A stretch of DNA of 64,000 nucleotides from Gammaproteobacteria bacterium (GCA_021648525.1 JAKISP010000012.1:1-64000); one strand, 5' to 3'; positions 1 to 64,000 are shown, counted from the first letter of the stretch. A program made the numbers and translations. The notes: generated from the letters alone by a model not told the origin.

Positions 1-156
1 GAAATGAAGAAGAAAACACGTTTTCTTGCCTAAATACCGTTATGAAGTCGTTATTTTTGAAGGATAACCTTCAAAAAATGCAAAACCAAAAATTGACTGC
101 TGAATAGTGTCGTCGTGCAAAGGTCTCTGATTACATTTATTACCTCGTGCAATAAC
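1..156 (+). promoter_or_regulatory. CRISPR leader-like region upstream of the array
   Basis: This AT-rich stretch directly precedes the first perfect repeat. The repeats end in ATTGAAAC on the plus strand, which in type I-C arrays is the crRNA 5' handle side, and the degenerate repeat sits at the far end, so transcription and spacer gain should start here. Two small perfect inverted repeats are visible: 10-16 with 21-27 (7 bp, 4-nt loop) and 57-63 with 68-74 (7 bp, loop ATAA). The octamer TCGTGCAA occurs at 113-120 and again at 145-152, 32 nt apart, and resembles the start of the repeat. No cas gene end can be recognised in bases 1-110; the leader may extend upstream of the window. Confidence 0.6.
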
Positions 157-2523
157 GTCGTGCCTTCACGGGCGCGTGGATTGAAACTATATATGTCGAC
201 GGGTGTCAGGAGCTGGTGGGGTCGTGCCTTCACGGGCGCGTGGATTGAAACGATTAAATGCTACACCCCACGGCGAGGCACGCGGTCGTGCCTTCACGGG
301 CGCGTGGATTGAAACCTTTTACACGCGGTAAATGCGCTCACTGCGTTATGTCGTGCCTTCACGGGCGCGTGGATTGAAACATGTCATCCTCCTAGTCAAG
401 TGTTGAGAGCTAATGGTCGTGCCTTCACGGGCGCGTGGATTGAAACATGTCATCCTCCTAGTCAAGTGTTGAGAGCTAATGGTCGTGCCTTCACGGGCGC
501 GTGGATTGAAACAACAGCAACAATTTCAACAACAATAAATAATTAAGTCGTGCCTTCACGGGCGCGTGGATTGAAACATCATCATCCTCGCCCCAGCCGT
601 ATAAGCAGTATGTCGTGCCTTCACGGGCGCGTGGATTGAAACATCATCATCCTCGCCCCAGCCGTATAAGCAGTATGTCGTGCCTTCACGGGCGCGTGGA
701 TTGAAACCCGACGACATGAGGCCGTCGTCGGGAGGAAAAGGGTCGTGCCTTCACGGGCGCGTGGATTGAAACAAGTAATGCAATTGATGCTTGTATAACG
801 AGTATGTCGTGCCTTCACGGGCGCGTGGATTGAAACATCCGAAGCAATACAGGAAGGGCTGGGCAGAATGGTCGTGCCTTCACGGGCGCGTGGATTGAAA
901 CCAGCGCGCTTAATGGGCTGGGTACAGGCGATAACGTCGTGCCTTCACGGGCGCGTGGATTGAAACGCCTTTTGAAACAAATCAACTTGCGGCAGGTACG
1001 GTCGTGCCTTCACGGGCGCGTGGATTGAAACAGGTGCCGAGCACGCGCGCAGAAGCAGAGAAGTTGTCGTGCCTTCACGGGCGCGTGGATTGAAACATCT
1101 CTCGGAATTAATATAGAAAATCTCGCGTCTGTCGTGCCTTCACGGGCGCGTGGATTGAAACCTGCTTTTTATTGTGCAAATAATAGCGCAATAGCTGTCG
1201 TGCCTTCACGGGCGCGTGGATTGAAACGGCGGTCAATGGCTACTGGCTTGCAGACCCCGAAGGTCGTGCCTTCACGGGCGCGTGGATTGAAACATAAGCA
1301 TTAGATTGAATATCCTGAAGAGCATCGTCGTGCCTTCACGGGCGCGTGGATTGAAACTATATCAACTGCATTTCTTTGGCTCGACACCGTTGTCGTGCCT
1401 TCACGGGCGCGTGGATTGAAACAATAAATCGATTGTGGTTGAGTCCCGGCATATCAGTCGTGCCTTCACGGGCGCGTGGATTGAAACGATTTGACGGGCT
1501 AGAAAAAACAGATGGAAAGAGTCGTGCCTTCACGGGCGCGTGGATTGAAACTAACCGAGTTACTGGTGTCATCGATGATTATCGTGTCGTGCCTTCACGG
1601 GCGCGTGGATTGAAACATCCCGACTGTACTCACGTCCAATTTGAAATTTGTCGTGCCTTCACGGGCGCGTGGATTGAAACCCGCATCATCTCCAGCTGCC
1701 AATGCTCGATGTGGTCGTGCCTTCACGGGCGCGTGGATTGAAACCGATATCACCAGGTTGTCCGGTATTACTAGTACGTCGTGCCTTCACGGGCGCGTGG
1801 ATTGAAACTCGTCAGATGGCACTTTCCAACCGCGAAAATCGTTGTCGCGCCTTCACGGGCGCGTGGATTGAAACCGGTGTACTTTATCGACACCGGAATT
1901 ATTATATGGTCGCGCCTTCACGGGCGCGTGGATTGAAACGTGAAAGGAGGCTGTTAGAGGCCTGTAGAAGGGGTCGCGCCTTCACGGGCGCGTGGATTGA
2001 AACTTGTCACTCCCCACAAACGTTAACATCCGTTGCGTCGCGCCTTCACGGGCGCGTGGATTGAAACGTTAGTCCAGATTGAGTCGGTGTCCATATAATA
2101 GGTCGCGCCTTCACTGGCGCGTGGATTGAAACGACGGCAATGCTTTGAGGTTCACCGGTTTGTACTGTCGCGCCTTCACTGGCGCGTGGATTGAAACATT
2201 TAACGCAATCAATCCACTTACACGAGCGCCAGTCGCGCCTTCACCGGCGCGTGGATTGAAACAAATTATGCTGAATTATTGGTAAACGGGGACATTGGTC
2301 GCGCCTTCACCGGCGCGTGGATTGAAACAGCCAGGATGCCACCAATCGCGGTACCGGTTTTAGTCGCGCCTTCACCAGCGCGTGGATTGAAACGGGATAT
2401 TGGCGGTACGCCGCTGTTTACATCCGTGTCGCGCCTTCACCGGCGCGTGGATTGAAACAACTAGTAGGACATCGCCGCTTTTCGCTCGATCTGTCGCGCC
2501 TTCACGGGCGCGAGCAGTGACGT
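157..2523 (+). CRISPR. Type I-C-like CRISPR array, 36 full repeats and one degenerate terminal repeat
   Basis: The repeat is 31 nt, begins GTCGTGCC or GTCGCGCC, has a 6-bp stem around a TTCAC-type loop and ends ATTGAAAC, which matches the type I-C repeat family. Spacers are 33-35 nt, giving 36 spacers. Repeats 1-26 (157-1808) carry GTCGTGCC; repeats 27-30 (1844-2067) carry GTCGCGCC; repeats 31-32 have CACTGG in the loop; repeats 33, 34 and 36 have CACCGG; repeat 35 has CACCAG. The terminal copy (2493-2523) keeps only its first 20 bases and then diverges, directly against the hslO stop codon. Spacers 4 and 5 (381-415, 447-481) are identical, as are 7 and 8 (578-611, 643-676). No cas gene is in the window. 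Short open frames across the array are repeat artefacts. Confidence 0.98.
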
Positions 2524-3395
2524 TATTGCTTTGTATCGAGAGTCGGTGACGTGATCTTGCTAGCAAATAACGCCTCTGTGTCAACACTATCAAAGGTGTA
2601 CTGCTGGTTGCAAAATTCACAGCCAACCTCGATTTTCCCTTGCTCTTCAATGATTGAATGGGCTTCATCATAGCCGAGAGCACGTATCATAGTGCTGATT
2701 TTCTTACTGCTACAGCCACAGCGAAAACTCACCGGTTCTGGCTCAAAAAGACGGATGTCCTGCTCGTGAAAAAGACGATGCAGGATTTCAGTTGAACTGA
2801 GTTGTAGCAGTTCACCACTAGTCAGGGTTTCGCCTAATGTTTCGATGTGTTGCCAAAAGTGATCGTCGGGCGCTTCTCCTGGCAGTTGTTGTAGCAGCAG
2901 ACCTACCGCTTGCTGATGATCAGCGAATAGCCATAAGCGGGTGTTGAGCTGTTCGGATTGTCGGAAATAGCGTTCGATCGCTTCACTTAAATTAGCACCC
3001 TCTAGTCCGACCACGCCCTGATAGCGGTCTTCAGTTTGTTCGTTATTGATGGTGATGGTAATTCGGCCTTCGCCAAAAATGTCTGTCAGTGATTCGCCGT
3101 TGATCGCCTGTTGCCAGCGCGCAAGGCCGCGTATGTGCCGCTGGTCATCACATTGAGCCACTAACATGTTGATGGGGCCATTCGATTGCACCTGCAAAAT
3201 TAGCGAGCCTTTGAACTTAATCGTTGAGCTGAGCAGGGTGCTGGCCGCGAGTGCCTGCCCTAGTGGTTGTGCGACCGATTCTGGATAATCGTATCGATCT
3301 CTAGCACTCCTGTAGCTTGCCTGGAGATGAATAAAGGTGCCGCGAACATTGCTATTTTCAAACAGGAAGCGCTGCAGGGTATCTACGTCTTTCAT
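2523..3395 (-). CDS. hslO: Hsp33 redox-regulated molecular chaperone
   Basis: Hsp33 is a cytoplasmic holdase that is switched on by oxidative unfolding and protects proteins under combined oxidant and heat stress. The 290-residue product has the usual length. The C-terminal zinc-binding redox switch is visible as C226-x-C228 (FRCGCSS) and C259-x2-C262 (CEFC), the four cysteines that hold zinc in the reduced, inactive form. The N-terminal domain shows the typical FKGSLILQVQSNGP stretch. The gene stands alone, divergent from the rpoE operon, and its stop codon touches the decayed terminal CRISPR repeat. The ATG at 3395 is the only start that keeps the conserved N-terminus. Confidence 0.97.
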   Translation of the reverse strand: MKDVDTLQRFLFENSNVRGTFIHLQASYRSARDRYDYPESVAQPLGQALAASTLLSSTIKFKGSLILQVQSNGPINMLVAQCDDQRHIRGLARWQQAINGESLTDIFGEGRITITINNEQTEDRYQGVVGLEGANLSEAIERYFRQSEQLNTRLWLFADHQQAVGLLLQQLPGEAPDDHFWQHIETLGETLTSGELLQLSSTEILHRLFHEQDIRLFEPEPVSFRCGCSSKKISTMIRALGYDEAHSIIEEQGKIEVGCEFCNQQYTFDSVDTEALFASKITSPTLDTKQ

Positions 3396-3727
3396 ATTAA
3401 TGTGTACTTTACTAAAACATCAGGTGTGGATAGAGCCGGAGCTTGATTATTGCTATTATACAGCAATCGTTGGTTGGTCGTTGTTTGCCCAATTTAAACA
3501 GATACTATGCTTGACCTGAAATGTCAGGTATATTCGCGCGTGCTTGTATCAGTTGGACATCACTGGATGTGATACCCTCAATTATATTAGTATTATTTTA
3601 AGTACAATTCAAAGATCTATGGATCAAAATAAATCTTTCAATAATCTCTGAACCAAATACTATTTAAGTTGTCGTATGAATATGAATAAACGCAGTCGGG
3701 CTGATGTTGTTTTCAGGGCCTGTCCGC
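3396..3727. promoter_or_regulatory. Divergent intergenic region between hslO and rpoE
   Basis: No gene is supported in this 332-base gap. It must hold the promoters of both hslO (minus) and the rpoE operon (plus). A perfect 6-bp inverted repeat, ACCTGA / TCAGGT with a 4-nt spacer, lies at 3514-3529 and could be an operator or a short hairpin. GAACC at 3650-3654 followed after 17 nt by TCGTA at 3672-3676 loosely resembles a sigma-E promoter, which would fit autoregulation of rpoE, but the match is weak. AT-rich sequence fills most of the rest. Confidence 0.4.
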
Positions 3728-4300
3728 ATGGATAATAAAACTGACCAGTATCTGGTTGAGCGTGTACAGGACGGAGATAAACAAGCATTTGATATCCTTG
3801 TAAAAAAATACCAGCACCGTATCGTTGCACTGGTTTCACGTTTTCTGAAGAACTCGGCAGATGTGCAAGATGTGACTCAGGAGGCCTTTATCAAGGCTTA
3901 TCGAGCGTTACCCAATTTTCGTGGGGATAGTGCTTTTTACACCTGGTTGTATCGGATTGCAGTCAATACGGCAAAAAACCATCTGGTATCACAGGGGCGA
4001 CGGCCGCCCAGTATTGATCTGGATGTGAGTGATGCAGAACAGTTTGAAGGCAGTCTGGCGCTTAAGGAGCAGGCGACACCAGAGCGATTGCTGCTCAAAG
4101 ATGAGATTCAGCGTGTTGTGACCAGAACGATTGAAGCGCTGCCAGAAGATTTACGTACGGCGATCACGCTGCGAGAGCTGGAAGGAATGAGCTATGAAGA
4201 GATTGCTGAGGTGATGGGATGCCCCGTTGGGACGGTACGTTCACGAATCTTCAGGGCGCGTGAAACAATACAGGTTAAATTGAAAACGCTTTTGAATTAA
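3728..4300 (+). CDS. rpoE: RNA polymerase sigma-E factor (RpoE/AlgU type)
   Basis: This ECF sigma factor directs transcription of envelope-stress genes. The product shows region 2 (QEAFIKAYRALPNFRGDS, then FYTWLYRIAVNTAKN) and region 4 (LRELEGMSYEEIAEVMG, then GTVRSRIFRARE), nearly colinear with E. coli RpoE over 190 residues. I start at the ATG at 3728 (MDNKTDQYLVERVQDGDK), which matches the family N-terminus; an in-frame ATG at 3704 would add eight unconserved residues. It is followed by rseA, rseB, rseC and mucD, the classical operon in which the following genes hold the sigma factor inactive until outer-membrane protein folding fails. Confidence 0.97.
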   Translation: MDNKTDQYLVERVQDGDKQAFDILVKKYQHRIVALVSRFLKNSADVQDVTQEAFIKAYRALPNFRGDSAFYTWLYRIAVNTAKNHLVSQGRRPPSIDLDVSDAEQFEGSLALKEQATPERLLLKDEIQRVVTRTIEALPEDLRTAITLRELEGMSYEEIAEVMGCPVGTVRSRIFRARETIQVKLKTLLN

Positions 4301-4335
4301 AGCAGATGAGTCAGACGCATACTTAGGTGTTAATT

Positions 4336-5019
4336 ATGTCAAAAGTAGATACGCCCTCAGAAATTTCATCAGAGACTACCACGAGTAGCCTGCAGGAAAA
4401 GATTTCGTCGATGGTCGATGGCGAGCTTAGTCGAGATGAATGCGCAACAGTATTACCTGAAGTGAGCGCGGGTAGTGGTAGCCTGAGCTGGGATCAGTAT
4501 CATTTGATTGGCGAAGCAATGCGCCATAACCTGCCAGACACACTTTATCCCGACCTCTCAACCAGTATCAGTGCCGCGATTGCCAGTGAGCCGGTGCATC
4601 AAAGCAGCGCGATGACTCAAATAACGACTGACAACCCTGAAATCACTCATATCGTACCTGCCGTCACGCAGATTAAAAGCCCCATCTTTGGATATGCAGT
4701 AGCGGCATCGATTAGTGTGGTTGCGATTACGGGGTTGTTCCAGCTTAATCAGGATGAGGCATTATCGCCTGTGATAACCCCGATAACCGTTGCCCATCAA
4801 CCTCAAGTAACACCAGCGCCCGTTTTAGATGAGATTTCATGGCGTCATCAGGTGAAGAAGGAACCCGTTTTAGTTCAAAATCGTTACCCTCATTCTCCTA
4901 TGCCTAACGAAAAGCTTAATCGTTATATCATCAACCATAATGAGCACTCGATTGCGATGCCATCACAGAGTGGGATGCTGCCTTATGTTCGGCTGGTTGG
5001 TTATGAGAGGAGTCAGTAA
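4336..5019 (+). CDS. rseA: Anti-sigma-E factor RseA
   Basis: RseA is the single-pass inner-membrane anti-sigma factor that binds sigma-E through its cytoplasmic N-terminus and is destroyed stepwise during envelope stress. Residues 20-75 contain the family signature (EKISSMVDGELSRDE, then SWDQYHLIGEAMRHNLP). A hydrophobic segment at about 117-137 (YAVAASISVVAITGLFQL) is the membrane span, followed by a periplasmic tail of about 90 residues. The ATG at 4336 is preferred over a GTG at 4327 because AGGT lies at suitable distance before it. It sits 35 bases after rpoE and is very likely co-transcribed. Confidence 0.93.
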   Translation: MSKVDTPSEISSETTTSSLQEKISSMVDGELSRDECATVLPEVSAGSGSLSWDQYHLIGEAMRHNLPDTLYPDLSTSISAAIASEPVHQSSAMTQITTDNPEITHIVPAVTQIKSPIFGYAVAASISVVAITGLFQLNQDEALSPVITPITVAHQPQVTPAPVLDEISWRHQVKKEPVLVQNRYPHSPMPNEKLNRYIINHNEHSIAMPSQSGMLPYVRLVGYERSQ

Positions 5020-5103
5020 ATATTTTTCATTCAATACCTATTTTCTGCATATAAGTTCTATACTGCTAGTCATGAAAACTCATTACCGCTATTTTTGATC
5101 GTT

Positions 5104-6102
5104 ATGTCGTCCACTTCCCGTCGTTTAACCTTGCTGTTGTCGGTGTTCCTGATGCCAATGAGCATAAGTTATGCGGCAGATGAATCTGTGATCGTAAAAG
5201 GCTGGTTACAGAAAATGATCAAAGCCGAACATTCTGCCAGTTACCGGGGGACCCTTGTCTACCGCCACCAGAATGAAATGGTGATAATGGATATCGTCAG
5301 GGCTAAAGGTGAGCACGGTATGATGGAGTATTTAAGCGCTCAAAATGGGGCGCCTGGCGAGGTGATTAGAAACCCTCACTATGTGCAATGCCTTATTCCT
5401 GATAATGAAATATCGCTGCAATCTGAGAATCCGCAGGTCGTTAATAAAGCCGAGAAGTCCTTGCGCGACCGCATTGATGAAATTGGCTACTATTATCAAT
5501 TAACCCTGGCTGGAGTGTCACGTATTGCGGGCAGGTCTAGCCAGAAACTGGTGATTACGCCGCTTGACCAATATCGCTATGGCTATCGCATGTGGATTGA
5601 TCAGCAGAGTGGGCTGTTACTTAAATCAGAGCATTTAGCCGTTAATGGTGAGGTGCTTGAGCAGATGATTTACTCAAATATCGAGGTTTTTGGAGAGACG
5701 ATACCCCTTGATGTGCAGCTGATGTTGAACGAGCTTAGCGATCGGGCTACGCCGGACAAGGTGCTTCTGGAACAGCAGCCATCAAATATCCACGATACTC
5801 AAAATTGGGCGGTTAAATTCATACCCACAGGATTTGAGCTGGCTAGCTATCGACGTAGTACTAACCCGCTACAGATACCTTTTGAGCACATCGTATTTTC
5901 TGATGGGCTGGCTGCTGTTTCTGTTTTTATCGAAAAACAGGAAGAAAATGGCACGTTTAACGGTGCCTCTCAGCGTGGTGCGATGAATGCTTATTTTGCC
6001 GAAAACGATGGTTTCCAGGTGGTTGTGGTAGGTGAGGTGCCGCTTGAAACGCTAGAGTTAATTGGCAAATCAGTCCATCATACTGCCGCAAGTATCCATT
6101 GA
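5104..6102 (+). CDS. rseB: Sigma-E regulatory protein RseB/MucB
   Basis: RseB is a periplasmic protein that binds the RseA periplasmic domain, shields it from DegS-type cleavage and senses off-pathway LPS or lipoproteins. The product starts with a signal peptide (LTLLLSVFLMPMSISYAA) and then shows the MucB/RseB fold signatures WLQKMIKAEHSASYRGTLVY and YRYGYRMWIDQQSGLLLKSE, with a smaller C-terminal domain. Total length of about 332 residues is normal. A TTG at 5095 could add three residues, but the ATG at 5104 is simpler. It lies between rseA and rseC in the standard operon order. Confidence 0.94.
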   Translation: MSSTSRRLTLLLSVFLMPMSISYAADESVIVKGWLQKMIKAEHSASYRGTLVYRHQNEMVIMDIVRAKGEHGMMEYLSAQNGAPGEVIRNPHYVQCLIPDNEISLQSENPQVVNKAEKSLRDRIDEIGYYYQLTLAGVSRIAGRSSQKLVITPLDQYRYGYRMWIDQQSGLLLKSEHLAVNGEVLEQMIYSNIEVFGETIPLDVQLMLNELSDRATPDKVLLEQQPSNIHDTQNWAVKFIPTGFELASYRRSTNPLQIPFEHIVFSDGLAAVSVFIEKQEENGTFNGASQRGAMNAYFAENDGFQVVVVGEVPLETLELIGKSVHHTAASIH

Positions 6103-6112
6103 GTGAGCCATT

Positions 6113-6613
6113 ATGATTGAAGAACAGGCGCGTGTAGTCGCAATTGAAGGTAATTATGCGTTAGTGGAAACGCAGCGAAAGTCTACCTGTGAGTCATGCT
6201 CAGTCAATAAAGGGTGTGGTACGGCATCGCTGAGTAAGGCTTTTGGCCGAAAAGCGGTGCAGTTCAGAGCAGTGAACCATACGAATGCCAGCGTCAATGA
6301 GCAGGTGGTGATTGGCATCGATGAAGGGTGGTTATTAAAAGGTTCGTTTGCCGCGTATGTGGTGCCGCTTGTGCTGATGTTGCTTTGTGCCGGAATCGGT
6401 GAAATGATCGGTGCTCGCCTGTGGGGAGGGGAATCGGAAGGTGTTACCATCTTTGCGGCAATGCTGGGCCTGGCGGCTGGTTTTATCTGGCTGCGTCGCT
6501 ATACAGGTAATCTACGTCAGCGTGAAGCTTGCCAACCCGAGATATTGCGTAACGTGCCAGGTGAAACTCGTATTGAATTTAAAAGTAATCCTGCCCTGAA
6601 TCGGCAGAAATAA
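6113..6613 (+). CDS. rseC: SoxR-reducing system protein RseC family
   Basis: RseC-family proteins are inner-membrane proteins of the sigma-E operon, linked in E. coli to keeping SoxR reduced together with Rsx. The product has an N-terminal soluble part with cysteines C26, C29 and C35 (CESCSVNKGC), which could hold an iron-sulfur or redox centre, then two membrane segments (FAAYVVPLVLMLLCAGIGEM and the following VTIFAAMLGLAAGFIWL). At 166 residues it is of family length. It starts 10 bases after rseB and precedes mucD by 26 bases. The exact role in this organism is inferred from the family. Confidence 0.92.
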   Translation: MIEEQARVVAIEGNYALVETQRKSTCESCSVNKGCGTASLSKAFGRKAVQFRAVNHTNASVNEQVVIGIDEGWLLKGSFAAYVVPLVLMLLCAGIGEMIGARLWGGESEGVTIFAAMLGLAAGFIWLRRYTGNLRQREACQPEILRNVPGETRIEFKSNPALNRQK

Positions 6614-6639
6614 TAATAGATTAAAGACAGGGGGGTATT

Positions 6640-8106
6640 ATGAGAAACCTGGTGACGATAAAGGCGAGGGTCTTTATTGTATTTACAGTGATGTTATTGG
6701 CAGCCACTATCAATAGTAGCTGGGCAGCAAAGAATACGCTGGGATTGCCAGACTTTACAGGGTTGGTCGAAGCGCATAGCACGGCGGTGGTCAATATCAG
6801 TACCTCCCAGAAAGTCACACGTAGTGAACAACCTGAGCGGCCACGCGGTGTTCCACCGGGCGCCCCTTTTGATGATTTCCTGAAGCGCTTTTTTGGCGAT
6901 AAAGAGGGCGGCGGACGTGATGGCCGTCCTGATTTTTTTGATGCTAAATCACTTGGTTCTGGTTTTATTATTTCTAAAGATGGTTATGTATTGACCAATA
7001 ATCATGTGATTAAAGAGGCGGATGAAATTATTGTGCGTCTCAGTGATCGACGTGAATTTGTTGCCGAGGTCATCGGGATGGATAAACGCAGTGATGTGGC
7101 GCTGTTAAAGATCGATGCTGATGATGATTTACCCATTGTTAAAATCGGCGATTCAAACGCGCTGAAAGTCGGCGAGTGGGTGCTGGCCATTGGTTCCCCC
7201 TTTGGATTTGACCATACCGTTACTGCGGGTATTGTGAGCGCAAAAGGGCGAAGCCTGCCTAACGAAAACTATGTTCCTTTTATCCAGACTGATGTCGCGA
7301 TCAATCCGGGTAATTCAGGCGGCCCGCTATTTAATTTAGACGGCGAAGTGATCGGCATTAATTCCCAGATTTATAGTCGCACCGGCGGTTTTATGGGGCT
7401 TTCATTTGCCATCCCGATGGATATGGCGATGAATGTGGTTGATCAGTTGAAGGATTCAGGCCGAGTCACGCGCGGCTGGTTCGGGATTTTGATTCAGGAT
7501 GTCACTCGCGAATTAGCTGAATCGTTTGAAATGGAGAAGCCGATTGGCGCGCTGGTAGCAAAAGTGATTGCTGAAAGCCCGGCTGAGGCGGCGGGGATCA
7601 AGATCGGTGATGTAATTGTTGCATTCGACGGGCAGGAGGTGGTCAGTTCCTCGGCATTACCGCCAATGGTTGGCAGTGCTCGCGTCGGCGAAACGATTGA
7701 AACCAGAATCGTTCGTGAAGGGAAGTCGATCATGATCGAGGTGGAAATCGGTGAATTGCCGTTAGATGATGATTTGAGGCTATCAACGAGCAAAACAAAC
7801 CCTAATAGTGAGGTTGAAATTGAGCGCCTGGTGTTGGTCGTATCCGAGCTTGAGGTGGTGCAAAAAGAGAGCCTTGCAGAGGGGAAATCAGGTGTTTACG
7901 TTGATTCAGTCGGTCGTGGCCCGGCTGCACACGCGGGTCTACGCAAAGGCGATATCATCGTCATGATGGATAATCAGAATATTGACGATATTAAAGGCTT
8001 TAAAGCGATTGTGAAGGGGTTACAAGAGGGGCATTCTGTACCGGTATTAGTGCAGCGTCGCAGTGGCCCTGTCTTTCTGGCGCTAAAGCTGATGGAAGAT
8101 GAATAA
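6640..8106 (+). CDS. mucD: Periplasmic DegP/MucD-type serine endoprotease
   Basis: This is an HtrA-family protease-chaperone that degrades misfolded periplasmic and outer-membrane proteins. A signal peptide ([20 protein letters not shown]) is followed by the trypsin-like domain with catalytic H122 (TNNHVI), D152 (SDVALLKID) and S226 (NPGNSGGP), then two PDZ domains (around 290-370 and 400-480, each with an xGL or GILI-type carboxylate loop). The length of 488 is typical. Its place as last gene of the sigma-E operon matches mucD in Pseudomonas. The GGGGG-rich leader GGGGTATT before the ATG gives a ribosome site. Two hairpins follow the stop codon. Confidence 0.95.
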
Positions 8107-8128
8107 GTAATAACGATAATAAATCGTT

Positions 8129-8199
8129 TTTTTCTGCTTTTTCGAGCAGAAATGATATAAGAAAAGGGGGGAATCGTTTAGAATTCCCCCTTCTTTTCT
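8129..8199 (+). terminator. Tandem hairpins after mucD
   Basis: Two stem-loops follow the mucD stop. The first pairs TTTCTGCT with AGCAGAAA (about 8130-8152). The second is stronger: AAAAGGGGGGAAT at 8162-8174 pairs with ATTCCCCCTTCTTTT at 8183-8197 around a short loop, ending in a T-rich run. This fits a Rho-independent terminator separating the sigma-E operon from lepA. Confidence 0.75.
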
Positions 8200-8240
8200 G
8201 GAATTTCCGGGGTCACGCCCGCTCTGAGTTTGCCTACATA

Positions 8241-10031
8241 ATGAAGCACATACGTAATTTTTCGATCATTGCCCATATCGATCACGGAAAATCAACGCTA
8301 TCAGATCGCCTGATTCAGGTCTGCGGCGGCCTGAGTGAGCGTGAAATGTCCGCTCAGGTGCTCGATTCGATGGATATCGAGCGTGAGCGTGGCATCACGA
8401 TTAAGGCGCAGAGCGTGACACTGGAGTATGTCGCGAATGATGGTGAGCGTTATCAGTTTAATTTTATCGATACGCCTGGGCATGTCGATTTTGCTTATGA
8501 AGTATCGCGTTCTCTCGCCGCCTGTGAAGGTGCGTTGTTAGTAGTGGATGCTTCCCAGGGGGTGGAGGCGCAGACGGTTGCCACTTGCTACACCGCGATT
8601 GAGCAAGGCCTGGAAGTGGTGCCGGTGCTTAACAAGATTGACCTGCCGACTGCAGACCCAGAGCGGGTGATTCAGGAGATTGAAGAGATTATTGGGGTTG
8701 AGGCAGATGAGGCCACCCGGGTTAGCGCAAAAACCGGGCTTGGCATCGATCTGTTACTGGAAGATATCGTGGCACGAGTGCCACCACCTGAGGGTGATCC
8801 TGCTGCGCCACTACAGGCATTAATCATCGACTCCTGGTTCGATAATTTTCTCGGCGTGGTTTCATTAGTGCGGATTGTTCAGGGAACAATCTCAGTCAAG
8901 GATAAGGTCACGGTGATGTCGACGGGTAAAAGCCATCAGATCGACCGTATTGGGATTTACACCCCCAAAGCAAATGATCAAAAATCACTGGCGGCCGGTG
9001 AAGTCGGGTATGTTATTGCCGGTATTAAAGAGATTAATGGTGCACCCGTTGGTGATACCTTAACGCAGACTGGCAACCCGGCTGAGAGCGCCTTACCCGA
9101 TTTTCAGAAAGCTAAACCTCAGGTGTTTGCTGGCCTTTTCCCGATTAACGCAGAAGACTATGAAGATTTCCGTGATGCGTTGGCGAAACTCTGTCTGAAC
9201 GATGCATCTCTGTTTTATGAGCCAGAATCATCACAGGCACTCGGGTTTGGTTTCCGCTGCGGCTTTCTTGGCATGCTGCATATGGAAATTATTCAGGAGC
9301 GACTGGAACGTGAGTACGATCTATCACTGATTACCACGGCACCGACCGTGGTTTACGAGATTTTGAACACGAAAGGCGAGGTGTTGAAGATCGATAATCC
9401 ATCTCGAATTCCAGACCCGGGAATGATTGCTGAGTTCCGGGAACCGATTATTCAAGCGGATATCCTTGTCCCACAAACACACCTGGGGGCAGTGATTACC
9501 CTCTGTATCGAAAAACGGGGTGTGCAAAAGAAGATGTTGTACCATGGCAATCAGGTTGCGGTGAGTTATGAACTGCCGATGAGCGAAGTGGTGATGGATT
9601 TTTATGACCGCCTGAAATCGGTGAGTCGTGGGTATGCATCACTTGATTACTCATTTTTACGTTTTCAGGCTGCTGATCTCGTTAAGCTCGATATTCTTAT
9701 CAACGGTGAGCGGGTTGATGCGCTGTCATTGATTGTCCATCGTGATCGCTCGCAGTTTCGTGGACGTGAATTGACTGAACGTATGCGAGAGCTGATCCCC
9801 AGGCAGATGTTTGATGTCGCCATTCAATCGGCAATTGGTGCGCATGTGATTGCACGGGAAACCGTTAAGGCTCTGCGCAAAAATGTGACAGCCAAATGTT
9901 ACGGCGGTGATATCAGCCGTAAACGAAAATTATTAGAGAAACAGAAAGCGGGTAAAAAACGGATGAAGCAGGTTGGCTCAGTTGAGATTCCACAAGATGC
10001 CTTCCTCGCAGTATTAAAAACAGGTAAGTAG
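8241..10031 (+). CDS. lepA: Elongation factor 4 (LepA), ribosome back-translocase GTPase
   Basis: LepA is a translational GTPase that binds ribosomes and affects initiation and stalled elongation. The 596-residue product has the G1 loop AHIDHGKST (residues 11-19), the switch [10 protein letters not shown], the G3 motif DTPGHVDF and the G4 motif NKIDLP, followed by the EF-G-like domains and the LepA-specific C-terminus ([20 protein letters not shown]). It lies two bases before lepB, the nearly universal lepA-lepB pair, so the two are almost certainly one transcript. Nothing unusual is seen. Confidence 0.98.
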
Positions 10032-10033
10032 AA

Positions 10034-10864
10034 ATGAATTTTGATTTCCAGGGATTTATGCTGTTGTTGTTGGTAGTCAGTGGCGTTTTATGGGCGTTAG
10101 ACTACTGGAAATGGGCGCCGAAAAGGCGAGAAGCTGAAAAAACTGCACGCGCAGCAATGAAGCCGCCGATTGACGAAGAAAAATTGGCGCAGATCTTTAA
10201 AGAACCAACATACGTCGAATATGCGAAGTCTTTTTTTCCGATCATTTTAATTGTATTTGTGATGCGTTCTTTTTTGGTGGAGCCATTCCGTATTCCATCA
10301 GGGTCAATGATGCCGACACTGCTTGTGGGCGATTTCATTTTAGTTAATAAATTCACCTATGGGATCCGTTTACCCGTTGCAGGCAGTAAAATCCTGGATC
10401 TGGGTGAACCAGAACGTGGCGATGTGGTTGTTTTCCGTTACCCCAAAGATCCTTCGCTTGATTACATTAAAAGGGTTGTTGGTCTGCCGGGTGATCGCGT
10501 AGGGTATTTTAATAAAACGATATATGTTAATGGTAAACCTGTGGCGCAGGAGGAGACAGGCCGCTATGTCGGTATTGGTAGCGGCTTTGAGTCAACAGGC
10601 GCTAGTCTACGCAATGAACAATTAGGTGAAGCAAAACACCAGATTTTAATCGATACCGACCAGCGGGCGCGTGAAGGTGAAATTGTTGTGCCAGCAGGCG
10701 AATACTTTGTGATGGGTGATAATCGTGACAGAAGTAATGATAGTCGTTTTTGGGGCACTGTCCCTGAAGACCACCTTGTTGGCAAGGCCTTTATGATCTG
10801 GATGAACTGGGACTCTTCTGCCGGTGGTGTTGCATGGGAACGAATTGGTAGTAGTATCGATTAA
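10034..10864 (+). CDS. lepB: Signal peptidase I
   Basis: Leader peptidase removes signal peptides from exported proteins at the inner membrane. Two N-terminal membrane segments are present (LLLLVVSGVLWALDYW and FFPIILIVFVMRSFLV). The catalytic serine is S91 in PSGSMMPTL and the general-base lysine is K146 in YIKRVVGLPGD; the box MGDNRDRSNDSR is also intact. The length of 276 is slightly short but within family range. It is tightly spaced after lepA and upstream of a DUF4845 gene and rnc. Confidence 0.97.
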   Translation: MNFDFQGFMLLLLVVSGVLWALDYWKWAPKRREAEKTARAAMKPPIDEEKLAQIFKEPTYVEYAKSFFPIILIVFVMRSFLVEPFRIPSGSMMPTLLVGDFILVNKFTYGIRLPVAGSKILDLGEPERGDVVVFRYPKDPSLDYIKRVVGLPGDRVGYFNKTIYVNGKPVAQEETGRYVGIGSGFESTGASLRNEQLGEAKHQILIDTDQRAREGEIVVPAGEYFVMGDNRDRSNDSRFWGTVPEDHLVGKAFMIWMNWDSSAGGVAWERIGSSID

Positions 10865-10885
10865 TTGATGGCTAAGGAATTGACA

Positions 10886-11254
10886 ATGAATAGTTTAAGG
10901 GCTAAACAACGAGGTGTGAGCGGTAGTGGTTTTATCGCCATTATTGCCATTATTGTAATATTAGTTTTATTGTTGCTCAAACTCTTTCCTGTCTATATGG
11001 AAAACTTTAATGTGAGTACTTCATTGAGTTCCTTAAGCAGTGAAGAAGGGATTAAAGCGCTAAAAAAGAGCGCGATTAAGGAGCTACTACAGCGACGCTT
11101 TTCTATCAATGATGTTGAAAATGTGCGGAAAGAACATATAGAAATCAAAAAGACAAAAACGGACATGACCATTGACATTACCTATGAGGTACGTAAACCA
11201 TTAGTCGGTAATGTCGATATTGTGATCCATTTTAGTGAACACCTGGCTCTTTAG
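10886..11254 (+). CDS. DUF4845 single-pass membrane protein
   Basis: This small protein of about 122 residues belongs to the DUF4845 family, commonly found between lepB and rnc in proteobacteria. It has an N-terminal type IV pilin-like hydrophobic segment (GFIAIIAIIVILVLLLLKLFP) and a short soluble C-terminal domain ending VDIVIHFSEHLAL. I chose the ATG at 10886 because AAGGA at 10873-10877 precedes it at good distance; TTG at 10865 and ATG at 10868 are in-frame alternatives. The function is unknown; the pilin-like shape suggests an envelope role, but that is inference. Confidence 0.85.
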   Translation: MNSLRAKQRGVSGSGFIAIIAIIVILVLLLLKLFPVYMENFNVSTSLSSLSSEEGIKALKKSAIKELLQRRFSINDVENVRKEHIEIKKTKTDMTIDITYEVRKPLVGNVDIVIHFSEHLAL

Positions 11255-11281
11255 TCCTATGTTTTGTGTTACGGGAAATTT

Positions 11282-11971
11282 GTGAAATCAAATCACTCAA
11301 TTGAAAGGGCAGAGCAGGTTATTGCGTATCAATTCGCGCAAAGGCACTACCTCGAGGCTGCACTAACACACCGCAGTGTCGGTAGCAGGAATAATGAACG
11401 CCTTGAATTCCTCGGTGATTCAATTCTTAACTTTGTGATTGCAGAAGCACTTTATCATCAGTTTCCAGCGGTGGATGAAGGTAAATTAAGTCGCTTACGG
11501 GCTTCACTGGTTCGAGGTACTACGCTAGCAATTTTGGCACGTGAGTTAAATCTGGGTGATTTCATTGTGCTTGGGCCTGGTGAATTGAAGAGCGGCGGCT
11601 TTCGACGTGAGTCAATTCTGGCAGGTACCCTTGAGGCAATTATGGGTGCAGTGTTACAGGATGGCGGCTTTGAGGCAGCAAAAATATTTATTTTAGGTTT
11701 GTACCGGTCGGCATTAGAGGATGTATGTGCAGACAGGGAATTAAAAGATCCAAAGACGCGCCTTCAGGAATATCTGCAGGCAAAAAAACGGGTCTTGCCT
11801 GCTTATTCCATTATCTCTATTGATGGGGAGGGACACAGTCAACACTTCACCGTTAATTGTGAGGTAGATGGCGTGGATGAAAAAATCATTGGCCTGGGTG
11901 ATAGTCGCCGTAAAGCCGAACAAAATGCTGCATTGAATGCACTAGAGTTATTAAATAAAAATGAAGAATGA
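11282..11971 (+). CDS. rnc: Ribonuclease III
   Basis: RNase III cuts double-stranded RNA, processing rRNA precursors and some mRNAs. The signature NERLEFLGDS and the second acidic cluster (LEAIMGAVLQDGG) are intact in the N-terminal nuclease domain; the C-terminal double-stranded-RNA-binding domain ends GLGDSRRKAEQNAALNALE. I start at GTG 11282, preceded by CGGGAA; an in-frame start at 11264 would add six unconserved residues. Its last 11 bases overlap era, indicating translational coupling, as in the usual lepB-rnc-era-recO order. Confidence 0.95.
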   Translation: MKSNHSIERAEQVIAYQFAQRHYLEAALTHRSVGSRNNERLEFLGDSILNFVIAEALYHQFPAVDEGKLSRLRASLVRGTTLAILARELNLGDFIVLGPGELKSGGFRRESILAGTLEAIMGAVLQDGGFEAAKIFILGLYRSALEDVCADRELKDPKTRLQEYLQAKKRVLPAYSIISIDGEGHSQHFTVNCEVDGVDEKIIGLGDSRRKAEQNAALNALELLNKNEE

Positions 11972-12860
11972 GTGTTTAGATCATTGTGGTTACGTGGCGA
12001 TTATTGGTCGTCCAAATGTTGGTAAATCAACATTATTAAATCGAATATTAGGACAAAAGATAAGTATCACCACCCGTAAACCTCAAACGACACGCCACCA
12101 GATTCTCGGCATTAAGACTACCGATAACGCGCAGGTGGTTTATGTCGATACACCGGGTATTCATCGCGGTAGCAAAAAGGCGATGAATCGTTACATGAAC
12201 AAGGCGGCTGCTAGTGTGATCAACGATGTTGATGTGGTTATCTTTGTGGTTGATGGCATGCGCTGGCAGGAGGATGATCAGGCCATCTTAGAAAAGCTTA
12301 AGTCAGTTGATGCCCCTGTGATTCTGGCGCTAAATAAACTCGATAAGCTTGATGATAGAGAGCAGCTATTGCCTTATATACAGCAAATGTCAGAGAAAAT
12401 GAGCTTTAAAGAGATCATCCCAATTTCAGCGACTAAAGGTGAAAATATTGAATCACTGGAGACGATGGTAACTTCGCTATTGTCTGCTTCACCTGCTTTC
12501 TTTCCAGAAGACCAGGTCACTGATAAGAGTGAACGTTTTGTTGCTGCTGAGTTAGTCCGCGAAAAACTGATGATGCGTCTGGGGCAGGAAGTGCCGTACT
12601 CGATTACGGTTGAAATTGAACAATTCAAACTTGAGAAAAAAATACTGCATATCAATGCACTGATATGGGTTGAACGAGACAATCAAAAGATGATTGTGAT
12701 CGGTAAAAATGGTGAGATGCTAAAGGCGGTAGGTAAGCAGGCACGCCTTGAAATGGAAGAGATGTTCGAGAAAAAAGTATTTCTCAAACTCTGGGTGAAG
12801 GTCAAAGATAAATGGGCTGATGATGAACGAGCATTACAAAACCTGGGTTATACCGAGTAG
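11961..12860 (+). CDS. era: GTPase Era
   Basis: Era is an essential GTPase that binds the 3' end of 16S rRNA and assists 30S assembly. G1 (GRPNVGKSTLLNR), G3 (DTPGIH) and G4 (NKLD) motifs are present, followed by a C-terminal KH RNA-binding domain (VIGKNGEMLKAVGKQARLEM). The 299-residue length is standard. It overlaps the end of rnc and precedes recO by eight bases. Confidence 0.98.
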   Translation: MKNECLDHCGYVAIIGRPNVGKSTLLNRILGQKISITTRKPQTTRHQILGIKTTDNAQVVYVDTPGIHRGSKKAMNRYMNKAAASVINDVDVVIFVVDGMRWQEDDQAILEKLKSVDAPVILALNKLDKLDDREQLLPYIQQMSEKMSFKEIIPISATKGENIESLETMVTSLLSASPAFFPEDQVTDKSERFVAAELVREKLMMRLGQEVPYSITVEIEQFKLEKKILHINALIWVERDNQKMIVIGKNGEMLKAVGKQARLEMEEMFEKKVFLKLWVKVKDKWADDERALQNLGYTE

Positions 12861-12868
12861 TATTTAAC

Positions 12869-13660
12869 GTGGGGCCATCTGTACGCCACCAACTAGAACC
12901 AGGTTTTGTTCTGCATCAACGCCCTTATCGAGATACCAGCCTGATAGTTGATCTGTTCACAGAATCTCAGGGCCGGGTCAGTGTTGTTGCACGCGGTGTT
13001 CGAAAGCCAAAATCACGCCTTTCACCCTTGCTTCAACCTTTTCAGCCACTGCTTATCTCATGGACTGCTCGCGGTGAACTGGGTACATTGATAGCGGCTG
13101 AAAGTAACGGCATACCATTTATATTAAATCCCCGAGTACTCGTTAGCGGATTTTATATCAATGAGCTTTTAGTACGGTTGCTACATCGTGATGACCCATA
13201 TACAGACCTTTTTCAGGCTTACTTCAATGTGTTGCAAACACTGAGTACTCTGTCAGCATCGCAATTTGTGGTTGATCAACAGGTCGCATTAAGGACGTTT
13301 GAAGTACACCTGCTCAATGAACTTGGGTATGCGTTAATCCTGGGCCATGAAGTAAAAGATGGCATGCCGTTGAAGGCCGAAACCTTGTATCACTATTTTT
13401 TAGACCAGGGGCCACTGCTGATTGATGAACATCAAGTGAAAAATGTGAGTAATCATCATATTTCATCAAAAGCTAATAATTTTGTTAGAATCCACGGAAA
13501 GAGTCTGCTAGACCTGGCACAGGGAACTTTTCGGGATGCTCGTTCACTGCGTGAAAGTAAACGTTTGATGAGAGCTGCACTGGCTGTTCATTTAGGCAGC
13601 AAGCCGCTGCATAGTCGTTCACTGCTGAACGAGTTGCGGCAACCCAGTATTAAATCATAA
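12869..13660 (+). CDS. recO: DNA repair protein RecO
   Basis: RecO works with RecR to load RecA onto single-stranded DNA covered by SSB in the RecF pathway. The product of 263 residues begins with the OB-fold domain (FVLHQRPYRDTSLIVDLFT, then GRVSVVARGVRK) and continues into the helical C-terminal domain. The start is GTG at 12869. The canonical zinc-finger cysteines seen in some RecO proteins are absent here, as in many gammaproteobacterial members. It sits in the era-recO-pdxJ order. Confidence 0.94.
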   Translation: MGPSVRHQLEPGFVLHQRPYRDTSLIVDLFTESQGRVSVVARGVRKPKSRLSPLLQPFQPLLISWTARGELGTLIAAESNGIPFILNPRVLVSGFYINELLVRLLHRDDPYTDLFQAYFNVLQTLSTLSASQFVVDQQVALRTFEVHLLNELGYALILGHEVKDGMPLKAETLYHYFLDQGPLLIDEHQVKNVSNHHISSKANNFVRIHGKSLLDLAQGTFRDARSLRESKRLMRAALAVHLGSKPLHSRSLLNELRQPSIKS

Positions 13661-13682
13661 ATAATCAAGGTAAATTCATATT

Positions 13683-14420
13683 ATGACGCACCGGCCCATT
13701 TTTTTAGGCGTTAATATTGATCATATCGCCACACTACGTCAGGCCAGAGGAACACGTTATCCTGACCCGATTCAAGCTGCGATAGAAGCGGAGCAAGCTG
13801 GCGCAGATGGTATTACACTGCATCTTCGTGAGGATCGACGCCATATTCAGGATCGTGATGTTCACATGCTAAAAGAGATTCTACAAACACCGATGAATCT
13901 TGAAATGGCAGTGACTGATGAGATGATTGCGATTGCATCAAAGGTTAAACCTGAAAATATCTGTTTAGTGCCCGAACGTAGAGAGGAGTTGACGACTGAA
14001 GGGGGGCTGGATGTTGTTGGCAATGAGGCGAAAGTTATCGAAGCCTGTCAAGCGCTCGCTGACTCAGGCTCTGTGGTCTCTCTTTTTATTGATGCTGATA
14101 AAAAACAGATTGATGCAGCACTGCGCTGTTCAGCACCCGTGATTGAAATTCACACGGGTCACTACGCTGGTGTAGTCGATAAACAGGAACAGCTAGCTGA
14201 ACTGAAAAGAATCACAGAGGCAGTGACCTATGCGCACGAAAATGGTCTGCAGGTTAATGCTGGACATGGGCTGCATTATCATAATATTGTCCCTGTTGCA
14301 GCCATCAAAGATATTGTTGAATTGAATATCGGTCACGCTATTATTGCACGCGCATTTTTCACAGGACTGCAGGAGGCTGTTCGTGAAATGAAAAGTTTGA
14401 TGAGAGATGCTCGCCGGTGA
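13683..14420 (+). CDS. pdxJ: Pyridoxine 5'-phosphate synthase
   Basis: PdxJ condenses 1-deoxyxylulose 5-phosphate with aminoacetone phosphate derivative to make pyridoxine 5'-phosphate, the last ring-forming step of vitamin B6 synthesis. The N-terminus [21 protein letters not shown] and the HLREDRRHI stretch are family signatures, and the barrel end shows [10 protein letters not shown] and [11 protein letters not shown]. The length of 245 is normal. The stop overlaps the GTG start of acpS in a GTGA, so the two genes are translationally coupled. Confidence 0.98.
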
Positions 14421-14800
14421 TCGTTGGTATTGGAACGGATATTGTCTGTGTTTCTCGTATGGAGAAAAACCTGGCGAAATATGGGCAGCGATTTGCTGAG
14501 CGAATATTGACCTCTAATGAGTTTACTGAATTCCTGCAACATAGGCGCCCAGCTAGTTTTTTAGCTAAACGGTTCGCTGCTAAAGAGGCGGTGGCTAAAG
14601 CGATGGGCTGTGGTTTCAGAGACGGCTTGCAGTTGACTCACATTGGTGTTGGGCATGATGATTTCGGCAAACCCATGCTGGAGTACAGCGATAGAGCTGT
14701 TGACCTCTGTGAACATTTAAACATCAGTAAAAGTCACCTTTCAATCTCTGATGAAGATGAATATGCAGTCGCTTTTGTGACGCTTGAAGCAAGCGATTAA
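14417..14800 (+). CDS. acpS: Holo-[acyl-carrier-protein] synthase
   Basis: AcpS transfers 4'-phosphopantetheine from CoA to acyl carrier protein, activating fatty acid synthesis. The 127-residue protein has the magnesium-binding GIGTDIV motif at its start and the second catalytic motif [12 protein letters not shown] (around residues 54-65). The start codon is GTG overlapping the pdxJ stop by four bases. It closes the lepA-to-acpS run; no clear terminator follows in the 240-base gap before the thioredoxin gene. Confidence 0.97.
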
Positions 14801-15042
14801 TCATTCGCGACGATTACCTGATTCCGACAGTCTCCTGGATTTCTATTCATGAATTTCTTATGAAGAACGACATATTAGTTGGTTTATTCATGATTGATAA
14901 TTGATATCGTTTCGTTTTATATTATTAGCAGCTTAATGGTTCATTTTTCATTGTGAATTTGTATAGCTGCTCACAAAATAGATGTTTGGATTGCGGTTTA
15001 ATAGCTGCATGATCTATGTTGTTATTTTTATGGGGATAGTTG

Positions 15043-15540
15043 ATGCAATACCTTCCAAAAGTAGCGGTAATATTTCTAGCAATATTTTTTTCAAGTGCTG
15101 TTTTTTCTGCCGGTTCTGCGCCTGACTTTGAGCTTGAGGGATTAAATGGCAAGGTGAAGTTATCTGATTATAAGGGCAAGGTGGTGTATCTGGATTTTTG
15201 GGCATCCTGGTGTGGTCCTTGTCGAAAGTCATTTCCCTGGCTGAATGATATGCAGACTCGTTTAAAGAAAAAAGGCTTTAGGGTTGTTGCCGTTAATCTT
15301 GATACTAAAAGAGCAGATGCGGATAAATTCCTTAGCGAGTTGAAGCCGAATTTTGATATTGCGTTTGATCCGCCGGGTGACGTTGCTGGGATGTATGAAC
15401 TACAGGGCATGCCAAGTGCATATCTAATCGATAGAAATGGTGAATTACATAGTGTTCATATGGGGTTTCGCGATAAAGATATTCCTTTGTTGGAACGTGA
15501 AATTGAGGCGCTACTTAACCGCAGTAAAAAAATGAAATAA
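15043..15540 (+). CDS. TlpA-like periplasmic thioredoxin
   Basis: A TlpA/ResA-type thioredoxin-fold protein, probably a periplasmic thiol reductant. A signal peptide (VAVIFLAIFFSSAVFSA) precedes an AlkA/TSA-like redoxin domain with the active site WCGPC (FWASWCGPCRKSFPWL) and the cis-proline region GMPSAYLID. The ATG at 15043 follows GGGGAT. It stands one base before the DUF4266 lipoprotein gene and starts the four-gene cassette ending in an ApbE-like gene. A natural job would be to keep the cysteines of the DUF4266 C-terminus reduced; this is inferred only from the neighbourhood. Confidence 0.9.
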   Translation: MQYLPKVAVIFLAIFFSSAVFSAGSAPDFELEGLNGKVKLSDYKGKVVYLDFWASWCGPCRKSFPWLNDMQTRLKKKGFRVVAVNLDTKRADADKFLSELKPNFDIAFDPPGDVAGMYELQGMPSAYLIDRNGELHSVHMGFRDKDIPLLEREIEALLNRSKKMK

Positions 15541-15541
15541 T

Positions 15542-15790
15542 ATGAAAGCACGATTTAATTATAGTTTGTTACTAACCATCCTTTTTCTTTCCGGTTGCTC
15601 CACCTTTAAACCTGGTGGAATGTTTGCTCATGAAGAAGTTAAGCCATGGCAAAAGGCTATGTTGGCGGAAGAGCGAATGCAGTTAAATCCATACTCCTTA
15701 GAAAATAGTGCAGATCAAAAAATGTTTTATAGTCGTGAAAGTGCGAACGGTGGACAGGGCGTTGGTGGAGGGGGCTGCGGGTGCAATTAA
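15542..15790 (+). CDS. DUF4266 small lipoprotein with Gly/Cys-rich C-terminus
   Basis: An 82-residue protein of the DUF4266 family. It has a lipoprotein signal with the box LSGC (lipid-bearing C19), a middle VKPWQKAMLAEERMQL motif, and a conserved tail YSRESANGGQGVGGGGCGCN that ends in two cysteines separated by one glycine. The function is unknown. The tail looks built to present a thiol or metal site, or to be modified. It is sandwiched between the thioredoxin gene and the DUF3570 gene, and its last ten bases overlap the GTG start of the latter, so the two are translationally coupled. Confidence 0.88.
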   Translation: MKARFNYSLLLTILFLSGCSTFKPGGMFAHEEVKPWQKAMLAEERMQLNPYSLENSADQKMFYSRESANGGQGVGGGGCGCN

Positions 15791-17112
15791 AAAATAAGAA
15801 GTTGCAACCGAGTTTATCAAAGCCTACGGTACGTCATGCGTTAACAGTGGCTACGTGCGCCGTATTATCCGGTTCTCTATCAACGGTTAGCGCGGTTGAA
15901 GAAGAGGAGAGTGACCTTTCAAAGATAGGTCTGTCTACATTCTATTACACCGAAAAAGATCGTGTTTCAGTGAATACGACTCACGTAGCCATTGAAAACG
16001 ATCTTGGTGATGATGCTTTGTTAAGAGCAAATATCATCTACGACACGGTCACTGGCGCTTCACCTAATGGACGAATTATTCCTGCTGTGGCCAACAGCAG
16101 CAATATCCCATTTACCTCAGCATCAGGCTTCAGTATCAATGTTAATGATAACGGTAGCGCCGGAAAAAGGTGGCTAACGGAGTTTACTGACAAAAGAGCA
16201 GCACTAAACCTCAGTCTGGAAAAACCGCTTACCCGCACCTTAAAGGGTACTATTGAGGGGAATTATTCATCTGAAAATGATTTCACTTCTTATGGTGCAG
16301 CCGGGACAGTTTCATGGGATTTAAATCAGCGTAATACGACTATTACCAGTGGCTTAGGCGTGTTAAATGAGAGTGTTTCTCCTGCTAGTGGCACCCCCTC
16401 AGGGCTGGGTGTTTCTAATTGTAATGACACGGCACCTGTGTTGCCCACCTGGGCTAATTGTAATGTAACAAGTCCTCGCTTTGGTAATGGAAAAAAGCGA
16501 ATATTTGATGGCATGATTGGCGCAACACAGATAGTGAACCAGCGTACAATTACACAGTTAAACTATAGTCTTGGTGTCTCTCTTGGTTACCTTACCGACC
16601 CATATAAATTAATTAGTGTTGTCGATAACACGATTGATGGCGAAGAGGTGATGATTCTCTATGAAAACCGGCCAGACAGGCGTACAAAGCATAGCCTTTA
16701 CTGGAAGACGGTTAGCCAGCTTAGCGAAAAAAAGGTGATCGATTTTTCGTATCGATATTTTTGGGATGACTGGGGTATCACATCCCATACATTTGACTAT
16801 AAGTATCGTTATGATTATAAAGAAAAGAGCTTTTTACAACCGCACATTAGATTTAATCTTCAGTCGAACGCCGATTTCTTTCAGCGAGCGATCGATTCTT
16901 CTGTAGCCAGTTTGCCACAATACGCAAGTGCAGATTACCGCCTGGGAAAACTATCGACCTACAGTATCGGCATGAAGTATGGAAAAGAACTGGGCGTGAA
17001 TGGCTCATTTGCTGTACGCGCCGAATATATTATTCAGAGCTATTCCGGTGTAGACTTACCGGATATGAAGGCGCTAGTATATCAGGGGACATTTACCTTT
17101 AAATTTAAGTAA
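15781..17112 (+). CDS. DUF3570 envelope protein with possible flavinylation motif
   Basis: A 443-residue DUF3570-family protein with a long N-terminal export signal (ALTVATCAVLSGSLSTVSA) and alternating beta-strand-like sequence throughout, ending YQGTFTFKFK, which suggests an outer-membrane or periplasmic beta-rich protein. Residues 88-94 read DTVTGAS, matching the Dxx[ST]GA[ST] pattern to which ApbE enzymes attach FMN; T91 would be the acceptor. An ApbE-like gene lies next in the cassette. The start is GTG at 15781 inside the end of the DUF4266 gene, preceded by GGAGGGGG. Family function is not established; the flavin proposal is inference. Confidence 0.88.
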   Translation: MQLKNKKLQPSLSKPTVRHALTVATCAVLSGSLSTVSAVEEEESDLSKIGLSTFYYTEKDRVSVNTTHVAIENDLGDDALLRANIIYDTVTGASPNGRIIPAVANSSNIPFTSASGFSINVNDNGSAGKRWLTEFTDKRAALNLSLEKPLTRTLKGTIEGNYSSENDFTSYGAAGTVSWDLNQRNTTITSGLGVLNESVSPASGTPSGLGVSNCNDTAPVLPTWANCNVTSPRFGNGKKRIFDGMIGATQIVNQRTITQLNYSLGVSLGYLTDPYKLISVVDNTIDGEEVMILYENRPDRRTKHSLYWKTVSQLSEKKVIDFSYRYFWDDWGITSHTFDYKYRYDYKEKSFLQPHIRFNLQSNADFFQRAIDSSVASLPQYASADYRLGKLSTYSIGMKYGKELGVNGSFAVRAEYIIQSYSGVDLPDMKALVYQGTFTFKFK

Positions 17113-17253
17113 CTATTCAGCTCACCCCTGAGTTGTCCGATTACGGCGTCAAAAATTCTCATTTACACGTGTAAACTGCGAGTTTTTTCCTTGTACTTGA
17201 ACAAATCAGGGGCAATCTGAACAGTTATTAATTTCAATAGTTGAGCGATCCTT
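17113..17253 (+). other. Gap with 14-bp palindrome between DUF3570 and apbE genes
   Basis: The gap holds a perfect 14-bp palindrome, TTTACACGTGTAAA, at 17162-17175. It lies inside a longer imperfect hairpin: AAAAATTCTC before it can pair with GCGAGTTTTTT after it, so it may act as a terminator or attenuator between the two genes. CCCCTGA near 17126 and TCAGGGG near 17206 could close an outer stem. The 140-base spacing is much wider than elsewhere in the cassette, so the ApbE gene may be separately expressed. Confidence 0.55.
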
Positions 17254-18150
17254 ATGGATGAAGCGCTAGCGATTTCTCTGGAACGTCAGAATAATTTATG
17301 GGTCGGACGGTTTAGTGCAATGGCTAGCCCGTGTGAATTATTGCTGGATACGCCAGATGAAACGCTGGCGTATCAGCTTGTTGCTATTGCTGAGCGTGAG
17401 GCAAAGCGAATAGAGCAAAAATTCAGTCGTTATCGCGACGATAACATCACTTTCAAAATCAATAATGCGTTGGGTCAATCTATTGAGGTTGATGCAGAAA
17501 CAGCTTTGTTACTGGACTACGCAGATCAGTGTTATCAATTGAGTGATGGACAGTTTGACATCACCTCTGGTGTTTTACGTGAGGTGTGGCGTTTTGATGG
17601 CGGTGATGGTATTCCTTCATCATCCGCAATTAAATCAGTATTATCTCGCGTTGGCTGGTCTAAAGTTAACTGGGAATCTTCTATTCTAACCATGGATAAA
17701 GGAATGGAGATCGATCTGGGTGGTATAGGGAAAGAGTATGCGGTCGATCGCGTTGCACAGTTAATTAGACCTTATCTTCGGAGCGGGGTATTGATTAACT
17801 TCGGCGGGGATTTGTGTGCGTTAGGGCCTCGTTTAAATGGTCAGCCCTGGGAAGTTGCCATCGAAGATTCAGAGAAGAGTGAAAAATCACAGGCAGCCCT
17901 GGTGAGTCTTAATAGGGGCTCTGTTGCCACGAGTGGTGATGCACGGCGATTTTTAATTAAAGATGGGGTGCGCTATGGTCATATTCTGGATCCGGTGACA
18001 GGCTGGCCTGTTCCTGACGCACCCCGTTCGGTGACAACCGTTGCATCAACATGCATGGAGGCGGGTATGCTTTCGACATTTGCAATTCTTAAAGGGGCTG
18101 GGGCAAAGGATTTTTTACGGCAACAGGAAGTAGAGTTCCTCTGTCTTTAA
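17254..18150 (+). CDS. apbE: FAD:protein FMN transferase (ApbE-like)
   Basis: ApbE enzymes cleave FAD and attach FMN covalently to a threonine or serine of target proteins. Family signatures are present: MASPCELLL, FSRYRDDN, the SDGQFDITSGVL segment, MEIDLGGIGKEYAVDR, NFGGDL, and the metal-site region SVATSGDARRF followed by GHILDPVTGWPV. The product (298 residues) has no signal peptide or lipobox, unlike most bacterial ApbE proteins, and an in-frame TGA just upstream of the ATG excludes a longer version. It may therefore act in the cytoplasm. The likely substrate in the neighbourhood is the DUF3570 protein. Confidence 0.94.
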   Translation: MDEALAISLERQNNLWVGRFSAMASPCELLLDTPDETLAYQLVAIAEREAKRIEQKFSRYRDDNITFKINNALGQSIEVDAETALLLDYADQCYQLSDGQFDITSGVLREVWRFDGGDGIPSSSAIKSVLSRVGWSKVNWESSILTMDKGMEIDLGGIGKEYAVDRVAQLIRPYLRSGVLINFGGDLCALGPRLNGQPWEVAIEDSEKSEKSQAALVSLNRGSVATSGDARRFLIKDGVRYGHILDPVTGWPVPDAPRSVTTVASTCMEAGMLSTFAILKGAGAKDFLRQQEVEFLCL

Positions 18151-18167
18151 TCATCATTGGCAACGGT

Positions 18168-18208
18168 AAAAAGCCCATGAAGAAGTGTCCGCTTCTACAT
18201 AGGCTTTT
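18168..18208. terminator. Bidirectional terminator between apbE and DUF1501 gene
   Basis: AAAAAGCCCATGAAGAAG at 18168-18185 pairs with CTTCTACATAGGCTTTT at 18192-18208 around TGTCCG, an imperfect but long stem with A and T runs on either side. It lies between two convergent genes and can serve both. Confidence 0.7.
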
Positions 18209-18225
18209 GATTGTAAGTGGATCGT

Positions 18226-19638
18226 TTAGGTTGCTTCGTTTGGTGCAGTTTCATCTAATGGTTGCTCATCATTCAGCACCCCAGTATTTTGAACACCAAA
18301 ATACTTGTAAACTGTCGAAGCGATTGCAAATGGCTCTGCCTGATAACTATCTTCGGTGGGTGAGGTAAACTGTCGATTAACCCCTGAGGAACCAATACGT
18401 TCCGTTTTACCGACGATCTTACCCAGACCCCGCCCCGGGATTCCTTTTCCGCCGAATGTCATGAAATTTTGATTGTTGCCGTGATCCCAGCCAATCGAAT
18501 TATTCAAATTCACATTACGCCCAAATTCACCATAAACGTTGATAATAATATTGTCACGCCCAGCCGCGCTCATGTGGTTTACAGCCACTTCAAGTGATGT
18601 CATCAAATCTCGCATTCTGTCCGGGTACTCTTCCAGGCAGGAGTCATGGTCATCCCAGCCACCCAGTCCACCGCTGCCCATAGAAATGAACAGGCTATCA
18701 GGGTTATTGACCGCAAGACTGACGGCCGCTTTCAGACGGCGTCCAAAATTAGTATTGGGGTAGGTAATTCCTAACCCGAGTAGATCTGCATCAACTCTTG
18801 CCGCATTAAAGCTACTGCTTATAAATTCAGAGAGTTCCTTTCGCTTAGTAAAGGCTTCACGAACTTTTAAGAATTTTTCACCTTGAGCATTACTTCGCGC
18901 AAGTGCTTCAATTGCGTCTTCATTAATGCCAGCACCACCTATTGCTGAATTATTGTTTCTATCGTAGGGATTTCTAAAATTCTGATCCAGCGCGATGTAT
19001 TTAGTGGCCAGTGGAATATCAAGTCCAGCGGGCTGGAATACTAATGAATCACCTTCAAACGAGACAAAAGGTAAAATCATATCTTCCGGTGCCTTACCAA
19101 ATGCATTATGAGCACTTAAAACGGCCGCTACAGTCGTGCCTATTCCAGGTGTATTTTCAGCATCTAGATGTCCAGTCAAGTTTTGAAAGATACTGGTACG
19201 ATGTGTTTTAGAATCTTCTTTGAGGCGGTTAATCGTTCGATAGATACTCATGTCACCAGAGGCGATCAAGCTTTCCATGATCTCACCACCAGCACCATTG
19301 TCACCGCCACCCCAGAAATTATTGGGTGTGATAATAGAACCAGAGTCAGCTGGATCCATATTCGTTGGATATGAATTTTGTGAGTTAGCATTAATATCTT
19401 CAATATTAGTCAGATTCCCAGCCAGCTCAGAGGGCCCACCATAGAGAAATACATGGATAATCTGTGGTAACACCGCCGGACGAACATAGTTCACTTCATT
19501 TAAAACAATATTGTTTGCGTCGCCAACATTGAGTGCTGCCATACTGGGTGAAATAAGATTTCGCCCTCCCAGCATAGATGCAGCTGTGCAAGCACCACCC
19601 AGGACACCAAGATGTTTAAGAAATTGTCTTCTTTCCAT
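18226..19638 (-). CDS. DUF1501 protein with Tat signal
   Basis: DUF1501 proteins are exported, sulfatase-like fold proteins of unknown reaction that are almost always paired with a DUF1800 gene. The product has a twin-arginine signal (MERRQFLKHLGVLGG, then ACTAASMLGG), the family stretches IIHVFLYGGPSELAG and LFISMGSGGLGGWDDHDSC, and the metal-site-like NVYGEFGRNVNLN followed by GWDHGNNQNFMTFGG. The length of 470 fits. It follows the DUF1800-like gene by 15 bases, so the two are one operon. What it hydrolyses or binds is not known. Confidence 0.9.
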   Translation of the reverse strand: MERRQFLKHLGVLGGACTAASMLGGRNLISPSMAALNVGDANNIVLNEVNYVRPAVLPQIIHVFLYGGPSELAGNLTNIEDINANSQNSYPTNMDPADSGSIITPNNFWGGGDNGAGGEIMESLIASGDMSIYRTINRLKEDSKTHRTSIFQNLTGHLDAENTPGIGTTVAAVLSAHNAFGKAPEDMILPFVSFEGDSLVFQPAGLDIPLATKYIALDQNFRNPYDRNNNSAIGGAGINEDAIEALARSNAQGEKFLKVREAFTKRKELSEFISSSFNAARVDADLLGLGITYPNTNFGRRLKAAVSLAVNNPDSLFISMGSGGLGGWDDHDSCLEEYPDRMRDLMTSLEVAVNHMSAAGRDNIIINVYGEFGRNVNLNNSIGWDHGNNQNFMTFGGKGIPGRGLGKIVGKTERIGSSGVNRQFTSPTEDSYQAEPFAIASTVYKYFGVQNTGVLNDEQPLDETAPNEAT

Positions 19639-19653
19639 AATAAGGATTCCTGC

Positions 19654-21195
19654 TTAGTTAATGCTGTTGTTAAAGTATATTTCAGGCAGTCGAGAAACGT
19701 AATCAAAAATAATGCGTGCCTGATTGGGGCGGTTATTTAGATAATTTCGATTGGTGATGACCCCGCTTAAAGTGGTAATTTCCTCCGTAGAGGCTTTGCG
19801 ACCAAGACTACTTAAAAAGAGGTAGTGGATAAAATCCTCATCAGTTAAATCGGATGCTTTTTCAATGAAGTCTGATCCCCAGCTATTATTGTTAGCATTG
19901 CTGCTGCTGTAGCGAGTCAGTAGCTGTTCACGTACCAGTTTATGGTAATAAGAGAAGCTGAGTGAATCGAGTGGTTGAAAGGGCCATCGACCAAGCTTCA
20001 ATGTCATACTGGGTTGTTTCATCTGAGATAGGGTTGGAAATGAAGCACCTCCAGACGGGTCATTTAATCGCCTGAAAAAATTGCTGTCGGGTTTCCAGTC
20101 TACTCGGTGAGCGATATTGAAAAAAGTTTCTTCCACACGTTTTGGACGATCGCTATTAAGCAGGTATTCGCGTGAAAAAATAATAGCGGTAAAGATGTGT
20201 TCAAAACGAGTAGGATTACTGGCTACGATACTTTGTACGAGCATAGCGCGTGTCTCCTGCCCCATATCAACAAAAAAATGATCAACCAGTACATTTACCA
20301 TTCTGGCAATGACTCTAGGATGATTTGAAACGGTGCGGTAAAAATCAAAACAATTATTGATCCATTGCCCCAGCACTTTTTGCGGCACGATGTTTTCATC
20401 GAGGGTGATGACTAACTGGTAATCCTGGTTGTCACCTGTTAAATACCAGTTTTGACAGGCCTGTGATGCTTTGGGGACTTCATCATCTTGATCAAACAGG
20501 CCAAGATAGATCTCGATCATCTCTCGAGTGTTGTCCTCAGGTGAGCGAAATCGACGCCAGTTCTCCTGAGAGATCATGTGCTGATAGATAATCTCACGTA
20601 TGGTCATGTTGGAATTCATACGACTAACCAGTTTGCTATAGACCCTGTGAACATCAAAGTAATCTGCTGAGTCCATTTCCAGCGCGGGTGAAAACAATAT
20701 GGTGTTCGAAAGGTTGTAGGCCATCCAGTGAGTAAAGTGATCTCGACTAACGGGTAGGTCATACATCATCGCTATCGGCATTTCCTGCGAATAACGTGTT
20801 GAGTTGAAATTATAGTTATCGCTAACTTGTTGGAGATACTCGTTGGCATTGGGAAGTTCCTGTGTCATTGAGCGAGCAGTGCGATTGATGAAATCTCCCC
20901 CCTGACCCATTTTTGGTGTAGTTAACCCTTGTTTAAGGTCAAAAAATTCATCGGCAGGAATGCCTTTATAAAGCGTACTCATCAACCGATTTGCCACCAC
21001 ATACTGTTTTTCTGCTGATAATTGCCTGTATTCATGGGAGGAAAGGGCGGCTGCCTGACCTTGGACGACTTGAGCACCAAACATGGTGGTAGAAGCATCA
21101 ACCGCTCCAGCCTGACCCTGAGAGTCAGGTTTGCATGCGGTTAATGCGGATGTCGCTAATATCAGAAATACAGCTCGTTTTATCGTATCTCTCAT
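19654..21195 (-). CDS. DUF1800-like lipoprotein
   Basis: A 513-residue exported protein with a lipoprotein signal ending at C21 (LATSALTACKPD). The helical, YHKLVREQLL- and FNSTRYSQEMP-containing body, its size and its place directly before a DUF1501 gene make it the likely DUF1800-type partner, though sequence similarity to the core family is not obvious by eye. It carries HRVDWKPDS-like and FLSSLGRKAS motifs, the latter resembling the LYxRxPxxxE motif of planctomycete cytochrome-associated domains. Function is unknown. Confidence 0.7.
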   Translation of the reverse strand: MRDTIKRAVFLILATSALTACKPDSQGQAGAVDASTTMFGAQVVQGQAAALSSHEYRQLSAEKQYVVANRLMSTLYKGIPADEFFDLKQGLTTPKMGQGGDFINRTARSMTQELPNANEYLQQVSDNYNFNSTRYSQEMPIAMMYDLPVSRDHFTHWMAYNLSNTILFSPALEMDSADYFDVHRVYSKLVSRMNSNMTIREIIYQHMISQENWRRFRSPEDNTREMIEIYLGLFDQDDEVPKASQACQNWYLTGDNQDYQLVITLDENIVPQKVLGQWINNCFDFYRTVSNHPRVIARMVNVLVDHFFVDMGQETRAMLVQSIVASNPTRFEHIFTAIIFSREYLLNSDRPKRVEETFFNIAHRVDWKPDSNFFRRLNDPSGGASFPTLSQMKQPSMTLKLGRWPFQPLDSLSFSYYHKLVREQLLTRYSSSNANNNSWGSDFIEKASDLTDEDFIHYLFLSSLGRKASTEEITTLSGVITNRNYLNNRPNQARIIFDYVSRLPEIYFNNSIN

Positions 21196-21458
21196 GTCTT
21201 AATGTTCTCTTGAAATAGGGTTGTTATTGTGATGGAGCATTTCTAAATTAAAGAAAATCCACCGCTATACACGGATTAGGCATGAGTATTCAACATTTTT
21301 GACAATAAAAACTTGAGCTATTTCACAACATTGGAAGCTGTACAGGATCAGTGCTGTGACTATTATTGAAATATGCGGGCTGGGTATGGCTTTTAATGGG
21401 ATGTAGCGCTAAGTGACAGCGTGACTAACAAAATGAGCTAATATTTTCCTGTCGGAAT

Positions 21459-21920
21459 TTATTCAATTAGTAGTGCTGCACCTACGTTACGTCCATCTGA
21501 TGCGAGAATGGCATAGGTACGGCAGGCTGCAGCAGTATTCATCACTTCAACCGCTATTCCCTGGTTTGAGAGTGAGCCTAAAATATTGGCAGATGGCCAG
21601 TGGTGGGCTGAACCGGTACCGAGTAAAAGAATCTGGGGGGGGGGGCTGAAGATTTCGAAGTGGTGTTCAGCCAGGTCATTAATGGTGCGGGGTGCCCAGT
21701 CACTCATCAGGCAGTGGGGCATGATAATCAGGCTATTTGTAAGCGTTTCTTTTTTAAGTGTCTGGTGGCCAAATCCTTCATCATCAGACTTATAGGCGTC
21801 ATTAGGGCGAATAATAGTGATCTCACCCGGATGGTAGGCATAAATACCAAAACGACTATAATCCTCATCTAGTGTGATTTTTACGCTCTTACGTGATTCT
21901 GATGCTACTGTATTATCCAT
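21459..21920 (-). CDS. Mth938-like (DUF498/NDUFAF3-type) protein
   Basis: A 153-residue member of the Mth938-like family (relatives include the mitochondrial complex I assembly factor NDUFAF3 and bacterial Xcc1710). The core FGIYAYHPGEITIIRPND, then ILLLGTGSAHHWPS and VEVMNTAAACRTYAILASDGRNVGAALL are family features. The codons for SPPPQ run through an uninterrupted tract of 11 G on the plus strand (21635-21645), which would make the frame prone to slippage. The gene stands alone upstream of and divergent from alaC. Function in bacteria is unclear. Confidence 0.88.
   Translation of the reverse strand: MDNTVASESRKSVKITLDEDYSRFGIYAYHPGEITIIRPNDAYKSDDEGFGHQTLKKETLTNSLIIMPHCLMSDWAPRTINDLAEHHFEIFSPPPQILLLGTGSAHHWPSANILGSLSNQGIAVEVMNTAAACRTYAILASDGRNVGAALLIE
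21635..21645. repeat. Homopolymer tract of 11 G within coding sequence
   Basis: Eleven consecutive G on the plus strand (C on the coding strand) lie in the middle of the Mth938-like gene. The reading frame is open at this length. A one-base change would truncate the product, so it could be a phase-variation tract; it is also a place where sequencing errors are common. Confidence 0.95.
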
Positions 21921-22009
21921 AGTGAGCTACAATAGCGCCTTTTATTTCGGATAGCTAATCTTTAAAAGTTTGATATTATAGGCGTTTATTTTTGGAGTGA
22001 AGTAAGCAG

Positions 22010-23233
22010 GTGATCGAGGAATTTCCTAGGATAAAGCGGCTGCCGCCCTATGTTTTCAATATCGTTAACGATTTGAAAGCGCAGGCGCGCGCGCGCGGTG
22101 AAGATATTATTGATTTTGGCATGGGCAATCCAGATCAGCCAACCCCGCCACATATTGTGGATAAAATGGTTGAGGCGACACAGAGAGGAGATACACATCG
22201 TTATTCGATGTCTCGTGGTATTCCTCGTCTGCGCCGTGCTATCTGCAACTGGTACAAAGACAAATACGATGTCGAGCTGGACCAGGAGAACGAGGCAATT
22301 GTTACCATCGGCTCAAAAGAGGGCCTGGCTCATTTAGCGCTGGCGACAGTAGGCCCCGGTGATGCTGTGCTGGTGCCGAATCCTGCATACCCAATCCACC
22401 CTTACGGCTTTATTATCGCGGGGGCAGATATCCGCCATGTACCGATGACACCAGACGTTGATTTTTTTACTGAATTAGAATCGGCGATCAGAAATAGCTT
22501 TCCGCGTCCTAAAATGCTGGTGTTGAACTTTCCAGGGAATCCAACAACGCAGTGTGTCGAGCTGGAGTTTTTTGAAAAGGTTGTCGCAATTGCACGAGAA
22601 CATCAGATCTGGGTCGTTCATGACCTGGCTTATGGTGAGATTGTATTTGATGGTTATAAAGCACCATCGATTTTGCAGGTGCCGGGCGCAAAAGAGGTTG
22701 CGGTTGAGTTCTACAGCCTTTCAAAGAGTTATAATATGCCGGGCTGGCGGGTTGGTTTTATGTGCGGTAATCAGGCTCTAGTCGGCGCATTGGCGCGGAT
22801 CAAATCTTATCTCGATTATGGCATGTTCACACCGATTCAGGTCGCTGCAATCGCTGCACTTGAAGGCCCACAGGAGTGTGTTAAAGAAATTAGCGATATG
22901 TACTGTAACCGCCGCGACGTTTTATGCGAAGGGCTCAGTGCTATTGGCTGGGCCGTCGAAAAACCAAAAGCAACGATGTTTGTATGGGCTAGAATCCCGG
23001 AAAAGTATCGTGAAATGGGCTCACTCGATTTCTCTAAAAAATTATTAGAGGAGGCGAAAGTGGCTGTTTCACCCGGCATCGGTTTCGGTGAATATGGCGA
23101 TGACCATGTACGTTTCGGTTTAATTGAAAATGAACATCGTACTCGACAGGCGGTGCGTGGGATTCGACAGATGTTTAAAAAGGATGGCGTCCTCAGTGGT
23201 GCCGCAGTTGATGTGACGGGAGATGAAAGTTGA
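22010..23233 (+). CDS. alaC: Alanine transaminase AlaC
   Basis: A class I PLP-dependent aminotransferase interconverting pyruvate and alanine with glutamate/2-oxoglutarate. The N-terminus [17 protein letters not shown] and the PLP-lysine region [16 protein letters not shown] are diagnostic of the AlaC group, with NFPGNPTTQ and [12 protein letters not shown] also present. The 407-residue length fits. The start is GTG. Its stop overlaps hom by four bases, an alaC-hom-thrC order common in gammaproteobacteria and consistent with one transcript for amino-acid synthesis. Confidence 0.95.
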
Positions 23234-24537
23234 AGCCGATTAAAGTAGGGCTATTAGGGCTGGGTACTGTAGGTGGTGGTACTGCCAATGTTCTGGCAAG
23301 GAATGCAGAAGAGATTGCACGGCGTGCGGGACGTGAAATCCGTGTGACACACGCGGCAGCGAGAGACCTTAACCCAGGTGTTAACACCGATGGCATTGAT
23401 GTTTGTGATGATGCCTTTGCGGTGGTGAACAACCCCGATATCGATATCATTGTTGAATTGATTGGTGGTTACGACCCTGCACGTCAGTTAGTCCTGCAGG
23501 CGATCGAAAATGGTAAACATGTGGTTACCGCTAACAAAGCGTTGATTGCGATGCACGGCAATGAAATCTTTGAAGCGGCACAGAAAAAAGGGGTGATGGT
23601 TGCATTTGAAGCGGGTGTTGCGGGTGGTATTCCTATCATTAAAGCGTTGCGCGAAGGTTTGGCGGCTAATCAAATTGAATGGTTAGCAGGCATTATCAAC
23701 GGTACCGGCAACTTTATTCTGACTGAAATGAGAGATAAGGGGCGTGACTTTGCAGATGTATTAGCCGAAGCACAGGCGCTTGGTTATGCTGAAGCAGATC
23801 CGACGTTTGACGTTGAAGGGATCGATGCCGCGCACAAGCTAACAATACTGGCATCAATCGCTTTTGGTGTGCCGTTACAATTTGAAAAGACCTATACTGA
23901 AGGGATATCGAAAATCACTCGTGAAGATATGAACTATGCGGAACAGCTTGGCTATCGCATTAAGCATTTAGGTATGACGCGTAAAACCGATAAAGGGATT
24001 GAGCTGCGTGTTCACCCAACCCTGATTCCAGAACGCCGCTTGATTGCCAATGTTGATGGTGTGATGAATGCGGTGCTAGTACAGGGTGATGCGGTCGGCC
24101 CAACACTTTATTACGGTGCCGGCGCAGGATCAGAGCCAACAGCCTCTGCCGTGGTAGCTGATATTATCGATGTCGCGCGCACGATGACGGTTGATCCTGA
24201 AAACCGCGTGCCTCATCTGGCATTCCAGCCAAATGCTCTGTCGGATACACCAGTGTTACCAATGGATCAGATCGAGACCGCATATTATCTGCGTATGCAG
24301 GCAGTAGATCGTCCCGGTGTATTAGCAGAAGTCACTCAGATTCTGGGAGAGCAGGGCATTAGCATTGAAGCGATGATTCAAAAAGAACCTGCAGAAGGTG
24401 AAAACATCGCCTCTATTATCATGCTGACTCAGCGTGTGATAGAAAGCCAGATGAATGAAGCCATTCGTCGCATTGAGTCGTTAAATGTTATTGACGGTGA
24501 AGTGACCCGCATTCGCCTTGAACAGCTAGACAAATAA
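23230..24537 (+). CDS. hom: Homoserine dehydrogenase
   Basis: This monofunctional enzyme reduces aspartate semialdehyde to homoserine, at the branch toward threonine and methionine. It shows the nucleotide-binding [10 protein letters not shown] at residues 6-15, the catalytic region [10 protein letters not shown] and [18 protein letters not shown], and a C-terminal ACT domain ([20 protein letters not shown]) that suggests feedback regulation by threonine. The start is TTG overlapping the alaC stop. Length 435 is typical. thrC follows after 63 bases. Confidence 0.97.
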
Positions 24538-24600
24538 CGCTCGTCTGCTTCAAAATAAGAACAAAGACGCACCACATTAAATTTTTAAGGAAATATTATT

Positions 24601-25677
24601 ATGCCATTTCGATCTCGCTATACTGGATTGATTGATACTTACCGTGATCGCCTGCCGGTGCATGATGACGCCCGTATTATTAGCCTCGGCGAAGGTAATA
24701 CACCACTGATTCGCCTGAATAACATCCCTGGTCTGCTGGAGTCCGAGGTTGATATCTATGTGAAATTCGAAGGGTTGAATCCAACCGGGTCTTTTAAAGA
24801 TCGCGGTATGACCATGGCCGTTACCAAAGCGGTTGAAGAGGGGAGCGGGGCGATCATCTGCGCCTCAACCGGTAACACCTCAGCTTCAGCTGCAGCCTAT
24901 GCTGCGCGTGCAGGGATTAAGGCATTTGTATTAATTCCGGATGGAAAAATTGCCCTTGGCAAACTGGCTCAGGCAATGATGCATGGTGCGACTGTGATTC
25001 AGATCCAGGGTAACTTTGATGTTGGGATGCAGTTGGTGAAAGATATCGCTGGCCATGCGCCAGTTACCATTGTGAATTCAATCAACCCTTATCGCTTACA
25101 GGGGCAGAAGACTGCCGCATTTGAGATTATGGAAGAACTTGGCAGCGCGCCAGATTATCACTGTATTCCAGTCGGTAACGCGGGTAACATCACCGCACAC
25201 TGGATGGGCTACAGAGAGTATAACGAGCACGGTATCGTCAACAGCCTGCCAGTGATGGTTGGTTACCAGGCCAGTGGTTCTGCGCCCTTTATGCGTGGCG
25301 CGATGGTAGATGACCCTGAAACAGTTGCGACAGCGATTCGCATCGGCCATCCACAAAGCTGGGATAAGGCATGGACCACTCAAAAAGAGTCCAAAGGCTG
25401 GTTTGATGAGTGTACCGATGAGGAAATCCTGGCTGCGCAGAAGATGCTTGCTGAGCGTGAAGGCGTCTTTTGTGAACCGGCATCTGCAGCATCACTAGCA
25501 GGCTTAATCAAAGATGTGAAAAACGGTAAGATCGCCGCTGGCAGCAAAGTGGTTTGTACCTTAACCGGGAATGGGATTAAAGACCCAGATACTGCGATCA
25601 AACAGTGCAAGGCTCCACTTCAAAGTATTGAGGCAACCCTTGATGCGGTTAAGAAAGCAATTCTGGATAACATTTAG
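24601..25677 (+). CDS. thrC: Threonine synthase
   Basis: ThrC converts O-phosphohomoserine to threonine using PLP. The cofactor lysine is K66 in [11 protein letters not shown], followed by [18 protein letters not shown] and the phosphate-binding region [11 protein letters not shown]. At 358 residues it is the shorter class of threonine synthase. It closes the alaC-hom-thrC group; a strong hairpin pair follows the stop. Confidence 0.98.
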
Positions 25678-25695
25678 TATTTAGCCTATATCAGG

Positions 25696-25766
25696 TTTAG
25701 TGATTTAATCACTAAAATTCAGCCACAAAAAAAGGTGAGGATGCTTTCACATTCTCGCCTTTTTTG
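25696..25766. terminator. Terminator hairpins between thrC and carbonic anhydrase genes
   Basis: A 9-bp perfect stem TTTAGTGAT / ATCACTAAA with loop TTA lies at 25696-25716. A second hairpin pairs AAAAAAAGGTGAGGATG (25727-25743) with CATTCTCGCCTTTTT (25750-25765). A and T runs on both sides let it stop transcription of the two convergent genes. Confidence 0.85.
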
Positions 25767-25781
25767 TGCTGACGTTAGCGA

Positions 25782-26618
25782 TTAATTGCTAGTACGTACC
25801 ACCCGGCCATTCAGTGGTTGCACTGGGCGCACACTGGCAGGGAAAAGGTCAGTAAACTGTTTAACCTGTTTGGCAGAGATTGATGCAGGTGTCGCCATCA
25901 CCATCCAGTTCACTCCTTCTGAACAAGGCGGTGTAGTCAATGAACCCGTGTAGTTGAAGTAAGTCAGGTCAACAGGTAGTAGATCAAGCGCATTGATACG
26001 GGTATTTTTAACCGTATTGGTCTGACCGCTTTCTGTTGGCATGTTAGCCCACAGTTTTTCGATCTCTTTGTTTTTGTCACCCGCTTTGAACATCACACCG
26101 ATCACACCTAACTGGCCATCAGCCGCCTTGTGAACCAGATGTGCCACCATGTCGTAGCTTTTGCCTCCAACGGTATGCTCAGTAGGCGCATGAAAATGGA
26201 GTTGTAATAGATCATAGCGTTTACCACCCACAGTAATGTAGCTGCCAGTGTGGTAGTTAGCCTGAATGGTGTGGCCATTATTAACCAGCTCTAATGGTGT
26301 TGATCTGTATTTGAACTCGATTTTAGAGAGCGGGCCGATGGTTACCGTCGATATATCAATCGGTGACTGCTGCATGCCATCACCACAGGTGGCATATTCC
26401 TCTTTAATAACACCCCATGCATGAGGTGCACCATCACCTTCATAGGCCCAGTAATCGGCATGCTTTACAGCGTGGCTGGCTTTTTCAGCGTGGGTTGCTT
26501 TGCCATGGTCATCTGCTTTTGCATCATGATCGTCATCTGAGTCCGAACAAGCAACTGTTAGCATGGCGATGCCCCCAATCGCCACACCCTTCATAAATCT
26601 CATACGCCTGGTTTCCAT
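25782..26618 (-). CDS. Alpha-class carbonic anhydrase, lipoprotein
   Basis: This enzyme interconverts carbon dioxide and bicarbonate with a zinc ion in the periplasm. Zinc ligands are H141 and H143 (LQLHFHAPTEH) and H160 (DMVAHLVH); YTGSLTTPPCSEGVNW is the conserved active-site segment, and C78 with the TPPC cysteine should form the usual disulfide. The N-terminus has a lipobox ending at C24 (MLTVAC) followed by an acidic, histidine-rich linker (residues 25-55) that may bind metal. GAGGCGG precedes the ATG. Periplasmic carbonic anhydrases are frequent in autotrophs, but no carbon-fixation genes are in view. Confidence 0.96.
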   Translation of the reverse strand: METRRMRFMKGVAIGGIAMLTVACSDSDDDHDAKADDHGKATHAEKASHAVKHADYWAYEGDGAPHAWGVIKEEYATCGDGMQQSPIDISTVTIGPLSKIEFKYRSTPLELVNNGHTIQANYHTGSYITVGGKRYDLLQLHFHAPTEHTVGGKSYDMVAHLVHKAADGQLGVIGVMFKAGDKNKEIEKLWANMPTESGQTNTVKNTRINALDLLPVDLTYFNYTGSLTTPPCSEGVNWMVMATPASISAKQVKQFTDLFPASVRPVQPLNGRVVRTSN

Positions 26619-26926
26619 TAATCCGCCTCTTTAAATTTCTTTTTAAGATTAGAGAGTCTATTGATCTATTCTGGACGAAGTAGATTGTGTTCTAAAATAT
26701 TCAGATTCAGGGCGCGAATCGCACGTAATAGCGGGCTATTACGAAAATTTGCAGCGCGGAAGATGGATGTTTTAGGTGCAAGATACGAGTTCATGAATGA
26801 ATCAGAGATTCCTTGGTTATTAACTACTACCCAACAATAGCGCTTAAGACTAGCCAGAGTGAGGATAAAAATCCAGTATTTATCGCCTATTAATTTGTAC
26901 TAGTTGTTTAATACCCGCTGTCATCT
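26619..26926. other. Intergenic region with an 8-bp inverted repeat
   Basis: No gene is supported in this 308-base gap between two minus-strand genes. CGTAATAG at 26724-26731 pairs perfectly with CTATTACG at 26736-26743 around CGGG. The flanks (GGGCGCGAATCGC and GCAGCGCGG) are GC-rich compared with the rest of the gap. It may be a dispersed palindromic element or part of the carbonic anhydrase promoter region; nothing else is visible. Confidence 0.5.
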
Positions 26927-27778
26927 CTATTTCAGGGCTCTTATGCGTAAAAAACTAGCAAACCTTGGTAGCCCATTGATTGTTTTTCCGTAGTATTTGT
27001 AGCTAACAAAAGTATCTATCGGTGGTGGTGATTGACGTTCATGATTGCTAAAACCGCTACCGAGACGAAAACGTTTACCCTCAGATGTCTCAACCAGTAA
27101 TGCACCCAGCATTCCCTTGAACTTGCCCTTGCCGGGTAAATGAGCAATCACACGCGCTTCTGCATCCTGGTAAGACTTTACTTTCAGCAGGTCATTACTA
27201 CGTCCAGCTAAATACAAAGCATTACCGTTGTGCAGCATTAACCCTTCACCGCCCGCATCGACGATATCATCAAGTTTAGTCATTAACGCATCGTGACCTG
27301 AAATGCGCGATTGTTCAACCAGATGAAGATAGCGATTGTCTATCCTGGAAAGTAATGTTTTGAGTTTTCGAATACGATCTGTAAACACAACGCCTTTGAG
27401 GGGTAGATCAAAAACCATATAACGGATTTCTTGCCAACCATCACCCGGTTTTTTGTCTCGCACAATACTAACGATACGCTCAAAACTATTACGTTTAATC
27501 CATAGCTCTCCATCGAGCGGCTGTGCTGGAAAGTTAGCAACAAACCACGTGGGTGCATGGTAAACATTGCCTTGTTTTGACAAGAGCTGTTTGCCATTCC
27601 AGTAGGCGCGAACACCATCCAGTTTTTCACTTAACCAGTAATTTTTTATATTGATGCCTTGTGCATAGACATGAGCTAGTGGCAACGGCGGGTGATTCAG
27701 CGCTGATGGATTGGCATTCCCCGAACTCACAAAATAGAATAAAAAGGTCAGGATAAGAGATGTGATGGTTTTTAACAT
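26927..27778 (-). CDS. ligE: ATP-dependent DNA ligase with signal peptide (LigE type)
   Basis: A minimal ATP-dependent DNA ligase of 283 residues carrying an apparent export signal (ITSLILTFLFYFVSSGNA). The nucleotidyltransferase lysine is K52 in the motif I sequence SEKLDGVRAYW; motif III/IIIa (PLDGELWI), motif IV (GGEGLMLHN) and motif V (LLKVKSYQDAEARVI) are intact, followed by a short OB domain. Such periplasmic ligases occur in proteobacteria, often with DNA-uptake systems; comEC is present in this window at 41558-43897. A role in repairing incoming DNA is inference. Confidence 0.93.
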   Translation of the reverse strand: MLKTITSLILTFLFYFVSSGNANPSALNHPPLPLAHVYAQGINIKNYWLSEKLDGVRAYWNGKQLLSKQGNVYHAPTWFVANFPAQPLDGELWIKRNSFERIVSIVRDKKPGDGWQEIRYMVFDLPLKGVVFTDRIRKLKTLLSRIDNRYLHLVEQSRISGHDALMTKLDDIVDAGGEGLMLHNGNALYLAGRSNDLLKVKSYQDAEARVIAHLPGKGKFKGMLGALLVETSEGKRFRLGSGFSNHERQSPPPIDTFVSYKYYGKTINGLPRFASFLRIRALK

Positions 27779-28053
27779 TGTTCCAGACGCGCAGTGTAGT
27801 AAAAATTTCGATAGTGATCGATCTCAGGGGTTTAGATTCCAATATTACTATGAGCTGGTATTTATGGTTGCTTAAGTGACATTAATAGCTATATCGATGC
27901 AGGTACATGGATTACGAAAGAACATCATCTTACCTTGAATTTTAACATTGATATATATATTAAAAATAAACATCCCCTGTTTGGCGTCCAGATTTTGCTC
28001 TTATGTAATGATCATGCCTACCTCCTTTAATAATGCTGTTACACTCTGTTGGC

Positions 28054-29019
28054 ATGAAAGTCGTGTATTTACAAAATCATAAATTGGCATTGCGATTTGA
28101 TCAGGCACTTCCAGCGATAGGGCATGATGAAGTCTTGCTTAAGGTTAAGCTAGCAGGAATTTGCGGCACCGATTTAGCGCTGATAAATGGATACGCCAAT
28201 TTTAACGGTGTACCCGGACACGAGTTCGTGGCAGAGGTTGTTGAAATTGGCGCGGGGATTGATGGCGGTTTGACCGGCAGGCGCGTTGTTGCCGAAATCA
28301 ATCAGTGGTGTGGTGAATGTGACCAATGTGCACAAAAACACTATACCCACTGTCTAAGTCGCCGTGTTATCGGTATTCGAGATCATCAGGGCTGCTTTGC
28401 TGAACAGATCATTGTTAAAGCCAGTACGCTTCATGTTATTCCCGATAGTCTCGATGATCGGCAGGCGATTTTTATTGAACCGCTTGCGGCAGCTTTCCGC
28501 ATTGTTGAGCAACTCCATGCACATGATTACCACGATGTTATGTTGATTGGTGCTGGGCGCCTGGGACAGTTGATTGCACGGGTTATGGTGTTGCAAAAAA
28601 AAACATTAACCGTGGTGGTGCGTCACTCCCAACAATGCAAACTGTTACAGGGTTTACCGCTTAACTGTATTGATGAGTCAGCGGTTGAAGCCAGAACAGT
28701 TGACGTCACAATTGATGCGACAGGTCAGCAGTCTGGTTTGACGCTGGCGCTGCATGCTTTGCGCTCGCAGGGAATCTGTGTGATGAAAAGTAGCTATCCT
28801 TCGCCGTTTGTAGTCGATTTAACAAGGTTGGTAATCGATGAAATTAAGTTACTCGGGTCCCGTTGCGGGCCGTTTTCGATCGCGATTAAAGCACTGGAAG
28901 ATGGTTCGATCGAGACCGAATCCCTGATTGATGCGACTTTCGTTATTGATGATTATCAGGCGGCCTTTGCACTAGCGGATCAAAAAGGTTCGATGAAGGT
29001 GTTAATAAAACCATGCTAA
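28054..29019 (+). CDS. Zinc-dependent medium-chain dehydrogenase
   Basis: A member of the MDR alcohol/polyol dehydrogenase family. It has the catalytic zinc site CGTD followed by GVPGHEFVAEVVEIG, the structural zinc cysteines CGECDQCAQKHYTHC, and a Rossmann glycine motif VMLIGAGRLGQLIA. The length of about 321 is slightly short because the C-terminal lobe is compact. An in-frame ATG at 28033 would add seven residues; MKVVYLQNHKLALRF at 28054 fits the family start better. The substrate cannot be predicted. It stands alone. Confidence 0.88.
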   Translation: MKVVYLQNHKLALRFDQALPAIGHDEVLLKVKLAGICGTDLALINGYANFNGVPGHEFVAEVVEIGAGIDGGLTGRRVVAEINQWCGECDQCAQKHYTHCLSRRVIGIRDHQGCFAEQIIVKASTLHVIPDSLDDRQAIFIEPLAAAFRIVEQLHAHDYHDVMLIGAGRLGQLIARVMVLQKKTLTVVVRHSQQCKLLQGLPLNCIDESAVEARTVDVTIDATGQQSGLTLALHALRSQGICVMKSSYPSPFVVDLTRLVIDEIKLLGSRCGPFSIAIKALEDGSIETESLIDATFVIDDYQAAFALADQKGSMKVLIKPC

Positions 29020-29308
29020 AACTCTGGTAACGGGTGTCAATAAATAAGCTTCGCATCAAGTATTATTAAAGAAAATGCATCTATCTTGTTGTGTTTTATT
29101 ATATTCTTTAATTCGTCAAACAGCATTTTTTAGATATAGCCATTTGCTGCCGCTTGCAACAAACAATTTAAGATGACGTCGCGATGGTTTTTTGTGTAAA
29201 GTCCACGTTACATGGATGGGGTTTTGAATATGTGTAATTTACCTGGAATTTTTTCGACGCATAGCGTCTTAGATTAAATCTGTTAACCAACGATAAAAGG
29301 GGGGAGTC

Positions 29309-29701
29309 ATGAGTCAGCAGGAAAAAGGACAAACAATCAATAGTACCGCGGAAACAGTTTCACCCGATGATGCAGTAACCGATAAAAAAAGTGACCTGGG
29401 CGAACAGTGGTTAAGGCTAGTTTTTATGGTGCTGTTCTGGGTTGCACTGCGAATTAGTGAATTTGTTATTGGATTGACGATGTTGATGCAGTTTGTTTAC
29501 CGTATTTCACAGGGAGAGCACCAGCCTAAATTAATGGCATTTGGTGATAGCCTGTCACAATATGTTGCGTCGATCGCTGAGTATCAAACTTACCAGACGG
29601 AAGAAAAACCATTCCCATTCGGGAAATGGCCTGCGCCTAAAAAGCCAGTGATTAGTAGCAGTGATACTGGAGTGATAGAGGAGGCTAAAGCGCCCGCATA
29701 A
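29309..29701 (+). CDS. DUF4389 membrane protein
   Basis: A 130-residue DUF4389-family protein. One amphipathic to hydrophobic membrane stretch (WLRLVFMVLFWVALRISEF then VIGLTMLMQFVYRI) is followed by the conserved QPKLMAFGDSLSQYVASIAEY and a soluble tail (FPFGKWP). The family is widespread in gammaproteobacteria without known function. GGGGGGAG before the ATG is a strong ribosome site. A terminator follows. The 289-base gap upstream contains no recognisable gene. Confidence 0.85.
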   Translation: MSQQEKGQTINSTAETVSPDDAVTDKKSDLGEQWLRLVFMVLFWVALRISEFVIGLTMLMQFVYRISQGEHQPKLMAFGDSLSQYVASIAEYQTYQTEEKPFPFGKWPAPKKPVISSSDTGVIEEAKAPA

Positions 29702-29718
29702 CCTGGCTTTTCAAGTAT

Positions 29719-29755
29719 AAAAAAGCCCGAGTCAACTTTGCCCCGGGCTTTTTTA
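29719..29755. terminator. Rho-independent terminator after DUF4389 gene
   Basis: AAAAAAGCCCG at 29719-29729 pairs with CGGGCTTTTTT at 29744-29754, with symmetric A and T runs. It lies between convergent genes and can act in both directions. Confidence 0.85.
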
Positions 29756-29772
29756 CATTTTCCTGTTAGCGT

Positions 29773-30813
29773 TTAGCGTTTGTAACCCGTCAAGAGCATA
29801 AAGGGGCTTGGTGCTGGCATCTGCTCGGATTTAATATCGATAAAACCAACCTCGTTCATAATGGCTTCCATTTCAGTGGTCGAATAAGATGAACCACCAA
29901 TGGTGTTGATGATCTGATTAACACCGATCATTGCCGCAAGCTCCGGGCCATTTTTCTCGGGGTTTAATAGCTGTTCCTGAATCATAATGACACCATCTTT
30001 GTTCATCGAGTCATAACATTTTTGCAGTAACTTCTTAATGTTTTCTGGCGACTCCTGATTGGTCATTGATGAAAGTAGCATCGCATCATTACTATCGCCA
30101 AGGCTGTCAGTATTATAATCACCAGGGCGCAGTTCCACTCGATCCTGCATGTTGAATTGATTAACGATCTCCTGTGCAATTTCCAGATTCTGCGCACGAT
30201 CCATTGCGACTGCATGTAGGCCATCGTAACGTTCACAAAATTTAACTGAAAAAGTGGAAGGGCCACAGCCGACATCCATTAACTGTTTTTTACCGGTCAA
30301 ATCAACCATACCAGTCAGTACGTCAGACTGAGAGAGTGCCCGGTTATGCATCCCCATCATGTAGTCTCGGGTCTCCTGATCTGAATATTCCTGGTGCATC
30401 AATGCCGATGGTTTACCGGTCATCACGGTGTTGTATAGACCACCCCATGCCTCATACCAGTTTTCAAACATATAGACAATGCCACCCTGGTAAAACTGGC
30501 TGGAGTTGGTGAGGAAGGTTTGACCAAACTGGTTGTTGCTAAATGTGTCACCATCGCGAGCAAGAAAGTCGATTGAAACAAGCGCGCTTAAAAGCCCACC
30601 CAGGCAGCGGCGATCGGCACCCGTCGCAGCGGTCAGTGCATCAAGCGTCTGGGGGGTGCCATCCAGCAGGTTGAAGATATCTAATCGGTTGGCTGCATGC
30701 AGCGCGCAGGAGTGCCAGTAGCCAGATGCAACCTGCATCACTTTCATTGGGTCCATGCCTTCTGGTAGTGCCCAACTATCGTTGCTTTTGTTTTTATCCC
30801 ATGATTCAGACAT
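29773..30813 (-). CDS. SAM-dependent O-methyltransferase-like protein
   Basis: This protein resembles family 2 O-methyltransferases: an N-terminal winged-helix dimerisation domain (MQVASGYWHSCALHAANRLDIF then LTAATGADRRCLGGLLSALV) and a C-terminal Rossmann fold with the SAM motif LMDVGCGPSTFSVKF. I start at the ATG at 30813 (MSESWDKNKSND); a longer frame to 30993 would add about 60 residues that look random. About 346 residues. The substrate is unknown; a small hydroxylated or thiol metabolite is possible. It is convergent with the DUF4389 gene. Confidence 0.85.
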   Translation of the reverse strand: MSESWDKNKSNDSWALPEGMDPMKVMQVASGYWHSCALHAANRLDIFNLLDGTPQTLDALTAATGADRRCLGGLLSALVSIDFLARDGDTFSNNQFGQTFLTNSSQFYQGGIVYMFENWYEAWGGLYNTVMTGKPSALMHQEYSDQETRDYMMGMHNRALSQSDVLTGMVDLTGKKQLMDVGCGPSTFSVKFCERYDGLHAVAMDRAQNLEIAQEIVNQFNMQDRVELRPGDYNTDSLGDSNDAMLLSSMTNQESPENIKKLLQKCYDSMNKDGVIMIQEQLLNPEKNGPELAAMIGVNQIINTIGGSSYSTTEMEAIMNEVGFIDIKSEQMPAPSPFMLLTGYKR

Positions 30814-31134
30814 TGAGTTTCTCTTTGAAATTTTGATACAGGAAATATCGCTAATTGAAGCGGAAATATGAATGATAGTGGGTGATTTGTCCAGTCCAGT
30901 CCAGTCCTGGAGACTGTCGGACTTCGGTAATCGTCGCGAGGAAAAACCATAGAGAGTGATCTTGAGGCCTGTTTTTTTAATGATATTGGCCATATACGAT
31001 TATCGTTTGATACGTCGCGTTGCGAGATATCTGTAGTGGTTGCTGTGTTTTGCCATTTTCACAAAAATATAGTGCTAACCCCTTTTATTACTTGAAATTA
31101 GTGGGCTAAATCCTGTATCTTACGCCGTCTATGA
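30814..31134. promoter_or_regulatory. Intergenic region before tRNA-Val
   Basis: The 320-base gap holds the methyltransferase promoter (minus) and the tRNA promoter (plus). TCCAG repeats three times at 30893-30906 (CCAGTCCAGTCCAGTCC), a short tandem run. A plus-strand promoter, TTGAAA at 31092-31097 and TATCTT at 31116-31121 with 18-nt spacing and a GC-rich discriminator, precedes the tRNA by 13 bases. Confidence 0.5.
31092..31121 (+). promoter_or_regulatory. Probable sigma-70 promoter of tRNA-Val
   Basis: The -35 element TTGAAA and the -10 element TATCTT are separated by 18 nt. The ACGCCG discriminator after the -10 is GC-rich, as in stable RNA promoters under stringent control. The mature tRNA begins 13 bases later. 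Confidence 0.5.
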
Positions 31135-31211
31135 AGACGCGTAGCTCAGCTGGTTAGAGCACCACCTTGACATGGTGGGGGTCGTTGGTTCGAATCCAAT
31201 CGCGTCTACCA
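31135..31211 (+). tRNA. tRNA-Val (anticodon GAC)
   Basis: A 77-nt cloverleaf with encoded CCA. The acceptor stem pairs AGACGCG (31135-31141) with CGCGTCT (31201-31207). The D-arm is GCTCAGCTGGTTAGAGC; the anticodon stem CCACC/GGTGG surrounds the loop TTGACAT, giving anticodon GAC for valine; the T-arm holds GGTTCGAATCC. It precedes thrS by 73 bases. Confidence 0.97.
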
Positions 31212-31284
31212 GATTCTATAGCACTGTTTATCAGCGTGATATACGGTGCTTTTTTATAGTTAGCCGGATATTCCAGAGCTGCAA

Positions 31285-33210
31285 ATGCCTACAGTAACAC
31301 TTCCAGACGGTAGTCAACGCCAATTCGACCAGACGGTCACTTTGATGGATGTTGCCACATCCATCGGTGCTGGACTTGCCAAAGCAACCCTCGCAGGCAA
31401 GATTGATGGGGTGCTTGTTGATGCCTCAACCCTGATCGAAAAAGATGTCAGTGTGGTGATCATTACCGAGCGTGATGAAGAAGGGCTGGAGATTATCCGC
31501 CACTCGACTGCGCATCTACTAGCGCAGGCGGTGAAATTGCTATTTCCATCCGCCCAGGTGACCATTGGCCCTGTGATTGAAGATGGCTTCTATTACGATT
31601 TTGCTTATGAAAAGAGCTTTACACCAGAAGATTTGAGTGCGATTGAAAAGAAGATGAGCGAACTTGTCTCTCAAAATCTTCCAGTTAGCCGTAGCGTGAT
31701 GGTGCGTGAAGAGGCAATCGAGTTTTTCCGTGGTTCAGGTGAACATTATAAAGCCGAGTTAATTGAAGCAATCCCAGCCAACGAAGCGCTGTCGCTTTAT
31801 CAACAGGGTGATTTTATTGATCTCTGCCGTGGCCCACATGTACCGAGCACTGGCAAATTAAAACACTTTAAACTGATGAAGCTGGCGGGTGCTTACTGGC
31901 GTGGCGATTCGAAAAATGAAATGTTGCAGCGTATTTACGGCACCGCATGGAAGGATAAAAAAGCGCTTAAAGCATATCTGCACCGCCTTGAAGAGGCAGG
32001 TAAGCGAGATCACCGAAAAATAGCCAAAAAACTAGACCTGTACCATATCCAGGAAGAAGCACCGGGAATGATCTTCTGGCACGATAACGGTTGGACAATC
32101 TACCGTGAAGTCGAGCAATACATTCGTAACGTATTGAAGCAGAATGACTATTCTGAAGTGCGTACACCTCAGGTCGTAGATAAATCGTTATGGGTTAAAT
32201 CTGGCCACTGGGAAAAATTCAGTGACGATATGTTTACCACACATTCGGAAAATCGTGATTACGCGATTAAGCCGATGAACTGCCCGTGCCACGTACAAAT
32301 CTATAATCAGGGGCTGAAGAGCTACCGAGATCTGCCGTTACGAATGGCTGAATTTGGTTCTTGTCTGCGAAATGAGCCGTCAGGTACGTTACACGGTTTG
32401 ATGCGCCTGCGGAATTTTGTGCAGGATGATGCCCATATATTCTGTACCGAAGCGCAGATTCAGTCAGAAGTGTCTAATTTTATTGACCTGCTATATCAGG
32501 TTTACGCTGATTTTGGTTTCAATGACATCATTATTAAGCTTTCGACCCGCCCAGAAAACCGAGTGGGTGACGATGCAGAATGGGATAAATCAGAGCTTGC
32601 GCTTGAAGAAGCGCTGAATAACAAAGGGCTGGATTGGGATCTGCAGCCGGGTGAAGGTGCTTTTTATGGCCCTAAGATTGAATTCTCGCTCAAAGATTGT
32701 CTGGGCCGTGTATGGCAATGTGGCACGATTCAGGTCGATTTTTCGATGCCAGGGCGTCTTGATGCGCAATTTATCGCCGAAGATGGCTCAAAGCAGGTGC
32801 CGGTGATGTTGCACCGTGCAATTTTGGGGTCTCTGGAGCGTTTTATCGGGATTTTGATCGAAGAGCATGCCGGTTTCTTCCCAACCTGGCTCTCACCACA
32901 GCATGTGGTGGTGCTTAATATTACCGATAAACAGTCCGAATATGTGCAAGAAGTCACCAAAAGATTGATGGAACGTGGGTTCAGAGCGAAATCAGACTTG
33001 AGAAATGAGAAGATAAGCTTTAAAATCCGCGAACATACACTACAACGTGTACCATACTTGCTGGTGATAGGGGATCGGGAAGTCGATGGTAATCTCGTGG
33101 CTGTGCGCACGCGAAATGGCGAAGATCTTGGAAGCATGTCCCTGGATGCCTTTATAGATCATATTAATGCCGATATCGCGAGCCACGGCCGTGTTGTTCT
33201 GGAGGAATAG
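31285..33210 (+). CDS. thrS: Threonyl-tRNA synthetase
   Basis: ThrS charges tRNA-Thr and edits mischarged serine. The 641-residue protein has the N-terminal TGS domain, the editing domain with [12 protein letters not shown] and the [12 protein letters not shown] zinc-like region, and the class II catalytic core (motif 2 [18 protein letters not shown], zinc ligands including the [11 protein letters not shown] cysteine, motif 3 [15 protein letters not shown]), then an anticodon-binding domain. It leads the thrS-infC-rpmI-rplT-pheS-pheT-ihfA block. Its last bases hold the ribosome site (GGAGGA) of infC. Confidence 0.98.
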
Positions 33211-33213
33211 GAA

Positions 33214-33735
33214 ATCGCTGGAGAAAAAGATCTGCGCTTAAATGACGAAATCAACGTACCGCAAGTACGTTTGATTGGAGCTGATGGCGAACAAGCAGGT
33301 GTTGTTGCAATTAATGATGCAATGAAAATGGCCGAAGAGGCTGAACTAGATCTCGTTGAGATCGTTCCCAATGGAGAGCCGCCAGTCTGTAGAATTATGG
33401 ACTTTGGTAAGCATCTGTTTGAGCTTAGCAAAAAGAAGCATGCGGCGAAGAAGAAACAGAAACAGATCCAGGTAAAAGAAGTAAAGTTTCGACCAGGGAC
33501 GGAAGAGGGCGACTATCAGGTAAAACTACGCAACCTGACTCGTTTTCTAGATGCCGGGGATAAGGCAAAGGTCACGTTAAGATTCCGTGGCCGCGAAATG
33601 GCTCATCAGGAGATAGGCCGAAAATTGTTGCAAAGGATTGAAGTCGACCTGAAAGAACTCGGAACGGTTGAGCAATTTCCGCGGATGGAAGGGCGCCAGA
33701 TGGTGATGGTGCTAGCCCCCATTAAAAAGAAATAG
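33214..33735 (+). CDS. infC: Translation initiation factor IF-3, AUC start
   Basis: IF-3 binds the 30S subunit and proofreads start-codon choice. No ATG, GTG or TTG gives the full N-terminus. The frame opens from ATC at 33214 ([22 protein letters not shown]), ten bases downstream of a strong GGAGGA at 33201-33206 and only three bases after the thrS stop. The predicted length of 173 matches the family; an ATG at 33271 would delete 19 conserved residues. A rare start codon (AUU in E. coli) is known to let IF-3 repress its own synthesis, and AUC should do the same. [11 protein letters not shown] and [14 protein letters not shown] are family motifs. Confidence 0.95.
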
Positions 33736-33799
33736 CTCATCCTGCTCTATAGTAACAGCAGGGTCAAAATTATTAAGACCAAATGCGGAGTTATAAGTA

Positions 33800-33997
33800 A
33801 TGCCAAAGATCAAGAGTCATAGTGGAGCTGCTAAGCGTTTCAAGCGCACAGCATCAGGTTCCTTTAAACGCGGACAATCACACCGTAGCCATATTTTGAC
33901 GAAAAAAAGTACCAAGCGTAAGCGTCATCTACGTATCGGTGCCATTATTTGTCAGGCTGATACCAGAATGGTCAGCCGTATGTTGCCATATAGCTAA
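33800..33997 (+). CDS. rpmI: 50S ribosomal protein L35
   Basis: L35 is a small basic protein of the large ribosomal subunit. The 65-residue product begins [20 protein letters not shown], the universal family start, and ends in a [11 protein letters not shown]-type basic region. It lies between infC and rplT; in relatives this operon is controlled by L20 binding to the infC-rpmI leader, and the 64-base gap here would be the place for such a structure. Confidence 0.98.
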
Positions 33998-34014
33998 GCG
34001 AGGAGTGATTAGAC

Positions 34015-34368
34015 ATGCCTAGAGTAAAACGTGGTGTCACCGCTCACGCCAGACACAAAAAAATATTAAAGCAAGCGAAAGGCTATCGTGGACGTCGTAA
34101 AAACGTCTATCGTGTTGCGGTTCAGGCCGTCACCAAAGCGGGTCAGTATGCTTATCGCGATCGTCGTCAGAGAAAGCGTCAGTTCCGTGCGCTCTGGATT
34201 ATCCGTATCAATGCGGCAGCCAGAGAGTGTGGGCTTTCATACAGCCGTTTGATTAACGGTCTGAAGAAAGCAGCGATCGAGATTGATCGTAAGGTGCTTG
34301 CTGATTTAGCTGTATTTGATAAGGTTGCATTTGCTGCCATTGCAGAAAAAGCAAAGGCCAGCCTCTAA
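34015..34368 (+). CDS. rplT: 50S ribosomal protein L20
   Basis: L20 is an early assembly protein of the 50S subunit and a translational repressor of its operon in relatives. The 117-residue product shows [20 protein letters not shown] and [15 protein letters not shown] at its N-terminus and the globular C-terminal [19 protein letters not shown]. It follows rpmI by 17 bases with an AGGAG ribosome site. Confidence 0.99.
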
Positions 34369-34434
34369 TACTGAAAGCAACACCGTTTTTATCCCGAATA
34401 TTATTTAATGTTCTGGGTTTAAAGACAGACAGAG

Positions 34435-34465
34435 AGGGGAAAGGCCAATGCCTTTCCCCTTTTTT
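34435..34465 (+). terminator. Terminator or attenuator between rplT and pheS
   Basis: AGGGGAAAGGC at 34435-34445 pairs perfectly with GCCTTTCCCCT at 34450-34460 around CAAT, followed by a run of T. In E. coli this position holds the pheST attenuator with the short Phe-rich pheM leader; no Phe-rich leader peptide was found here, so plain termination with partial readthrough or a separate pheS promoter is possible. Confidence 0.85.
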
Positions 34466-34514
34466 GTTGGGCCTGGATAAACAGATTCCCTATTTAGAAT
34501 TAAGCAGGATGTAA

Positions 34515-35534
<1,020 letters not shown>

Positions 35535-35659
35535 AAATAAGGGGAAAGGGAAAAGGTAAAATAGGAAAGGGAAGAGATAAAAGCATTATGGGTAGAATAT
35601 TTTGACTACTCGCTTTTTTATTTTTGCTCTTTACTCTTGTATCTTTTCCCTGAATTTAT
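35535..35659 (+). other. Purine-tract / pyrimidine-tract spacer between pheS and pheT
   Basis: The first half is a purine-rich run with repeated GGGAAA and GGAAAGGG units (35540-35580); the last part is a pyrimidine-rich run ending TATCTTTTCCCTG (35640-35655). The two can pair: AGGGAAAAG-type sequence with CTTTTCCCT, and inside it GATAAAAGC with GCTTTTTTAT. The result is a long imperfect hairpin spanning nearly the whole gap. pheS and pheT are usually separated by a few bases, so this looks like an inserted palindromic element or a regulatory structure. Confidence 0.6.
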
Positions 35660-38041
35660 ATGAAATTTAGTGTGCAGTGGCTAAGAGAGTGGGTAAATCC
35701 TGACATCTCAATTGAAACGCTTTCAAAACAGTTAACCATGGCCGGGCTTGAGGTTGATGCTGAATCGCCTGTTGCCGCAGAATTTAGCGGTGTTGTGGTC
35801 GGTGAGGTGTTAACGGTTGGCTCTCATCCAGAGGCAGATAAATTACAGATCTGTACGGTAAATGTAGGTGAAGCCGAGCCGCTTCAAATCGTTTGCGGTG
35901 CGAAAAATGTGCATGTTGGCATGTTGGTACCCACCGCCTGTGTGGGTGCGGTGTTGCCGGGTAATTTTAAGATTAAGAAGGCAAAGCTGCGCGGTGTGCC
36001 TTCAATGGGGATGCTCTGTTCTGAACAGGAGATTGGCCTTGCTGACAGTGCGGATGGATTAATGCCGCTACCGAGTGATGCGCCTGTTGGCACGAATATC
36101 CGTGATTATCTTCAGCTGGATGATGTGACACTTGAACTGGGGTTAACACCTAATCGAAGCGATTGCCTCAGCATCGCCGGTATTGCACGTGAAGTGGGGG
36201 TGTTCAATCGTTGCGAATTAACTGAAGTGGCAGCGGTTGCGGTTGAGTCAACGACAACCGAGCAATTTCCTGTGAATATTAGTGCGACTGAAGCATGTCC
36301 GCGTTACCTGGGGCGGGTGATTAAAGGGATTAACCCTGAAGCAGCCACCCCGATGTGGATGCAGGAACGTCTGCGTCGCAGTGGTGTGCGCAGCATTAGT
36401 GCCGTTGTCGATGTGACTAACTATGTGATGCTTGAGCTAGGACAGCCGATGCACGCCTTTGATTTCAATAAACTCGCTGGTGGGATTGAGGTGCGCTTTG
36501 CTAACAATGAAGAGCAGCTCAAGCTATTAAACGATGAGACCATCAAGCTAACCAGTGACACCCTGGTGATAGCGGATCAAAATGGCCCGTTAGCGCTTGC
36601 CGGTGTGATGGGCGGGAGTGACAGCGCAGTTGAGGATGAGACCGTTGATCTGTTTTTAGAGAGCGCTTTTTTTGACCCCGATGTGATCGCGGGTAAGGCA
36701 CGCCGTTACGGTTTGCATACCGACTCCTCACACCGTTTTGAACGAGGGGTTGACTATGAACTGCCGCGCCGCGCGCTGGAGCGTGCCACACTATTACTGA
36801 AAGAGATCGTTGGTGGTGATGTGGGACCTGTCATAGAAGTGGTGAATGAGGCTCAGTTGCCCAGACGAGTACCTGTTACGCTGCGTGCGACACGTCTTAA
36901 GCGCCTGCTGGGGGTTGAGCTTGCAAAAGATGATGTCAGCGAGATTCTGGCTCGCCTGGGGATGAAGGCTGAGCGTTCGGCTAATGATGAGTGGTGCGCC
37001 GTCGCACCGTCGTTCCGTTTTGACATTTCGATTGAAGCTGACTTGATCGAAGAGCTGGCGCGTATCTTTGGTTACGATAATATTCCAGACATCCCACCGG
37101 TGGCGCGTCTTCAAATCAATGCCGAATCTGAGACTGAGATAACCCCACAGCGTATTCGGCAACTATTTGTTGAGCGTGATTATCAGGAGGCGATCACCTA
37201 TAGTTTTGTCGATGAGGAACAGCAGTTATGGCTGAACCCCGGTGCAACCGCGATTAAACTGGCTAATCCGATCTCTACTGACATGTCGGTGATGCGCTCA
37301 ACATTGTGGACAGGGCTGCTTCAGGCGCTTAGCTACAATCAAAATCGCCAACAGAAACGTATCCGTTTCTTTGAGATTGGGGTGAGGTTTTGTGGTGAGC
37401 TGAGCGAGCGTCAAGAAGAGAAGGTCATTTCGGGTGTTGTGTGTGGTAATCAATCCGCTGAGCAGTGGGGACAAAAAGCACGTGAGATCGATTTCTTTGA
37501 TCTTAAGGCGGATGTGGAAGCGTTATTGACATTAGCCGTGGGGCAGAAATTCAGCTTCAATGCCGAAGTACACTCAGCGTTACATCCTGGGCAGTCTGCT
37601 GCGATTAGAGATGAAAATGGTGTGCTTTGTGGATATCTGGGGTTGCTTCATCCTGAGATTACGAAGAAGTTGGCGTTAGAAGGGAATATCTTTCTGTTTG
37701 AAATGAGCTACAACGCGATCGCTAAAAGGGCGTTACCCATTTTTCATGAGCTTTCTAAATTTCCTGCAGTACGTCGTGATATTGCCGTCATTGTCGATGA
37801 AAACGTATCCTCACAGCGCATAAGCGATTGTGTGGAATCGGCTGCAGGGGTGCTCTTGCAGGAGCTGCAGTTGTTTGATGTGTATCAAGGCAAAGGTGTT
37901 GATTCAGGAAGAAAAAGTATTGCAATAGGGTTGACCTTGCAGGAATTTTCACGCACTCTAACGGATAGTGAAATTGACGGTGTGATTGTGGGGGTGCTGT
38001 CTTCACTCAATCAAAACCTCGGGGCTACACTGAGAGAATAA
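35660..38041 (+). CDS. pheT: Phenylalanyl-tRNA synthetase beta subunit
   Basis: PheT binds tRNA-Phe and edits mischarged tyrosine. The 793-residue protein begins [17 protein letters not shown], then has the tRNA-binding EMAP-like domain ([19 protein letters not shown]), the B3/B4 editing domains, the B5 domain, a catalytic-like core and a C-terminal anticodon-binding FDX-ACB domain ([20 protein letters not shown]). Length and order are standard. ihfA begins five bases after its stop. Confidence 0.98.
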
Positions 38042-38046
38042 AAATT

Positions 38047-38352
38047 ATGGCGCTAACAAAAGCGGATATGGCAGAGAGATTGTTTGAAGAGTTTGGGCTC
38101 AACAAACGTGAAGCAAAAGATCTGGTTGAAATGTTTTTCGAAGAGGTGCGTAAGGCACTGACAACAGGAAAGCAGGTCAAACTGTCTGGTTTTGGTAATT
38201 TCAATCTTCGAGATAAAAGCCAGCGACCCGGTAGAAACCCAAAGACGGGTGAAGAAATTCCGATTACAGCACGTCGTGTTGTAACCTTTCACCCTGGACA
38301 AAAGTTAAAAGCAAGAGTAGAGGCCCATGCTGGAACCCAGCAGCAACAGTGA
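38047..38352 (+). CDS. ihfA: Integration host factor alpha subunit
   Basis: IHF alpha pairs with IHF beta to bend DNA strongly at specific sites, affecting transcription, recombination and, in some systems, CRISPR spacer insertion. The 101-residue product shows [39 protein letters not shown] and the DNA-wrapping arm [19 protein letters not shown]. It is in the invariant pheT-ihfA order and overlaps the next gene by 26 bases. Confidence 0.98.
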
Positions 38353-38680
38353 ATTACCACCAATACCCGGTAAGCGTTATTTCACCATTGGTGAAGTGAG
38401 CGAGCTTTGCGGTGTGAAACCACATGTACTGCGGTATTGGGAGCAGGAATTTCCTCACCTTAATCCAGTTAAGCGACGTGGCAATCGGCGTTATTATCAG
38501 CGCCAGGATGTGATGTTAGTGCGCCAGATTCGTGGTTTGCTATATGAAGAAGGCTTTACTATTGGTGGTGCACGCCAGAAACTGTCGGGTAGCGAGATGA
38601 AGAGTGACAATAGTCGTAGTCGTCAGTTGGTTAGAGAAGTTCGTAAAGAGCTTGAAGAAGTTTTAACGCTTATCAAATAA
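38327..38680 (+). CDS. MerR-family transcriptional regulator
   Basis: A 117-residue regulator with an N-terminal MerR winged-helix domain ([20 protein letters not shown], then [20 protein letters not shown]) and a short helical tail likely for dimerisation. No effector-binding domain is present. A MerR-like gene after ihfA is a conserved gammaproteobacterial arrangement; its targets are generally unknown. Its start lies inside the end of ihfA, so translation is coupled. tRNA-Pro follows. Confidence 0.92.
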
Positions 38681-38768
38681 AAATTTAAATCAATTTTTAG
38701 TGTAAGTGTCCGCATTACCTGTCTGCATTATTAACATCACCAGAAAGACAGTCAATTAGCAACACACT

Positions 38769-38888
<120 letters not shown>

Positions 38889-38977
38889 AACGCGAAAATG
38901 GCGAGTGTTAGAGGTGAGGTTGGATAGTTACCCAATAATTTACTTATTTTAAAATCAGATTATGCTTTAATGCCGCC

Positions 38978-40225
38978 ATGTTCAGACCGCTAGAAATCTT
39001 CATTGGCCTACGTTATACACGTGCGAAACGCCGAAATCACTTTATTTCGTTCATTTCACTGATCTCGATGTTGGGGGTTGCGCTTGGCGTGGCGGTATTG
39101 ATTACCGTTATTTCTGTGATGAACGGTTTTGAAAAAGAACTGCGCGAGCGTATTCTGGGCGTTGTCTCCCATGCTACCGTGCAGGCAGTTGGCAAACCGT
39201 TACAGGAGTGGCAACAGGTGGGCGATTTAGTTCGTCAATACGATGGGGTGACCGGTGTTGCGCCATTCATCCATGCTGAAGGGATGTTGAGCCAGGGGGC
39301 AGTTGTCAGTGGCACACTGATTCGAGGTATTTTGCCATCAAAGGAAGGTGAAGTTTCCCAGCTGGGCGATAATATGCTGGCAGGCAAACTGGAAAATTTA
39401 CAGGCAGGAGAGTTTGGCATCATCCTTGGAAAAGATCTTGCGCTTTCGATGCGCACCGGGATGGGTGATAAAGTCACCTTGATCACGCCGCAAGCAAGCG
39501 TCACTGCCGTCGGGATTTTACCACGCCTTAAGCGTTTTACCGTAGTCGGTATATTCGAAATTGGCATGTATGAATACGATAGTGCATTGGCACTGTTGCA
39601 TATAGAAGATGCCTCGCGCTTGTTTCGACTTGACGGCGGAGTGACGGGTGTACGCATCAAGATGGATGATATGTTTGCAGCGCCGCAGCTGACACGTCAA
39701 CTGCTTAATGAACTGCCGATGGGTTATCGCGCTAGCGACTGGACGCGCCAGCATGCCAACTTTTTTCGTGCGGTACAGATGGAAAAAACAGTGATGTTTG
39801 TCATCCTGTTTCTCATCGTCGCGGTCGCTGCATTCAACATTGTTTCGACGTTGGTGATGATGGTGACCGATAAAGAGAGTGATATCGCAATACTGCGAAC
39901 GTTAGGAAGCAGTCCGACTTCAATCATGGGGATATTTATTGTTCAAGGGGCATTGATTGGAGTGATCGGTACACTACTCGGAACAGTTGGAGGAGTGGCG
40001 CTGGCACTGAATGTAGAGACATTAGTACCTGCTATAGAGAAACTATTCAGCATTCAGTTTTTGTCAGCTGATGTCTATTATATTAGCGACCTTCCTTCTG
40101 ATATGCGCATCGCTGATGTGATACAGATTAGCTCGGTTTCGTTAATTATCTCCTTGCTTGCGACACTCTATCCGGCGTGGCGTGCATCGCGTACGCAACC
40201 CGCTGAGGCTTTGCGTTATGAGTGA
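38978..40225 (+). CDS. lolC: Lipoprotein-releasing ABC transporter permease (LolC/LolE/LolF family)
   Basis: This inner-membrane permease extracts mature outer-membrane lipoproteins and hands them to LolA. The 415-residue product has the N-terminal [20 protein letters not shown] start, one membrane span, a large periplasmic domain (about residues 50-260) and three C-terminal spans ([21 protein letters not shown] and following), ending [19 protein letters not shown]. Only one permease is seen beside lolD, with no second lolE gene, so this may be the LolF-type subunit that works as a homodimer. It overlaps lolD by eight bases. Confidence 0.95.
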
Positions 40226-40916
40226 TCATATCGATCAATCACAGCCAGTATTACAGTGCATTAACCTGCAAAAGCGCTTTACTGAAGGTGGAATGAATGT
40301 CGATGTGCTGCGCGGCATCAATTTTGAAGTAGCGGTAGGTGAGCGTATTGCGATCATCGGTAGCTCCGGCCAGGGCAAAAGTACCTTGTTACACCTTTTA
40401 GGCGGATTAGATAGCGCGTCTGGTGGTGAAGTCCAAGTACTGGGCAAAGATATGATGCAGTTGAGTGAGCGCCAACGCAGTCAGTTACGTAATAGCACGC
40501 TCGGTTTTGTTTATCAGTTTCATCATCTGCTGGCTGAGTTTTCGGCTCTGGAAAATGTTGCGATGCCACTGTTAATTCGTGGTGTGTCACCTGCGGTTGC
40601 GAGCGAACGGGCGGCGTCACTACTTGATAAAGTCGGTCTGAAAAGTCGCTGTCACCACAAGCCCGGTGAAATGTCGGGTGGTGAACGTCAACGGGCGGCG
40701 GTGGCGCGGGCATTAGTCACTGAGCCTAAATGTGTATTGGCGGATGAGCCAACCGGTAATTTAGATCGTAAAAATGCAGATCACATTTATGGTTTAATGC
40801 TGGAGTTAAATCAGGCGCTGAATACCAGCTTTGTAGTGGTGACCCATGAGATAGCCCTTGCTCAGCGCATGGATCGAATTCTGGTGCTTGAAGATGGGGT
40901 GCTAAAGGATCAATAA
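40218..40916 (+). CDS. lolD: Lipoprotein-releasing ABC transporter ATPase LolD
   Basis: LolD drives lipoprotein release by ATP hydrolysis. Walker A is GSSGQGKST, the signature motif [15 protein letters not shown], Walker [13 protein letters not shown]. The family Lol motif [18 protein letters not shown] is intact, which separates it from the MacB/FtsE relatives. I start at the ATG at 40218 ([11 protein letters not shown]), overlapping the end of lolC; a longer open frame upstream is only antisense-free lolC sequence. Length 232. Confidence 0.96.
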
Positions 40917-40928
40917 ACAGCCTGATCG

Positions 40929-41471
40929 CTATTCTGGATTAACTTTTCTGGCGTTTTCTTTACGACGTCTGCGGCGTTCCTGCCACCCCTTTAATACTAG
41001 TGATCGCCACAGCAGGCGAATAATCAAGTTGCTGATAATCGCGAAAAAGGACCCGATCAGAAAACAGCCCAGTAAGAAGGGTGCCCAGATATCACTTAGC
41101 TGGGTTGTCAACCATTCGATAGAGAGTACAAATTCAATATTTTGCACGGGTGTATTGAGCACCCAGGCGCCAAATTTATAACAACCATAGAAGATCGGTG
41201 GCATGGTTAAAGGGTTTGATACCCACACGAGGGCCGCAGATATTGGCAGGTTCACGCGTAAAGGAATGGCTGCCGCCGCTGCTAATACCATTTGAAATGG
41301 CACCGGAACAAATGCCATAAATAACCCCACAGAAAATGCGCCAGAAACCGAGCGACGATTAAGATGCCATAGATTCGGGTCGTGAATCAGCTTTCCAAAT
41401 ATCTGTAAGTGTTTATGCTCTCTAATTTTATTGTGATCGGGAAGAAACCTTTTTATTATTTTTTTTGGCAT
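40929..41471 (-). CDS. DUF2062 membrane protein
   Basis: A 180-residue DUF2062-family protein with two or three membrane segments (SVGLFMAFVPVPFQMVLAAAAAIP, residues interrupted here for length, then FLLGCFLIGSFFAIISNLI) and a basic C-terminus (ERRRRRKENARKVNPE). Family motifs NRRSVSGAFSVGLF and WVSNPLTMPPIFYGCYKFG are present. Its function is unknown. It lies convergent with lolD and divergent from comEC, an arrangement seen in several gammaproteobacteria. Confidence 0.9.
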   Translation of the reverse strand: MPKKIIKRFLPDHNKIREHKHLQIFGKLIHDPNLWHLNRRSVSGAFSVGLFMAFVPVPFQMVLAAAAAIPLRVNLPISAALVWVSNPLTMPPIFYGCYKFGAWVLNTPVQNIEFVLSIEWLTTQLSDIWAPFLLGCFLIGSFFAIISNLIIRLLWRSLVLKGWQERRRRRKENARKVNPE

Positions 41472-41557
41472 CCCTTAACAATAGCCTAAGCTGGCGGTAG
41501 CTGTCTATATTTGGCATTCTACAGGGTAGATAATCTCAGGCATAACCAGGGACGGGT

Positions 41558-43897
41558 ATGCGTTTTTCAGCAGTCGCATTTTTATGTGGCATATTAATAT
41601 TTCAGCAATTTGCTGAATTGCCACTGACGTCATTATCACACACGGCTGGCTGGCTCGTGTTAGTGTTGCTCGTGCCCGCTCTATGGTTTTTCAAGCGATT
41701 CAGGTCACTACTGTTTCTGGTAACAGGATTCCACTGGGCATGGCTACAGGCGGTGCTAGTCCTGTCGACACCGCTACCACCAGCGCTAGAAAAGCAAGAT
41801 CTGGTGATACAGGGGACAATCGCTTCGTTGCCACAAAAAACGGGGCATAAATGGCGATTCCTGTTTGATATTGAGCAGATGCAACATCAAGGCAATATCC
41901 TTGAAATTGCGCCGCGCCATGTCCGACTTAACTGGTACAGAAATGCCCCAGCGCTCTCTGTGGGTGATCGCTGGCAGTTTACGGTGCGCTTGAAAAGACC
42001 ACATGGATTTATGAACCCCGGTGGTTTTGATTATGAAGGGTGGCTGTTTCAACAGCGAATTCAGGCGACGGGTTATATTCGGAATTCAGACGAAAATCGG
42101 CTGTTGGCAAATGATGTGATGCACTATCCACTGCAACGGTTACGACAATCGCTGGCGGGCGCAATTAGCACACAGCTCAATGAGCCTGATTATAAAGGTA
42201 TTATCACAGCGCTCGCGATTGGTGAGCGGCAGGCGATAAGTCAGCATCAATGGGAGGTGTTAAGAAAAACCGGCACCATTCATCTGGTTGCGATCTCGGG
42301 ATTGCATATCGGGCTGGTTGCCGGGATGGTGTTTCTACTGGTGCAATTTTTCTGGTCACGCATCGCAAATGTCACATTACATTGGCCAGCGCCAGGAGTG
42401 GCGGCAGTCGCTGGCCTGTTAGCCGCTACATTTTATGCGGCACTGGCTGGATTTACGATTCCCACCCAACGCGCCTTAGTGATGGTGGCCGTGGTGATGT
42501 TGATGCTATTTTTACAGCGTCAACGCCGCTTTAGCGACACGCTGGCACTGGCACTTATTATTGTACTTGTGATTGATCCATTTGTAGTGATGTCTGCCGG
42601 TTTCTGGCTCTCATTCGGTGCAGTTGCAGCCATTATTTTTGCCATGAGTGGGCGCCTCGCAAGGCGTGATCTCTGGTGGCGCTGGGGCAGGGTACATGTG
42701 GTGGTGGCAATCGCATTGTTGTTACCATTGTTGCTGACTTTCCAGCAAGTCCCGCTGTTGTCGCCTGTGGCTAACTTTGTAGCGGTACCATGGGTCAGCT
42801 TTGTCGTTGTGCCATTAGTATTGCTAGGGACTTCAAGCGTACTATTCTTTCCTGAGACGGGCTCGCTGTTACTGGATTTTGCAGCGACAGCGTTATCATT
42901 CATATGGCCCTTTCTTGAATTAATTGAAATGCAGGAGCAAGGGTTATGGCAGCAACACCCGCCTGCCAAATGGACATTAATACCCGCATTGATTGGCACG
43001 TTGCTGCTGTTAGCACCGCGTGGCTTACCTGGGCGCTGGTTGGGCATCATCTGGCTATTACCGTTGTTGCTGGTAACACCGGTACGCCCAGCTGACGGCG
43101 ACTGGTGGTTTACGCTGCTAGATGTTGGTCAGGGACTGGCCGCCGTTGTGCAGACAAAAAATCATACGTTAGTCTACGATACGGGGCCACGCTTTAGTGA
43201 TAGTTTTGATACGGGCAGTGCCGTCGTTATTCCCTTCCTGAATAGTGCCGGCATTAAGCGTGTCGATATGCTGATGATTGGTCATGGTGACAATGATCAT
43301 ATGGGGGGGGCTCGCTCAGTCATGTCACAGATAGTGGTTTCGCAAGTGGTAACCAGTGTGCCGGAGCGGGTAACGTGGCAGCCAGCGGCACAGCATTGTG
43401 TGGCCGGTGATAAATGGCAGTGGGACAATGTGCTATTTGAAATATTGCACCCGCCACCGCAGGGCTTTAAAGGCAATGATGCCTCATGTGTACTGCGTAT
43501 CAGTAGTGTTGGTGATATTGGTCAGCACGGTAGCTCACTACTATTAACGGGGGATATTGAGGCGGCTGCAGAGCGCGCACTACTGAATGAACAGCGCGCG
43601 AAATTAACGACTCGTGTGGTGGTTGCGCCACATCACGGGAGTAAAAGCTCGTCAAGCCAGGCCTTTGTTACTGCGCTGGCACCCCAGTATGTGCTGTTTC
43701 CAGTGGGATATTTAAACCGTTATAGTTTTCCACACCCAGAGGTGACACAACGCTACCAGCAACAAGGGAGCGAGATGCTAACAAGTGCTACTGCGGGCGC
43801 GATTACCTTTCATTTCAATAAGGAGGGGAATGTGCGCTCTATTGAGCGTTACCGCCATCAAAACAAGCGTTACTGGCACTCAGCGCTATTGCGCTGA
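41558..43897 (+). CDS. comEC: ComEC/Rec2 DNA uptake channel
   Basis: ComEC is thought to carry single-stranded DNA across the inner membrane during natural transformation. The 779-residue protein has an N-terminal DUF4131 region with membrane helices and an OB-like domain, the competence core (GLHIGLVAGMVF and following helices), and a C-terminal metallo-beta-lactamase-like domain from about residue 525 (LLDVGQGLAAVV, then the metal motif IGHGDNDHMGG). All parts are intact, so uptake competence is plausible. exbB follows after 84 bases. Confidence 0.96.
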   Translation: MRFSAVAFLCGILIFQQFAELPLTSLSHTAGWLVLVLLVPALWFFKRFRSLLFLVTGFHWAWLQAVLVLSTPLPPALEKQDLVIQGTIASLPQKTGHKWRFLFDIEQMQHQGNILEIAPRHVRLNWYRNAPALSVGDRWQFTVRLKRPHGFMNPGGFDYEGWLFQQRIQATGYIRNSDENRLLANDVMHYPLQRLRQSLAGAISTQLNEPDYKGIITALAIGERQAISQHQWEVLRKTGTIHLVAISGLHIGLVAGMVFLLVQFFWSRIANVTLHWPAPGVAAVAGLLAATFYAALAGFTIPTQRALVMVAVVMLMLFLQRQRRFSDTLALALIIVLVIDPFVVMSAGFWLSFGAVAAIIFAMSGRLARRDLWWRWGRVHVVVAIALLLPLLLTFQQVPLLSPVANFVAVPWVSFVVVPLVLLGTSSVLFFPETGSLLLDFAATALSFIWPFLELIEMQEQGLWQQHPPAKWTLIPALIGTLLLLAPRGLPGRWLGIIWLLPLLLVTPVRPADGDWWFTLLDVGQGLAAVVQTKNHTLVYDTGPRFSDSFDTGSAVVIPFLNSAGIKRVDMLMIGHGDNDHMGGARSVMSQIVVSQVVTSVPERVTWQPAAQHCVAGDKWQWDNVLFEILHPPPQGFKGNDASCVLRISSVGDIGQHGSSLLLTGDIEAAAERALLNEQRAKLTTRVVVAPHHGSKSSSSQAFVTALAPQYVLFPVGYLNRYSFPHPEVTQRYQQQGSEMLTSATAGAITFHFNKEGNVRSIERYRHQNKRYWHSALLR

Positions 43898-43981
43898 ATT
43901 TTAATCAAGGGTGTGAAAAACACGGCTTATTCCGGTATGATGCCCACTGTTATTATTCATTAAACAAGGGATTAAACACAC

Positions 43982-44605
43982 GTGTTTGAGCTTGTACAAT
44001 CCGGCGGCTGGTTGATGATACCCATCCTGCTCTGTTCGATGATCGCTTTCGCGATTATTGTTGAGCGCTCATGGTCGCTGCAAAAACAAAAAATATGCCC
44101 CAATGATCTGGTTGCCACGATCTGGAAACTGGAAAAACAGAACAAGTTGAACGCGGGCGAAATTGCCCGTTTGCGTGAAGAGTCCCCACTGGGAAAAGTA
44201 CTCGCAGCGGGGCTGGTTAATTTACGCCATGAACGTGAAGTGATGAAAGAGAGTATCGAAGAGACGGGACGTCAGGTGGTTAATGAGCTTGAACGCTATC
44301 TCAATACACTGGGCACTATTGCCTCAATCACACCGTTGTTAGGTTTGTTAGGCACTGTAATCGGCATGATTAAGGTTTTCGCTGCCATTACTACCGCTGG
44401 GGTGGGTGATCCTGCAGTGCTTGCAGGGGGGATCTCAGAGGCGCTGATTACCACGGCCACCGGGCTGTCGATCGCGATTCCGAGCCTGATTTTCTATCGT
44501 CATTTTCGCGGTAAGGTTGAGAGCCTTGTCTGTGTCATGGAGGCTGAATCAATCAAAATGGTTGAAGTGCTGCATGGTGCACGTGAAAATGAGCAGCGGA
44601 TCTAA
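43982..44605 (+). CDS. exbB: MotA/TolQ/ExbB proton channel family protein
   Basis: An ExbB-like subunit of a proton-driven inner-membrane motor. The 207-residue protein has an N-terminal span (MIPILLCSMIAFAIIVERSW), a cytoplasmic domain and two more spans (TLGTIASITPLLGLLGTVIG and LITTATGLSIAIPSLIFY). The GLLGTVIGMIKVF motif is typical. The start is GTG. Together with the next exbD gene it lies upstream of msbA, a conserved position in gammaproteobacteria; no tonB is nearby, so its partner is unclear. Confidence 0.93.
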   Translation: MFELVQSGGWLMIPILLCSMIAFAIIVERSWSLQKQKICPNDLVATIWKLEKQNKLNAGEIARLREESPLGKVLAAGLVNLRHEREVMKESIEETGRQVVNELERYLNTLGTIASITPLLGLLGTVIGMIKVFAAITTAGVGDPAVLAGGISEALITTATGLSIAIPSLIFYRHFRGKVESLVCVMEAESIKMVEVLHGARENEQRI

Positions 44606-44624
44606 TTGCCGAGCCATATAGCTA

Positions 44625-45041
44625 GTGAACCTGCGTCAATTTACAAAGCAAGACCCAGAAGTAAACCTGACTTCACTGATCGACGTGGTCTTTTTACTGC
44701 TAATTTTTTTCATGGTTTCGACCACCTTTACCAAAGAATCAGAAATTACGGTTGATCTGCCCGAAGCTAATGCTGAGCCGGTGGAAGCTGCGATTGCCCC
44801 GATTGATTTAACGATTGATGTTAAAGGGCGTTTTTATATCAATCAGCAAAAGGTGGTTAATCGCCAGGCGGCTACCTTAAAGAAAGCGATTCAGCTTGTC
44901 TCGGATGGCCGCAAAGATGTCTCGCTTGTGATTAGCGCCGATGCCAATACGCCTTATCAAGCGGTTGTCACTGCGATGGATGCCGCCAGGCAGTTAGGCA
45001 TTGTGAAACTCTCTCTCGCGACAAAACAGCCAGAAGAATAA
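44625..45041 (+). CDS. exbD: ExbD/TolR family protein
   Basis: The partner of ExbB: a single N-terminal membrane span carrying the proton-path aspartate (LTSLIDVVFLLLIFFMVST) and a periplasmic domain that ends VVTAMDAARQLGIVKLSLAT. The 138-residue length fits. Start GTG, 19 bases after exbB. It is followed two bases later by msbA, so motor and LPS flippase are in one transcript. Confidence 0.94.
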   Translation: MNLRQFTKQDPEVNLTSLIDVVFLLLIFFMVSTTFTKESEITVDLPEANAEPVEAAIAPIDLTIDVKGRFYINQQKVVNRQAATLKKAIQLVSDGRKDVSLVISADANTPYQAVVTAMDAARQLGIVKLSLATKQPEE

Positions 45042-45043
45042 CC

Positions 45044-46843
45044 TTGAGTCGTCTTAAAAACGAAAACCCTGCAGAGATTACCGATGGCGCCGTGATCTAT
45101 CGTCGCCTGTTGCGTTACGTGTTGCCTTATAAACTGGCCTTTAGTTTAGCTGTTATCGGTATGGTCTGTGCTGCCGCTACCGATGCTGGCCTCGCTGCTA
45201 TGCTTAAGCCGATACTGGATGGCGGCTTTGTTGAAAAAGATCCTGAGTGGATTGCGTTGTTACCAATCCTCTTTATCGGGGTCGCCCTGATTCGTGGTGT
45301 GGGTACCTTTGTATCATCATTTTTAATGGCCTGGATTGGGCGGAATATCGTCAAGACATTACGCCGAGAGATGTTTACTCATATACTTTCACTGCCAGCT
45401 CGTTTTTATGATGGCAGTTCATCAGGGACATTGATTTCAAAATTTACTTTTGATGTTGAGCAGGTCGCCTCTGCTGCAACGGATGCCATTACCATCGTTA
45501 TCAGAGATGTTTTAACCATTATTTTTTTATTAGCGTTGATGTTTTATACCAGTTGGCAGCTCTCCCTGGTGATGTTTGTACTGGGTCCGATCATTATTTT
45601 GCTGGTCAGTTTTGTGAATAAACGCTTTCGTCGTATCAGTACGCGGATTCAGTCGTCGATGGGTAATGTAACGCAGGTCTCTGAAGAGGCGATAGAAGGG
45701 CATAGCGTGATTAAAACCTTTGGTGGCCAGGCCTATGAAGCGACTCACTTTGAAGAAGTGAATGAAGGAAATCGTCGGCAGTTTATGAAGCTGATTGCGA
45801 CCAGTGTCTCAAGTGTCCAGATCATACAGTTCATTTCAGCCTGTGCATTGGCTGCGATCATCTACCTGGCAACTTCAGGGCCAATGCTCGATACGATTAC
45901 ACCAGGAACCTTTATGTCATTTCTTGCAGCGATGATGATGATGTTGACACCCGTTAAACGCCTCACGACCGTTAATGTGATTATTCAGCGCGGTATAGCA
46001 GCAGCTAAAAGTATCTTTGATCTGCTTGATGCGGCGGTCGAAGTTGATACGGGCACCATTCGCCTTGAGAAAATCAGCGGCACGGTAGAATTCAGAGAGG
46101 TCTGTTTTAGCTATGAGCAGAGCAAAGGTGTTGTTCTTGATAAAATTTCATTTCGAGTTGAAGCGGGACAGAGTATTGCCTTTGTGGGTAAATCAGGCAG
46201 TGGCAAAACCACATTAGCCAGCCTCTTGCCACGTTTCTATGATTACACCAGCGGCAGTATCACCGTGGATGGGCATGAGATTGGTGAACTCACACTTGAA
46301 AATCTGCGCCAGCAGATCGCACTGGTTGGACAGGATGTGATGCTGTTTAACGATACCATCGGGCACAATATTGCTTATGGCAGTTTAGAGAATTGTTCGG
46401 AGGCAGAGATCATTCAGGCTGCGACAGCAGCACATGCAATGGAGTTTATTGAGACCCTGCCTGAGGGGCTCAATACGATGGTCGGTGATAACGGTGTGCT
46501 GCTTTCTGGCGGGCAACGTCAGCGACTGGCGATTGCACGTGCGCTATTAAAGAATGCACCTGTTCTTATTTTAGATGAAGCAACCTCAGCACTTGATACA
46601 GAGTCTGAGCGCTATATCCAGGCTGCCCTCGAAGAGCTGATGAAAAATAGAACAACCTTTGTGATTGCACATCGACTCTCTACTATTGAGAAGGCCGATA
46701 CGATTATCGTCATGAATGAAGGGAGAATTGTTGAACAGGGTAAACATGATCAACTGCTGACGGCAGGTGGTTACTATGCCAATCTTTATCATCTGCAATT
46801 TGAACCCGCAGCGGTTACGAGTCAGAAGGAGCGCGCCAGTTGA
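45044..46843 (+). CDS. msbA: Lipid A export ATP-binding/permease protein MsbA
   Basis: MsbA flips lipid A-core across the inner membrane. The 599-residue half transporter has six membrane helices in residues 20-310 and a C-terminal ATPase with Walker A GKSGSGKTT, signature LLSGGQRQRLAIARALL and Walker B PVLILDEATSALD. The family stretch VEFREVCFSYEQSKGVVLD opens the nucleotide domain. The start codon is TTG. It is followed by lpxK, as in most gammaproteobacteria. Confidence 0.96.
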   Translation: MSRLKNENPAEITDGAVIYRRLLRYVLPYKLAFSLAVIGMVCAAATDAGLAAMLKPILDGGFVEKDPEWIALLPILFIGVALIRGVGTFVSSFLMAWIGRNIVKTLRREMFTHILSLPARFYDGSSSGTLISKFTFDVEQVASAATDAITIVIRDVLTIIFLLALMFYTSWQLSLVMFVLGPIIILLVSFVNKRFRRISTRIQSSMGNVTQVSEEAIEGHSVIKTFGGQAYEATHFEEVNEGNRRQFMKLIATSVSSVQIIQFISACALAAIIYLATSGPMLDTITPGTFMSFLAAMMMMLTPVKRLTTVNVIIQRGIAAAKSIFDLLDAAVEVDTGTIRLEKISGTVEFREVCFSYEQSKGVVLDKISFRVEAGQSIAFVGKSGSGKTTLASLLPRFYDYTSGSITVDGHEIGELTLENLRQQIALVGQDVMLFNDTIGHNIAYGSLENCSEAEIIQAATAAHAMEFIETLPEGLNTMVGDNGVLLSGGQRQRLAIARALLKNAPVLILDEATSALDTESERYIQAALEELMKNRTTFVIAHRLSTIEKADTIIVMNEGRIVEQGKHDQLLTAGGYYANLYHLQFEPAAVTSQKERAS

Positions 46844-46874
46844 TTTTTATTGATCAATATTCCGGTGACTATCA

Positions 46875-47867
46875 ATGAGCAAAATCGAACAAATCTGGTA
46901 TAACGGTGGTATTGGTGTAATTCCATTGCTACCGTTATCCTGGCTCTTTCGCTGCTTGGTCATGGTGAGACGCTGGCTCTATCAACATAATTGGTTAGTG
47001 GTCAATCATTTCTCTGCACCGTTGATTGTTGTCGGTAATATTACGGTGGGTGGTACAGGCAAAACACCTTTTGTTATCTGGTTGGCAAATTTTTTACGTA
47101 ACAAAGGGTATAAGCCTGGGATTGTTTCTCGTGGTTATGGCGGTGCAGCAACTGAATGGCCACAATCAGTAACCGCTACCAGTAGTCCTGTATTAGTTGG
47201 TGATGAGGCGGTGTTGTTGGCGCGTCGCTGTGGCTGTCCGATGGTGATATCACCTAAGCGTTCGGATGCGGTCAATATGCTGTTAAATGAATTTGATTGT
47301 AACATCGTGATTGCTGATGATGGATTACAGCACTATGCAATGGGGCGTGACATCGAAATCGTTATCCTGGATGGGCTGCGGCGATTTGGCAATGGACAGA
47401 TGTTGCCTGCAGGGCCATTACGAGAGCCTGTTTCTCGGTTAAAGCGTGTTGACCTGTGTATCGTGAATGGAGAACCACACTTATCTGGTGAGTATAGAAT
47501 GACTCTGGTACAGAGTTCCCTTTATAATTTACAGGCAGCAGAAACAAGAGAGAGCTTATCCCTGTTTAAGGGAAAAAGAGTCCATGCGGTGGCTGGCATA
47601 GGGAACCCTGAGCGATTTTTCAATCTACTCAGGGATGCGGAGATCAATGTCATACCGCATCCTTTTCCGGATCACCATGTCTACTGTGCTGATGACCTGG
47701 ATTTTGAAGATGATGCTGCTGTCGTGATGACAGAGAAAGATGCCGTCAAATGTGCTTCTTTTGAAAAGCAGAACCGTTGGGTATTGAGTATTGATATGGC
47801 CCCTGAATTAAAAGCAGAAGAAGATTTATCTGTATTGCTAAAAAATATTAATGGTATTAATCGTTAA
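46875..47867 (+). CDS. lpxK: Tetraacyldisaccharide 4'-kinase
   Basis: LpxK phosphorylates the lipid A disaccharide at the 4' position at the inner membrane. The P-loop is GNITVGGTGKTPFVIWLA; the other signatures VSRGYGG, DDGLQHYAMGRD and LPAGPLREP are present. Length 330 is normal. It follows msbA by 31 bases and precedes the Trm112-like gene, as in other genomes where kdsB comes next. Confidence 0.97.
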   Translation: MSKIEQIWYNGGIGVIPLLPLSWLFRCLVMVRRWLYQHNWLVVNHFSAPLIVVGNITVGGTGKTPFVIWLANFLRNKGYKPGIVSRGYGGAATEWPQSVTATSSPVLVGDEAVLLARRCGCPMVISPKRSDAVNMLLNEFDCNIVIADDGLQHYAMGRDIEIVILDGLRRFGNGQMLPAGPLREPVSRLKRVDLCIVNGEPHLSGEYRMTLVQSSLYNLQAAETRESLSLFKGKRVHAVAGIGNPERFFNLLRDAEINVIPHPFPDHHVYCADDLDFEDDAAVVMTEKDAVKCASFEKQNRWVLSIDMAPELKAEEDLSVLLKNINGINR

Positions 47868-47882
47868 GAGGATGAGATTGTA

Positions 47883-48062
47883 ATGGATAAGAAACTACTC
47901 GATATTCTTGCATGCCCACTATGCAAAGGGCCTTTAACGTATAAAGAAGAAGACAATGAATTGATCTGTAAAGTAGACAGGCTGGCTTATCAAGTTCGCG
48001 ATGATATTCCTGTGATGTTGGTCGATAGTGCGAGAGAGTTACCTGCCGACGAAGAAGTTTAA
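47883..48062 (+). CDS. Trm112-family (YcaR-like) protein
   Basis: This 59-residue protein is short but clear: it begins MDKKLLDILACPLCKGPLTY, with a C-x2-C pair at 11 and 14 and a further cysteine at 29, then the family end RLAYQVRDDIPVML. Bacterial Trm112-like proteins of this kind sit between lpxK and kdsB; their function is not settled. Here the 3' end of the gene overlaps, in another frame, the start of the kdsB remnant. Confidence 0.92.
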   Translation: MDKKLLDILACPLCKGPLTYKEEDNELICKVDRLAYQVRDDIPVMLVDSARELPADEEV

Positions 48063-48141
48063 CGGCAAACCGTTATGTTGGATTGACGGTAAAATGCTGA
48101 TTCAGCATGTCTATGAACGTGCGCTTGAAAATGGTGAAATA
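48028..48141 (+). pseudogene. kdsB: Remnant of 3-deoxy-manno-octulosonate cytidylyltransferase gene
   Basis: About 33 codons from 48043 read LPTKKFNGKPLCWIDGKMLI followed by QHVYERALENGE. This matches the KdsB N-terminal segment (LPGKPL...I.GKPMIQHVYERA) that activates KDO for LPS. The first ten or so residues, which carry part of the nucleotide site, are replaced by trm112 sequence in another frame, and everything after about residue 45 is gone; an unrelated antisense gene follows. The remnant sits exactly where kdsB is expected, after lpxK-trm112. A functional kdsB should exist elsewhere if KDO is made. Confidence 0.8.
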
Positions 48142-48147
48142 TCAGCG

Positions 48148-48417
48148 CTACTTAAGCAGCAGTTCGATTGCCATCCCATCAGTGTCCAGACTACCATCGG
48201 TGGTCATTAAAACAGGAAGTGTCATCGTTTGAGGTACTCGACGATGCGCTTCGCCATGTTGATCAGGCTGGATTGAGGTGTGTTCCTCACAGTTCTGCAG
48301 GACAAATGATGGGCCGTCTTCGAGTATCTCAATAATCTCAAATACCACATTCTGAAAGCGTACGCGTTGACCAATCGCACTGCGTAAACTCTCTATGTCT
48401 GATATTAGTAGCGTCAT
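48148..48417 (-). CDS. Hypothetical protein
   Basis: An 89-residue open frame starting MTLLISDIESLRSAIGQRVR and including FQNVVFEIIEILEDGPSFVL, IQPDQHGEAHRRVPQTMTLP. The alternation of beta-like hydrophobics, the strong ILEDGPSFVL turn and an ATG with a plausible upstream GGTTTCTGG region make it look like a real small protein rather than noise. I do not recognise a named family. It lies antisense in the place of the missing kdsB body. An inverted repeat ACAGATA/TATCTGT at 48442-48458 lies just upstream. Confidence 0.6.
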   Translation of the reverse strand: MTLLISDIESLRSAIGQRVRFQNVVFEIIEILEDGPSFVLQNCEEHTSIQPDQHGEAHRRVPQTMTLPVLMTTDGSLDTDGMAIELLLK

Positions 48418-48577
48418 GCCAGAAACCTCACAGGTGGTACTACAGATAGATTATCTGTCGGCACGTAACTGAATAGCCAGGATATATTCTGATTCTATAG
48501 TGTAATATTGTAAAACTCCATAAGTAATCATGGTTTTAATGTGTAGTTTAATTCAATTAATGAGAGGCCAGCAGTAG

Positions 48578-49057
48578 ATGGTTAAAATTTTATTTGTGTG
48601 CCTGGGTAACATCTGTCGTTCACCTACTGCACATGGGGTTTTTGAACGTTTTGTGCAGCAAGCGTCGCTAGCTCAACGAATCGAAATAGATTCTGCTGGC
48701 ACACATGCCTACCATATTGGTGAGCAACCGGATAAGAGGGCGCAGGCCACTGCATTAAATAGAGGGTTTGATCTTAGCTCTCAGCGTGCAAGACGCGTGC
48801 AAAAGACTGACTTTGATTACTATGACTATGTGATTGCCATGGATAATGACAACCTTGCGAATTTACTTGAGATTTGCCCACAGGCGCTGAGTAATAAGGT
48901 TTCGCTTTTTCTCAGTTATTCGAGTGATGTTGATGAGGAAGAGGTGCCTGATCCCTATTATGGTGGTCCTGGAGGTTTTGAGCGAGTACTCGATATGGTG
49001 GAGTCTGCCGCCGAGGGGTTATTAAACGAGATTAAAGAAAAGCATCTGAGTGTTTGA
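48578..49057 (+). CDS. Low-molecular-weight protein tyrosine phosphatase
   Basis: A 159-residue phosphatase with the catalytic P-loop C8-LGNIC-R14-S (FVCLGNICRSPTA) at the N-terminus and the general-acid motif VPDPYYGG near residue 127. Bacterial members act on tyrosine kinases of capsule or exopolysaccharide systems or on other phosphoproteins. In Pseudomonas-like genomes this gene follows kdsB and precedes murB and rne; here both kdsB (decayed) and murB (absent) are missing. Confidence 0.95.
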   Translation: MVKILFVCLGNICRSPTAHGVFERFVQQASLAQRIEIDSAGTHAYHIGEQPDKRAQATALNRGFDLSSQRARRVQKTDFDYYDYVIAMDNDNLANLLEICPQALSNKVSLFLSYSSDVDEEEVPDPYYGGPGGFERVLDMVESAAEGLLNEIKEKHLSV

Positions 49058-49101
49058 TTTCCATTTCAATTCGCTCTGAATGAACCTGGCAATCCTTAAA
49101 T

Positions 49102-49139
49102 AAAAAAGGCCACGACATAACCCAGGTCGTGGCCTTTAT
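49102..49139. terminator. Terminator between ptp gene and rne
   Basis: AAAGGCCACGAC at 49105-49116 pairs perfectly with GTCGTGGCCTTT at 49126-49137. Read on the minus strand, the stem is followed by a run of T, so it mainly ends rne; it may also stop the phosphatase transcript. Confidence 0.85.
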
Positions 49140-49161
49140 CCTGCTATATATTCAACGTTAA

Positions 49162-51846
49162 CTAGTCGTTAGCGCCTCCAGTAGGGGGTGTCGCTGGTTT
49201 GTTACTGACTGCCTGAGCTGCTGCCTTTTTAGTTTCTATCTGAACCAGTGCCGGTTTTGATGTAGCTGGCGTACTATCTGGTTTAGCCGCGACAGGCTTC
49301 GGAGCCGTTGGCACATTTTTGCCTGGCGCAGGCATCGGTTTATTCACTATCACAGGCTTTTTCTCTTCCTGTTTTACTTGCGGTGCAGGTGCCGCAGATT
49401 TAGGTGAAGATGTCGCCTGTGGCTTATCAACAGCCGGTTTTTCTGCAGGCTTTGAGGCCCATCGTTCCGTTGGCGCTTTAGGCGGCTGAGCGACCTTCTT
49501 TGATACGATATTTTGTGTATTATTTGATGCATCATTAGCTGGACTCGAAGGTTGAGCAACTTCGGTTTTCTTTGTATCTGTATTTCTGGTGCTCATATCA
49601 TCTGTTTGCACCTTTGGTACTGGCTGCTCAGGTTCTGAACTTTCCTGCAGCTTCGCGACTGGCCTGGCTTCAGCGGACGGTGCTTTGGCAGCTGACTGAT
49701 CAGTACTTGCTTGCTGGGGTCTGTTATTACTAGCCGCCGGGGCAGCAGCATCAGCTGATGCTACTGCATCTTCTGTTAATGTGGTGTTATCTCCATTTTG
49801 TCGATTGTTATCGCGGTTGCGATTACGGCGACCACCACGACGACGACGTGGACGAGTACTCTTAGGAGCATCAGTACCATTATCATTATCGGCAGGCTTA
49901 CCAGGTGTGGCTGAGGTGGCTGAGGACGTAGCGACTGTTGTGCTATTTTGATCGACAGTTACTTCGGCATTGCCTTTATCCTGACTGTTATTATTGCGAC
50001 GCCTGCCACCGCGCCTGGCGCTATTTTCACGATTGCCGTTACGTGATGATGTCGATTTTTCACCACGCTGAGATCGTCCTCGTCCACCAGAGTTTGAGCG
50101 TGAAGCGCGTCCTCCAGGTGGCGTTTTGGTGATCTTAATTTCAGTGGTTGTCTCTTCTTTGTCGCCGCTAAAGAGCGTGCTCCAGAGGCGCTTGATAAAA
50201 CCATCTTCACCCGGCGCTTCGGTTGTATTACGAGTCGGTACTGGAGTCCCTGGCACAACTCCTTTGACCGCTGGCTGTTCGGCTTCCACCTGAGGGGCAG
50301 CTGACATGATGGTCTCTTTCTTTTCTTCAACTTCAGTGGCGAGTTCATAGCTATTCTTCGCGCCATTGGGTAGCTCGTCCGCACGTTGGCGTTGAACCGT
50401 GTAGTTTGGAATTTCCAGTGATGAGTTGGCAATTAAAAGAATGCGCACATTCTGGCGCTTCTCGATCGCAGAGACAATTTCACGTTTTTCATTCAGCAGG
50501 TAAGTCGCCACATCAACCGGTAATTGCGCGATGATCTGAGCCGTCTGCTCTTTCATCGCATCTTCTTCGATGATGCGCAAAATAGAGAGCGATAGTGATT
50601 CAACACTACGAATCGAGCCAAGGCCACTACAGCGAGGGCAGGTGTGCTGGCTAGATTCACCCAGCGAAGGACGCAGGCGTTGGCGTGACATTTCAAGCAG
50701 ACCAAAGCGAGAAATACGCCCCACCTGGATCCGCGCCCGGTCTTTTTTGAGCGCTTCACGAATGCGATTTTCAACTTCACGTTGATTACGGCTAGGGGTC
50801 ATGTCGATGAAATCGATGACCACCAGTCCGCCCATGTCACGCAGGCGTAGTTGACGTGCAATTTCGTCTGCCGCTTCAAGGTTGGTCGAAAGGGCAGTCT
50901 CTTCAATATCACTGCCTTTCGTGGCACGACTTGAGTTGATGTCGATAGAAACCAGTGCTTCGGTTGGATCGATCACGATCGAACCACCCGATGGCAAGCG
51001 CAGTTCATGCTGGAATGCCGCTTCAATCTGGCTTTCAATTTGATAGCGAGTGAAGAGCGGCACCGCATCTTCGTAACGTTTAATTTTATTCAGGTTATGT
51101 GGCATTACCTGCTGCATAAATTCACGCGCGTTATTAAAAACGTCTCCATCATCGATTAAGATCTCACCGATGTCCGGGCGTAGATAGTCGCGAATGGCGC
51201 GAATAATGATATTACTTTCCTGGTAGATAAGAAATGGGGCTGACTTTTCTGGTATCGCGGTTTCGATCGCTTCCCATACACGGGCCAGATAGTCCATATC
51301 CCATTGTAGCTCTTCATCGCTCTTGCCAACGCCTGCGGTGCGGACGATCATTCCCATGCCATCTGGAATGGTGAGTGAGTCGAGTACTGCGCGCAGTTCA
51401 GCGCGATCTTCACCTTCTATCCGACGAGAGATACCGCCTGCACGCGGGTTGTTTGGCATCAGCACCAAGTAGCGCCCAGCAAGGCTAATGAAGGTGGTAA
51501 GTGCTGCGCCCTTGGTGCCGCGTTCTTCTTTAGCAATCTGGATCAGGATTTCCTGGCCTTCTCTCAGGACATCCTTGATTTCAAAGCGCTTGCCTTCAGG
51601 CGGTTGTCTGCAGAAAACTGATGGGGCAACTTCTTTGAGTGGCAGGAAGCCGTGACGATCAGCGCCGTAATCGACAAACGCAGCTTCAAGACTAGGTTCG
51701 ACGCGGGTGATTTTCCCTTTGTATATATTCGATTTTTTCTGCTCTCTTGATGGTGTTTCAATATCAAGATCATATAGACGTTGACCGTCTACGAGGGCGA
51801 CACGCAACTCTTCAGGCTGAGTCGCGTTAATCAACATTCTTTTCAT
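49162..51846 (-). CDS. rne: Ribonuclease E
   Basis: RNase E starts mRNA decay and processes rRNA and tRNA precursors, and scaffolds the degradosome. The 894-residue product has the S1 RNA-binding domain ([28 protein letters not shown], shown here as its recognisable stretch, residues 40-70), the catalytic region with [20 protein letters not shown] and [11 protein letters not shown], and the zinc link CPRCSGLG. From about residue 520 it becomes low-complexity, rich in Arg/Asn then Pro/Ala/Lys, as expected for a degradosome scaffold. It is divergent from rluC, with a long 5' untranslated region. Confidence 0.97.
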
Positions 51847-52371
51847 TTTTTAACAATCCCTATGGCGCCCACGCATTGCCATCAATTCGGAGATTGCCGA
51901 ACGTTTATCTCTGTTTGGTTGAGCGGAGTTTTCACTTCGCTGTTCAACGTTACCTGAGCATAATTACATGCTTCTCGGCGATGTTCAGTTCGGCTCTCAC
52001 CATGCAATACCGCATGGGGGCATATCTATAAAACAGCACTCGTAAATTAGGGTCGAGCTACCAATTACCCTTGCCCTCACGGTTGAAGGCTCAATATTGC
52101 GTTTCGTTTCAGTCTGACTTCTTGTCTGCTTCGGCTCCGCTATCTTCCCGTTTGTCTGGGAGGGGAGTCGAGCAGCACTGCTTCGTGTAGAGCAATGCAG
52201 TCAGGCTAGTTTCGCGCCATATTGTGTAAAAAATATTTGTCATCCGAACGTAAAGTTTGGACAATCGCTGTATCTCATGCCTTAAGGCAGGATACCATCC
52301 GCCCAATATATCAAGAATTTCGGGTAGTATCAAACCTGTGAGTTGAGTTATTTTATTGATATTACAGGAGA
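51847..52371. promoter_or_regulatory. Long untranslated region between rne and rluC
   Basis: The 525-base gap has no supported gene. In relatives rne has a structured 5' untranslated region of several hundred bases used for autoregulation by RNase E, and most of this gap on the minus strand is likely that leader. Pairable segments include CATGC/GCATG around 52001-52016 and GTTGAGCG with CGCTGTTCAAC at 51917-51947. AGGAG at 52366-52370 directly precedes the rluC ATG. Confidence 0.55.
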
Positions 52372-53346
52372 ATGATTGAGTTGAGCGACAATACGACACA
52401 CCATTCGGTGCGGCTGCTGACAATTGATAGCGGCAATGCCGGGCAGCGGATTGATAATTTCCTGCTGACAACCCTTAAGGGGGTGCCCAGGAGCCTGGTT
52501 TATCGCTTACTGCGTACCGGGCAAGTGCGCGTAAATAAAGGTAGAATTAAGCAGACATATCGGCTTCAACTTAATGATATTGTAAGGGTTCCACCCGTAT
52601 CTGTGCCATCTGAGGGTGTGCAGGAGGCACCGTCAAAAGGCCTTTGTCATGCGATTGCAGAGTCGATCATTTTCGAAGACGATAATCTCATTATCATCGA
52701 TAAACCATCCGGTATTGCCGTTCATGGTGGCAGTGGGATCGCCAATGGCGTGATCGAAATAATGAGGGTCATTCGCCCCGAAGAAAAGGATCTTGAACTA
52801 GTCCATCGCCTTGATCGACAGACCTCGGGTTGCCTGTTACTGGCAAAAAACCGTCCGGTACTGCTCGAGCTGCACGAACTTTTGCGTGAAAACCTGATTG
52901 ATAAGCGCTATTTTGCGCTCGTTCAGGGCTATTGGCAGGACGATGAGAGCACCGTTAATTTTCCACTATTAAAAGAGCGAGCGGAATCTGGGCTGCGTAC
53001 GGTGAAGGTGAGCAAGGATGGCCAGGCCTCAACGACTCAATTTTCAGTAAAGCGCCATTTTGACCATCGGATGACCTTGCTGGAGGCAAAACCACTGACG
53101 GGGCGCATGCACCAAATTCGTGTACATGCCGCTCATTCAGGGCACCCGATCCTGGGCGATGAGGTTTACGGGAAACGCATCCTGAACCGTGAACTCAAAA
53201 AACAGGGTTTAAAGCGCCTGTTTCTGCACGCCCATACGCTCAACTTTATGTTACCGAGTACCATGAAAAAGATATCGGTCTCAGCACCACTCAGCCCAGC
53301 GCTTGAACAATTTCTGAACTCACTGGAAAAACGGGACACACCATGA
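52372..53346 (+). CDS. rluC: 23S rRNA pseudouridine synthase RluC
   Basis: RluC modifies uridines 955, 2504 and 2580 of 23S rRNA in E. coli. An N-terminal S4 RNA-binding domain (IDNFLLTTLKGVPRSLVYRL) precedes the synthase domain with the catalytic aspartate in VHRLDRQTSGCLLLAKN and the LTGRMHQIRVH motif. Length 324. It is divergent from rne, a conserved pair, and its stop overlaps the next ATG in ATGA. Confidence 0.96.
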   Translation: MIELSDNTTHHSVRLLTIDSGNAGQRIDNFLLTTLKGVPRSLVYRLLRTGQVRVNKGRIKQTYRLQLNDIVRVPPVSVPSEGVQEAPSKGLCHAIAESIIFEDDNLIIIDKPSGIAVHGGSGIANGVIEIMRVIRPEEKDLELVHRLDRQTSGCLLLAKNRPVLLELHELLRENLIDKRYFALVQGYWQDDESTVNFPLLKERAESGLRTVKVSKDGQASTTQFSVKRHFDHRMTLLEAKPLTGRMHQIRVHAAHSGHPILGDEVYGKRILNRELKKQGLKRLFLHAHTLNFMLPSTMKKISVSAPLSPALEQFLNSLEKRDTP

Positions 53347-53999
53347 ACAATAGATTCAAACTCATCGTTTTCGACTGGGATGGCACATTAATGGATTCTG
53401 AGGCCCAGATAACTCAGTCGCTCTCCAACGTGATTGCTGAATTGGCGTTGGCAGAGCGGAGTAACCATGATCTACGTAATGTTATTGGATTGGGCTTACC
53501 CGAGGCAATTCGTCGGCTTTATCCAAATGAGGGTGAGACAACCGTTGCTAAATTTGTGGATCGTTACCGCCATCACTTTTTAGTGGGCAATCAAAACCGC
53601 TCGGTACTGTTTAATGGCGCGATGGAGGTGATCAAGCACCTGCATGCTGATGACTATCTGCTCGCGGTTGCTACCGGCAAAAGTCGACGCGGATTAGACC
53701 GGTCGATTGCGGAGACCCGTTCTGGCGATTATTTCCACATCACGCGCTGTGCCGACGAAACACACTCCAAACCACATCCTCAAATGTTACTTGAGATTAT
53801 GACAGTGCTGGGCGTTTCACCAGAAGAAACAGTGATGGTTGGCGATACCGAGTATGATCTACAGATGGCAGCTGAGGCTGGCACGGCATCACTGGGTGTC
53901 ACTTACGGGGTACATGCGGTGGAACGCTTGCAGGCACATAAGCCACTTGCGTGCCTCGATAATATTTCAGAAGTAGGCGAACTACTGTATAAAGATTGA
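53343..53999 (+). CDS. HAD-IA family hydrolase
   Basis: A 218-residue HAD phosphatase resembling phosphoglycolate phosphatases. Motif I is FDWDGTLMDSE, motif II lies in AVATGKSRRGLD, and motif III/IV is SKPHPQM followed by MVGDTEYDLQMA. The ATG overlaps the rluC stop by four bases. The rluC-HAD-sppA order is usual in gammaproteobacteria; the true substrate is not known. Confidence 0.94.
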   Translation: MNNRFKLIVFDWDGTLMDSEAQITQSLSNVIAELALAERSNHDLRNVIGLGLPEAIRRLYPNEGETTVAKFVDRYRHHFLVGNQNRSVLFNGAMEVIKHLHADDYLLAVATGKSRRGLDRSIAETRSGDYFHITRCADETHSKPHPQMLLEIMTVLGVSPEETVMVGDTEYDLQMAAEAGTASLGVTYGVHAVERLQAHKPLACLDNISEVGELLYKD

Positions 54000-54104
54000 A
54001 TTAATGTGGGCAAAGCGTGCGCCGATAAGCAAATTAATGCATCGGCAGCCCGCTGCTTGAGTTAAAAAAATAACCACTCCCCAGGGAAAAGTACGGATAC
54101 CAAC

Positions 54105-55133
54105 ATGTCAGACGAGATTAAAAACGACACCATTTCACCTACACCAAAAGAAAAGGATCCCTGGATGGGCGAGAAGAAAGCATCACCTGAAAGTGGCGAA
54201 AACAAAGAAGAGTGGCAGCGTGACGTAATGGAGAAGCTGGTTTTTAGCGCCTACAAAGAGCAAAAAAGCACCCGACGCTGGGGGATCTTCTTTAAATCAC
54301 TGATGTTCGCCTATCTTGCAGCGATATTTTTTATGGTCTATATGAAAAATGACCTGAGTGATGCACCGAACAAGCAGCATAAGCATACCGCGTTAATTGA
54401 AATACGCGGCACGATTGCCGCTGATGCTGAAGCCAATGCTGATAGCATCGTTTCGGCACTGCGTGACGCCTTTAAAAATAAGAACTCTGCGGCGGTTATT
54501 CTTCGCATCAATAGCCCGGGAGGAAGCCCAGTTCAGGCCGGTTATATTAATGATGAAATAAAGCGTCTGCGTGACAAACACCCGGATAAACCTGTCTATG
54601 CTGTGATCACTGATATGTGCGCCTCTGGTGGTTATTACATCGCCGCTGCTGCAGATGAAATCTATGCCGACAAAGCGAGCATCGTCGGTTCAATCGGTGT
54701 GATCATGAACGGCTTTGGATTTGTCGATGCAATGGATAAACTCGGTATCGAACGCCGCATGATGACGGCCGGGGAAAACAAAGGTTTCATGGATCCATTC
54801 TCGCCACTTAAAGAAGATGATACCCAGCATATTAAATCGTTACTGGGCTCAATCCATCAGCAGTTCATTGATGTTGTCAAAGAAGGGCGTGGTGGGCGAC
54901 TATCAGATGACCCTGCAATTTTCAGTGGTCTGGTCTGGACTGGGGAACAGGCAATCGACGTAGGGCTGGTTGATGCACTGGGTAGCAGCAGTTACGTTGC
55001 ACGAGAAGTGATCGGTGCTGAAAAGATTGTCGATTACACCTATAACCAACCGGTGCTTGAGCGTTTTGTAGAGCGCTTTGGTGCTTCCATCGCGAGTGGC
55101 GTTACTTCAACGATGGATAATATCTGGCGTTAA
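54105..55133 (+). CDS. sppA: Signal peptide peptidase SppA, S49 family
   Basis: This inner-membrane serine protease degrades cleaved signal peptides. The 342-residue single-domain (short) form has a membrane span at about 66-84 (FKSLMFAYLAAIFFMVYM) and the Ser/Lys dyad region: CASGGYYIAAAADEIYA supplies the serine and SIGVIMNGFGF lies near it. The start has an acidic/lysine-rich cytoplasmic tail. It follows the HAD gene after 105 bases. Confidence 0.94.
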   Translation: MSDEIKNDTISPTPKEKDPWMGEKKASPESGENKEEWQRDVMEKLVFSAYKEQKSTRRWGIFFKSLMFAYLAAIFFMVYMKNDLSDAPNKQHKHTALIEIRGTIAADAEANADSIVSALRDAFKNKNSAAVILRINSPGGSPVQAGYINDEIKRLRDKHPDKPVYAVITDMCASGGYYIAAAADEIYADKASIVGSIGVIMNGFGFVDAMDKLGIERRMMTAGENKGFMDPFSPLKEDDTQHIKSLLGSIHQQFIDVVKEGRGGRLSDDPAIFSGLVWTGEQAIDVGLVDALGSSSYVAREVIGAEKIVDYTYNQPVLERFVERFGASIASGVTSTMDNIWR

Positions 55134-55158
55134 AATAAGGCGGCTAAAAGAAGATATT

Positions 55159-55329
55159 ATGAAGCCAGACCCTACAACAGAAGAAGGCAAAGAAGAGGTT
55201 AAAAGAATTTTCGAGAAGCGAAAACTTGAAGCCGAAGATGTTAGAAAGCGATCCGAGCAAGGTATTGAAGAAGAACCTTCAGGAAAGCTTACTAATTCTT
55301 CTGAAATAGATATTCACAGGGACAGATGA
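55159..55329 (+). CDS. Small charged hypothetical protein
   Basis: A 56-residue frame from the ATG at 55159 (MKPDPTTEEGKEEVKRIFEK), very rich in Glu and Lys, with one predicted helix and a disordered end. AAAAGAAG precedes the ATG. It begins 26 bases after sppA and may be a late member of its transcript. No family is recognised; coding status is moderately likely from its composition. Confidence 0.5.
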   Translation: MKPDPTTEEGKEEVKRIFEKRKLEAEDVRKRSEQGIEEEPSGKLTNSSEIDIHRDR

Positions 55330-55354
55330 TGAAAAACATGCCCTCGAAGAAGTA

Positions 55355-56089
55355 ATGAATACAAGAGCAATATTGTTCGTTTTAATGATGTCGTATTCAG
55401 CGATTTCAATATCAGCAGAGTGCGTGGTGCTACTTCATGGGCTGGCGAGAACATCGAGTTCAATGAACGAGATGGCGCAACGGTTAATGGAAGAAGGCTA
55501 CCACGTAGTGAATGTTGACTATCCTTCACGGAAAAAGGAAATAGTGCCGCTTTCAGAAATTGCAGTGGGTGGTGGTTTAGCGCTGTGTAGTGAAAATAAT
55601 TCGAGTCCAGTCAATTTTGTGACTCATTCGCTAGGGGGTATTTTAGTTCGTCAGTTCTATAAAAATCATCCTCCCGGAAATGTCAAAAGAGTCGTCATGC
55701 TCGGTCCACCAAACAATGGTAGTGAGGTTGTGGATAATATAAAAAATATACCGGGGTATGAATTATTGAATGGCCCGGCGGGTATGCAGCTAGGTACGGG
55801 AGAAGCGGATGTTCCCAAAAGCCTTGGTGCCGTAAATTTTGAACTAGGGGTAATTGCGGGTACGCAGTCTATCAATCTAATATTGTCCATATTTCTGCCC
55901 AACCCGGATGATGGTAAGGTTTCAGTAGAAAGTGCAAAAGTTGAAGGTATGTGTGGTTTTGTCGCACTACCTGTCACTCACCCCTTTCTGATGAAAAATG
56001 ATCTCGTGATCAACGAGGTAGTTTACTTTCTGTCTGAAGGGGTGTTTAAAAATAAGAGCGCTAAAAATTACTGCAGTGATAGTGCATAA
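55355..56089 (+). CDS. Exported alpha/beta hydrolase (lipase/esterase-like)
   Basis: A 244-residue protein with a signal peptide (ILFVLMMSYSAISISAE) and an alpha/beta hydrolase fold. The oxyanion motif VVLLHGLARTSSSM and the nucleophile elbow THSLGGILVR (a G-replaced variant of GxSxG) resemble triacylglycerol lipase or PGAP1-like esterases; the late His in THPFL may complete the triad. Substrate unknown. It lies in an accessory-looking segment between sppA and an IS remnant. Confidence 0.85.
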   Translation: MNTRAILFVLMMSYSAISISAECVVLLHGLARTSSSMNEMAQRLMEEGYHVVNVDYPSRKKEIVPLSEIAVGGGLALCSENNSSPVNFVTHSLGGILVRQFYKNHPPGNVKRVVMLGPPNNGSEVVDNIKNIPGYELLNGPAGMQLGTGEADVPKSLGAVNFELGVIAGTQSINLILSIFLPNPDDGKVSVESAKVEGMCGFVALPVTHPFLMKNDLVINEVVYFLSEGVFKNKSAKNYCSDSA

Positions 56090-56142
56090 AATAGAGATAG
56101 AGAGAGTCGTAGCTTGCCATTTGCCAGGAGCGGATAACTATC

Positions 56143-56487
56143 ATGAGTGATCAAAATTTTTACATCTATAAAGCCGTCATTACCTCAGTCTATGATGGTG
56201 ATACGGTTACCGCCGACATTGACCTCGGACTTAAGACCTGGGTTAAAGGTGAAAAGCTGCGCCTTAATCGCATCAATACCCCCGAAGTACGCGGTGCTGA
56301 GCGAACCCAGGGATTAATATCAAGAGACTGGCTGAGAGAGCGCATTCTGGATAAAGAAGTGGTCGTTCAGACAAGCAAGGATAAAAAAGGAAAGTATGGC
56401 CGTTATCTCGCTGAAATAATACTCGATCACATCAATATCAACGATCAGCTTGTTGAAGAAGGTCTAGCGGAATACAAAGTGTATTGA
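56143..56487 (+). CDS. Thermonuclease-family (SNase-like) protein
   Basis: A 114-residue staphylococcal-nuclease-fold protein. The core VYDGDTVTADIDLGLKTW, then RLNRINTPEVRG and KYGRYLAEIIL supply the calcium and catalytic residues in the usual order (D in DGDT, R in LNRI, E in TPE, R in GRYL). No signal peptide is present, so it would act in the cytoplasm, unusual for an active nuclease; it may be phage- or plasmid-derived. Confidence 0.88.
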   Translation: MSDQNFYIYKAVITSVYDGDTVTADIDLGLKTWVKGEKLRLNRINTPEVRGAERTQGLISRDWLRERILDKEVVVQTSKDKKGKYGRYLAEIILDHININDQLVEEGLAEYKVY

Positions 56488-56577
56488 GTAGAAAGGAGGG
56501 CACCGGGATGCGATGCAATAGCTTTTTTGAGATAACGACCTAGTCTAAATCACCCTGCTACCATCCCAGTGACTTCG

Positions 56578-56593
56578 CATAATGTATATTATG
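56578..56593. repeat. Perfect small inverted repeat
   Basis: CATAAT and ATTATG (6-bp arms, loop GTAT) lie at 56578-56593, within the gap that also holds the transposase scrap. Short palindromes of this sort flank IS200/IS605 elements, but the link is not proven. Confidence 0.5.
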
Positions 56594-56692
56594 TTAAATT
56601 AAATGCGGAAAGTGCTTCTGGAGTAAAGCATCAGTAAGGCATCTTCCGGAGCTAAGCTACCTGGCCCAACTGCTGCTGCTCGACTGGATACG

Positions 56693-56809
56693 TTAGCACC
56701 GCACCTGCTCATCCTGCAATCTTCTCGATACCCGCCTTTTGAGCCGTTTCACAAACTCACTTATTGACACCTTTGGCGGATATTCTATATGCATGTGGAC
56801 ATGATATTT
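56693..56809 (-). pseudogene. Fragment of IS200/IS605-type transposase
   Basis: On the minus strand, 38 codons read KYHVHMHIEYPPKVSISEF followed by VKRLKRRVSRRLQDEQVRC and a stop. The HVH metal-binding motif (of the Y1 transposase active site), the EYPPKVSIS segment and the SRR motif are diagnostic of TnpA of IS200/IS605. Both the N-terminus and the tyrosine-bearing C-terminus are missing, so this is a dead scrap. It directly follows the stop of the hypothetical gene at 56813-57232. The rest of the 56488-56692 gap holds no other recognised gene. Confidence 0.8.
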
Positions 56810-56812
56810 TCA

Positions 56813-57232
56813 TTACAAACTAGCATAATAGCAATCAATAGCTTTAGTATAGTTGCCTTGAAAAATCATCTTTTCTCGAATTATTAGTTCCCAGCTTTTT
56901 CGTACTTTTGTGTTATTCAAAAATTCTTTCCTATAGCTAGAAAGCTCAATATTTGATTCACCAGAAATTGTGTAGTACGCAAGACCTGAATAAAGGGAGT
57001 TTAGTATATAAATAAATTCAACAGATGAAACTCGGCACGAATCTAAATGTTTCTTTTCTATCCCATGTAGCCCAAGTAATTCAGGGTGGTTATACAGCAT
57101 ATCTTGTGTCTTTTCTAATAACAGCAAGTTTGTATTTATCTTCGATATTTCTTTCTGTTTTCTATATGAAATGATCGCAATGAATGCAGATATAACTGCT
57201 ATTACTGATGCTACTATTGAAGCAATATCCAT
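56813..57232 (-). CDS. Hypothetical single-span membrane protein
   Basis: A 139-residue protein with an N-terminal membrane span (SIVASVIAVISAFIAIISY) followed by a soluble helical domain (residues 25-139) that includes LLLEKTQDMLYNHPELLGL and KSWELIIREK. The region is more AT-rich than the flanking housekeeping genes, and an IS200 scrap touches its 3' end, which suggests horizontal origin. A TM plus helical body of this kind is seen in defence-island and signalling proteins, but no specific family is claimed. Confidence 0.6.
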   Translation of the reverse strand: MDIASIVASVIAVISAFIAIISYRKQKEISKINTNLLLLEKTQDMLYNHPELLGLHGIEKKHLDSCRVSSVEFIYILNSLYSGLAYYTISGESNIELSSYRKEFLNNTKVRKSWELIIREKMIFQGNYTKAIDCYYASL

Positions 57233-57397
57233 TAGTTCCTCTTAGTTCTTATTTATAACTTACATTTTCAGTCTATACCAATAGCTGTTCATTGTAATTT
57301 ATAAGAATAAACAAAGAAGGTAAATGTTAAATTATCCGCTAAGCTGATTTTTAATTATTACTCCCTGCGGACAAAAACCAGGGGGGCGATAACTCTT

Positions 57398-58900
57398 CTA
57401 AATAGCCTCAACCACACACTCATGTGTTTGTTGAATATTACCCTCATCATCAGGCGCTTCAATACGAACAGTGAAGCCCCACAGCCGTGAAAGATGTTTA
57501 ATCACTTCATCGGTATCATCATTCAGTGGGCGTCGATTATGTGGTGCATAACGAAGCGTTAGCGAACGATCACCGCGCAGGTCTACACGCTGTACCTGTA
57601 GGTTTGGTTCGCGCGAACCAGGATTATATTGCTCTGCCAGCGTAGAACGAATATAGCGATACCCGGCATCATTATGAATAGCAGATACATTTAACATATT
57701 CTCCTTATCATCATCCAGGATAGAAAACAGCTTCAACTCCCGGATTAAGCGCGGTGACAGGTATTGCATGATGAAACTTTCATCTTTAAAATTCCGCATT
57801 GCAAAATCGAGTGTTTTGACCCAGTCACTCCCCGCAATGTCTGGAAACCATTCGCGATCTTCATCAGTTGGGTTTTCACAGATACGGCGGATATCCTGCA
57901 TCATATTAAAACCTAGCGTATAAGGGTTGATGCCAGAGTAATATGGGCTATCAAAACCAGGTTGATAGACAACATTGGTATGAGCTTGCAGAAACTCAAT
58001 CATAAAGCCATCGGTTACCAACTTTTCATCATAGAGTTGATTAAGAATGGTGTAATGCCAAAAGGTTGCCCAACCTTCATTCATCACCTGAGTTTGTCGT
58101 TGCGGGTAAAAATATTGAGCAATCTTGCGTACGATTCGGATAATCTCACGCTGCCAGTTCTCGAGTAACGGTGCATTTTTCTCGATAAAATAGAGAATGT
58201 TTTCCTGTGGTTCCGGGGGCCAGTTAAGTGGCTTATTTTGTTGCTCTTCTTTATCAGGATTGCCTGGCAGAGTACGCCATAGGTCATTGACCTGAGATTG
58301 TAGATAATTTTCTCGTTCTACCTGTCGGTGTTCTTCATCAATAAGCGTTGATCGCTGAGGTCGTTTATAACGATCAACACCGTAATTCATTAATGCATGG
58401 CATGAATCAAGCAAAAGTTCGACCGTTTCTTCACCATAACGTTGTTCGCATTTCTGGATGTAATTGCGGGCAAAGAGCAGGTAGTCAACAATAGAATCTG
58501 CATTCGTCCATGTCTGGAAAAGGTAATTATTTTTGAAAAAAGAGTTATGCCCATAAGACGCATGCGCAATCACCAGCGCCTGCATGGTCATGGTGTTTTC
58601 TTCCATTAAATACGCGATACATGGATTTGAATTGATTACAATTTCATATGCCAGTCCCATCCGTCCACGCCGGTAGCGTTGCTCAACACCCAGAAACTGT
58701 TTCCCAAATGACCAATGATGGTAGCCAACCGGCATCCCTACAGTTGAGTAGGCATCCATCATCTGTTCTGCGGTGATCACTTCAATCTGGTTGGGATATG
58801 TTTCCAGACCAAAGTTGGCAGCGACACGCGCGATCTCTCGGTCATATCGTTCAAGTAGTTCAAAGCTCCACTCTGATCCTTCTGAGATATAGCTACTCAT
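57398..58900 (-). CDS. SpoVR family protein (YcgB-like)
   Basis: A 500-residue SpoVR-family protein closely resembling E. coli YcgB. Diagnostic stretches include [10 protein letters not shown]-like start, [76 protein letters not shown] and [17 protein letters not shown]. The ATG at 58900 overlaps the yeaH stop in ATGA. Family function is still unclear; in gammaproteobacteria it is coexpressed with PrkA and YeaH under nutrient and stationary-phase stress. Confidence 0.96.
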
Positions 58901-60162
58901 GCCCACTGTTTCTCAAATAGTTTTCGGAATACGGGATAGATGTCAGTATTATCCCCAATGGTCTGGGCAACAAAATTTTCATAATGTTCCGTCACTTTCT
59001 GGTATTGATCCCAGAGATCACCGGTTGATCCATCCGGTGTCACTTCAACGTAAGCATAATATTGCAGGTAAGGCATTATCGACTTAAGCAATAGATCATG
59101 ACAGACGTTTGAGTCATCGGCCCAGTTGTCACCATCGGAAGCCTGTGCGGCGTAGATATTCCAGTCACTACTGGGGTAACGGTCATGAATAATATCGCAC
59201 ATCATCTTTAATGCGCTAGAAACTACCGTGCCGCCGGTCTCGCGGGAATAGAAAAATTCTTCTTCATCCACCTCTTTAGCGATGGTGTGATGACGAATAA
59301 AGACCACTTCGATACGTTCATATGCACGGCCGAGAAAAAGATATAATAGCGTGAAAAATCGTTTTGCAATCTCTTTTTCAAATTGTCCCATTGAACCCGA
59401 AACATCCATCAGGCAAAACATCACGGCCTGACTGGTGGGAACCGGTTCATCAATACGATTGTTATAACGAAGATCAAAGGTATCAATAAATGGTACACAG
59501 CGAATTCTTCTCTTAAGCTCTTTGATCTCGTCTCGTAGCGATACGACGGCAGGATCATCATCAGCAACTTTTTGCAGTAGTTCAGCTAACGTCTCTTCCG
59601 CTTCATTAAGCCGTCGCGTAGGTGATGCAGTCAGCGCGATGCGCCGGGCAAGTGCCCCCTTCATCGAACGGATAACACTAATATTAGAGGGATTACCATG
59701 AGAGGTATAACCGGCACGCACTTTTTTAAACTGTACCTCACGTGTCAGCTGTGTCTTGATCATTCTCGGCAGTTCGAGGTCCTCAAAAAAGAGATCCATA
59801 AACTCATCGCGTGATAGAGAAAATGAGAAGTCATCCTCCCCTTCCCCGCTGTTACTCGCCTTTTTTCCACCTGAACCAGCACCGCCCTGTGGGCGTGGAA
59901 TTTGATCGCCGGAGACAAACTCTTCGTTACCTGGGAATACCTGCTCCTGGCGGCCACCACTGCCAGTGCCAAAAGTGGGCTCGGCGATATCTTTAGCGGG
60001 GATATTGATTTTTTCACCGTGCTCCATGTCGGTGATGCTGCGCTTTGAGACTGCTTCTTCGACCGCCCCTTTAAGGTGTTTTTTATAACGGCGAATGAAT
60101 TTCTGGCGATTAACTGCACTTTTATTCTTACCGTTGATACGCCTGTCGATAACCTGAGTCAT
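58897..60162 (-). CDS. yeaH: YeaH/YhbH family protein (DUF444)
   Basis: A 421-residue protein with a von Willebrand A-like domain. The metal-ion site [20 protein letters not shown] has the expected DxSxS pattern. The N-terminus [20 protein letters not shown] and the Gly-rich stretch after residue 65 are family features. It lies in the middle of prkA-yeaH-spoVR, and its stop codon overlaps the spoVR ATG, so translation is coupled. The exact role is unknown; it may bring PrkA and SpoVR together. Confidence 0.96.
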
Positions 60163-60194
60163 ATAGACACCCTGGCATTGTTATGCAGTATGAA

Positions 60195-62117
60195 TCAAGA
60201 GGATTTACGTGTACGTAAATGCCATTCACAAAGTAACCGAACCTGTTTGGTTGTATAACCTTTCGCTACCATACGATCAATAAATTCCTGATGTTTTTTC
60301 TGATCTTCAGTCGATGACTGGGCATTAAAAGAGATGACTGGCAAGATGTCTTCGGTGTTGGAAAACATTTTTTTCTCAATCACTGAACGCATTTTTTCAA
60401 AGCTGGTCCAGGAGGGATTTAACCCTTCGTTGTTCGCGCGTGCGCGCAGTGTGAAATTAACAATTTCGTTCCGAAAATCTTTTGGATTACTAATTCCTGC
60501 GGGTTTTTCAATCTTCTCAAGCTCTTCATTTAAAGCGGCTCGATCAAACATTTCACCGGTATCAGGGTCTCTGAATTCACTATCCTGAATCCAGAAGTCA
60601 GCGTAGGTCACATAGCGGTCAAAGATGTTCTGGCCAAATTCCGCATATGATTCAAGATAAGCCGTCTGAATCTCTTTCGCAATGAACTCGCTATAATTGG
60701 TTGCCAGGTAGCCTTTAATAAAAGAGAGGTAACGTTCAGCGGTTTCTGGTGGAAACTGCATCTGTTCAATTTGCTGCTCCAGAATATAGAGTAGATGAAC
60801 TGGGTTAGCCGCTATTTCAGAATGGTCGTAATTAAACACTTTAGACATGATCTTAAATGCGAATCGAGTGGAGAGTCCTGTCATCCCTTCATCAGGCCCG
60901 GCACTATCTTTATACTCCTGATATGACTTCGCTTTAGGGTCGGTATCCTTCATGTTCTCACCATCATAGATACGCATTTTTGAGTAGATACTCGAATTTT
61001 CAGGCTCGATCAGGCGTGTTAATACGGCAAACTCTGCCATCATTTTTAAAGTGTCAGGTGCACAGGGTGATTCTGCCAGTGAACTATTAATTAATAATTT
61101 TTCGTAAATTCTGGTCTCTTCAGAAACGCGTAGGCAATAAGGTACTTTGACAATATAGATGCGGTCTAAAAAAGCCTCATTATTTTTGTTGTTCTTAAAT
61201 GTCAGCCATTCGGATTCATTTGAATGGGCAAGAATCGTCCCGGTAAAAGGGATCGCTGGAAAGCCCTCTGTCCCTTTATAGTTACCCTCCTGCGTAGCCG
61301 TTAATAATGGGTGCAGTACTTTGATCGGTGCTTTAAACATCTCAACAAACTCAAGCAGTCCCTGATTTGCCAGGCAAAGGCCGCCAGAGTAGCTATAGGC
61401 ATCCGGATCATCTTGCGAATATTGTTCAAGCTTACGAATATCAACCTTACCAACAAGTGATGAGATATCCTGGTTATTTTCATCGCCCGGTTCTGTTTTA
61501 GCGATACCGATCTGCTCTAACACGGATGGGTTCAGGCGCACGACTCTAAACTGAGATATATCACCATTGAATTCATGTAAACGTTTAACGGCCCATGGTG
61601 ACATTACGCCTGGTAAGTAACGTTTTGAGATGCCAAAATCATCTTCTAAAATACTTGCATCTTCCTGTGGTGAAAACAGGCTGAGTGGTGATTCATTAAC
61701 GGGTGACCCTTTAATCGCATAAAAGGGAACCGCTTCCATTAATGATTTAAGCTTTTCTGCCAGTGATGATTTACCACCACCAACGGGGCCAAGCAGATAG
61801 AGGATTTGCTTTTTCTCTTCTAACCCCTGTGCTGCGTGGCGATAAAAAGAGACGATTTGCTCGATGGTCTCCTCCATCCCATAAAATTCTCTGAAGGCAG
61901 GATAAATCTTGATGACCTTATTGGAGAAGATGCGGCTATAACGAAGGTCGTCTCGTGTATCAAGCATCTCAGGCTCGCCGATCGCGAGGAGCATTCGCTC
62001 TGAAGATGTCGCATAAGCACTGGGATCATTTTTACAGATATCCAGATATTCCTGCAGACTCATCTCTTCTTCCTGAGCCTTTTCATAACGGGACTGATAC
62101 GAATCGAATATAGTCAT
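60195..62117 (-). CDS. prkA: PrkA-family serine protein kinase (YeaG type)
   Basis: PrkA-type proteins have an AAA+ ATPase domain and a C-terminal kinase-like domain and act in nitrogen or stationary-phase stress. Walker A is YLLGPVGGGKSSLAEKL (P-loop at about 110-117 from the ATG), and the family segments TRDDLRYSRIFSNKVIKIYP, FPAIPFTGTILAHSNESEW and DRIYIVKVPYCLRVSEE are intact. I start at the ATG at 62117, preceded by GAGGTGA; a GTG lies one codon earlier. It is first of the three-gene operon. Confidence 0.97.
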   Translation of the reverse strand: MTIFDSYQSRYEKAQEEEMSLQEYLDICKNDPSAYATSSERMLLAIGEPEMLDTRDDLRYSRIFSNKVIKIYPAFREFYGMEETIEQIVSFYRHAAQGLEEKKQILYLLGPVGGGKSSLAEKLKSLMEAVPFYAIKGSPVNESPLSLFSPQEDASILEDDFGISKRYLPGVMSPWAVKRLHEFNGDISQFRVVRLNPSVLEQIGIAKTEPGDENNQDISSLVGKVDIRKLEQYSQDDPDAYSYSGGLCLANQGLLEFVEMFKAPIKVLHPLLTATQEGNYKGTEGFPAIPFTGTILAHSNESEWLTFKNNKNNEAFLDRIYIVKVPYCLRVSEETRIYEKLLINSSLAESPCAPDTLKMMAEFAVLTRLIEPENSSIYSKMRIYDGENMKDTDPKAKSYQEYKDSAGPDEGMTGLSTRFAFKIMSKVFNYDHSEIAANPVHLLYILEQQIEQMQFPPETAERYLSFIKGYLATNYSEFIAKEIQTAYLESYAEFGQNIFDRYVTYADFWIQDSEFRDPDTGEMFDRAALNEELEKIEKPAGISNPKDFRNEIVNFTLRARANNEGLNPSWTSFEKMRSVIEKKMFSNTEDILPVISFNAQSSTEDQKKHQEFIDRMVAKGYTTKQVRLLCEWHLRTRKSS

Positions 62118-62431
62118 CACTCACCTCTCTGCATCAAATGGGGCCTGAATTTTTTTCTAGTTCAAAGATAACAAAACTCTATAGTACACGAGCTTTTAGA
62201 CCTTATAATTTATATCGGCCACAGGTGAGGTTTCTTAGTCATATTTAGCGAATAATTCCGCCAATATTCTGTCGATTTTTCATTGTTTAAACGTGAATAG
62301 CTGAAATTAAACAATAATAATAAACTGACAGTGTGCTCACAGGTAATCGCTATACTATCGTGATATTAGCTGCATAAAACAGGCCATATTAAAATTTGAT
62401 ATGAGAAGGTTTATTCATCAATGATTAACGA
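62118..62431. promoter_or_regulatory. Promoter-containing gap upstream of prkA
   Basis: No gene is supported in this AT-rich 314-base gap. The prkA promoter should lie here on the minus strand. A perfect 9-bp inverted repeat, ATTGTTTAA (62282-62290) and TTAAACAAT (62307-62315), with a 16-nt spacer, is a candidate regulator site or DUF547 gene terminator. Nothing else is clear. Confidence 0.45.
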
Positions 62432-63226
62432 CTAACGCTTATCATTCAGCTTCCAGTCATAATCGAGAAATTCAATCTCAATATCAGATGAATTGATCCG
62501 CTGAACCTGATCGTCAGATAGTCCCAGTGATGTTTGATACGCGCTCAGAAATTGCTGTAGCGTATGATAACCACCCCAGCCACTTTCAAAGTCATCACGA
62601 TACCATTTGAAAATTTTAGAGATGTTCAACGTATCGTTTTTCAGGAAATTTCGACTGCGGTCACTCAGGAAAAGATGAGTAACGACTTCTAGCTGTGCCT
62701 CTAGTTTATCGCCGGTAAATGCATCCATTGAAAGCGCTGGGCAACCAATACTGGCACAGTTCACAGCAAAGTGGATGCGTGGCTCCTGGTAGGCGCCCTT
62801 AGCGCGTATCATGCCGTGCTCGATTTCATCTAACGAATGGGTACTGCCTAACAAAGGTATGAAACGTCTATCCCACGGTGACTTAATCCATGAGCCAAGA
62901 TCTTTGATTGATTCAAGTTCAGGATATTCAGTTAAGATTAATTCTACGGTCCATGCATTGTAGGCATTGATTAAAAAGGCTAATTGCTGCTGTTTTGGCC
63001 AATGTTTAAAGGTCGCTCTGGAAATAGATTCCAACGACCCTAAGTATGACTTAAGTTGAAAGCGGTCGCGTGAAAACCCTCGATAATCGACCTGAGTGGC
63101 AACACCCTGATTGATTGAGATGACATGTTTTTTTAATAGCTGATCCCATTCGGCATGGTCAAAGCTAGCCGCATGCGACGACAATGTCACCATCGATAGT
63201 AGTAATATAAATGCTAATTTTTTCAT
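62432..63226 (-). CDS. Exported DUF547 protein
   Basis: A protein of about 264 residues with a signal peptide (LAFILLLSMVTLSSHAASF) and the DUF547 domain: LAFLINAYNAWTVELILTEY, SPWDRRFIPLLGSTHSLDEIEH, the cysteine-bearing IHFAVNCASIGCPAL and FKWYRDDFESG. DUF547 proteins resemble papain-like or transglutaminase folds but have no proven activity. The ATG at 63226 overlaps the stop of the upstream oxidoreductase in ATGA; a start at 63241 would add five residues. The pair is common in gammaproteobacteria. Confidence 0.92.
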   Translation of the reverse strand: MKKLAFILLLSMVTLSSHAASFDHAEWDQLLKKHVISINQGVATQVDYRGFSRDRFQLKSYLGSLESISRATFKHWPKQQQLAFLINAYNAWTVELILTEYPELESIKDLGSWIKSPWDRRFIPLLGSTHSLDEIEHGMIRAKGAYQEPRIHFAVNCASIGCPALSMDAFTGDKLEAQLEVVTHLFLSDRSRNFLKNDTLNISKIFKWYRDDFESGWGGYHTLQQFLSAYQTSLGLSDDQVQRINSSDIEIEFLDYDWKLNDKR

Positions 63227-64000
63227 GCGCCACGTCTCCATGTATGAAAGCGTTCAACCCAGCGTAATAGCCGTTGCGGTGCATGGGCACGCTTCCAGTT
63301 ACCAGCAACATATTTATTAGCCTCTGCCATGGTGGGATAGATATGAATGGTACCGAGGATTTTATTAAGCCCCAGGCCATGTTTCATTGCCGTGACATAT
63401 TCAGCAATAAGATCTCCCGAGTGCTCACCAACAATCGTTACGCCGAGAATTCGATCCTTACCCGGCACAGTCAGTACTTTAATAAAACCGTGCGCCTCTT
63501 CATCGGCAATGGCGCGATCGAGGTCATCGATACCATAAGTGGTGACCTCGTATTCGATCCCCTTCTCTCTGGCCTCTGTTTCATTAAGTCCAACACGCGC
63601 CACCTCCGGGTCAGTAAAGGTTGCCCAGGGGATCACACGGTAGTCAACCTTAAAGGATTTGAAACCACTAAAGAGTGAGTTCACCGCCGCATACCAGGCC
63701 TGATGGGCGGCTGTATGGGTGAACTGATACGGCCCCGCCACATCACCTGCGGCAAAGATATTGGGAAAATTAGTCTGTAATAACGCATTCACCGTCACCG
63801 TTCGGTTTACAGTGACGCCTAATTCTTCAAGACCAAAACCAGTGATATTAGCCGCACGCCCCAGTGCAATCAACACTTGATCAAATGGGATGCGAACCTC
63901 TTCACCCTCGTTATCGCAAATCAGGATTTTCTCGCCATTTTCGATACAAAATGCCGTCGCCTGATGGCCAGTGCGCAGATCAATGCCTTCTGCTTTAAAG
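63223..64000 (-). CDS. FAD-dependent pyridine nucleotide-disulfide oxidoreductase, 3' part
   Basis: The gene runs off the window end; its 5' part is missing. The visible 258 codons contain the FAD-binding motif NIFAAGDVAGPYQFTHTAAHQA, the central LIALGRAANITGFGLEELG and the C-terminal dimerisation domain (PWATFTDPEVARVGLNETEA, then ILGTIHIYPTMAEANKYVAG). This matches mercuric reductase-like or dihydrolipoamide dehydrogenase-like proteins. The paired cysteines that would decide activity lie outside the window. It is translationally coupled to the DUF547 gene. Confidence 0.92.
   Translation of the reverse strand, partial: FKAEGIDLRTGHQATAFCIENGEKILICDNEGEEVRIPFDQVLIALGRAANITGFGLEELGVTVNRTVTVNALLQTNFPNIFAAGDVAGPYQFTHTAAHQAWYAAVNSLFSGFKSFKVDYRVIPWATFTDPEVARVGLNETEAREKGIEYEVTTYGIDDLDRAIADEEAHGFIKVLTVPGKDRILGVTIVGEHSGDLIAEYVTAMKHGLGLNKILGTIHIYPTMAEANKYVAGNWKRAHAPQRLLRWVERFHTWRRGA

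Follow-up and report, generated by a model that had tools for sequence, protein, structure and literature searches.

Introduction

To our knowledge, nearly all known routes by which electrons cross the outer membrane are porin-cytochrome systems. The described gene clusters that most resemble the locus considered here hold a flavin transferase, ApbE, and a protein of the DUF3570 family. Méheust et al. (2021) reported that in Chlorobium luteolum the cognate ApbE flavinylates DUF3570 on serine within two [S/T]GA[S/T] motifs, and that Ser-to-Ala substitution at both sites abolishes the modification (PMC8238504). For this the two proteins were co-expressed in the cytosol and DUF3570 was purified from insoluble material, an experiment that does not address its native location. 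The same survey counted 227 DUF3570 clusters with DsbD, VIT1 iron transporters being present in 25, and 316 DsbD-less clusters in which ApbE and DUF3570 occur with DUF4266 and a thioredoxin-like protein (PMC8238504). The cassette type and the flavinylation of DUF3570 are therefore already known. In the available text of the 2021 paper and of a 2024 paper, DUF3570 is not named a barrel; the latter does list the outer membrane among the places where confirmed substrates reside, and its authors may already be aware of the DUF3570 barrel.

Here we analyze a cassette of this kind in a 64,000-nucleotide stretch of a gammaproteobacterial genome (the window, whose first letter is position 1). We computed the flavinylation motif, the fold of DUF3570 and the side bias of its conserved residues, the missing signal peptide of ApbE, and the CxC tail of DUF4266, and we infer a modification site and an electron path. 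The cassette is probably a small envelope redox kit in which ApbE attaches flavin to DUF3570.

Organization of the locus

The four open frames of the cassette are all present on the plus strand. An exported TlpA/ResA-like thioredoxin (15040–15540, starting at TTG 15040 or ATG 15043) is followed by a DUF4266 lipoprotein (15542–15790; PF14086, E 6.6e-19), by DUF3570 (15781–17112; PF12094, E 2.5e-100), the GTG start of which overlaps the DUF4266 stop, and by the FAD:protein FMN transferase ApbE (17254–18150; PF02424, E 9.6e-68), which has no signal peptide. The original prediction, made from the bare sequence, spoke of four adjacent same-strand genes, which is correct for frames and strand but not in the sense of strict contiguity, because a repeat of about 120 bp splits DUF3570 from ApbE. 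This dispersed, palindromic, MITE-like element (17113–17235, no strand assigned) lies outside the system. It has 15 matches in the genome, some of them the element matching itself on the opposite strand, its DNA fold has a z score of -3.9, and it is missing from the close relatives L076 and L077. A related copy occurs in L075, where it is flanked by AAATTTAA. Promoter and terminator scans of the locus gave matches at chance level only.

Two associated genes lie on the minus strand. The first, convergent to the cassette, encodes a DUF1501 protein (18226–19638; PF07394, E 6.4e-12) with the Tat-like N-terminus MERRQFLKHLG, and its upstream partner encodes a 513-residue lipoprotein (19654–21195). 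The lipoprotein has no Pfam match at E 1e-3, the weak match to PF13946 (DUF4214) being at 0.0084, and no match to DUF1800.

The flavinylation motif and the acceptor residue

The motif DTVTGAS occupies DUF3570 residues 88–94 (nucleotides 16042–16062, plus strand), exactly as first described, and a motif scan finds no other [ST]GA[ST] in the protein. Its conservation had been proposed beforehand as a check, and it is strong and not a matter of chance. In an alignment of the window protein with 120 relatives (a sample of 229 genomes of the class supplied 40 loci, named genomes the other 80), position 88 is Asp or Glu in 120/120, position 91 Ser or Thr in 118/120, position 92 Gly in 115/120, position 93 Ala in 101/120 and Ser in 18/120, and position 94 Ser or Thr in 120/120. 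Within the window's own branch, all 92 non-redundant members have D88, G92, and G97, and all 92 have Ser or Thr at position 94.

ApbE modifies the last residue of its motif, as established for the NqrC/FMN_bind family. For this reason the acceptor would be S94 (codon 16060–16062) and not T91, the residue originally named; we rejected FMN on T91, since in the published cases it is the final motif residue that accepts the flavin. The published serine-to-alanine result fits this rule. By analogy to the C. luteolum homologue (PMC8238504), we predict S94 as the FMN acceptor and consider its ApbE-dependent modification highly probable. The broader idea of covalent FMN on DUF3570 with a redox role in the envelope is likewise supported, but having been published for the homologue it is not new. 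The FMN_bind profile (PF04205) does not match the window protein, for which DUF3570 is the only Pfam match.

The published clusters have two motifs and the window protein one. A second motif is found in the branch formed by L064, L067, and L068 (there as MSGAT/S) and in few other proteins, and in the AlphaFold2 model of L064 the two sites lie at opposite ends of the same strand 3–strand 4 loop. At the corresponding place the window protein reads FTSASG, a candidate relic that we rejected as an active site because it lacks the Gly and is not conserved. The published wording of "two conserved motifs" spans 228 proteins, and the single motif marks a one-site variant rather than exclusion from the group.

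Other DUF3570 proteins depart further from this pattern. In a second subtype (L069–L074) the motif is mostly D-x-ISSAS, with no Gly, and the conserved upstream genes are different ones, by eye including a large lipoprotein-like and an SH3-like protein. At L040 (4366–7077) a 904-residue frame combines DUF3570 with several motifs of the [ST]GA[ST] or SSAS type, with a further DUF4266 and a fragment of DUF3570 nearby on the other strand.

DUF3570 is predicted to be an outer-membrane barrel

The protein had been described as exported and beta-rich, which says too little. An AlphaFold2 model built on 22 sequences is a 16-stranded barrel (pLDDT 77.5, pTM 0.77) with strands from residue 47 to residue 442, closed by an even number of antiparallel strands; residues 103–107 and 118–133, in the loop after S94, fall below pLDDT 50. 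The two-site homologue L064 is likewise modeled with 16 strands (pLDDT 75.4). Over residues 42–442, VIA-align matches BamA, PgaA, CymA, OmpG, and porins with Z scores of about 16–22, and the matches from Foldseek and VIA combined are porins, OmpG, FadL, PgaA, and BamA. A search of the DUF3570 profile against the sequences of solved structures found no relative, the only hit being 5fid at E 0.08. A C-terminal aromatic residue is a signal of outer-membrane barrels; 70/91 DUF3570 chains end in Phe, Trp, or Tyr, and the window protein ends in FKFK where its close relatives end in FKF. That DUF3570 is an outer-membrane barrel is a prediction rather than a solved structure, but one in which we place great confidence.

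In the model, the long loops (residues 92–135, 199–237, 269–300, and 361–391) are all on one side of the barrel. The long-loop side of outer-membrane barrels is generally extracellular, and we assigned the outer side on the basis of this rule. Near-invariant columns are concentrated there (38/40, compared to 184/324 other columns; Fisher p 5e-7), and the bias persists when only strands are counted (15/17 compared to 93/200), with the proviso that the 80 named-genome loci were found by the pattern GYLTDPYK, so that its columns are favored in that set. Most of these columns are also invariant in a 22-sequence set obtained by profile search and not selected for the pattern. The FMN site is predicted to lie among the conserved columns on the outer side, with S94 at the outer end of strand 3.

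ApbE lacks an export signal

The ApbE open frame is only 301 residues long, with 24 residues before the conserved AMASPCE. It matches PF02424 with 229 bits (cut-off 25.6) and, aligned to Thermotoga maritima ApbE (1vrm, E 1.4e-38), keeps the segments DLGGIxKxYAxD, TSGDxxR, and HILDPxTGxP. The signal peptide or lipoprotein anchor typical of extracytosolic ApbEs is absent from the window protein and from about 78/79 relatives. By a hydropathy measure (KD >= 2) rather than a trained signal-peptide predictor, a hydrophobic stretch precedes the conserved start in 1/79 cassette ApbEs, compared to 105/107 DUF4266 proteins and 75/89 thioredoxins. The missing signal does not affect membership in the family, because cytosolic ApbEs are known. 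The available text of PMC8238504 does not discuss it, and neither the missing export signal nor the outer-membrane location of DUF3570 appears to have been described before. In the DSISSAS subtype, the adjacent ApbEs at L070 and L072 have a signal-peptide-like start.

We lean toward the view that FMN is added to DUF3570 before export. Alternatively, the linked ApbE might serve another cytosolic substrate and leave DUF3570 to the genome's other ApbE, encoded on contig C11, which does have a lipoprotein signal. The missing signal peptide of the linked enzyme would agree with such a division of labor, as would the ApbE from Klebsiella, which also has none and acts on cytosolic fumarate reductase (PMC12052999). 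However, the linked ApbE is a conserved neighbor of DUF3570, the cognate ApbE modified C. luteolum DUF3570 with both proteins produced in the cytosol (PMC8238504), and the C11 enzyme likely has a substrate of its own in the genome's single FMN_bind protein, which is encoded on contig C4 beside frames read by eye as RnfD and RnfE. We regard this arrangement as very improbable.

The thioredoxin and the DUF4266 lipoprotein

The thioredoxin has the signal peptide MQYLPKVAVIFLAIFFSSAVFSA and the active site WCGPC; WCxPC is found in about 87/94 relatives. Its Pfam matches are PF00578, PF08534, and PF13905 (AhpC-TSA, Redoxin, and Thioredoxin_8; E 1e-24 to 4e-18), and the best NCBIfam subfamily is ResA, below cut-off.

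DUF4266 ends in GGGGCGCN, as originally noted, and thus has the C-terminal CxC characteristic of the published family; the ending GGGCGCN is found in 106/113 relatives. The lipobox is FLSGC, with Ser at position +2, where most relatives have Ser or Ala. Ser or Ala at this position predicts sorting to the outer membrane. In most relatives 51 residues separate the lipidated Cys from the CxC. Electrons may pass through this Cys-rich lipoprotein, as the original prediction had it.

Co-occurrence and genomic neighborhood

Co-occurrence of ApbE with DUF3570, the other check asked for earlier, is borne out. Among the 229 genomes of the class sample, ApbE is present in 59/59 genomes with DUF3570 and in 164/229 overall (hypergeometric p 7e-11), and DUF3570 is present in 54/54 genomes with DUF4266 (p 4e-47), both p-values ignoring shared ancestry. 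ApbE lies within 6 kb of DUF3570 at 88/121 loci and all four genes within 6 kb at 77/121, counts for which some contigs end early. Several loci have an intact motif and no adjacent ApbE. Culturable carriers of the system include Marinomonas polaris and Alteromonas lipolytica (loci L131 and L140).

The DUF1501 gene faces the cassette at 21 loci, mostly in the same position and orientation, and the lipoprotein gene is present at 18. The pair accompanies the cassette in several gammaproteobacterial families and in Nitrospirota (Manganitrophaceae). The two Manganitrophaceae loci might suggest some connection with Mn(II) oxidation; the Manganitrophaceae genome paper does not mention DUF, thioredoxin, or ApbE. 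We did not find the association of this pair with the cassette, the one-site branch, or the frequency of the GGGCGCN ending in the literature searched.

Other loci carry instead DsbD (13), MsrP/MsrQ (9), or a cupredoxin (7), neighbors that fit redox work in the envelope. They also bear on a relay confined to the periplasmic side, in which DsbD would feed thioredoxin, DUF4266, and flavinylated DUF3570 to reduce a periplasmic substrate such as damaged proteins or ferric iron that is to be taken up, with no crossing of the outer membrane. This is the model published for the 227 DsbD-linked clusters, including the 25 with VIT1 (PMC8238504). The predicted fold is, however, that of an outer-membrane barrel whose conserved residues lie on the outer, loop side, and in this genome DsbD is unlinked, the only DsbD_TM match being on another contig (C53). 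We therefore judge a purely periplasmic relay to be unlikely, though a serious contender.

Divergent MsrP/MsrQ-like genes, encoding a molybdopterin oxidoreductase and a ferric-reductase-like membrane protein, lie beside the cassette at L035, L045, L047, L090–L094, and L100. In the Alteromonadales loci L109, L125, L150, and L154, the genes directly upstream of it encode a cupredoxin and an unclassified small exported protein, and at L109 and L150 genes for a sensor kinase and of response-regulator size are also found upstream.

Sensor kinase genes lie near 43 loci, but such genes are common everywhere. Together with the porin-like fold, they could speak for DUF3570 being an outer-membrane receptor or channel in which FMN has a structural, gating, or redox-sensing role and no electrons reach an outside substrate. 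Such a role is improbable, as the thioredoxin and the CxC lipoprotein are linked at most loci, which argues for redox turnover.

A model for electron transfer

We slightly favor a model in which FMN is attached to DUF3570 before export and the barrel, supplied by thioredoxin and DUF4266, relays electrons at the outer membrane or through it. The signal-less ApbE would move FMN from cytosolic FAD to S94 before or during export; DUF3570 would be exported by Sec and then fold as a 16-stranded barrel, with FMN toward the outer mouth of the lumen, where invariant charged and aromatic residues form a pocket around it. DUF4266, sorted to the outer membrane, would offer its C-terminal Cys-Gly-Cys to the barrel and exchange thiols and disulfides with the periplasmic thioredoxin. 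With FMN taking the place of heme, electrons would thus run between the thiol pool of the periplasm, tied in the end to the unlinked DsbD, and a substrate at the outer membrane or outside it. Taken by itself, electron transfer at the outer membrane via DUF4266 and thioredoxin has about an even chance of being correct. Among the points against the favored model is that DUF4266 would be anchored in the inner leaflet and FMN is predicted near the outer face, so that the 51-residue tail would have to enter the barrel. The most specific version, a heme-free "flavoporin" that receives FMN in the cytosol, passes Sec unfolded, and conducts electrons through the outer membrane while the CxC tail of DUF4266 reaches into the barrel as its periplasmic contact, is rather doubtful.

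If the model is correct, the flavin-bearing barrel would provide a heme-free alternative route across the outer membrane, and the action of a signal-less ApbE on a protein of the outer membrane would imply that a chain already bearing its cofactor crosses the inner membrane. DUF3570 has a Pfam match in 59/229 gammaproteobacterial genomes sampled (about a quarter), the SSAS-type subfamily included. The parts worth following are the barrel, the outer-side FMN site, and the signal-less ApbE.

Comparison with known systems

The locus shares with the clusters of Méheust et al. (PMC8238504) the four families, DUF3570 and ApbE being neighbors accompanied by DUF4266 and a thioredoxin-like protein, as well as the [ST]GA[ST] acceptor, the CxC tail of DUF4266, and the DsbD-less subtype. 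It differs in having one FMN site instead of two and an unlinked DsbD, and it adds the signal-less ApbE and the attached DUF1501 and lipoprotein pair. The Klebsiella enzyme (PMC12052999) resembles our ApbE in lacking a signal, but its substrate is a cytosolic enzyme and not an exported barrel.

Like the fused cytochrome-porin Cyc2 (PMC8406198), DUF3570 would be a 16-stranded outer-membrane barrel with a single redox cofactor. Unlike Cyc2, it would carry FMN and not heme, with the cofactor toward the loops instead of the periplasm, and it has no N-terminal cytochrome domain; a heme barrel of the Cyc2 type is ruled out by the absence of CXXCH from the DUF3570 sequence. The likeness to porin-cytochrome conduits of the MtrCAB type is a functional analogy only: as there, an outer-membrane barrel would work together with redox partners. 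The cassette encodes no multiheme cytochrome, and its predicted barrel has 16 strands instead of 26.
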